Position numbers and translations under genes: made by a program. Below, piece by piece: positions 1 through 33,809 of a DNA stretch of 33,809 nucleotides (position 1 is its first letter; every line of letters starts with the position of its first letter). This DNA is from Phormidium sp. OSCR (GTDB lineage: Bacteria; Cyanobacteriota; Cyanobacteriia; Cyanobacteriales; Geitlerinemataceae), in NCBI GenBank assembly GCA_001314905.1, contig LJZT01000045.1, positions 1 to 33,809 on the forward strand. Direction: 5' to 3'. The notes under the pieces are model-generated. The model was not told the DNA's origin. It saw only the letters and a program-made list of their open reading frames with translations, and made no database searches.

Positions 1-27
1 TGAGAAATCAGATTCAATACGTTGTCT

Positions 28-84
28 CGCTGAATCAAGAATCACTATCTGTGAGAATCCCGCGCTGTAATCTTTGATTCAGCG
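28..84. repeat. Inverted repeat beside a permease remnant
   Basis: Positions 28-40 (CGCTGAATCAAGA) are repeated inverted at 71-84 with one bulged base. A second, perfect 6-bp palindrome, GCGCTG/CAGCGC, sits at 62-67 and 80-85. No protein continues in frame through 1-92: the frame of the downstream fragment has a stop at 75-77. The palindromes could be the end of a small mobile element or a decayed spacer; nothing here decides which. Confidence 0.4.
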
Positions 85-92
85 CTGGGAGT

Positions 93-356
93 ATGTCAAG
101 CATTGGTGCCACCACCCAAGTGCTTTTAGCCGAAGGTCGTCCTTTTCCTGAGATTTTGCAAGAATCTTCGACGAATACCGATTTGGTCTGTTTAGGGGTG
201 GCGAAACCCGGTGAGGATACTGATGCGTTTGCTGACTATTATGGACGCTTGCAAACGATGGCTTCGGGACTTCCGACAACGCTCTTTGTCTTGGCGGCGG
301 AGGGAACCTCCTTTGAGGATGTTCTGCAACAGGATTCTCCCACCGCCCGGCGTTAA
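93..356 (+). pseudogene. C-terminal remnant of an SLC12-type amino acid/cation permease
   Basis: The 87 residues resemble the cytoplasmic C-terminal tail of cyanobacterial permeases of the SLC12 (cation-chloride cotransporter-like) family. The recognisable pieces are VLLAEGRPFPEILQ, TDLVCLGVAKPGE and GLPTTLFVLAAE. The transmembrane body of about 10-12 helices is missing: a stop lies in frame at 75-77 and no other frame supplies the rest. The piece therefore looks truncated at its 5' side, with inverted repeats at the break. The first ATG (93) is unlikely to be a natural start, because homology seems to begin right at it. A standalone small protein is possible but less likely. The family is named from memory of the tail motif, without alignment. 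Confidence 0.5.
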
Positions 357-368
357 GGTTTTGGCTCA

Positions 369-387
369 GGGCGACCACGGGTCGCCC
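369..387. repeat. REP-like palindrome between convergent genes
   Basis: GGGCGACC (369-376) and GGTCGCCC (380-387) form an 8-bp perfect stem with a 3-base loop, followed by CTACGGGG. Hairpins of this kind are dispersed in many cyanobacterial genomes. It lies in the 49-bp gap between the permease remnant and the 3' end of gyrA. It could help end transcripts from either side, but there is no T-run. Confidence 0.5.
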
Positions 388-405
388 CTACGGGGTTGGT
401 GAGGG

Positions 406-3000
406 TTATTCTTCGATTAACTCCTCGTCTAACTCACTGTCTTCAGCAGCCGGAGGTACGATCGCCACGGCGGCGATCGCATCGTCTTTATCGAGACGCT
501 GCACGCGAATCCCAGTAGCAGAGCGGGATTGAGGCGTAATAGCACTGGCAGCTTGGCGGATGATAATCCCCCGCATCGTCACCATCATCAGTTCATCGTC
601 TTCGTTAACGACAATCAAGCCGACCACGCTATCGTCTTTAAGATGAGACTTAAACTTGGTCGAAATCGTCCCTTTGCCGGCCCGACGTTGTAGACGGAAC
701 TGAGAGACGGGAACCCGTTTCCCATACCCGCCAGTGGTGACAATGAGCACCCAAGGTCCCTCACCGGTTGAGGTGGCTTCATCGCTTTCATCGCCGTTAA
801 CGTCACTCTCAGCGGCGTCATCCACCTCACTGTCATCGGTATCTTCTAGGGTTTCGACGACGCTACTGGGCAGGACATCCATACTAATGAGGGTGTCATC
901 GTCTCGTAAGTTCATGGACTTAACGCCGCGAGTGGCTCGACCAAGGGGCCGCAGTTGCTCGTGATCGGCTTTGAAGTGAATGGCCATGCCCAAGCGAGAG
1001 CCGATAATAATACTATCTTCGGCCCGAGCCAGACGCACCCAACGCAATTCATCGCCGTCACTCAGGGAAATGGCAATCAGGCCATTGGCGCGAATGTTGG
1101 CAAACGCCGAGAGGGCCGTTTTCTTGATGTTGCCCCCCCGAGTGAGCATGATCAGATAATTGTCATCGCTAAACTCGCTGACCGGCACCACGGAGGTGAT
1201 TTTCTCATCCCGAGGGATGGGCAACAGTTGTACGATGGGTATGCCCCGCGAGGTTCGGGAACCGGTGGGAATTTGATAGGCTTTGACGCTATAGACTACG
1301 CCGCGATCGCTGAAAAAGAGAATCTGATCGTGATCGCAACAAGTGAGAAAATGGGCAATGCCATCATCCTCTTTCATCTTGGTTCCCGATTTGCCACGAG
1401 TGGCCCGGTTTTGGGCTTCAAAGGTGTTCACGGGCATCCGTTTGATGTAGCCCTGTTCCGTCACCAAAATTAAGGCCTGTTCGTTGGCAATTAAATCGGT
1501 GTCATCGAGATCCCCTTCGTCTCTGAGAATTTCAGTACGGCGAGGAGTTGCAAAAATTTCTTTGAGTTCTAAAAGTTCAGCTTCAATGATTTCTAAAACC
1601 CGTTCCCGTCGTGCCAAAATGTCTTCTAAATCAGCAATTGTTTCTTGAAGTGCCTCATGTTCCTGTTGGATTTTATCGGCTTCTAATGCCGTTAAACGGC
1701 GCAACTGCATCTGAAGAATGGCATCAGCTTGATAGTCCGAAAGATTATAATCTTGGATGAGTTGGGTTTTGGCTGAAGCACTGTCAGGGGACTGACGAAT
1801 TAAGCGAATGACCGCATCAAGATGTTGTAGGGCAATCAGTAATCCCTGCAAAAGATGATCTCGTTCTTGGGCTTTTCGCAGTTCGTAGCGGGTCCGCCGG
1901 GCGATGGTTTCAATGCGGAAGTCGAGGAACACTTGCAGGAAGCGACGCAATGAAAGCAGTTGCGGTTCGCCATCAACGAGGGCCAACATATTAGCCCCAA
2001 AGTTGTTTTGGATGGGGGTTTGTTTGTAGAGGTTGTTGAGAACGACCCGAGGATAGGCATCTCGTTTGAGTTCGATGACAATCCGCATTCCGTCGCGATC
2101 GCTTTCATCGCGAATGTCGGAGATGCCTTCGAGTTTTTTGTCGTTCACCAAGTCGGCGATTTTCTCGATTAAGGCCGCTTTGTTGGTTTGGTAAGGCAGT
2201 TCGGTGACAATGACGGCTTCGCGATCAGGAGCACCACGCCGTTCTAAGGTTTCGATATTGGCAACCCCTCGCATGGTAATGGAACCGCGTCCGCTGGTAT
2301 ACGCATCGCGAATGCTACTGGTTCCTAGGATCTGGCCGCCGGTGGGAAAGTCTGGCCCTGGAATGTACTCCATTAAGTCGAGATCGCCTAATTCGGGGTT
2401 ATGAATTAAGGCCACTAAGCCGTCGATGAGTTCTCCGACGTTATGGGGGGGAATGTTGGTGGCCATGCCAACGGCAATTCCCGAGGAACCGTTGACGAGG
2501 AGTTGAGGAACTCTGGCGGGGAGTACGATGGGTTCTTGTTGGGACCCATCGAAGTTGTCGGCAAAGTCAACGGTATCGGAGTCGATGTCTTGGAGTAGGG
2601 ATAGGCTACTGAACCGTTGCAGGCGGCTTTCGGTGTACCGCATGGCCGCCGGGGGATCGTTGTCGACGGAGCCGAAGTTACCATGGCCTTCAATCAGGGG
2701 CGATCGCATCGAAAACGGTTGCGCCATCCGCACTAGGGCATCATAAACGGCGGTGTCTCCGTGGGGATGGTATTTCCCGAGGACTTCCCCGACAACACGG
2801 GCGCATTTACGAAAGGGGCGATCGTGATACAGGCCCAGTTCGTGCATGGCGTAGAGAATGCGTCGGTGGACGGGTTTGAGTCCATCTCGGGCATCGGGTA
2901 AGGCTCGACCCACGATAACGCTCATGGCGTATTCGAGGTAAGATCGAGACATTTCGTTCCCTAAATCCGTTGGAACGATCCGTTCTTCGGCAATGGTCAT
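406..3000 (-). CDS. gyrA: DNA gyrase subunit A
   Basis: GyrA is the breakage-reunion subunit of the A2B2 gyrase, which introduces negative supercoils using ATP. The chosen start (ATG at 3000) gives 864 residues; GGGAG lies about 11 bases upstream. The open frame continues 33 codons further to 3099, but that stretch is unlike GyrA. With this start the numbering matches E. coli GyrA: the catalytic tyrosine is Y122 in AAMRYTES and the quinolone region reads GDTAVYD at 81-87, with Thr at position 83. The C-terminal beta-pinwheel carries the GyrA box QRRAGKG, which separates it from ParC. A run of Asp, Glu and Ser (about 757-870) is inserted between pinwheel blades. The adjacent genes are functionally unrelated. 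Confidence 0.97.
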
Positions 3001-3369
3001 ACGGTAAAAATCTCCCTTAAAACCGCAGTTGAGCCGGGTTGTGTTGACAACAACCAGCGACGTGCGGGTTACTTTTTTTAACGGCAATGACGCAGGCAAT
3101 TTGCGCCAATTATGTCCATTATTTTAACATAATGCGATCGCTTCTGGACAGTTTCGACTCCCCTAAAAAGGTGATGATTGGCTCGGGTGCTTTTTGACGT
3201 TAAGAACGGTTCTAAAGGAATTGTCAAATCGAGGCAACGATCCCTCTCCAGAATCCCCCTTCTCTGGGGTAGCCTAAAATGATAAAATAAAGCCGTTGGT
3301 AAGGGTGTGAAATCAGTGGGCGATCGCCAGGTTCGTTAACCCTTCGTATCCCCAAATTTAGAGTCAGCC
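3001..3369. other. Divergent intergenic region, gyrA / deacetylase
   Basis: These 369 bases separate two divergent starts and must hold both promoters. Visible are two HIP1 octamers (3134-3141 and 3320-3327) and an 11-base inverted repeat, AGAACGGTTCT (3203-3213), beside TTGACG at 3194-3199. An AT-rich patch at 3118-3133 may contain the gyrA -10 box. I could not settle either promoter. Confidence 0.4.
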
Positions 3370-4290
3370 ATGTTTCCCATTTTCTATGCTGAGGCCTTCC
3401 TCGATCATCGAACTGGAGCCTATCATCCCGAACGCCCTGAGCGCCTCAAGGCCATCGTTAAACAGCTAAAATCTCAGTCCTGGGCGGATCAACTCAAGTG
3501 GCAACTGCCGAGCGATCGCCCCGAACTCCTCAACATCATTACCCAAATCCATCCCCGTGATTATGTCGAGTCCGTCAAACGCATTGCCAGTCGCGGCGGT
3601 GGACGCATCGACATGGACACCGCCGTCTCGCCAAGTTCCTATGATGTGGCACTCTTAGCGGTCAGTGCTTGGTTGGATGCCGTAGATTTAGTGGTTCACC
3701 AGGGACAACCGAGTTTCGTCTTGGCTCGTCCCCCGGGACATCATGCCGAACGCGATCGCGGTATGGGATTTTGTATTTTCTCCAACGCCGCGATCGCCGC
3801 CTATTACGCCCTCAAGCAATTTACAATTGACCGAGTGGCCGTCCTAGATTGGGATGTCCATCATGGCAACGGCACTCAAGCCATTTTAGAAACCCATCCC
3901 CAACTGGCCTATTGTTCTCTCCATGAATCCCCCAACTATCCCGGAACCGGCTCAGCCACTGAAACCGGCGATTATCAAAATGTCTTAAATCTCCCCCTTC
4001 CCCCCAACACCACCTCAGAAACCTATCGTCAGGTTTTTCAGGATAAAGTCATTCCCTTTCTCAGCCATTTTCGTCCTGACTTGTTAATAATTAGTGCGGG
4101 CTATGACGGCACAAAAGCAGATACCATCTCACAAATGCTGTTACAACCCGAAGATTATCGTCAATTCACACAATGGTGTTTAGAAATCACCCCTCATCTC
4201 ATGTTTGGTTTAGAAGGGGGCTATAACTTAGAAAGTTTAAGCCAGTCAGTCGTTAAGACCATTGAACCCTTTATGACCGTAACTCCTTAA
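3370..4290 (+). CDS. Histone deacetylase family protein (AcuC/HdaH-like)
   Basis: This is a zinc amidohydrolase of the arginase/deacetylase fold, 306 residues, the usual length for the single-domain bacterial form. Visible motifs are HPERPERL (19-26), RPPGHH (120-125, with the active-site His pair H124/H125), DWDVHHGNGTQ (160-170) and SAGYDGTKAD (242-251). From family knowledge the zinc ligands should be D162, H164 and D246. EGGYN near the end supplies the substrate-binding Gly/Tyr loop. Bacterial members act on acetyl-lysine, acetylpolyamines or related amides; the sequence does not tell which. The gene is monocistronic, converging on a Uma2-family gene. Confidence 0.93.
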   Translation: MFPIFYAEAFLDHRTGAYHPERPERLKAIVKQLKSQSWADQLKWQLPSDRPELLNIITQIHPRDYVESVKRIASRGGGRIDMDTAVSPSSYDVALLAVSAWLDAVDLVVHQGQPSFVLARPPGHHAERDRGMGFCIFSNAAIAAYYALKQFTIDRVAVLDWDVHHGNGTQAILETHPQLAYCSLHESPNYPGTGSATETGDYQNVLNLPLPPNTTSETYRQVFQDKVIPFLSHFRPDLLIISAGYDGTKADTISQMLLQPEDYRQFTQWCLEITPHLMFGLEGGYNLESLSQSVVKTIEPFMTVTP

Positions 4291-4323
4291 CCCATCACGA
4301 CCAGAAACATCTGTCTTGATGGG
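4291..4323. terminator. Hairpin between convergent genes
   Basis: CCCATCACGAC (4291-4301) pairs with GTCTTGATGGG (4313-4323): 7 bp, one mismatch and 3 more bp, with an 11-base loop. It starts directly after the deacetylase stop codon and ends 9 bases before the 3' end of the opposing gene. Its position fits a bidirectional terminator, but no T-tract follows on either strand. Confidence 0.4.
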
Positions 4324-4332
4324 TAATGAGAA

Positions 4333-5088
4333 TTATCCCTGGAACTCATCGGGATTGATCCCTAACTGTTGCAGGCGATCGCGCAACCGTCGAACCTCCT
4401 CTTCAGCCCGATTTGCCCGTTCTCGTTCCAACTCCTCCGGCGTGAGAATCCAATGGCCGCCCTCGCGATACCAGCGTAGCCAACGGCGGCTAATTCCCTG
4501 ATAAGTTCCCTCCCAGAGTCCTAAACCTAACTGAACCTCCTCTAACCAAACCCCTAAACCATCCATGGGTAGCGGTTGATAAGCATTCATTATCAAGCCA
4601 AAGGCTTGAAACTCATCGGTATAGCGATTGAAGACAAAATAATAGGGAATCCGTAAAATCTGCTCATACACCGTCCATTTATTCGGCGGGCGACTGGCAT
4701 CTCGTAAACTGCGCCCCAAATCCTCCGCCTCCGTTCCCGGTGACAACAACTCAACCGCCACAAACGGATACACCCCCTCCTGCCAGGTGACATAACTCAA
4801 CCGCAAATCCCGTTCTTCATAGAGTTTAGGAACCCCCAACACTGCGAACCAATCCGGGCGTTTATACCATTGGGGATGGCGAACATCGTAATAAAGATTG
4901 AGATCACTGGCCGTAAACAACTCATCCTCCCCATAGGTGGGGGGACGGAAGGTTAAGCGCAACAACTCCGGTTGGCGTAGATGAAACTCGTCAGGCAAAC
5001 CAGGCTCCTCCGGATTCTCACTGGGTAAGTCATACATCGTCGGTAAGACATCACGAGGAGGTAACGGATGAAACTCTTGAGATACCAT
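4333..5088 (-). CDS. Uma2 family (DUF820) putative endonuclease
   Basis: Uma2 proteins have a PD-(D/E)XK nuclease fold and occur in large numbers in cyanobacteria; their biological role is not established. The candidate core is PDWFAVLG followed by VAVELLSPGTEAEDLG, giving the Asp and Glu of the fold. A charged helical tail at the C-terminus (LERERANRAEEEVRRLRDRLQQLG) is typical of the longer Uma2 type. Two starts compete. ATG at 5094 has GGAG only 3 bases away; ATG at 5088 has GGAG at a more normal 9 bases and is preferred here, giving 251 residues. A second, unrelated-length Uma2 gene is at 15233. Confidence 0.85.
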   Translation of the reverse strand: MVSQEFHPLPPRDVLPTMYDLPSENPEEPGLPDEFHLRQPELLRLTFRPPTYGEDELFTASDLNLYYDVRHPQWYKRPDWFAVLGVPKLYEERDLRLSYVTWQEGVYPFVAVELLSPGTEAEDLGRSLRDASRPPNKWTVYEQILRIPYYFVFNRYTDEFQAFGLIMNAYQPLPMDGLGVWLEEVQLGLGLWEGTYQGISRRWLRWYREGGHWILTPEELERERANRAEEEVRRLRDRLQQLGINPDEFQG

Positions 5089-5135
5089 ACCCATACACTC
5101 CTAATCCGACTAAACAATTCCTATCAACCCTAGTT

Positions 5136-5155
5136 GGGGCGGGCGAACCCACCCC
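5136..5155. repeat. GC-rich hairpin upstream of the Uma2 gene
   Basis: GGGGCGGG (5136-5143) pairs with CCCACCCC (5148-5155) across one mismatch, with a 4-base loop. It lies in the 126-bp gap between trpB (3' end) and the Uma2 start on the same strand. It could terminate trpB transcripts or be a dispersed palindrome. Confidence 0.4.
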
Positions 5156-5183
5156 CTCATGCCAATTTCCCTCATGCCAATTT
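5154..5183. repeat. Perfect 15-bp tandem duplication
   Basis: CCCTCATGCCAATTT occurs twice head to tail (5154-5168 and 5169-5183) with no mismatch. It lies just beyond the 3' end of trpB. Confidence 0.9.
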
Positions 5184-5197
5184 AAGGAAACACCGTG

Positions 5198-5227
5198 AAC
5201 TACACATCTCCAAACTACACATCCCCT
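5198..5227. repeat. 15-bp tandem duplication over the trpB stop codon
   Basis: The unit beginning AACTACACATC is present at 5198-5212 and again at 5213-5227, with mismatches only at its end. The trpB stop codon (5215-5217) lies in the second copy. The first copy carries a further in-frame copy of the last codons and stop, so the coding region is unaffected. Confidence 0.85.
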
Positions 5228-6462
5228 AAATTCAGATAACGCGCCGCCGTCTGCACATCCTTATCCCCCCGGCCCGAACAATTAATCACCACCGTTGCCC
5301 CATCGTCGAGTTGAGGGCAAAGGGTGTCTAAATAGGCAAAGGCGTGAGCCGTTTCTAGGGCAGGAATGATGCCCTCTAAACAGGACACCAACTGAAACGC
5401 TTGCATGGCTTCATCATCGGTGACGCTGTAATACTCCGCCCGGCCCGTATCTTTCAAATAGCTATGTTCAGGGCCAACTCCGGGATAGTCCAAGCCGGCA
5501 CTAATGGAGTGAGCCTCGGTGACTTGGCCATCGTCATCCTGCAACAGATAACTCATGGCCCCATGTAACACCCCCACTTTGCCCTGGGTTAAGGTGGCGG
5601 CGTGTTTGGCGGAGGTAACGCCCTCCCCAGCGGCTTCAACGCCAATCATGCGCACCGAGGCATCGTTGACAAACTCATAAAACAGTCCCATGGCGTTGGA
5701 ACCGCCGCCGACACAGGCCAGCAACACATCCGGTAAGCCATCCCAGAGTTCTTGACATTGGCGGCGGGTTTCTTGGCCGATGACGGCGTGGAAGTCGCGC
5801 ACCATCATGGGATAGGGATGGGGGCCGGCAACGGAACCGAGGATGTAGTGAGTGGTTTCGACGTTCGTCACCCAGTCGCGAATGGCCTCGGAGGTGGCAT
5901 CTTTGAGGGTTCCGGTTCCGGCACTGACGGGTTCGACTTTGGCTCCCAACAGGCGCATCCGCACTACGTTGAGGGCTTGCCGTTTCATGTCTTCGACGCC
6001 CATATAGACGATGCACTCTAAGCCAAAGCGAGCGCAGGCCGTGGCGGTGGCGACGCCATGCTGGCCGGCCCCGGTTTCGGCGATGATGCGCTGTTTGCCC
6101 ATGCGTTTGGCCAGGAGGGCCTGGGCGATCGCATTATTAATCTTATGCGCTCCCGTATGGTTGAGGTCTTCCCGTTTCAGGTAAATTTTCGCCCCAGTGC
6201 CATCAGGACGGGCATAATGTTCGGTGAGTCGTTCGGCGAAGTACAGAGGCGAGGGCCGTCCGACGTAATCTTTGAGGAGTCCGTTGAGTTCGGCATTGAA
6301 CTCGGGGTCATCTTTGTAGCGAGCAAAGGCTGTTTCCAGTTCCGCCAAGGCCGGCATCAGGGTTTCGGGGACATACTTACCGCCGAACTGTCCGAAGCGT
6401 CCGAGGGCATCGGGAACGGTTGCAGGGGTTGCGGAGGAGGGGGAAACGGGAGATACGGTCAT
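5215..6462 (-). CDS. trpB: Tryptophan synthase beta chain
   Basis: TrpB condenses indole and L-serine to L-tryptophan using PLP, in the alpha2-beta2 tryptophan synthase. The protein has 415 residues, normal for the TrpB1 type. The PLP lysine is K107 in NHTGAHKIN; the catalytic Glu is E129 in AETGAGQHG. The phosphate-binding glycine loop GGGSN follows near the middle, and the C-terminal NCSGRGDKD segment binds the pyridine ring. The first about 20 residues (Ser, Pro, Ala, Thr) are low-complexity and precede the conserved [13 protein letters not shown]. No trpA is adjacent, as is common in cyanobacteria where trp genes are scattered. No clear Shine-Dalgarno is visible before ATG 6462. Confidence 0.97.
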
Positions 6463-6575
6463 ATTGGCTTGATGGACGGCTTACCCTACTCATTATAGGC
6501 GGCCAAGGGGCGGCATTTCTACTGAGTTGATTGGGGCAGGGAAACAAGAATGGAGTCGAATCAAAGCATTTACCG

Positions 6576-6615
6576 TCAGTACGTATTGACGATGTAAATA
6601 TGTGCGATCTACAAT
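6576..6615 (+). promoter_or_regulatory. Promoter and possible operator of the brnTA pair
   Basis: TTGACG (6586-6591) and TACAAT (6610-6615) make a near-consensus sigma-70 promoter with an 18-bp spacer. An imperfect palindrome, TCAGTACGTATTGA (6576-6589), overlaps the -35 box and could be the antitoxin's operator, since BrnA-type antitoxins repress their own operon. Transcription would begin near 6622, next to ATG 6623, implying a leaderless or nearly leaderless mRNA. Confidence 0.6.
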
Positions 6616-6622
6616 GCAGGGC

Positions 6623-6919
6623 ATGGATGTACATTTCCTGCTCAATGGCGTCACCTTCGTTTGGAATGACGAGAAGGCCCGGGTTAATCCCCTCAACCAT
6701 GATGGAGTTACCTTTCAGCAAGCTGCCGAGGCCTTCTTTGACCCATTCCTGTCAGTCGTTGATGCAAGTCGCAATGATGAAGCCCGCGACGCTGTTATCG
6801 GTTTGGATAGACGCTGGAACCTTCTATATGTCGTCTATATAGAGCCTGAAAATGACACCATTAGACTTATCTCGGCCCGCAAAGCAACACGCAAGGAACG
6901 TGAATACTATGAAGGTTGA
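6623..6919 (+). CDS. brnT: BrnT family ribonuclease toxin
   Basis: BrnT toxins are small RelE-fold ribonucleases that block translation and are neutralised by a BrnA-type antitoxin encoded just downstream. From ATG 6623 the protein has 98 residues, the usual size. Family landmarks are the start DVHFLLNGVTFVWNDEKA, the HDGVTFQQAAEAFFDP segment, LLYVVYIE, and the C-terminal ISARKATRKEREYYE with its basic residues. Other in-frame starts are ATG 6614 (inside the likely -10 box) and GTG 6602; both add residues that BrnT proteins normally lack. The last 11 bases overlap the antitoxin gene, which suggests translational coupling. Confidence 0.85.
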   Translation: MDVHFLLNGVTFVWNDEKARVNPLNHDGVTFQQAAEAFFDPFLSVVDASRNDEARDAVIGLDRRWNLLYVVYIEPENDTIRLISARKATRKEREYYEG

Positions 6920-7193
6920 TACGTTGAAACAACGGTTGAATCGAGATCGGCCCATGACAACGATTACGATTCGGATGCCAGAAGATGTGATTGCTGATCT
7001 CAAGCATCTCGCGCCATTGTTGGGATTTTCTGGGTATCAGCCTTTGGCACGGGCCTATATTGGTCAAGGGCTGCGTGCTGACCTTGAGCGATTGGAGGCA
7101 GATACCCTCTCTGCGTTGATTGCCAGTTTGAAGCGTCAGGGTGTGAGTGATGACGTGCTTCACAAGGCGCTAGGTGAGGCGACTCAGCGTTAG
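6909..7193 (+). CDS. BrnA/CopG-like ribbon-helix-helix antitoxin
   Basis: This is the likely antitoxin of the upstream BrnT. ATG 6909 lies inside the toxin gene, with AAGGA at 6893-6897 as ribosome-binding site, and gives 94 residues. The segment MTTITIRMPEDVIADLKHLA reads as the beta strand and first helix of a ribbon-helix-helix DNA-binding domain. GYQPLARAYIGQGLRADL matches the conserved region of antitoxins that accompany BrnT. The C-terminal helix should wrap the toxin. It probably represses the 6586-6615 promoter. An upstream in-frame start at 6852 would sit deep inside the toxin gene and is not credible. Confidence 0.75.
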   Translation: MKVDTLKQRLNRDRPMTTITIRMPEDVIADLKHLAPLLGFSGYQPLARAYIGQGLRADLERLEADTLSALIASLKRQGVSDDVLHKALGEATQR

Positions 7194-7249
7194 CCTAAAG
7201 CCCAAAGTTCGCCCAACACAGGGTTAGTGCGGATGGAATAGAGGCTATT

Positions 7250-7289
7250 GGTGAGGGTTCAAGCTTATCTACCACCACCCAACCTCACC
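7250..7289 (+). terminator. Possible hairpin after the brnTA pair
   Basis: GGTGAGG (7250-7256) pairs with CCTCACC (7283-7289), extended by TT/AA across one bulge, with a loop of about 21 bases. It lies 56 bases after the antitoxin stop codon. No T-run follows, so a terminator role is only suggested by position. Confidence 0.3.
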
Positions 7290-7311
7290 GTTAGAACTCA
7301 TCAATACGTTA

Positions 7312-7380
7312 GGAATTGAAATGGATGTGAACGCCTAGTTTGGCCAGTTCCTCAATGATGTCTTCGACGGTTTAAGTCAT
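7312..7380 (-). pseudogene. 3'-end remnant of a second J-domain protein gene
   Basis: Read on the minus strand this piece encodes TVEDIIEELAKLGVHIHFNS and a stop. That is almost the same as the C-terminus TVEDIIDELAKLGVHINFNQ of the intact J-domain gene at 13128-14195. A stop codon two codons after the apparent ATG and the lack of any upstream coding sequence show it is dead. By eye the 69 bases are about 80% identical to 13131-13199, and most differences are silent. That implies the copy diverged while still functional and was truncated later. Similarity ends sharply at 7380. Confidence 0.75.
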
Positions 7381-7696
7381 ACCATATCTTTATACTCTTG
7401 ACATCGCCTTAAATCGCCATTTAGAATGTAGGTTAGTCTTAAAGGGACACTCAAAAAATATAACAAAACATAAGAAAAGTTTACTTTTTATAACAAAAAA
7501 ACACAAGCACAAAAGAGGAGAAAACTAGCAGCAAAAGTGGCGGCAAAGGCTCATCGCGCAATATCTCACCGAAATTGGAGTAATTCATTTTAAAAAAACT
7601 AGAGAGCAGTTCTTAGAATTGAGTCCAATTGACTTGAGATCAGCGTCTAGACCCAATAATGCGATTATTGTCATTGTCTTGACTCAAGCTAAATTC
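7381..7696. other. AT-rich leader before the kinase gene
   Basis: This stretch is rich in A-tracts (7440-7520), unlike its surroundings, and contains no HIP1 site. The kinase frame stays open upstream to a stop near 7528 and includes a TTG at 7619, but no ATG or GTG with family similarity. AGAGGAG near 7515 resembles a ribosome-binding site, but no convincing gene follows it. Bent A-tract DNA may matter for the kinase promoter, which I could not place. Confidence 0.35.
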
Positions 7697-10600
7697 ATGA
7701 ACGCCAACCTTACCAATTCCCCTGACTCACGTCCGATGATTGATGGCTATACGGTCACTGAACAGCTATACTCAGGTTCAGGAACTGCCGTCTATCGAGC
7801 CATACAGGAGACTCGACAGCGTTCAGTGGTGATTAAGGTGTTGCAACGTGAATATCCTAGTTTTGGGGAATTGGTGCAGTTTCGCAATCAGTATCTGATT
7901 ACCAAACGCCTGACTATCCCTGGCATCGCCAAACCCTTGGCTTTAGAACCCTTTGGCAATGGTTATGCGCTCGTAATGGAAGATACTGGCAGCCTATCCC
8001 TGAGCCAATATCTTGAGAATCAATCCCTGAGCCTATTGGACATCCTTGAAATTGCGATTCAATTGACGAGCATTCTCCAGCAGTTACATCAGCAGCGAAT
8101 TATCCATAAAGATATCAAGCCCGCCAATATTCTCATTGCGCCAAACTCTAAACACATCACGCTGATTGATTTTAGTATTGCTTCCCTGCTGCCCAAGGAA
8201 ACTCAAACCATCCAAAGCCCCCAAGGGTTAGAAGGAACTCTGGCTTACTTGGCTCCTGAACAAACCGGGCGGATGAATCGAGGTATTGACTATCGTACCG
8301 ACTTTTATGCTCTAGGGGTGACTCTCTATCAACTCTTGACGGGAGAATTACCATTTCCGGGTGATGATCCCCTAGAGGTCATTCATAGCCATATCGCCAA
8401 AACAATAACTCCAGTTCATGAGGTTAACCCTGAGAGTCCGGCCATGCTGGGGGCAATTGTGGCTAAACTGATGGCGAAAAATGCCGAAGACCGCTATCAA
8501 AGTGCCTTGGGATTAAAGTACGATTTGGAACAATGTTTGAGCCAATGGCAAGAAACCGGTGAGATATCAGATTTTGAATTGGGTAAGCGGGATTTGAGCG
8601 ATCGCTTCCTCATCCCCGAAAAGCTCTACGGTCGAGAAACAGAAGTAGCCCAGTTATTAACCGCCTTTGACCAGGTCGCCGAGGGAACCTCAGAACTCAT
8701 GCTAGTGGCGGGCTTTTCGGGCATCGGCAAAACCGCCGTCATCAATGAAGTCCATAAGCCCATTGTCCGGCAGCGGGGCTATTTCATCAAGGGTAAATTC
8801 GATCAACTTAATCGCAATATTCCCTTTTCTGCCTTTATCCAAGCCTTTAGTGATCTAGTCGGACAATTACTCTCGGAATCTGATCAGCAACTGCAACGCT
8901 GGAAGGCCGACCTTCTGGCAGCCCTAGGAGATAACGGTCAAGTCCTCATCGATCTCATCCCTGAACTCGAACAGATTATTGGGCCACAACCTCCCGCCTC
9001 AGAACTCTCCGGCGAAGCCGCCCAAAACCGCTTTAACCGCCTGTTCCAAAACTTTATTCAGGTTTTTACAAAGGTAGAACATCCCCTGGTCATCTTTATC
9101 GATGACCTGCAATGGGCCGACTCTGCCTCCTTGGGCTTAATGCAAAGTCTGTTGACGGAAGCCCAATGTCAATATCTCCTAGTCTTGGGAGCCTATCGAG
9201 ATAATGAAGTGTTTCCCGGTCATCCCTTCTTGATGACGATTAAAGCCCTAGAAAATGCCGAGGTCACCCTTGACACCCTCAGCCTCGGTCCCTTGGATGC
9301 TGATAGCCTCAATCACCTCATTGCCGATGCTTTCCAAGCTTCAGAAAACATCGTGCAGCCCTTGAGCGATCTAATCATGCAAAAGACCCAGGGCAATCCC
9401 TTCTTTGCGACGCAATTCCTCAAGGCATTACACCAAGATGGTCTGATTACCTTTAACCGGGAGGGGGGTCACTGGGAATGCGACCTGGTGCGGGTACAGG
9501 ATGCCGCCTTAACTGATGACGTGGTGGACTTCATGGCCTTGCAGTTACAAAAACTGCCCCTTGCCACCCAGGAACAGCTTAAATTAGCGGCTTGTATTGG
9601 GGCAAGGTTTGACCTCAAGACATTGACCATTGTTTCAGAAAAAAACGAAATTCAAGTTGCGTCAGACCTGTGGCCAGCGCTGCAACAGGGTCTGATTGTG
9701 CCAAAGAGTAAAATTTACAAGTTCTATTTAGATGATGAGCAATCCCAGGAGCATAAATCGCTGAGTGAAGATATTTCTGAGCAAATTGACTATCGTTTTT
9801 TTCATGATCGTGTGCAACAAGCTGCCTACTCGTTAATTCCTGACGATCAGAAGTGGGAAACTCACTGGGAAATCGGGAAACTAATACTGCATAAATTGTC
9901 GGCAAGCGAACGAGAAGCAAAATTATTTGAGATCGTCAATCAGTTGAATATCGGTATTCGCTCCGTTGAGGAACCCATCGAACGAGAAGAAATAGCAAGA
10001 CTGAATTTAGCCGCTGCGGACAAGGCTAAAGCTTCCACGGCATACAGTGCCGCTTTTGACTATTTACAAACCTGTTTTGCACTGCTGACTCGAGACTGCT
10101 GGCGGCGACAATACGATCTCACTCTAACGGCGACAAGTGCAGCGGCAGAAGTTGCCTATTTGCAGGGAGATTTTGCAACCATGCAGCAGCAGATTGACGC
10201 TGTTTTGCAACATGCGACAACTCTGCTGGATCAAGTTGGAGTTTACGAGACAAAAATCCAGGCGCATATCGTACAAAATCAGTTTTTAGAAGCCGTGAAT
10301 ACGGCGCTGCATATTTTGCGGTTATTGGGATTAGAGTTTACTGATGACCCCAGCTCAAACGATACTCAGCAAAAGCTGACAGAAACCGCAAATCTTTTGA
10401 GCGCGCAAGCGATATCTTCACCGACCCATCTGCCAGAAATGACTTCAGCCACTGGACTCGCTACAACGCGAATTTTAGTTAAAGTCATTTCAGCGACCTA
10501 CATTGCCAAGCCTTCCTTGTTACCTCTAATAATTTGCGAAGGTATTAACTTGTTTTTGCGCCAGGGAAATAACTCCCTTTCTGCGTTTGTGTATGCCTGG

Positions 10601-13099
10601 TATGGTGTGATCCTCTGCACGGCGGTTGGGGATATTTCTCTGGGGTATGAAATGGGAGAAGTTGCTCTAGAACTGCTCAACAAATTTGATGCCAGGGAAA
10701 TCAAAGCCCGGACAGAGTTCACAGTTTACTATGCTATACAACATTGGAAAATTCATATTTTCGAGACAGTACATCCTTTCTCAAGGAGCTATCAAATAGG
10801 ATTAGAAAATGGTGATTTAGAGTATGCTTCTTGGTCAGCATTTTGCTACTGCTACCATTCTTATATTGTAGGTTGCGAACTAACAGAATTACACCGCACC
10901 ATGGGAGTTTATCGAGAGGCCATTGCCAAGGCGCGACAGGAAGCAGCTTTCAACTATCTGAGTATCTTTCACCAATCAGTCCAAAATTTGTTGTCTAAAT
11001 CCCAGGACTGGAGTGTCCTGGAAGGGGAGGCGTACAGTGAAGCCCAAACTTTGCCCGTTCAATTAGCAGCCAATGATGGGACAGGACTAAATTTTCTGTA
11101 TATCAGTAAGTTGATATTAGCCTATTTATTCGAGCAATTTGAACAGGCGATCGCCATAGCGAAGACAGCAGAAAATTATATTCACACAGGGGCTGCCTAT
11201 ATTCCCGTATTCCATTTCTATGATTCCTTAATTCAACTGGCGGTTGTCAGTGACTATCGAGATGAGCGACAGCAACAATTAGAACGAGTGAACTTAAATC
11301 AACTCAAACTGGGGACATGGGCCGATCATGCTCCAATGAACTACCAACACAAATTTGATTTAGTAGAAGCTGAACGACATCGGGTATTAGGAAACAGAGC
11401 AGAAGCAATCGAACTCTACGATCGCGCTATTTCTGGCGCCAAAACGAATAGTTATACTCAAGAAGAAGCCTTAGCTCACGAACTCGCCGCAAGGTTCTAC
11501 CTTGACTGGGGCAAAGAAAAGGTTGCCGCCGGCTATATGCAGGACGCTTACTACTGCTATAGCCGTTGGGGAGCCAAGGCCAAAGTTGCCAATTTAGAAC
11601 AACGCTATCCCCAACTCCTGCAACCCATCCTGCAACCGGTTGTTCACTCTTTTGATGTGTTAAACACCGTCAGCACCATCTCCAGGGCAACGGTGATGAG
11701 TCAGACTGGAATCTCACAGGCGAGCGGCTCTGACATTAACCAGACTTTGGATTTAGCCAGTGTCATCAAAGCCTCTCAAGCCCTTTCTGGAACCTTACAA
11801 CTTGATGAATTGCTCAGTCAACTGACGCAGATTATTTTGAGAAATTCTGGGGGCGATCGCTGCGTTCTGATTATTCCCAATGATTCGGGTGCATGGCAAG
11901 TTCGGGCAATCACAACCCCGGATACAGTTCATCTCTGTACAGAGGCGATCGAGGAAAGTCCCGATTTGGCCCTGAAGCTGATTCAGTATGTCAAAAACAC
12001 CCAAAACGTCGTAATTATCGATAACTTAGTCACCGACTTACCGGTTTTAGATCAGTATCTACAAACGCAACAACCGAAAAGTGTACTCGGTTTGCCCATC
12101 CTGACTCAGGGGCGTTGTCTTGGGATTTTGTATCTGCACAATCAGTTAAGCGCGGGCGTGTTCACACCAGAACGCATGGCTGTTCTAAGTTTCCTTTGCA
12201 CCCAAGCCGCGATTTCCCTAGAAAACGCTCAGTTGTATGAACAGGTGCAACAGTCCCTCACGCATTTGCAGCACGCCCAACTTCAGTTAGTCCAGAGTGA
12301 AAAAATGTCTGCCCTGGGGGGATTAGTGTCTGGGGTGGCCCATGAGATTAATAACCCGGTGGGTTGCATTTTGGGCAACGTGGGAGCCACAGAAGACTAT
12401 TTTAACGATCTATTGGGATTGCTCGACTTGTATGGGGAAGCGTTCCCGGAGCCGGGAGAGGAGATTGAAGCGGAACTGGAGGCGGTGGAGTTAGACTATG
12501 TGCGGCAGGATTTATCCCAGTTGATTCGGGCGATGCGGGATAGTGGCGATCGCATTAAATCCATCAGCGAAAGTTTACGCACCTTCTCCCGAAAAGACAC
12601 CGATTCTAAGCAGTCGTTTAATCTCCATGAGGGCCTTGATAGTACCTTACTAATTTTGCGTCATCGTCTCAAAGCCAATGAGCATCGCCCTGAGATTGAG
12701 GTAATCAAAAATTATGGTTCACTGCAACCCGTTGATTGCTTCCCTGGGCAACTGAATCAGGTGTTTATGAATATTCTAGCGAATGCTATTGATGTATTTG
12801 ATGATTTTGCTCAACAGTCGTCTTTTGCCGCCCTTAAAGCGCAAAAGCAGCAGATTACCATCGAGACTCGATTCGTTGACAATGGGGTTACTATTAAAAT
12901 CGCGGATAACGGATCGGGCATTCCTGAGGAAATTCAAGACCAAATTTTTGACAATTTGTTTACCACCAAAGCGGTGGGGAAAGGAACAGGCTTAGGGTTG
13001 GCGATCGCCCGTCAGATTGTAGTCGATGTCCACGGGGGACAATTAGAGGTCAATTCACAACTTGGTCAAGGGACAGAATTTTTGATTAGTCTTCCTTAA
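7697..13099 (+). CDS. Trifunctional Ser/Thr kinase / ATPase / sensor histidine kinase
   Basis: This is one of the giant cyanobacterial signalling proteins, 1800 residues from ATG 7697. The order is as follows. First comes a Ser/Thr protein kinase (about 14-285) with catalytic H137-K138-D139 (IIHKDIKPANIL) and D158-F-S. Next is an AAA/NACHT-like predicted ATPase with Walker A GFSGIGKT (339-346) and Walker B ending D469-D470. A long helical TPR-like region follows (about 700-1320), then a GAF domain (about 1351-1517). Last is a histidine kinase: the H-box GVAHEINNP holds H1549, and N and G boxes (NGSGIPEE, KGTGLGLAIA) follow. There are no membrane segments, so it is cytoplasmic. The partner response regulator is not in the window. 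ATG 7736 is an alternative start. Catalytic HKD in place of HRD is common in this class. Confidence 0.93.
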   Translation: MNANLTNSPDSRPMIDGYTVTEQLYSGSGTAVYRAIQETRQRSVVIKVLQREYPSFGELVQFRNQYLITKRLTIPGIAKPLALEPFGNGYALVMEDTGSLSLSQYLENQSLSLLDILEIAIQLTSILQQLHQQRIIHKDIKPANILIAPNSKHITLIDFSIASLLPKETQTIQSPQGLEGTLAYLAPEQTGRMNRGIDYRTDFYALGVTLYQLLTGELPFPGDDPLEVIHSHIAKTITPVHEVNPESPAMLGAIVAKLMAKNAEDRYQSALGLKYDLEQCLSQWQETGEISDFELGKRDLSDRFLIPEKLYGRETEVAQLLTAFDQVAEGTSELMLVAGFSGIGKTAVINEVHKPIVRQRGYFIKGKFDQLNRNIPFSAFIQAFSDLVGQLLSESDQQLQRWKADLLAALGDNGQVLIDLIPELEQIIGPQPPASELSGEAAQNRFNRLFQNFIQVFTKVEHPLVIFIDDLQWADSASLGLMQSLLTEAQCQYLLVLGAYRDNEVFPGHPFLMTIKALENAEVTLDTLSLGPLDADSLNHLIADAFQASENIVQPLSDLIMQKTQGNPFFATQFLKALHQDGLITFNREGGHWECDLVRVQDAALTDDVVDFMALQLQKLPLATQEQLKLAACIGARFDLKTLTIVSEKNEIQVASDLWPALQQGLIVPKSKIYKFYLDDEQSQEHKSLSEDISEQIDYRFFHDRVQQAAYSLIPDDQKWETHWEIGKLILHKLSASEREAKLFEIVNQLNIGIRSVEEPIEREEIARLNLAAADKAKASTAYSAAFDYLQTCFALLTRDCWRRQYDLTLTATSAAAEVAYLQGDFATMQQQIDAVLQHATTLLDQVGVYETKIQAHIVQNQFLEAVNTALHILRLLGLEFTDDPSSNDTQQKLTETANLLSAQAISSPTHLPEMTSATGLATTRILVKVISATYIAKPSLLPLIICEGINLFLRQGNNSLSAFVYAWYGVILCTAVGDISLGYEMGEVALELLNKFDAREIKARTEFTVYYAIQHWKIHIFETVHPFSRSYQIGLENGDLEYASWSAFCYCYHSYIVGCELTELHRTMGVYREAIAKARQEAAFNYLSIFHQSVQNLLSKSQDWSVLEGEAYSEAQTLPVQLAANDGTGLNFLYISKLILAYLFEQFEQAIAIAKTAENYIHTGAAYIPVFHFYDSLIQLAVVSDYRDERQQQLERVNLNQLKLGTWADHAPMNYQHKFDLVEAERHRVLGNRAEAIELYDRAISGAKTNSYTQEEALAHELAARFYLDWGKEKVAAGYMQDAYYCYSRWGAKAKVANLEQRYPQLLQPILQPVVHSFDVLNTVSTISRATVMSQTGISQASGSDINQTLDLASVIKASQALSGTLQLDELLSQLTQIILRNSGGDRCVLIIPNDSGAWQVRAITTPDTVHLCTEAIEESPDLALKLIQYVKNTQNVVIIDNLVTDLPVLDQYLQTQQPKSVLGLPILTQGRCLGILYLHNQLSAGVFTPERMAVLSFLCTQAAISLENAQLYEQVQQSLTHLQHAQLQLVQSEKMSALGGLVSGVAHEINNPVGCILGNVGATEDYFNDLLGLLDLYGEAFPEPGEEIEAELEAVELDYVRQDLSQLIRAMRDSGDRIKSISESLRTFSRKDTDSKQSFNLHEGLDSTLLILRHRLKANEHRPEIEVIKNYGSLQPVDCFPGQLNQVFMNILANAIDVFDDFAQQSSFAALKAQKQQITIETRFVDNGVTIKIADNGSGIPEEIQDQIFDNLFTTKAVGKGTGLGLAIARQIVVDVHGGQLEVNSQLGQGTEFLISLP

Positions 13100-13127
13100 T
13101 ATGACATTCTCTGCTAGAGGAAGGATG

Positions 13128-14195
13128 TTACTGATTGAAATTGATATGAACCCCGAGTTTAGCCAGTTCATCGATGATATCTTCGACGGTTTCCGGCATA
13201 TCCTGTTCGGAGCGAGATGGGCCGCACAAAAACTCTTTGATGGTTATCTTTTTGTCGCGAAAATCTTTGATAAAATTTCGTAATTCTTCCAAAGATGCGA
13301 GTTCCTCTTCAAATTCTTCCAAGGACTCTTCGACTAAATCTGTTCCCTCCCGTTGGGCTTTGCGATACTCTTTCACCATCATCCCTTGGGGTGTATTGCG
13401 GGCTTGGCGAACCTGACTTTTTAACTGTTCATATTGCTGTTCGAGAATTTTCAAATCCTGTTCGAGTTGCTTGCACTGGCGATCGCGATCGTTCTCTGAG
13501 GTTTCGATGTCTGCCTCATCGTCGCTTTGTCGTTCGATTTCCAACAAGCGGGCGAAATCACCACTTTTATAGGCAATATTCACCTCTTTCATGATTTCGG
13601 TATAATGCTGATGTTTGTCGGGATCAGTTATTTTATCCGGGTGAAAGCGATCGGCTAATTTCAGAAACAGTTTTCTCATATCCCGTGAGGGACGAGGGGT
13701 GTGAGTAGTTTCAAAGGGAGAATGACCGCCCCAGTCTGAATCGTCCTCGTCGTTGAAAAATCCCTCATCCTCACCATTGGGATGCGATCGCTCAGCTTCA
13801 GCTTCTTCCTCACGAGCGAAGTCTTCATCGTCTTCATCAAATTTAGGACTAATGCGACCTGTAAATTGCAGAATTTCGTAAACTTCACGGATTTCGCGTT
13901 TTGTTTTTTTGCCAAGTTTGCGTTTGGTGAAAATGTCATGAAATAACTCATGAATTTCGTGATCGAGCTTTTGGGCTTGCTCGTAAATCGGTTGACCATG
14001 AGAAAACATTGATCGCGCAATCTCTTGAATCTGGTTCGTTAAGTTTGACAGTTCCGTTTGCTTGCGCTTAATTAAGGTCAATACCTTTTTTTGCCGTTCT
14101 TGCAGGAACTCAAAGCGAGCATCTGGGGACGTCGATGCCAGGGCCGCTTCTGAAACCTGATGATTGCCTTTTTGTTGTTTCTTTTTTTTAGCCAT
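13128..14195 (-). CDS. J-domain protein with central HPD motif
   Basis: The protein has 355 residues. The J domain is not N-terminal: MRKLFLKLADRFHPDKITDP puts HPD at 185-187, followed by the third helix EIMKEVNIAYKSGDF. J domains stimulate the ATPase of DnaK/Hsp70, so this is likely a co-chaperone, but it lacks the Gly/Phe and zinc-finger parts of classic DnaJ. Before the J domain are a Lys-rich start (AKKKKQQKG), a coiled coil (about 25-110) and an acidic linker (about 119-156). After it, another coiled coil (about 235-300) leads to a conserved tail, TVEDIIDELAKLGVHINF. ATG 14195 has GGAG 12 bases upstream. A decayed second copy of the tail is at 7312-7380. Confidence 0.85.
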   Translation of the reverse strand: MAKKKKQQKGNHQVSEAALASTSPDARFEFLQERQKKVLTLIKRKQTELSNLTNQIQEIARSMFSHGQPIYEQAQKLDHEIHELFHDIFTKRKLGKKTKREIREVYEILQFTGRISPKFDEDDEDFAREEEAEAERSHPNGEDEGFFNDEDDSDWGGHSPFETTHTPRPSRDMRKLFLKLADRFHPDKITDPDKHQHYTEIMKEVNIAYKSGDFARLLEIERQSDDEADIETSENDRDRQCKQLEQDLKILEQQYEQLKSQVRQARNTPQGMMVKEYRKAQREGTDLVEESLEEFEEELASLEELRNFIKDFRDKKITIKEFLCGPSRSEQDMPETVEDIIDELAKLGVHINFNQ

Positions 14196-14258
14196 TTGTT
14201 TGATTGTCTCCGGTCGTTTCTTACTATGCTGCCAAGCTATACTACTAAACTCTTCACC

Positions 14259-15152
14259 TCAGGACAGAGATAATAAGCCCAAAACTAAGGGCAATGTCCC
14301 AAAGGCCAACACCGAGGACATGGCCACCACTCGCGCAGTCCGCACAGAATCGCCGCCAAACTCTTTCACCATCAAGAACGAACTCACCGCAGCGGGCATG
14401 GAACATTGCAACACCAACACCTGCAAATCTAGTCCATCTAAACCCAGCACTTGCCCCACCGTATAAGCGACAGCCCCGCCCCCGAGAAGTCTCACACTAC
14501 TGGCAAAGAGATCATAGCGAGTGAGTTTCAGGGAACTTTGGGAAATCTCAATCCCTAACACCACTAAGGCCACGGGAATGGTTCCATCGGCTAAGACTTT
14601 GAGGACGCGATCGAGTTGAAACGGCAGTTCAAAGGGAAGCAGCCGCAGGGCCAGTCCCACGAGCATGGCCCAAATTAAGGGTAGCTTCAGGGTGAATTTG
14701 AGGGCATTGGTGAACCCGCCCCCTTTGAGGATAGCGGGACCGGTGGAAAAGACCAAGAGGCTGGAGATAATCAGGACGATCGCCGCTCGATTCAGTCCTT
14801 CCTCGCCAAAAGCAAACAGACTCACCGATAGGCCCATGTTGCCAGTGTTGGGAAAGGCACTGGTGGCGATCGCACTTTTACGCACAGGAGCAGAGAACCG
14901 CAAAAGACCACTCAGCCCCCAAGCAATGGCTCCCATCAGCGCGTAAGTCACTGAAAACGCCAAAAATAACCCTTTGGCGTTTTCCACGGTTATAGGGCTG
15001 CGATAGAGGGACTCAGCCACCAGAGCGGGGGTAAAGATATAGAGGGTAATCCGCGAGAGACTAACTCGGTCCAGGGTAAAGGTTTTCCCGGCCCAGAAGC
15101 CAATGAGGACAATGGTAAGAACCGGAAGAATGGCTGAGAGGATGGCAGTCAT
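14259..15152 (-). CDS. AEC family transporter (auxin efflux carrier-like permease)
   Basis: This is an integral membrane protein of 297 residues with about ten hydrophobic segments in two repeats, as in the bile/arsenite/riboflavin and AEC superfamily. The start MTAILSAILPVLTIVLIGFWAG and the FTPALVAESLYRS and SAFPNTGNMGLSVSLFAFGEEG segments are typical of AEC carriers; the Asn-Thr-Gly-Asn turn is the hallmark. Bacterial members move malonate, malate or other organic acids, but the substrate here is unknown. Its 3' end is less than 70 bases from the J-domain gene start on the same strand. A weak AAGG-like site precedes ATG 15152. The Uma2 gene at 15233 is divergent. Confidence 0.9.
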   Translation of the reverse strand: MTAILSAILPVLTIVLIGFWAGKTFTLDRVSLSRITLYIFTPALVAESLYRSPITVENAKGLFLAFSVTYALMGAIAWGLSGLLRFSAPVRKSAIATSAFPNTGNMGLSVSLFAFGEEGLNRAAIVLIISSLLVFSTGPAILKGGGFTNALKFTLKLPLIWAMLVGLALRLLPFELPFQLDRVLKVLADGTIPVALVVLGIEISQSSLKLTRYDLFASSVRLLGGGAVAYTVGQVLGLDGLDLQVLVLQCSMPAAVSSFLMVKEFGGDSVRTARVVAMSSVLAFGTLPLVLGLLSLS

Positions 15153-15232
15153 TACAAAGGCTTGTCAAGGGAGAACGGCGAGTTTGGCACACTAAGGATA
15201 AGCTTGTTACCCATGATGGAGGAATTTTAACC

Positions 15233-15883
15233 ATGGCGATCGCTACCGCACCCACCTCGACTCAACCCACCTGCACCGCCGAAGACTATCTCCAACAGGA
15301 AGTACAACAGGAGACTCGCAACGAATATCGCAATGGAGAGATTGTGCCCATGAGTGGTGGAACCCCGGCCCATAATGAAATCACGGGCAATTTGTTTGTA
15401 TTGTTGAAGCTGGCTCTCAAACGCCAGCCCTATCAGGTCTTTATCACGGACCAACGCCTCTGGATTCCCCAACGCAACACCTACACCTATCCCGATGTGA
15501 TGGTGACCCCGAAACCTTGCCAATTGCAGGCGGGACGCAACGATACGGTCATTAACCCCATTGTGCTAGCCGAGGTTCTCTCTCCCTCCACTCAGAACTA
15601 TGATCGCGGTGAAAAGTTTGTCACCTATCGGACCCTCGACAGCGTCCAAGACTATCTCCTGATTCACCAAGACCGTCCCCAGGTGGAACATTACGTCAAG
15701 CAAAAGCCCCAACAATGGTTGTTGACAGACTATGAGGGCCTAGATGTCACCTTAACCCTGGAGTCTCTGTCCCTGACCTTGAGTTTGAGAGATTTGTATG
15801 AGGCCGTGGATTTCCCGACCACCGTTGAGACGTCAACTCCCCCCACTGACGACAATCCCCAGGAGGAGGACTCGGAAACTTAA
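15233..15883 (+). CDS. Uma2 family (DUF820) putative endonuclease
   Basis: This is a shorter, typical Uma2 protein of 216 residues with a PD-(D/E)XK-like fold; the in vivo function is unknown. The usual order of landmarks is present: TAEDYLQQEVQQETRNEYRNGEIVPMSG with the early Glu, HNEITGNLF, YPDVMVTP with the Pro-Asp, and LAEVLSPSTQNYDRGEKF with the Glu of the core and a following Lys. The tail is Pro/Thr/Glu-rich and probably disordered. GGAGG about 10 bases upstream of ATG 15233 fixes the start. The SRP RNA promoter begins only 8 bases after its stop codon. Confidence 0.9.
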   Translation: MAIATAPTSTQPTCTAEDYLQQEVQQETRNEYRNGEIVPMSGGTPAHNEITGNLFVLLKLALKRQPYQVFITDQRLWIPQRNTYTYPDVMVTPKPCQLQAGRNDTVINPIVLAEVLSPSTQNYDRGEKFVTYRTLDSVQDYLLIHQDRPQVEHYVKQKPQQWLLTDYEGLDVTLTLESLSLTLSLRDLYEAVDFPTTVETSTPPTDDNPQEEDSET

Positions 15884-15891
15884 AAGATTTC

Positions 15892-15922
15892 TTGAAACAA
15901 CTGCCCGGACTCGTGTTATACT
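15892..15922 (+). promoter_or_regulatory. Promoter of the SRP RNA gene
   Basis: TTGAAA (15892-15897) and TATACT (15917-15922) are good -35 and -10 boxes with a 19-bp spacer. The predicted start at about 15929-15931 coincides with the 5' end of the SRP RNA deduced from its terminal helix. Confidence 0.65.
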
Positions 15923-15930
15923 CAGATGTA

Positions 15931-16024
15931 GACCCGGACTCATGCAATTACAACGCCCAAACCTTGTCAGGACCGGAAGGTAGCAGCAATACGGGATGCT
16001 TGTAATCGGCGTGAACTCCGGGTC
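15931..16024 (+). ncRNA. ffs: Signal recognition particle RNA, small bacterial type
   Basis: This 4.5S-like RNA of about 94 nt binds Ffh and directs membrane-protein ribosomes to FtsY. The conserved domain IV is unmistakable: GTCAGGACCGGAAGGTAGCA followed by the GCAATACGGG segment gives the GGAA tetraloop and the symmetric and asymmetric loops that bind the M domain of Ffh. The ends pair as GACCCGGA (15931-15938) with TCCGGGTC (16017-16024), which sets the boundaries. The exact mature ends may differ by a few bases. A promoter lies just upstream. Confidence 0.95.
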
Positions 16025-16696
16025 GCCTCATTTGACCCTTAATCCTCACCCCGTCCCCCTAACCCTCGCCCCCTAACTTTCAGTTAGCGTTTTTTTACCT
16101 CGCAATGTTGATTAAAAAAACAACATTGCCACTCCAACCCGCCGCTCCCCTAGGGAGAACGTTCGGTTATCCGCCTCTACTTGTTGGTGTATGAGGGGTC
16201 AAACCCCCCACCCAGTCTTTTGTTCAGCCAATTCGCCATCGCCGCAGGTCTCAAAAAAAACCCTAGACAAGTCAGAGAGTCCTCAGAAAAACAGCTTCAA
16301 TTGGTGCGGTAGAACACAGTTTTTAGAAAAGTTCCCGGATGTCAAAAAAATACAGATTTGCTGCCGATTTTAGTGAAGAAACATTACAACTTTGGCAAAA
16401 CCTCCCAAAAACCGGCTGAAAGTGATGAGGGTTAGCACCATGGTTTGACGCAAATCACTAAACCTAAATTAAAAGCTCCCTATACTAACGTTAGTGCCTC
16501 AGTTCGTGGCGATTTCAAGAATATCAGCGCCGTCAGCGTCAAAACCTGACCGGTGATCGACTGATTCAGAGGGGGTTAAGCGAACGAGGACAAGCCGGCG
16601 ATCGCCTGCGATCACGATCACAAAACGAGGGATCTTCTCCGAATCATCGGACTCCCTTAACCCCCAGTTAACTCAAAGGGATTGAGACGAGCGACC
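16025..16696. other. Long leader region of the sigma factor gene
   Basis: No gene is credible in these 672 bases. A hairpin with 9-bp arms GCAATGTTG (16102-16110) and CAACATTGC (16121-16129) encloses an A-rich loop. A perfect palindrome, ACTAACGTTAGT (16484-16495), overlaps the -10-like box TATACT (16481-16486). Further on, GGGGGTTAAG (16571-16580) is repeated inverted as CTTAACCCCC (16656-16665), enclosing a HIP1 site, so the messenger leader can fold just before the start. The layout suggests regulated expression, at transcription or through the leader. Confidence 0.45.
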
Positions 16697-17977
16697 ATGT
16701 CTAAAACAACTTCTTACCAACCCGCCAAATCTGACCATCGTCCTAATAAAACCGGAGCCACAGAAGCCATGACTGCCCAGACAGATGCCCCATCAAGCAT
16801 GAGTAATTCTAGTCTCGAAGAGAGTGAATTAGACGCCACATCGGGCATGGAAGTGGAATACGCCGAAGCCGATGAGTCCATTCGTGGACACCGAACCACC
16901 ACCGATCTGGTGCGGTTGTATCTTCAAGAGATCGGCAAAGTCAACCTATTAGGACGAGATGAAGAAGTCTCCGTCGCCCAGAAAGTGCAGCGATACGTCA
17001 GCCTGCTGGAGGTGCGACAGACCGCAGCCGAGGCGGGGGATGAGATCATGCAGCAATATGTGCATCTTATGAACGCCCGCGATCGCCTCAGTTCCCAACT
17101 TGGCCATCGTCCCTCCCTCGAACGCTGGGCCAACGAAGCTCAGATTCGGGTCTGTGACCTCAAACCCACCCTCAGTCAAGGTAAACATCATTGGGCTAAC
17201 CTAGCAGACATCTCCGTCGAAGAACTCGAAACCATCCAAACCGAGGGAGTTTATGCCAAGGCCCATATGATTAAGGCCAATTTGCGGTTAGTGGTCTCCG
17301 TCGCCAAGAAATACCAAAAACGAGGTCTCGAACTCTTAGATCTGATTCAAGAAGGAACCATCGGCTTAGAGCGAGCCGTCGAAAAATTTGACCCCACCCG
17401 AGGCTACCGATTTAGCACCTACGCCTACTGGTGGATTCGCCAAGGAATTACCCGAGCCATCGCCACCCAAAGTCGAACCATCCGCCTCCCGGTTCACATC
17501 ACCGAAAAGCTCAACAAAATCAAAAAAGCCCAACGTCAGTTCTCCCAAGACAACGGTCGTACCCCCACCATCAACGACATCGCCGAAGAACTCGACATGA
17601 CCGCCGAACAAATCCGGGAAGTCATGTTACGCGTTCCCCGCTCCATCTCCCTCGATGCCAAAGTGGGTAAAGAAAAAGACACCGAACTCGGAGATCTCCT
17701 CGAAACCGATGACGCATCCCCCGAAGACTTGTTAGTGCGTGAATCCCTACAACGGGAATTGCAACAACTCCTCGCCGACCTCAGCAGTCGGGAACGGGAC
17801 GTCATCCGTTTACGCTATGGACTCGGCGGAGAAAGCCCCTACTCCTTAGCCGAAATCGGTCGGGCTTTGGATCTCTCCCGCGAGCGAGTGCGTCAGATTG
17901 AAGCCAAGGCCTTGCAAAAACTGCGTCAACCCAAACGACGCAACCGAGTTCGGGATTTCTTGGAAGCCTTAGGTTAG
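16697..17977 (+). CDS. RNA polymerase sigma factor, RpoD/SigA family, group 2
   Basis: This sigma-70 protein has 426 residues from ATG 16697; a TTG 15 bases earlier is in frame but less likely. It directs RNA polymerase to promoters. The first about 60 residues are Ser/Thr/Glu-rich and unconserved. Region 1.2 is TTDLVRLYLQEIGKVNLLGR. Region 2 runs from NLRLVVSVAKKYQKRGLELL through STYAYWWIRQGITRAIA, the core-binding, -10 and melting parts. Region 3 follows from IRLPVHI, and region 4.2 ends with LSRERVRQIEAKALQKLR for the -35 box. The spacer between 1.2 and 2 is longer than in primary SigA, which suggests a non-essential group 2 factor, possibly SigC-like; I do not assign the letter. Confidence 0.93.
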   Translation: MSKTTSYQPAKSDHRPNKTGATEAMTAQTDAPSSMSNSSLEESELDATSGMEVEYAEADESIRGHRTTTDLVRLYLQEIGKVNLLGRDEEVSVAQKVQRYVSLLEVRQTAAEAGDEIMQQYVHLMNARDRLSSQLGHRPSLERWANEAQIRVCDLKPTLSQGKHHWANLADISVEELETIQTEGVYAKAHMIKANLRLVVSVAKKYQKRGLELLDLIQEGTIGLERAVEKFDPTRGYRFSTYAYWWIRQGITRAIATQSRTIRLPVHITEKLNKIKKAQRQFSQDNGRTPTINDIAEELDMTAEQIREVMLRVPRSISLDAKVGKEKDTELGDLLETDDASPEDLLVRESLQRELQQLLADLSSRERDVIRLRYGLGGESPYSLAEIGRALDLSRERVRQIEAKALQKLRQPKRRNRVRDFLEALG

Positions 17978-17988
17978 AAGCCTCAGCC

Positions 17989-19239
17989 TTAAACCGGGGT
18001 CGCCAGTAAATCCTCAAGTTTGCCCAAAAACGCATCAGCTTGGTCAAACCAAAATTCTGCGTTCCAGTAGACAAAACAACTGGTTTCGCAGACGAGGAGG
18101 AGTTGGCGAGCCTCATCCCAACTTGGGTCTCCTGGAGCGGCTTGTTCAGCAACCCGACGACTGAGAGCCTCAATCCTGAGGGCGATCGCTTGACGGCGAT
18201 CGCCCTCATTCCAGCTATTATGGCCACCAATCCAAGAGCCACCCGTTGTATTTAGAGACACCGCAGTTGGTGTTTGTCCGTCGAGGTGGCGATCGAGATA
18301 TTGGCTCACCGTTAGCATCTCCACATCCGCCAACTGGGGCATCATCTCCACCAACGGCACAAACGTATTCTTAAAATACTCAAACATCATCACATTGCCG
18401 TTTTCCCCATCTGAAGTTGGCACAATCAACGGGGGTCCAGAAAGCTGTTCGCGCTCAAACACCTCTAAGCGATAGCGGATATCATTCAAACAACCATCCG
18501 CATTATGGCCACTTTGCTGACGGATGCCCATATCCGTATCCCGAACCACACAGAGGATGCTTTCCGTCTCTGCGTCCCCCTGCACCCGTAACTCATGGAC
18601 TTGATTTTCCAACTGAGGCGTCGTCCAACCCTCTGGCCGAGACAAGGCTGACGCCGGCAGAATCAGCCACTCATAGCCACAGCGTTTGAGAAGTCGGATC
18701 AAGGCGATCGCCCGTTGAGGCTCTCCCATCATCCCCATTTCCGGCAACCAAAACCCCTTCACTCGCTCCAGGGCCGCCGCTCCAAACAAATCTCCAAAAA
18801 CCTGTTTCCAACCCATAATCTGGGCTTCCCAGTCCCGTTCCGGTGTCGTCGGGAAATAGCAGTGACTATAAGCCGTTCCCGCAAACTCGATCGCCTCAGG
18901 ATACTCATTGAGAACCTCTCGCCACAGAGCAATCACATCCCCAAGGGGTTCTCCATCCACATGGCGATTGGCAAACGTTCCATCCCCAGAAAGTTTCGCC
19001 AACTCTTCGAGCAAAACTCCCGAATAGTCCACCATCATGCGCGGCTGAAGTCCCCGTTGAGACAAGTCCCGGGCATACTTGGCCGGATTCTTATAAGCCT
19101 GAGCAAACCACTGCGCATTCCAGCCTTCCTCTGAATTGGGATCACCGTTAAGCATTTTCTCAAGATTCCCCAGCGGCTGATGATTCCACCAGATCGGGGG
19201 TTGGTGCATATGGAGCCAGGGGACAAAAATTGCGTTCAT
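17989..19239 (-). CDS. Glycoside hydrolase family 57 protein
   Basis: GH57 enzymes are retaining alpha-glucan hydrolases, branching enzymes or glucanotransferases with a (beta/alpha)7 barrel. From ATG 19239 the protein has 416 residues. Visible are the start VPWLHMHQPP (with the His pair of the first strand), GFWLPEMG with the probable nucleophile E167, and TSDGENGN with D277 as a candidate acid/base. It is likely cytoplasmic (no signal peptide) and may act on glycogen. An upstream extension of the frame to 19350 is only translated heptad repeat and is excluded. The gene converges on the sigma factor gene with an 11-bp gap. The exact reaction cannot be read from the sequence. Confidence 0.88.
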   Translation of the reverse strand: MNAIFVPWLHMHQPPIWWNHQPLGNLEKMLNGDPNSEEGWNAQWFAQAYKNPAKYARDLSQRGLQPRMMVDYSGVLLEELAKLSGDGTFANRHVDGEPLGDVIALWREVLNEYPEAIEFAGTAYSHCYFPTTPERDWEAQIMGWKQVFGDLFGAAALERVKGFWLPEMGMMGEPQRAIALIRLLKRCGYEWLILPASALSRPEGWTTPQLENQVHELRVQGDAETESILCVVRDTDMGIRQQSGHNADGCLNDIRYRLEVFEREQLSGPPLIVPTSDGENGNVMMFEYFKNTFVPLVEMMPQLADVEMLTVSQYLDRHLDGQTPTAVSLNTTGGSWIGGHNSWNEGDRRQAIALRIEALSRRVAEQAAPGDPSWDEARQLLLVCETSCFVYWNAEFWFDQADAFLGKLEDLLATPV

Positions 19240-19249
19240 AGGATTAAAG

Positions 19250-19333
19250 AAGGGAACAGGGAATAGGGAACAGGGAACAGGGAATAGGGAATAGGGAACA
19301 GGGAATAGGGAATAGGGAATAGGGAACAGGGAA
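19250..19333. repeat. Heptanucleotide tandem repeat, YAGGGAA x 12
   Basis: Twelve 7-bp units of (T/C)AGGGAA, the first slightly degenerate, run without interruption just upstream of the GH57 start. They belong to the short tandemly repeated (STRR-like) class known from cyanobacteria. G-triplets recur every 7 bases on the plus strand, a spacing compatible with G-quadruplex formation. Confidence 0.9.
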
Positions 19334-19348
19334 GCGGGTGCATTGCCC

Positions 19349-19383
19349 ACTATTAACTATTCACTATTAACTATTAACTATTA
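19349..19383. repeat. Heptanucleotide tandem repeat, ACTATTA x 5
   Basis: Five 7-bp units of ACTATTA (one ends in C) follow the YAGGGAA tract after a 15-base spacer. The last three bases are the stop codon of the ACT-domain gene on the minus strand, so the array stops exactly at the coding boundary. Confidence 0.9.
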
Positions 19384-20103
19384 ACTGCCTCCTAACAGTC
19401 GTTGGCGAACACTTTCGGCAATTTGGTTGCCGAGATAGTCAGGAATAGCGCATTCATTGGGGCCGAGGAGATAGAGAATCAACCGAGTTCGTCCTCGCCA
19501 GACGAGGAGGTTGGCGTTGACGACCAGTAAATCCTCCTGCCAGATGGCATACATTACCTTATAGAATAACCCCGGTTGGTTATCCGCTTCGATGAGCAAG
19601 GCCGGAAGATGGAAAACCGGGTCTACATAGAACTCCGTTTCCACATCTTCTAAACCCGCATCGAGGTTAAACTCCACCGCCAACATCTCTTCGACTTCAA
19701 AATGTCCCGCCAGAGCTTCCCGAACCGCCCGGGCCACATTATCCGCCGTTTTTTCCGTCAACGCCTGGCCCCCCCGAGAGACAATTAGCTTGACAAATAC
19801 CAACATTGGGGGTGCGATTTGGCCATAGAGACTGAGGCTGTGAATCGTGAGTCCGTAGGCGGCCAAAACCCCAAAAATATCGCTGAGTAGAAATGACTGA
19901 TTGCGGTAAGCAAAATGCAGGGCGCTTTTTGAGCCTTCCTGACGTAACTCAATGACTGCTTGTCGGGTTTTGTAGAGGTGATAGGCCAATTTCAGATTTT
20001 GCAGTTGGATCTCGCTGCTGACAAACTGCTCATAAAACTGGGGAAAAGCCCGATTGAAGCGCTTTAGGAGATCGAGAGTGGATGATTTTAAGCCCGCAGC
20101 CAT
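19381..20103 (-). CDS. ACT-domain protein, GlnD C-terminal-like
   Basis: The protein has 240 residues from ATG 20103; a GTG two codons earlier (20109) is also possible. Two ACT-like beta-alpha folds can be traced. One is around ALHFAYRNQSFLLSDIFGVLAAYGLTIHSLSLYG; the other is around LLIEADNQPGLFYKVMYAIWQEDLLVVNANL, whose NQPGLFYKV is the classic ligand-loop pattern of ACT domains in GlnD and (p)ppGpp synthetases. No enzyme domain is attached, so it may be a stand-alone amino-acid or nitrogen sensor. Its role is unknown. It is divergent from the GNAT gene, sharing a 293-bp promoter region that contains three HIP1-like sites. Confidence 0.75.
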   Translation of the reverse strand: MAAGLKSSTLDLLKRFNRAFPQFYEQFVSSEIQLQNLKLAYHLYKTRQAVIELRQEGSKSALHFAYRNQSFLLSDIFGVLAAYGLTIHSLSLYGQIAPPMLVFVKLIVSRGGQALTEKTADNVARAVREALAGHFEVEEMLAVEFNLDAGLEDVETEFYVDPVFHLPALLIEADNQPGLFYKVMYAIWQEDLLVVNANLLVWRGRTRLILYLLGPNECAIPDYLGNQIAESVRQRLLGGS

Positions 20104-20396
20104 AGTCACCGTTAACTGAACTTATGAAGAGAATTGACGCTTGTGGACGCTGGTGGGTGCGATCGCCCACTCGGGGTGTTACTGCCATGTCGGGTGAATC
20201 CCCCATACACTTGCTATCTATCCTGAGCCTCAGGAGAAGACGCTACTCTACTTTAGGCGATCGCCCGAGCCTGGAAATTCAATCACTCGAATTTATTGGA
20301 AATTGACGGGTCTAACGGACATTCCCCGGATATAATGAACCATACCGGGCATCCGTCCAGCCCGAAACCGTCTAATCAGCACGCTACGACACCTGC

Positions 20397-20927
20397 ATGG
20401 GTTTTTGGAAAAGCATTTTTAGCAGTTCGGATTCGGCTTCCCCATCGCCGAACGCGATCTCCTTGGAGGAGTATTCAGCACCCGGAATGAGCGATCGCCT
20501 CGGGACCCAAAGCCGAATCTACTTTAGTACCGATCGCCGTATCGACCTCTACGAACTCGAAGAACTTTGTGATTCAGTTGGCTGGGCTCGTCGTCCCCTA
20601 CGCAAAGTCCGCAAGGCCCTCGAACACAGTTACATGGTGGTATCCATGTGGGAAGTGCGCGGAACCCGCAAGCGGCTGATTGGCTTCGCCAGAGCGACGT
20701 CAGACTGTGCCTTCAACGCCACCGTCTGGGATGTGGCCATCCGCCCCGAATTTCAAGGCAAGGGCCTCGGCAAAGCCCTCATGAGTTATCTGATTACCAA
20801 ACTACGACGCGAAGACATCAGCAATATCACCCTCTTCGCCGATCCCCATGTGGTCAAGTTTTACGACGGCTTAGGCTTTCTGGCTGATCCCGAAGGCATT
20901 AAGGGGATGTTTTGGTATCCCAGTTAG
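20397..20927 (+). CDS. GNAT family N-acetyltransferase, Ycf52/plastid GNAT-like
   Basis: GNAT enzymes transfer acetyl from acetyl-CoA to amines. The 176-residue protein shows motif A as [20 protein letters not shown] (the Q/RxxGxG/A acetyl-CoA loop) and the C-terminal [19 protein letters not shown] with the catalytic-region Tyr. The segment [20 protein letters not shown] is characteristic of Ycf52, the cyanobacterial relatives of plastid acetyltransferases that modify lysines and protein N-termini. The substrate here is not known. The first about 30 residues are Ser-rich and variable, so ATG 20487 is an alternative start. Its TAG stop codon is the first three bases of the following heptad array. 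Confidence 0.88.
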
Positions 20928-21071
20928 GGAATAGGGAACAGGGAACAGGGAACAGGGAATAGGGAATAGGGAATAGGGAACAGGGAATAGGGAACAGGGA
21001 ATAGGGAACAGGGAACAGGGAACAGGGAACAGGGAACAGGGAACAGGGAACAGGGAACAGGGAATAGGGAA
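20925..21071. repeat. Heptanucleotide tandem repeat, YAGGGAA x 21
   Basis: Twenty-one uninterrupted units of TAGGGAA or CAGGGAA begin with the stop codon of the GNAT gene. The same unit forms the array at 19250-19333 in the same orientation, so the two arrays flank the ACT and GNAT genes as direct repeats. Translations across it give artefact peptides only. Confidence 0.95.
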
Positions 21072-21076
21072 CAGTC

Positions 21077-21153
21077 CTTGCCTCTTGCCTCTTGCCTCTT
21101 GCCTCTTGCCTCTTGCCTCTTGCCTCTTGCCTCTTGCCTCTTGCCTTTTGCCT
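21077..21153. repeat. Heptanucleotide tandem repeat, CTTGCCT x 11
   Basis: Ten exact CTTGCCT units plus one TTTGCCT follow the YAGGGAA array after a 5-base join. The array ends 74 bases upstream of the ndhA start. Both arrays therefore lie in or just before the leader of the NDH operon. Confidence 0.95.
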
Positions 21154-21227
21154 TCTTCCCCCCATCGCCCGTTGACGGTACTATGGGAACAGTATTGGTA
21201 AGAAATCTTCATATTTTATCCGTTGAT

Positions 21228-22346
21228 ATGGAATCAGGAATCGACCTCCAAGGTAGTGTAATCCAGATACTCGGGGGCTTTGGTGTCCCGGCTGGACTAG
21301 CCAAAGTCATCTGGATGCCCGTCCCCATGCTACTGATGTTGGTGGCAGCCACCGTCGGTGTCTTAGTCACCGTCTGGCTAGAGCGGAAAATCTCCGCCGC
21401 CGCTCAACAGCGGGTTGGCCCCGAACTTGCCGGCCCCTTGGGGACATTACAACCCGTTGCCGATGGCTTAAAACTGCTGTTCAAAGAAGACATCATCCCG
21501 ACGCGGGCAGATCCCTGGCTCTTTACCATCGGCCCGGCGATCGTTGTGATTCCCGTATTTCTGTCCTACCTCATCGTGCCCTTCGGACAGAACTTGGTCA
21601 TTACCGACCTCAGTATTGGTGCTTTCCTCTGGATTGCCCTATCGAGCATTACCCCCATCGGCTTGCTGATGTCTGGGTACTCCTCCAACAACAAATATGC
21701 CCTAATTGGCGGATTGCGTGCTGCGGCACAGTCTATTAGCTACGAAATTCCTCTGGCGTTGTCTGTGTTGGCGATCGTCTTGATGTCGAATAGCCTCAGT
21801 ACCATCGACATTGTCAACCAACAAGCCGACTACGGCATCCTCAGTTGGAACCTCTGGCGACAGCCGGTGGGCTTTGTCATCTTCTGGGTAGCCGCCCTCG
21901 CTGAAACCGAGCGTCTTCCTTTTGACCTCCCTGAAGCCGAAGAAGAACTTGTCGCGGGCTATCAGACTGAATACACGGGTATGAAGTTTGCCCTGTTTTA
22001 CCTCGGGTCTTACGTTAACCTAGTTCTTAGCGCCCTGCTGGTATCGGTCTTTTACCTCGGCGGCTGGAGTCTCCCCATCCCCGTCGAAACCCTAACCCAG
22101 TGGCTTGGAGTCGATGAATTTTCTCCTGTCGTACAGGTTATTACCGGTTCCTTGGGAATCACCATGGTTCTGCTGAAAACCTACCTGTTCGTCTTTTTGG
22201 CCGTTTTGCTGCGTTGGACAACCCCTCGGGTTCGTATTGACCAACTCCTAAATTTAGGCTGGAAATTCTTGCTTCCCGTCTCCCTAGCCAACTTGCTGAT
22301 TACAGCAGCCCTCAAATTAGCCTTCCCCGTTGCCTTTGGCGGCTAA
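21228..22346 (+). CDS. ndhA: NDH-1 subunit NdhA (NuoH homologue)
   Basis: This is a membrane subunit of the cyanobacterial NAD(P)H dehydrogenase-like complex, which accepts electrons from ferredoxin, reduces plastoquinone and pumps protons; NdhA forms the quinone-site base beside the peripheral arm. ATG 21228 ([10 protein letters not shown]) gives 372 residues, the standard length. An in-frame upstream extension consists of translated CTTGCCT repeat and is excluded. Typical segments are [49 protein letters not shown] and the acidic loop [25 protein letters not shown]. About eight membrane helices are visible. It is the first gene of ndhA-I-G-E. Confidence 0.98.
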
Positions 22347-22392
22347 ATTGCCCCCTTGGGACACACCAATCACGACTATACGAGAGAACACC

Positions 22393-23022
22393 ATGCTGAA
22401 GTTTCTCAAACAAGTAAGCGACTACGCCAAAGATTCATTTCAAGCGGCCAAGTACATTGGCCAAGGATTAGCAGTGACCTTCGACCATATGGGTCGTCGC
22501 CCCGTTACTGTCCAATATCCCTATGAAAAACTAATCCCCTCGGAACGCTATCGAGGTCGGATTCACTTTGAGTTTGATAAGTGCATTTCCTGTGAAGTCT
22601 GTGTGCGGGTTTGCCCTATCAACCTGCCGGTGGTGGACTGGGAGTTCAATAAAGAACAGAAGAAAAAGAAACTCAACCACTACAGTATTGATTTTGGGGT
22701 CTGTATCTTCTGCGGTAACTGCGTGGAATACTGCCCCACCAACTGTTTGTCCATGACCGAAGAGTATGAACTCAGTGCCTACGATCGCCACGAACTCAAC
22801 TACGACAACGTGGCCCTGGGACGTTTACCGGAAAAAGTAACCCTCGATCCGATGGTACAACCGATGCGAGAACTGGCATACTTACCCAAGGGTGTGACAG
22901 ATCCCCACGATTTACCGAAGGGATCTCAACGTGCGGGCCGTCGTCCTGAAGACATCCTCGAAGAAATCGAGGCGGAAAAGGCAAAGCGGGAAACAGCTAG
23001 TGCCGAATCCGAGAAAAACTGA
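22393..23022 (+). CDS. ndhI: NDH-1 subunit NdhI (two 4Fe-4S clusters)
   Basis: NdhI carries clusters N6a and N6b on the peripheral arm and passes electrons from ferredoxin toward plastoquinone. ATG 22393 ([16 protein letters not shown]) gives 209 residues; an open extension to 22330 overlaps ndhA and is unlike NdhI. The clusters are bound by C64, C67, C70, C74 ([12 protein letters not shown]) and C104, C107, C110, C114 ([12 protein letters not shown]). The C-terminus is the long charged tail usual in cyanobacteria ([15 protein letters not shown]). It lies 46 bp after ndhA and 119 bp before ndhG. Confidence 0.98.
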
Positions 23023-23061
23023 TCCAAACCCGCGATCGCCCCATCGACGGTTGGACAACTG

Positions 23062-23086
23062 GCTGGGCGGGTTTCCCTGCCCCAGC
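23062..23086 (+). other. Hairpin between ndhI and ndhG
   Basis: GCTGGG (23062-23067) pairs with CCCAGC (23081-23086), and inside it GGG (23069-23071) pairs with CCC (23075-23077). It lies in the one larger gap of the operon. Without a T-run it may be an mRNA processing or stability element. Confidence 0.4.
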
Positions 23087-23141
23087 AAGCCCTTCCGGGT
23101 ATACCCATTGCTAAGCCTGTACGAAAATAAAGGAAAAAGCT

Positions 23142-23756
23142 GTGAATTTAGCTGAAGGCGTTCAAATCGTCTCATTTGGAATTTTAGTTGCGACGACCAT
23201 CGCCGCCGCTCTGGGCGTGGTCTTATTGGAAAACATTGTCTATTCGGCCTTCCTTTTAGGTGGAGTGTTCATCAGTATGGCTGGCTTATATCTGCTGCTG
23301 AATGCAGATTTTGTCGCCGCCGCTCAAATCCTCGTTTATGTTGGTGCGGTGAACGTGCTGATTATCTTCGCCATTATGTTGGTGAATAAAAACGAGACCT
23401 TTAAACCGATGAAAAATCCCTGGTTCCGCAAAGGAGCCACGGCTTTGGTCTGTGTCGGTCTGTTTGCTCTACTCGGTACGATGGTTCAATCGACCTCTTG
23501 GGCCGTGTTAGACACCATTGAACCGATCCCGAGTACGGCGTTGCGTCTCGGACAACACTTTTTTAGTGATTTCTTGTTGCCTTTTGAGTTGGTCTCAGTG
23601 CTGTTGCTTATCGCGATGGTTGGGGCAATTATCCTGGCTCGCCGTGAGTTTATTCCCGATTTGGATGCGGAGCAGGAGTTTGTTTTTACGCTACCAGAAC
23701 GGCCGCGAGAACCCGTTGGAGCCATTAGTGACTCCCCTGATGATTCTGATTCGTAA
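23142..23756 (+). CDS. ndhG: NDH-1 subunit NdhG (NuoJ homologue)
   Basis: This is a membrane-arm subunit next to the quinone chamber, homologous to NuoJ. The start is GTG 23142, supported by AAAGGA at 23129-23134, seven bases away, and gives 204 residues. Five hydrophobic segments are visible. The conserved GVFISMAGLYLLLNADFVAAAQILVYVGAVNVLIIFAIML contains the pi-bulge helix region of the family. The C-terminal tail after IILARREF is acidic and soluble. The gene is in canonical order between ndhI and ndhE. Confidence 0.97.
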   Translation: MNLAEGVQIVSFGILVATTIAAALGVVLLENIVYSAFLLGGVFISMAGLYLLLNADFVAAAQILVYVGAVNVLIIFAIMLVNKNETFKPMKNPWFRKGATALVCVGLFALLGTMVQSTSWAVLDTIEPIPSTALRLGQHFFSDFLLPFELVSVLLLIAMVGAIILARREFIPDLDAEQEFVFTLPERPREPVGAISDSPDDSDS

Positions 23757-23808
23757 AGGATCACTGTCCCAACTTTTGCATACTGTTTAAGAGCCTTGTA
23801 AGCGCTTT

Positions 23809-24117
23809 ATGGAACTACAACTGGAATATTTCTTACTCTTAGCCGCAGCCTTGTTTTGCATCGGTATTTATGGGCTAATTAATAGCCGGAATGCTGTGCG
23901 CGTGTTGATGTCCATTGAACTGCTTTTAAATGCAGTTAACCTAAATCTGATGGCATTTTCCAACTATTTGGATGCTGATGCTAAAGGACAAGTTTTTTCA
24001 GTGTTTGTGATCACGATCGCAGCCGCTGAAGCCGCTGTTGGGTTAGCGATTGTGTTAGCCATTTACCGCAATCGCGACACCATCGATATGGAGCAGTTCA
24101 ACTTATTGAAGTGGTGA
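23809..24117 (+). CDS. ndhE: NDH-1 subunit NdhE (NuoK homologue)
   Basis: NdhE is the small three-helix membrane subunit that links the quinone module to the antiporter-like subunits. It has 102 residues, the family standard. The buried carboxylates of the proton path are in [16 protein letters not shown] and [20 protein letters not shown], the diagnostic motifs. It lies 52 bp after ndhG and is the last gene of the group here; ndhF and ndhD are not in the window. Confidence 0.98.
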
Positions 24118-24450
24118 GTTGCAACTGGCGATCGTCTCAATCGTTTCAATCGTTCTGAATGTTCGTTCCTCCCGTTGAAACCGTTACAACTCGACTCAGT
24201 TGGAGTCCCTGACGAGGTTTCAGCGGGAGAATTTATCGGGAGATGCTGTCTGAGAAAATTGTTGGCTGAATCTCGTCCTATTGCGAAAATTAGTAGTTAA
24301 AGATACCAAACTGAGCCTTAAATCTCGGACTTTACATAACCTTTACAAAAAATATCGAATTTAATATGGTTTCTTTACCGAATGTGTGGTCTAATCTCGT
24401 AGGGTGGAATTAGGAGGATAAAATGCCCAAGGGCGATCGCCTCCTGTTCC
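24118..24450 (+). other. Structured non-coding stretch after the NDH operon
   Basis: The 333 bases hold no clear gene before the small frame at 24423. At 24171-24182 CCCGTTGAAACC pairs with GGTTTCAGCGGG (24216-24227) over 12 positions with one G-T wobble, and encloses a smaller hairpin, CAACT/AGTTG (24187-24191 and 24198-24202). This two-level fold could terminate or stabilise the ndh transcript, or be a small RNA. Positions 24300-24400 are AT-rich and probably promote the next gene; TCTAAT (24390-24395) is a possible -10 box. Confidence 0.4.
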
Positions 24451-24464
24451 ATGTCGCCCTTTGA
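24423..24464 (+). other. Upstream 13-codon frame with a strong ribosome-binding site
   Basis: AGGAGG (24412-24417) lies five bases before ATG 24423, the best ribosome-binding site near this gene. The frame encodes 13 residues (MPKGDRLLFHVAL) and stops at 24462-24464. It overlaps the start of the Mo-nitro_C gene in another frame. It could be a leader peptide coupled to the gene, or a sign that the main start is misplaced. Confidence 0.4.
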
Positions 24465-24756
24465 TACTTTGGTAGAGAATGCCATGCTTCGTATTGTGAA
24501 CCGATTGCTTGCTCCCATCGATGGCTGGCTTGCATCCCTGGAGATCAACAGTCCACAAGTCGCTGAGGCGATCGTGCGCTTGATTCCAGCACAATGCCCC
24601 TTCGAGCGAGATATTAGCCTCTGGGGACATCACCTGTTCCATATCCCCCCCATGTGTAAACTCAACCCCCTCTACGATCGCTTCGTTGAGTTACGTTTCC
24701 GCGCCCTCTGCTACCTCGTCGATACCTGCGGTAGCGACATCAGCGCCTTCTCCTAA
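24451..24756 (+). CDS. Mo-dependent nitrogenase C-terminal domain-like small protein
   Basis: The 101-residue protein is almost entirely a Mo-nitro_C domain. Its core is VRLIPAQCPFERDISLWGHHLFHIPPMCKLNPLYDRFVELRFRALCYL, with conserved Cys residues and the CPFERD and HIPPxCKLNP motifs. These proteins are common in cyanobacteria, including ones that do not fix nitrogen, so the name does not imply nitrogenase. The function is unknown. ATG 24451 has no ribosome-binding site of its own; ATG 24484 is an alternative that keeps the domain. A short, well-initiated frame overlaps its start. Confidence 0.8.
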   Translation: MSPFDTLVENAMLRIVNRLLAPIDGWLASLEINSPQVAEAIVRLIPAQCPFERDISLWGHHLFHIPPMCKLNPLYDRFVELRFRALCYLVDTCGSDISAFS

Positions 24757-24814
24757 TCCGCTGGTTCCTTAAAGTCTTACCCGAGTCGTGAACACTGGTT
24801 CAACCAAACCCTAG

Positions 24815-25366
24815 TCAACCAAACACAGCGGACTCAAGTTCTCGAAGCGCCTCTTCAACCACCGCGTTAGTGACTTGCACATCAAACTCATCAGCCGCTT
24901 GTAGTTCTTCCTTAGCCCGTTCAAGCCGCCGCTGAATCGCCGCTTCCGAGTCGCGATCGCGTCCCCGCAGCCGCCGTTCCAACTCCGCAAACGAAGGAGG
25001 ACGAACAAAGATCAACAACGCCTCGGGGAAACTGCGGCGCACTTGGCGGGCACCTTCAACTTCAATCTCTAAAATCACCCAATGACCCTGCGCCATCTGA
25101 GTTTCCAAAGACTGGCGTGGGGTTCCATAATAATTACCGGCAAACTCAGCCCACTCAACAAACGCATCCTGGGCAATCTTCTCCTGAAACCCCTGCCGGC
25201 TCAAAAAATGATAGTCCACCCCATCCACCTCACCCTGGCGGGGAGGACGAGTGGTGGCCGAAATCGACAAACAAAGATCCGGGTGACGTTGGCGCAGCGA
25301 TCGCAATAACGTTCCCTTGCCAACCCCACTCGGACCGGTCAACACAATTAATTTTCCAGCAGTCAT
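24815..25366 (-). CDS. gmk: Guanylate kinase
   Basis: Gmk phosphorylates GMP to GDP with ATP, in purine nucleotide synthesis and salvage. It has 183 residues, slightly short of the usual 190-205. The P-loop is GPSGVGKGT (11-19). The GMP site is seen as [18 protein letters not shown] with R40, R43, E46 and Y52, and the lid follows with [21 protein letters not shown] 25366 begins the usual [14 protein letters not shown]. It is the second gene of a likely remA-gmk operon (82-bp gap). Confidence 0.97.
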
Positions 25367-25448
25367 GATCTCGTTGCGGCCATTCCTTAGAGAATGGTCT
25401 GTCGTTAATTACGCGGCCATGGGGTCAACACCGCACAGCGCCGGGCCA

Positions 25449-25715
25449 TTACGTGTGAGCCTCCTTACCATCTTTATTGAAAACAAAGCGGTTGGCAACG
25501 GTTTCAGGTTGAATCGCCGAGAGAATCACATGACTCGAATCCGTGACAATCACCGCTCGAGTTCGCCGGCCATAGGTGGCATCCACCAACTGACCCCGCT
25601 CTCTGGCATCGATAATGATACGCTTAATGGGAGCCGACTCGGGGCTAACGATGGCAACAACGCGATTCGCCGAAACGATATTGCCAAAGCCGATGTTAAT
25701 AAGCTGAATATCCAT
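25449..25715 (-). CDS. remA: RemA-like DUF370 protein
   Basis: The 88-residue protein matches the DUF370/RemA family: [32 protein letters not shown] and the basic [21 protein letters not shown] segment. In Bacillus subtilis RemA is a ring-forming DNA-binding activator of biofilm-matrix and osmoprotection genes. In cyanobacteria the family is conserved but its targets are not established as far as I know. It precedes gmk on the same strand, the same order as in Firmicutes. The family is short and well conserved, so the assignment is firm; the regulatory role is inferred. Confidence 0.93.
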
Positions 25716-25912
25716 GATTAATCCTTGGCTATCTCGTGTGAGGAGGGTAGTAACGACAGTATCTAACTCTCATGGTAGATAGAATCCAAAATTTTGGCTG
25801 AGGTGGCGCAAATACCAGAAAAATCCCACCCCAACTCACCCAGAAAGCATCGACCCCAACGCCATCGGCTCAATTTAAGTTCCCGTAAAGATTTCAGCCC
25901 TTCACCCGTCCT

Positions 25913-27667
25913 GTGCAACCCGTCGATTTCACCACCCTTTGCGCCATTTATGCCGATTTTCGGACATCTTGGCTTCCCGCTCGTCTAGAACAAGTCATTC
26001 AAAGCGATCGCACCCAACTGGCCCTAGCCCTACGTACCCTCGACCGTCGCGGTTGGCTGCGGCTATGTTGGCATAGACAAGCCGCTCATCTCTGTCTGAG
26101 TAGCCCACCGCCCAAGGTCCCCGACACCTTCACTTTCAGCGACCAACTGCGCCACCAACTCAAAGGCTTAGCCCTGGTTGATGTCAGTCCCCTCTCCCCC
26201 TGGGAACGAGTCCTCGACTTCCAATTTGCCCGTCGTCCCGGAGATCCCCTGCAAGGGCATCTCTACGTGGAAATCATGGGCAAATACAGCAATGTGATTC
26301 TCACCAACGCCGAGAATCTGATTATCACCGCCGCCCATCAAGTCAGCGCCCAACAATCGCGACTGCGGCCAATTCTCACCGGACAACCCTACGAACCGCC
26401 CCCCGCCATGACCGGGGCCACTCCCCGACTCGACGAATCCTTTGAGCGTTGGCAAGAGCGCATTAGCCTGATTCCCAACGCCCTCCGGCGTAACCTCCTC
26501 ACCCCCTATCGCGGTCTCAGTTCCGCCCTAGTGCGATCGCTGTGCGCCCGGGCCAACCTCGACCCCGAAACCCCCACCGACCAACTCAGCGACGCCGATT
26601 GGCAACGCCTCTTTGCGAGTTGGCAAGAGTGGCTAACAATTCTCGAAACTCAAAACTTCCAACCCGGCTGGACCGAAAGTGGCTACAGCGTCCTCGGTTG
26701 GGACGCACACACCCCCGTTGACGACGTTCAGGGTCTGATTGACCGCTACTATCGCGATCGCCTCAACCAACAACTATTCCAACAACTGCGCCATCAACTG
26801 AGCCAAAAACTCAGCCAAACCCTAAAAAAACTGCAAACCAAGCGGCAAACCTTCCTCGACAAACTGCAACAGTCCCACGACGCCGACCAACAGCGGCAAC
26901 AAGCCGATCTGCTCATGGCCCATCTGCAAGACTGGACCCCAGGCCTAAACGAAATAACCCTAGCCGACTTTGAAACCGGCGACCCCATCACCATCCCCCT
27001 AGACCCCGAAAAAAATGCCGTTAGCAACGCCCAGGCGCTCTATAAACAGCATCAAAAACTCAAACGAGCCAAACAAGCCGTTCAGCCGCTTTTAAGCGCC
27101 ACAGAAGCCGAAATAAGCTACCTGCAACAAGTCGAAGCTGCCCTCGACCAACTCGGTCCCTATCAGCAGCCCGACGACCTCAGCGCCCTCGAAGACATCC
27201 GCGACGAACTCGTCGAGCAAGACTATCTCAGCTCCCCCCAACATCGCCCCCAGCGAGAGAGCGCCCCTGACCCCTTCCATCACTTTCAGACCCCCAGCGG
27301 TCTAGAGATCCTCGTCGGTCGCAACAACCGCCAAAACGACCAACTCTCCTTCCGCATCGCCACAGAATACGACCTCTGGTTCCACACCCAAGAAATCCCT
27401 GGGAGTCACGTGCTGCTGCGGCTTCCCCCCGGAACCCATCCTGACCCGAAAGACCTCCAGTTTGCGGCCGACATTGCCGCCTACTATAGCCGTGCTAGAG
27501 ATAGCGACGCGGCCCCTGTGGTCTATGCCGAACCCAAATATGTCTATAAACCCAAAGGGGCCAAACCGGGCATGGCCATCTATAAGCACGAAACCGTCCT
27601 CTGGGGCAATCCTGGGCAGGTCGAACGACAACTTGAATCTCGCGGACGCGGCCCTGCCAGCCGCTAA
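25913..27667 (+). CDS. rqcH: NFACT protein, RqcH/Rqc2 homologue
   Basis: RqcH binds stalled 50S subunits carrying peptidyl-tRNA and recruits tRNA-Ala to add C-terminal alanine tails for degradation. The start is GTG 25913 (MQPVDFTTL), giving 584 residues. NFACT-N spans about 1-170 with KYSNVILTN. A helix-hairpin-helix part and a coiled coil (about 280-420, rich in Gln, Lys and Leu) follow. NFACT-R is at about 450-570, with LVGRNNRQNDQLSFRIA, DLWFHTQEIPGSHVLLR and the AEPKYVYKPKGAKPG end. The pair corresponding to B. subtilis D97-R98, needed for tailing, reads E98-R99 here. It is divergent from remA-gmk. Confidence 0.93.
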   Translation: MQPVDFTTLCAIYADFRTSWLPARLEQVIQSDRTQLALALRTLDRRGWLRLCWHRQAAHLCLSSPPPKVPDTFTFSDQLRHQLKGLALVDVSPLSPWERVLDFQFARRPGDPLQGHLYVEIMGKYSNVILTNAENLIITAAHQVSAQQSRLRPILTGQPYEPPPAMTGATPRLDESFERWQERISLIPNALRRNLLTPYRGLSSALVRSLCARANLDPETPTDQLSDADWQRLFASWQEWLTILETQNFQPGWTESGYSVLGWDAHTPVDDVQGLIDRYYRDRLNQQLFQQLRHQLSQKLSQTLKKLQTKRQTFLDKLQQSHDADQQRQQADLLMAHLQDWTPGLNEITLADFETGDPITIPLDPEKNAVSNAQALYKQHQKLKRAKQAVQPLLSATEAEISYLQQVEAALDQLGPYQQPDDLSALEDIRDELVEQDYLSSPQHRPQRESAPDPFHHFQTPSGLEILVGRNNRQNDQLSFRIATEYDLWFHTQEIPGSHVLLRLPPGTHPDPKDLQFAADIAAYYSRARDSDAAPVVYAEPKYVYKPKGAKPGMAIYKHETVLWGNPGQVERQLESRGRGPASR

Positions 27668-27748
27668 TATCGTCAAGTCTCGATGGCGGGATGTTTTTGT
27701 TAATCTGTTCCAGAAACACTGCACAGTCCGCCGTGATTATCCTGACCT

Positions 27749-29626
27749 ATGAAAACTGCTAACTCACCCTCCCTCAAAACCGTTACAGAAGGCTTGAACT
27801 TCCGGACAGTCGATGAGCTCAAAAAAATGCTCCAACTCCTGCCGATTCAAGCGAAACCGACCCGTAAAGCGGAACTCGTTGAGGCGATCGCGAACCACTT
27901 GTTGGGGCCAGGCTTGACAAAACTCTGGCAAGAGCTAGATGAGCTACAGCAGGCGGCTGTGGCCGAAGCCATTTATCTAACGGGGGGCCGCCACCAGGCT
28001 GAGCAGTTCCAGGCCAAATATGGGGCCTTGCCCCAATGGCACGATCACATATATAGATATCAGCAGCCCGCAGCCAAACTTGACCTGTTTTTCTACCCCG
28101 CCAGCACCTATGGGAACTCGAATCTGTTGCCCGAAGATCTGCGGCTCAAACTCAAAGCCTTTGTCCCTGAGCCTAGAGCGCTTACCTTGCCCAGCGCTGA
28201 ACAACCGCCCCAGACCCTTCGGATCGAGCATCGGCACTTCGATTACCAAAGACATCGGCTTGTAGGGACAGCAGATGATGTGCCGGTGGTGTCTTGCCCC
28301 ACCGAGCAAGTCGCCCAGCAAGATCTGTTGACGGTGCTGCGGCTGATTCATCTCGGGAAGGTGAGCGTTAGCAATAAAACCTTGATGCCCACTAAGGCCA
28401 CGCTGACCACTATTGTCCCCCTCCTGCAAGGCGGCGACTACTACAGCGAACCCGACGAACCCGACAACCATGACCCCATCAGCTATGACCCAATTGGGGC
28501 CATTAAACCCTTTGCCTGGATCATGCTGGTGCAGGGGGGCGGACTGGCCAGCCTAGATGGCAAGAAGCTGCAATTGACCAAGGCTGGCCAAAAAGCCATG
28601 GGGGCTACCCCAGCAACAACCCTGCGATCGATTTGGAAGAAGTGGCTCAAAACCACCTTTTTAGACGAGTTACGTCGGGTCGAGTCGATCAAAGGTCAAA
28701 CCGGCAAGGCCAAGCGCAGCTTGACGGCGGTCAGTGGTCGGCGAGCTCAGATTGCCGAGGTCCTAGGGCAATGCCCGGTAGGGGAATGGGTCGACTATGA
28801 CGACCTCAAGCGCTACATGATTGCCAGTGACCAGACCTTCGAAGTCAGCCGCAATCCAGAGAACCTTCAGATTAGGGAGTTCGGCTATGGCAACCTGTAT
28901 GAGGCCGAGGGGTCTTGGAGCATTCTGCACGATGCCTATATGAAGTGTTTTTTGTTTGAATATGCCGCCACCCTGGGCCTGTTGGATGTGGCTTATATCA
29001 CGCCCTACGATGCCCCCCCAAACAACTGGAATAATTTTTGGGACGCCGATGACCTTTCGTTTTTGAGTCGCTACGATGGCTTACTAGCGTTCCGGCTCAC
29101 CCCCCTGGGAGCCTTTTGTCTGGGGCTGAGCGATACCTACACCGCCGCTCCCATCACCACTGAAAATACCCTACGGGTGTTGCCCAATCTCGACGTTGTG
29201 ATGACCGGAGCGCCCCTCAACCCGGCAGAACAGTTGATGATGGAGACCTTTACCCGGCAAACGAGTGATGCGGTCTGGAAGCTGGATCGAGACGTGGCCC
29301 TGAAAGCGGCTGAGGCGGGCCATTCGCTGCAAGAATTTTACGACTTTTTAACCCAGGCCAGTGCTGAGGCTTTGCCCAAGACCGTCGAGCAGTTTTTTGC
29401 CGACTGCCGCAGCCGTTCACAGAGTTTGCAAGATCAGGGGATGGCCCGACTGATTGAATGTGCCGATGCGAGCCTGGCGGCACAGATTGCCCACGACTCG
29501 CGTACAAAGAAATACTGTCAGATGGCGGGGGAGCGGCATCTTGTGGTGTTATTAGACGACGAGACTCGGTTTCGTAATGGGTTGCGCAAGCTGGGGTATA
29601 GTTTGCCGTTGAGTAAGGGACAGTGA
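27749..29626 (+). CDS. Helicase-associated protein (Helicase_C_3/XPB_N-like)
   Basis: The 625-residue protein resembles bacterial 'helicase-associated domain' proteins, which have an XPB/Ssl2 N-terminal-like domain and usually sit beside an XPB helicase gene. The diagnostic part is the C-terminal third (about 472-604), from TLRVLPNLDVVMTGAPLNPAEQ through KAAEAGHSLQEFYDFLTQ to MARLIECADASLA and a final HLVVLLDDE. The N-terminus has a SAP-like helical piece (LKKMLQLLPIQAKPTRKAELVEAI, about 24-47). The middle is probably winged-helix. No ATPase motifs are seen, so it is likely an accessory or DNA-binding partner. The matching helicase is 3.3 kb downstream at 32947. It is 81 bp after rqcH on the same strand. 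Confidence 0.72.
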   Translation: MKTANSPSLKTVTEGLNFRTVDELKKMLQLLPIQAKPTRKAELVEAIANHLLGPGLTKLWQELDELQQAAVAEAIYLTGGRHQAEQFQAKYGALPQWHDHIYRYQQPAAKLDLFFYPASTYGNSNLLPEDLRLKLKAFVPEPRALTLPSAEQPPQTLRIEHRHFDYQRHRLVGTADDVPVVSCPTEQVAQQDLLTVLRLIHLGKVSVSNKTLMPTKATLTTIVPLLQGGDYYSEPDEPDNHDPISYDPIGAIKPFAWIMLVQGGGLASLDGKKLQLTKAGQKAMGATPATTLRSIWKKWLKTTFLDELRRVESIKGQTGKAKRSLTAVSGRRAQIAEVLGQCPVGEWVDYDDLKRYMIASDQTFEVSRNPENLQIREFGYGNLYEAEGSWSILHDAYMKCFLFEYAATLGLLDVAYITPYDAPPNNWNNFWDADDLSFLSRYDGLLAFRLTPLGAFCLGLSDTYTAAPITTENTLRVLPNLDVVMTGAPLNPAEQLMMETFTRQTSDAVWKLDRDVALKAAEAGHSLQEFYDFLTQASAEALPKTVEQFFADCRSRSQSLQDQGMARLIECADASLAAQIAHDSRTKKYCQMAGERHLVVLLDDETRFRNGLRKLGYSLPLSKGQ

Positions 29627-29630
29627 AGGG

Positions 29631-29763
29631 ATAGTGTCATCCACCGACCTTGTTGCTCTGTGAGATACCATGAAGACAGCTTTTGGGAGGTTACCGTTAT
29701 GACTTCAGCATCCAACAAACAAGCTATTATTCGTACCGAGCGAGGGTTAACCATTGCGGGTAC
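29631..29763 (+). repeat. 133-bp direct repeat, left copy
   Basis: This block matches 30530-30662 at 131 of 133 positions by eye. It covers 68 bases of leader plus the first 21-22 codons of a DUF433 antitoxin gene. Similarity falls abruptly after GCGGGTAC. Confidence 0.92.
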
Positions 29764-30070
29764 ACGTATCACTCTCTATGATGTGATGGACTATGTGATG
29801 GCTCAGTACCCCCCCAAATTTATCCGTTCCTTGTTTGACCTAACAGAGCAACAGATTGAAGCTGCTTTATCCTACATCGACGCAAATCGTTCTGAAGTCG
29901 AAGAAGAATATCAGCTTGTTCTAAAGCAAGCTGAGGAAAATCGGCAGTATTGGGAGGAACGTAATCGTGAACATGTTGCTCGTCTTGCAGCAATGCAACC
30001 CAGACCAGGTCGAGAGGCTCTTTGGGAAAAACTCCTAGCCCAGAAAGCTAGGCATGAACTAGAAGCATGA
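29699..30070 (+). CDS. DUF433 family antitoxin, copy 1
   Basis: DUF433 proteins are small helix-turn-helix antitoxins, usually encoded just upstream of a DUF5615 PIN-like toxin. ATG 29699 has GGGAGG at 29685-29690, eight bases away, and gives 123 residues. The helix-turn-helix core is GLTIAGTRITLYDVMDYV followed by QYPPKFIRSLFDLTEQQIEAALSYI. The C-terminal third is a charged helix (VEEEYQLVLKQAEENRQYWEE), likely the toxin-binding part. The stop overlaps the toxin start by 4 bases (ATGA, 30067-30070). Confidence 0.88.
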   Translation: MTSASNKQAIIRTERGLTIAGTRITLYDVMDYVMAQYPPKFIRSLFDLTEQQIEAALSYIDANRSEVEEEYQLVLKQAEENRQYWEERNREHVARLAAMQPRPGREALWEKLLAQKARHELEA

Positions 30071-30462
30071 ATTTCTTGATTGATCATAACTTGGGGGGCC
30101 ATGCAGAGATTTTATTGGGCAATATTGCGAGTCAAGGCTGGTTAGAGCTTGTCTCAATTCGTTTCATCACCTTTAAGGAGATAAAATTATCTATCGACAG
30201 TAGTGATCGAATTGTTTGGCGAACTGCTCAGTCAAATAAGATGATTTTGTTAACCGCAAACCGAAGTATGAAAGGTGAAGACTCTCTGGAACAAGTTCTT
30301 CGAGAAGAAAATAAAGTAGATTCCTTTCCTGTCATTACAATTGGAGATACGGATCGATTTTTGGCTGATCGAGTTTATCGAAATGGTTGTGTTGATCGCA
30401 TTCTCGAGATCGTGTTGGATATCGAAACCTGGATGGGTGTTGGTCGTCTTTTTATCCCATGA
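30067..30462 (+). CDS. DUF5615 PIN-like toxin, copy 1
   Basis: The 131-residue protein fits the DUF5615/PIN-like family paired with DUF433 antitoxins. In cyanobacteria such proteins are often mislabelled ACP S-malonyltransferase. The start MNFLIDHNLGGHAEILL holds the PIN-type acidic residue D6; SIDSSDRIVWRTAQSNKMILLTANRSM holds further conserved polar residues, and the VITIGD strand follows. PIN-domain toxins are typically Mg-dependent RNases, but this specific activity is inferred. It starts within the antitoxin stop (ATGA overlap), implying coupling. This is the only intact toxin of the three DUF433 loci. Confidence 0.8.
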   Translation: MNFLIDHNLGGHAEILLGNIASQGWLELVSIRFITFKEIKLSIDSSDRIVWRTAQSNKMILLTANRSMKGEDSLEQVLREENKVDSFPVITIGDTDRFLADRVYRNGCVDRILEIVLDIETWMGVGRLFIP

Positions 30463-30494
30463 TGCCGCTGATTTAAACAAAATGGCGACGCACT

Positions 30495-30523
30495 CCCCCA
30501 CCTCGCCGAACGGCAGGTGGGGG
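30495..30523. terminator. Strong GC-rich hairpin between two TA modules
   Basis: CCCCCACCT (30495-30503) pairs perfectly with AGGTGGGGG (30515-30523), and an inner GCCG/CGGC extends the stem past one bulged C. It lies 32 bases after toxin 1 and 74 bases before the second antitoxin ATG. It has no T-run. It may end the first operon, or be a REP-like or mobile-element end. Confidence 0.5.
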
Positions 30524-30529
30524 TAAGGC

Positions 30530-30662
30530 ATAGTGTCATCCACCTACCTTGTTGCTCTGTGAGATACCATGAAGACAGCTTTTGGGAGGCTACCGTTATG
30601 ACTTCAGCATCCAACAAACAAGCTATTATTCGTACCGAGCGAGGGTTAACCATTGCGGGTAC
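30530..30662 (+). repeat. 133-bp direct repeat, right copy
   Basis: This is the partner of 29631-29763, offset 899 bases, with two mismatches. It supplies the leader, ribosome-binding site and first codons of the second DUF433 gene. Confidence 0.92.
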
Positions 30663-30969
30663 CCGAATCACTCTGTACGATGTGATGGACTATGTGATCA
30701 GTCAATACCCACCTAAATTCATCCAAGGATTATTTGAACTGACGGAAGAACAACTCGAAGCCGCCCTAGCTTATATAGAGGCTAATCGCTCCGAGGTCGA
30801 AGCTGAGTATCAGCAAGTTATCCGGGAAACTGAAGAACTGCGGCAATACTACGAAGAGGAAAATCGTGAACGAATTACTCGAATTTCTGCTTCGCTACCC
30901 CCGCCTGGGCTAGAAGCTGCATGGGAAAAACTTCAGGCATCCAAGGCACGTCACCTGCTACAGTCGTGA
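30598..30969 (+). CDS. DUF433 family antitoxin, copy 2
   Basis: This 123-residue paralogue of the gene at 29699 has the same leader and ribosome-binding site. The first 21-22 codons are identical. The rest is clearly diverged (for example ISQYPPKFIQGLFELTEEQLEAAL against MAQYPPKFIRSLFDLTEQQIEAAL), with most helices conserved. The C-terminal toxin-binding helix differs in many positions (VIRETEELRQYYEEENRERI), so it may not neutralise toxin 1. The reading frame is intact although its own toxin is not. Its stop overlaps the toxin pseudogene start as GTGA (30966-30969). Confidence 0.87.
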   Translation: MTSASNKQAIIRTERGLTIAGTRITLYDVMDYVISQYPPKFIQGLFELTEEQLEAALAYIEANRSEVEAEYQQVIRETEELRQYYEEENRERITRISASLPPPGLEAAWEKLQASKARHLLQS

Positions 30970-31262
30970 TTTTTTTAGTTGACCATAATCTAAAAGGACA
31001 CGCACGTATTCTTCTTGGGAGCATTGCTGGAGAGGGGTAGCTTGATGTTGTTCCGATTCGCTTCGTTATGTTTGAGGAGGTGGGATTATCCATCGATAGC
31101 ACTGATAGGGTTGTTTGGAGGGTAGCTCAGAAAAAGCAGATGATCCTGCTCACTGCGAATCGCAGTATGAAAGATGAAGATTCGCTGGAGCAGGTGATGC
31201 GAGAGGAAAATACTCAAAGTTCTTTGCCCGTCGTGACTATTGGCAACGCTGATCGAGTATAG
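30966..31262 (+). pseudogene. DUF5615 PIN-like toxin, copy 2, inactivated
   Basis: From GTG 30966 the frame encodes VIFLVDHNLKGHARILLGSIAG and then stops at TAG 31038-31040. The TAG stands exactly where the intact copy has the Trp of SQGWLEL. The frame then continues with clear similarity (VGLSIDSTDRVVWRVAQKKQ, LLTANRSMKDEDSLEQVMREE, VVTIGN). It ends at 31262 about 40 residues early, after a deletion that fuses GNA to DRV near a GATCGA sequence repeated in the intact gene. Nonsense mutation plus C-terminal loss make it non-functional. An internal ATG at 31068 could give only a fragment lacking the PIN acidic residue. Confidence 0.88.
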
Positions 31263-31347
31263 CGGTTTTCAGTTTAGTGAGGTACAACGGCAACCCTCAA
31301 AAGTATTGCTCTGCTTGACTCCTACTGTACATTGTAGATGTAAAAAC

Positions 31348-31356
31348 TGCTATAAT
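31348..31356 (+). promoter_or_regulatory. Extended -10 promoter of the Abi-like gene
   Basis: TGCTATAAT is a perfect extended -10 element. No good -35 box is found at the normal distance, which extended -10 promoters tolerate. The start would be near 31363, about 115 bases before the Abi-like ATG. The sequence between shows no gene. Confidence 0.5.
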
Positions 31357-31478
31357 GAGATTGTTAGACTACCTCATCCTTCATGCAGTCATATCCTGTT
31401 AAGCATTAGTGCTGAATACAGAATTCTGCGCTTCGAACTGTTGCGCTCTTTTATAAAGATTAATCAGCCCTTTTTTAT

Positions 31479-32334
31479 ATGCCTCAAGAGTTAGTTAGCA
31501 GGAAAACCCGAAACAAGTTTCGAGAATTTCTCGTTAGTTGGACGACGCTCAGGAAGATCAACGATCTTTTTGACAATCACGCAATAAAACACATCCAGCT
31601 CTCTCAAGATCAACTTCCAAGCGGAGAACGTCGCGCACTTGTAAAGTGTTACTACGCTTCTGTAGACTGGAGTAATCCTCAAGATGTGCGACGCATTCTG
31701 AACGTTTTTGCGGACATTTTAAATGAAATTCCGACAACAGAAGAAGAAGAAAAACAAAAGCTTGTTCGGCATTTGGAAGAAGATGGATACGTTTACAATG
31801 ATGAACAAATAGTTTCACGGAAATTAGATACGGCATTGATAAGTGCAATTGCAAAAGCCAGTTTAGATACAGAGCATTTAAATATTTATGTTGATCGTAT
31901 CAATGCATCAGTTGAAACCGATCCAGCTTTAGCGATTGGTTCTACCAAAGACTTAATAGAGGCTACACTTAAAACCATTCTAAATGGATGCAGCTTTGAA
32001 TATGATGATAAAAAAGAGAATATTCCAAAACTCTTGAAGAAAGTTCAAAAAGTTCTTCAACTCACAGCAAAAGAGGTAGATGGTTCTAAAAAAAGGTGCA
32101 GACGTTATAAAAAGAGTTCTGAACAATATTGGGTCTATTGCTACTGATTTAGCAGAACTCAGAAATCTTTATGGCTCAGGACATGGAAGAGATAAAATTC
32201 AAGGTATTACCGATCGCCATGCCAAGCTGGTTGTTGGTTGTGGAATAGCTTTGTGTACCTTTCTTTTAGAGACTTATGAACACAGGAATAATGCCAATCT
32301 TTTACATCTAAACAGGCCCAGTTCGAAAAGCTAA
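31479..32334 (+). pseudogene. Abortive infection family protein (Abi_C), frameshifted
   Basis: Two frames together make one protein of about 284 residues. The first (31479-32147) ends its similarity at KEVDGSKK, and the second continues with GADVIKRVLNNIGSIATDLAELRNLYGSGHGR and RHAKLVVGCGIALCTFLLET. That is the C-terminal Abi_C signature; RNxxGxGHGR and RHA are its hallmark. The first frame supplies ETDPALAIGSTKDLIEATLKTIL and PKLLKKVQKVLQL. The frames meet at seven A residues (32088-32094); six would restore a continuous frame. Abi_C proteins are linked to phage exclusion; the mechanism for this subtype is unknown. It may be a mutation, a sequencing error or a slippage-expressed gene. No ribosome-binding site is seen before ATG 31479. 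Confidence 0.82.
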
Positions 32335-32466
32335 CCTTCAGGATTCGGCTCAAGTCCTGGTGTGGAAGGGATAGTTCTGCCGAAGCTTGTCGCTTGATCA
32401 TTACCTTAGAGACCAGTGCTGCTTGCATAAACCTACAGCCTTAAGTCAAGTTACGATCATTTTGCA

Positions 32467-32486
32467 TTTAAGTAAGAGTACTTAAA
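32467..32486 (+). promoter_or_regulatory. Perfect 8+4+8 palindrome, likely operator
   Basis: TTTAAGTA and TACTTAAA are perfect inverted halves separated by AGAG. They end four bases before ATG 32491 of a DUF433 antitoxin gene. DUF433 proteins bind DNA through a helix-turn-helix, so this is a good candidate autoregulatory site. It occupies the place where a ribosome-binding site would be expected. Confidence 0.55.
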
Positions 32487-32490
32487 ACTT

Positions 32491-32820
32491 ATGAATCTTG
32501 TTTTAGAGCACGAGACACCGCCTCTCCGTGAAGATAAAATTGGATCTGTACGAGTTGGGGACTCAAGAGTTTTGCTGGAGACCATCATTCGAGCGTTTCA
32601 AGATGGTGCGTCCCCTGAGTCTATTGTGAATCGGTATTCAACTCTATCCTTGTCGGATGTCTACAACACAATCGGCTACTACCTTCGGCACCAAGATGCT
32701 GTAGAGGCATATTTAAGTCAGAGAGAGCAATTAGCTGAATCTGTGCAGCGGCGTTTATCTGATATTCAGCCCGATTTGAGTTCTATCCGTGCTCGGCTGC
32801 TGTCTCAACGGAATTCGTAG
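32491..32820 (+). CDS. DUF433 family antitoxin, orphan copy
   Basis: The 109-residue protein is a DUF433 antitoxin of another subtype than those at 29699 and 30598. Its core is SVRVGDSRVLLETIIRAFQDGASPESIVNRYSTLSLSDVYNTIGYYLRHQDAV, the helix-turn-helix pattern of the longer-leader group usually written as RI.GTRVLLD.V...F..G.S.E.I. The downstream toxin gene is reduced to a stub. A perfect palindrome precedes the ATG and no ribosome-binding site is visible. As an orphan it may still repress its own promoter or act as an anti-addiction antitoxin. Confidence 0.82.
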   Translation: MNLVLEHETPPLREDKIGSVRVGDSRVLLETIIRAFQDGASPESIVNRYSTLSLSDVYNTIGYYLRHQDAVEAYLSQREQLAESVQRRLSDIQPDLSSIRARLLSQRNS

Positions 32821-32828
32821 CGGCGAAT

Positions 32829-32882
32829 ATGTTGAGCTTGTTGAGTGATGAAAATTTTATCGTATTGTATCTGCCGCTGTGA
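32829..32882 (+). pseudogene. 5' stub of a DUF5615 toxin
   Basis: ATG 32829 opens a short frame beginning MLSLLSDENF, the usual start of DUF5615 toxins paired with this DUF433 subtype, with the acidic D-E pair. The similarity is lost immediately afterwards and the frame stops at 32880-32882. It lies eight bases after the antitoxin stop, the normal spacing. The 64 bases from here to the helicase start have no other recognisable content. Confidence 0.6.
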
Positions 32883-32946
32883 AAGAGTTTCGATTTTATA
32901 TTGAGTGTTATCGAGAGGCAGATTACACACTTCCCTATTGAGCCTG

Positions 32947-33712
32947 ATGACCTATTCCCCCGACAATGCGCTAATTATCCAAAGCGATCGCACCGTTCTA
33001 CTCGACATCCATGTCCCCAAAGCCGAGACGGCCCAGGCGGCCATTGCCCCCTTTGCCGAACTGGTCAAAAGTCCCGAACATATCCACACCTACCGCCTCA
33101 GTGCCCTCAGCATTTGGAATGCCCGCGCCGCCGGAATGCCCGTTGCCGCTATGGTGGCAGCGCTACAAGACCATGCCAAATACCCCATGCCCGAGTCGGT
33201 GGCCCAGGAACTCGAGGCCTTGGGTCAACGGTATGGCCTCACCACTCTAAAAGCAGGAACCGCTGGAGATTTGCTGTTACAGGTGGCCGATAAACCCCTG
33301 GCAGAACTCTTGCAGCGCCATGAACAGGTGGGGCCACTGCTGAGAGAACGGTTGTCGCCCACCAGCTTTGCGATCGCCCTGGGAGATCGCGGCGTTCTCA
33401 AACAGGCGTTGCTCACAGCGGGCTATCCGGCAGAAGATCTAGCCGGGTACCTGACGGGGGATGAACTGCCCCTAGACTTGTTAACCACCACCCATAGCGG
33501 CCAACCCTTTCACCTGCGGCCCTACCAGAAAACAGCCGCTGATCTGTTTTACCAGGCCGGGCAGGCCAGGGGCGGCAGTGGGGTAATCGTCCTCCCCTGT
33601 GGTGCCGGTAAAACCATGGTGGGCATGGCGGCAATGGCGATGATTCAGCAGAAAACCCTGATCCTCACCAGCAACCTCACCTCTGTCCATCAGTGGCAGC
33701 AGGAACTGTTGG
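32947..33712 (+). pseudogene. XPB/Ssl2-type DNA helicase, interrupted
   Basis: The first about 255 residues of a bacterial XPB helicase, an SF2 3'-5' translocase related to the TFIIH subunit, are present. The start PDNALIIQSDRTVLLDI, then AELVKSPEHIHTYRLSALSIWNA and a damage-recognition-like region, lead to FHLRPYQKTAADLF and Walker A VLPCGAGKTMVGMA (about 215-227). The motif Ia region LILTSNLTSVHQWQQELL follows. At 33713 similarity ends, and 21 foreign codons and a stop at 33777 follow. Walker B, the second RecA domain and the C-terminus are absent, because an insertion-sequence end begins there. The rest may continue beyond the element, outside the window. The probable partner gene is at 27749. 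Confidence 0.8.
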
Positions 33713-33809
33713 TTGACACTCCCGCCGTTAAATCAAAGATTATAACGGGGGATTCTTGCTTCATCAGGTTTGTCTAGCCCCAGAGCATTTTTGCCCCGAA
33801 ACCCCGTCC
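33713..33809 (-). mobile_element. Right end of an IS200/IS605-type (TnpB) element
   Basis: Read on the minus strand the sequence runs GAAGCAAGAATCCCCC, a hairpin (CCGTTAAATC and its complement, one bulged A, about 33721-33750), GGGAGTGTCAA. I recognise this as the right-end arrangement of cyanobacterial IS200/IS605 elements carrying tnpB, whose right cleavage site often ends in TCAA. The element is only partly in the window. The boundary at 33713 coincides with the break in helicase similarity. In TnpB systems the RNA made from this end (omegaRNA) runs into the flanking DNA, which serves as guide. Confidence 0.62.
33733..33809 (-). CDS. C-terminal tail of a TnpB-like protein (partial)
   Basis: A minus-strand frame enters from the window edge and runs TGFRGKNALGLDKPDEARIP to a stop at 33733-33735. 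The tail reads through the right-end hairpin, as tnpB genes in these elements often do. TnpB is an RNA-guided RuvC-type nuclease, but no catalytic motif lies in this fragment. The assignment rests on position and on recollection of similar tails. Confidence 0.42.
   Translation of the reverse strand, partial: TGFRGKNALGLDKPDEARIPRYNL

Follow-up and report, generated by a model that had tools for sequence, protein, structure and literature searches.

Organisation of the locus

The window, i.e. the whole stretch of 33,809 nt that was analysed, is a single contig from the draft assembly (4.69 Mb, 187 contigs) of the host strain, hereafter G000. It carries a J-domain gene (J gene) next to a very large kinase gene, on whose far side a second copy of the J-gene 3' end is found. 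The features are as follows:

6909..7308, no strand: left native flank (over 6909-7381 the window aligns colinearly, at 91%, with the G001 empty site, locus L030)
7309..7381, minus strand: left, dead copy of the J-gene 3' end (repeat search and comparison with G001)
7309 to about 7328-7333, minus strand: native-looking part of the left copy, the old J end, reading ...HIHFNS stop
about 7328-7333 to 7381, minus strand: incoming-looking part of the left copy, TVEDIIEELAKLGV, with an internal TAA
7382..7696, no strand: AT-rich lead of the insert (34.9% GC)
7697..13099, plus strand: giant dual kinase of 1800 aa, Pkinase - AAA_16 - GAF - HisKA - HATPase_c
13100..13127, no strand: insert-borne spacer of 28 nt between the kinase stop and the J-gene stop
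13128..13200, minus strand: right copy, the living J-gene end (repeat search and comparison with G001)
13128 to about 13147-13152, minus strand: incoming-looking part of the right copy, reading ...INFNQ stop; the remainder of the right copy looks native
13128..14195, minus strand: intact J-domain gene of 355 aa (open reading frame listing and sequence)

An HPD motif is visible in the sequence of the J gene, and its match to the J-domain profile is weak (PF00226, E 0.005, under the Pfam cut-off). A repeat search over positions 5000-16000 aligned 7308-7381 with 13127-13200 at 81% identity over 74 nt in the same orientation, with a start-to-start distance of 5819 nt. When the right copy was compared to the window by BLAST, the left copy was found at 84% over 67 nt (E 5e-16) and the next best match had an E value of 0.25. 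This bears out an earlier reading made from the letters of the window alone (the sequence-only reading), which had described two J-gene ends in the same orientation, the right one intact and the left one dead. No third copy was found in the whole assembly in a search at E values up to 0.001, which returned these two places only. On the minus strand the left copy reads '...GMT*TVEDIIEELAKLGVHIHFNS*', an orphan of about 24 codons with one internal stop, and nothing convincing in the way of further J homology lies beside it in 7382-7696 (best match 14 nt, E 0.14).

The kinase segment is a lineage-specific insertion

The locus was compared among seven genomes of the genus, which we take to be Sodalinema; this set includes the host, five congeners with a complete J gene and G003, whose single J gene is truncated by a contig end and is therefore uninformative on the empty site. 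No second J gene was found in any of the seven genomes. Each of the five informative congeners has one J end, without a kinase there. In the closest of them, G001, whose J protein is 95% identical to that of the host, window positions 6909-7381 run unbroken along the sequence into the single J end, and positions 13134-18657 align from the same J end onward. Because the left flank continues directly into this J end, G001 represents the empty site and G000 the occupied site. Conservation of the order is weaker 5' of the J gene, and the stretches covered in G005 and G006 show no more matches to the window. The J homologue of G174, a member of another family, is 77% identical and has no kinase at its 3' side either.

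In a broader tblastn comparison of the kinase with 53 loci, no kinase was detected 3' of the J match at any locus that has a 3' flank. These loci represent 47 distinct places with a J match, several of them weak or partial, drawn from matches in 147 of 388 genomes in one search and in 22 of 59 in another; most were covered for 1.5 kb on either side (0.5 kb in L106), and L019, L020 and L026 have no 3' flank. Five loci in G005, G006 and G174 with a kinase match were rejected as instances of the same insertion, the similarity being confined to the HATPase region (31-33%) and located 5' of the J gene. Given that the five congeners and G174 lack the kinase at this site, the segment was inserted in the lineage of the host, and we regard it as a genuine lineage-specific insertion. 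The sequence-only reading had likened the layout to an insertion at a gene's 3' end that rebuilds this end, had held that the 5.8-kb kinase segment was rearranged at this site and had named synteny in relatives as the way to check it; the single J gene without an adjoining kinase in five of five congeners supports this part of it.

Comparison of the two gene ends

The two copies were compared over the 73-nt J end, with positions counted from the stop codon and G001 as the reference. Differences from G001 that are private to the living copy lie at positions 4, 5, 6, 15, 19 and 34, and those private to the dead copy at positions 25, 28, 43, 46, 52, 66, 67 and 69; one position at which both copies agree against G001 was omitted before counting. 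The living copy thus accounts for all five of the private differences in the first 24 positions and the dead copy for eight of the nine further in. The best crossover falls between positions 19 and 24, leaving one mismatch in the native and 13 in the foreign parts, with the stop side native in the dead copy and the inner side native in the living copy. Compared to a model in which the living copy is native and the dead copy has decayed, this fit gains 6.5 log-likelihood units, which a fraction of 0.00585 of 20000 shuffles reach; the hypergeometric p value for the split is 0.003, or 0.024 once adjacent changes are merged. The reciprocal mosaic is therefore supported statistically, on a basis of 73 nt and one close reference, with some of the splits picked after the data had been seen. 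Against it stands the living-copy difference at position 34, which sits in the native part, and the uninterrupted identity of both copies at the inferred crossover amounts to only 5 nt. The living J end could also have drifted, since the last J codons differ among relatives. The insertion itself stands independently of the mosaic statistics.

The protein termini can be read in six relatives and are either IHF (G174) or IHF followed by one or two residues (IHFNS, IHFES, IHFDS twice and IHFD). The INFNQ terminus of the living J gene occurs in the host alone, where the dead copy ends in IHFNS. Six of the eight private differences of the dead copy fall on third codon positions (p 0.02), including five of five in its middle part, in keeping with the statement of the sequence-only reading that most differences are silent and point to a coding history. 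Because of this bias, a working J gene is the probable ancestor of the foreign part of the dead copy. For comparison, the J genes of the five congeners differ from that of the host at 17-35% of third positions when the last 25 alignment columns are excluded. The comparisons yielded no donor J gene bearing the foreign end. The two borders would resemble attL and attR, each half native and half derived from an element, a structure for which we see moderate support in these comparisons (p 0.003-0.024).

Composition of the inserted segment

The insert has a GC content of 46.1%, compared to 52.5% and 50.4% in the 5-kb flanks, and the lead (7385-7700) has no match among the six congeners. Within the lead, a promoter-like sequence (TTGACA-18-TAGAAT, 11 of 12 positions) is predicted at 7398-7427 on the plus strand. 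The lead also holds TATAACAAAA twice as direct repeats, at 7459 and 7489, and possible att-arm repeats in the form of a 10-nt direct-repeat pair and an 18-nt pair at 72%. Among open reading frames of at least 80 aa, the segment contains the kinase and a 101-aa antisense frame within the kinase gene and nothing else, so that no integrase gene is evident at this size. No inverted repeat of at least 20 nt joins the two ends of the segment. Insertion of a DDE transposon was rejected on these grounds, i.e. diverged repeats of about 73 nt, no visible transposase and no terminal inverted repeat of at least 20 nt. A phage with this border was not found, the J-end pattern having no match in IMG/VR and positions 7240-7740 no phage match. 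Among plasmids, 7240-7740 gave only a 50-nt match (E 3e-3) to two Synechocystis plasmids, which falls in the native left flank, outside the insert.

The inserted kinase and its relatives

The reading frame of the kinase is open from 7619 to 13099 and starts at TTG; the in-frame ATG at 7697, which gives 1800 aa, is the more plausible start. The class cbSTKIII (HstK/Alr2258, Pkn40 and Pkn41) is described as having an N-terminal Ser/Thr kinase, a GAF domain and a C-terminal HisKA plus ATPase (PMC2176072). The inserted kinase has the same order of Ser/Thr kinase, GAF and HisKA/HATPase, and by this order it belongs to the cyanobacterial cbSTKIII Ser/Thr-His dual kinases, an ordinary type. It differs in having AAA_16, a domain that the accessible text of PMC2176072 does not name (no occurrence of 'AAA'). 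The expression of HstK, Pkn40 and Pkn41 is tied there to nitrogen source or iron (PMC2176072), and by analogy one might guess that the inserted kinase serves in a nutrient or stress response.

DNA matches to the insert were found in 342 of 388 genomes sampled from the order, matches to part of the gene included. The closest relatives of the inserted kinase are four genes arranged in tandem in G002 (61-68% aa identity), and an array in G121, from another family, reaches 65%. In a tree of 21 kinases chosen from the sampled loci, the insert, the four array genes of G002 and two genes of G121 form one group with a support of 100/99, within which the position of the insert is less sure (81/99). All six other genomes have matches to the right-hand neighbour gene of the G002 array, and beside these no kinase match was found within 1.5 kb on the array side (0.9 kb in G003). 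Since these six genomes have the flanking gene without an adjoining kinase match, the G002 array seems to be lineage-specific as well. We rejected this array as a donor with the same border: DNA similarity to the insert begins only at 7739, a search for a J-end match at the array gave none, and its flanks share no direct repeat above chance; their sole significant match is inverted and extends into the last kinase gene. The low GC content, the unmatched lead and the grouping of the kinase fit a horizontal arrival.

Proposed mechanism and alternative explanations

We consider it likely that a DNA of about 5.8 kb with the kinase and a diverged J end integrated by one crossover in the end of the J gene. 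The incoming DNA would have been circular, at least transiently, and would have borne, besides the kinase gene, a diverged version of a J-gene end (its last ~73 nt). A single Campbell-type recombination with the chromosomal J gene, around 7328-7333 / 13147-13152, would have kept the J gene intact with its last codons swapped from HIHFNS to HINFNQ, stranded the old J end as the dead copy and given the cell a kinase gene of the cbSTKIII type that lies convergent to the J gene. The crossover may have been made by a site-specific recombinase that was encoded elsewhere or has since been lost. The tyrosine-integrase profile PF00589 has no match in the host genome; the same search was positive in 14 of 14 control genomes, and two of the seven genomes of the genus have a match. 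The resolvase profile PF00239 gave one partial match in the host and similar partial matches in five congeners.

A variant of this model that we hold to be possible rather than probable is that DNA from a related species, with a J end beside the kinase, was integrated by RecA or short homology. It would agree with an insert and a genome that show no integrase (by open reading frames and by PF00589, respectively) and with a foreign part that resembles the end of a functional J gene. However, about 73 nt at ~84% identity is a short and diverged substrate for RecA, and the joining of a J-gene end to the AT-rich kinase lead stays unexplained. The site is also a gene 3' end that was kept functional, of the kind typically used by integrases, as with e14 in icd. 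On balance, a site-specific event is slightly favoured. A further explanation, which does without a diverged J end, is a plain target duplication, in which ~73 nt of the native J end were doubled, after which the left copy decayed and the right one drifted; the internal stop of the dead copy and the variable J C-termini among relatives would suit it. We regard it as unlikely, because the dead copy shows no change in the 24 nt next to the stop, where the living copy has changed (chance 0.014 given its rate elsewhere, 8 changes in 49 nt), and its changes are mainly at third codon positions. Moreover, 73 nt is too long for a target duplication made by a transposase, these being far shorter.

The silent differences had led the sequence-only reading to derive the dead copy from a diverged functional paralogue, and they do indicate a coding history. 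An arrangement of tandem paralogues (J2 - kinase - J1) in which only the last 24 codons of J2 have survived deletion is nevertheless very unlikely: no second J gene was found in the genus set (the J gene of G003 being cut), the left flank and the dead end are colinear with a single-J empty site, no convincing J remnant extends into the lead, and such a history does not predict the terminus of the relatives on the dead copy. The dead copy looks native at its stop side, as in the G001 empty site, and foreign further in, and the living gene shows the reverse. A diverged J end on the incoming DNA would explain the silent differences better than a decayed resident paralogue, and the single-crossover model does not require a resident second J gene. 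An assembly artefact, conceivable in a draft of 187 contigs, is hardly credible, as both junctions lie within one 33.8-kb contig and are biologically sensible, and identity between the copies is just 84% over 67 nt.

Significance and comparison with known systems

The locus offers a readable case of a large signalling gene entering a cyanobacterial genome, in which the empty site can be seen along with the exchanged gene end and the old end left behind, and it points to one way in which dual kinases may have come to expand so patchily. A J protein with the terminus INFNQ in the position of the relatives' IHF could serve as a marker for the donor lineage. More speculatively, cbSTKIII genes may travel between cyanobacteria as circles that have one gene and no integrase and that insert at gene ends through the recombinases of other elements. 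We think this improbable; it is consistent with the arrays of the same kinase subgroup in G002 (missing beside the flanking gene in congeners) and in G121, and, if true, such circles would feed lineage-specific kinase arrays.

The insertion, most likely with an exchange of gene ends, is of a known kind. The type of kinase is ordinary; the place and manner of its insertion are unusual, and a lone 5.4-kb kinase gene as cargo, with no recognisable integrase gene, is mildly surprising. A precedent was reportedly described by Hill et al. in 1989 for prophage e14 in icd of E. coli K-12. As far as the accessible part of the source goes, e14 supplies the terminal codons of icd and a 163-bp pseudo-end remains (PMC6379469). 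Judged by that account, both elements enter a protein-coding gene close to its 3' end, provide a replacement end that changes the protein little and leave the old end behind (163 bp for e14, about 73 here). As in the e14/icd type, occupied and empty sites exist here, direct repeats of the gene end lie at both borders and the gene is intact. In contrast, e14 is a 15-kb prophage, and the present segment is 5.8 kb long with one kinase gene and no integrase gene evident.

Among the cbSTKIII kinases, PMC2176072 describes, in its accessible part, sizeable paralogous sets with adjacent copies. Cis-mobilizable elements (CIMEs), as outlined in the accessible part of PMC5704250, lie between att-like sites and have no integration and transfer genes. 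The present segment resembles them, to the extent of that outline, in having no such genes evident and in carrying an att-like copy of a gene end on either side, but these copies share only 84% identity over 67 nt. Neither the J-end pattern in IMG/VR nor the comparison of 7240-7740 with phages and plasmids turned up a related ICE or IME. From its sequence the segment may best be called CIME-like, with putative mobilisation.

Recombinase search

No match to Phage_integrase (PF00589) was found in the 100%-complete draft genome of Phormidium sp. OSCR at E values up to 0.001, while the same search returned matches in all 14 control genomes. Four of its six congeners were likewise without a match at this threshold. 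XerC/XerD-type recombinases may be absent from this genome or very diverged.

Neighbourhood of the J-domain gene

The features considered on either side of the J-domain gene and the dead copy of its 3' end were the following:
6602-7193: BrnT toxin and BrnA-like antitoxin, directly left of the J-gene end
7244-7293: intergenic stretch of 50 nt
15931-16027: bacterial small SRP RNA (Rfam RF00169, 62.6 bits)

The toxin was assigned by a PF04365 match (E 7e-20), and the match of the antitoxin was weak and below the cut-off (E 0.016). The window was colinear with the congener G005 across the pair, which was absent from G004 and G006. In G001 (the closest congener) and G002, a stretch comprising most of the toxin had no match (window 6525-6908 and 6673-6908) and the antitoxin region was retained.

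In the window, the neighbour of the J-domain gene on its 5' side is a membrane-transport gene; between the two, G002 and G004 carried 3.5 kb and 1.9 kb of extra DNA, respectively; within the stretch compared, G005 and G006 showed no window match at all beyond this side (loci L031-L034).

Related arrays and plasmid sequences

Dual-kinase genes of 5.4 kb also occurred elsewhere as tandem arrays with short spacers, in G002 (L077, L078), G117 (L084) and G121, a genome of another family (L083). Two of the four copies in the G002 array were close to each other in sequence, also over 200 nt upstream (90%). In the other six genomes, no such array was seen beside the counterpart of its flanking gene.

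Two Synechocystis plasmids contained a match to the intergenic 50 nt at 7244-7293 (82%, E 3e-3). In the plasmid whose context was inspected, the match was flanked by genes for an ASCH-domain protein and an Rpn-family nuclease.
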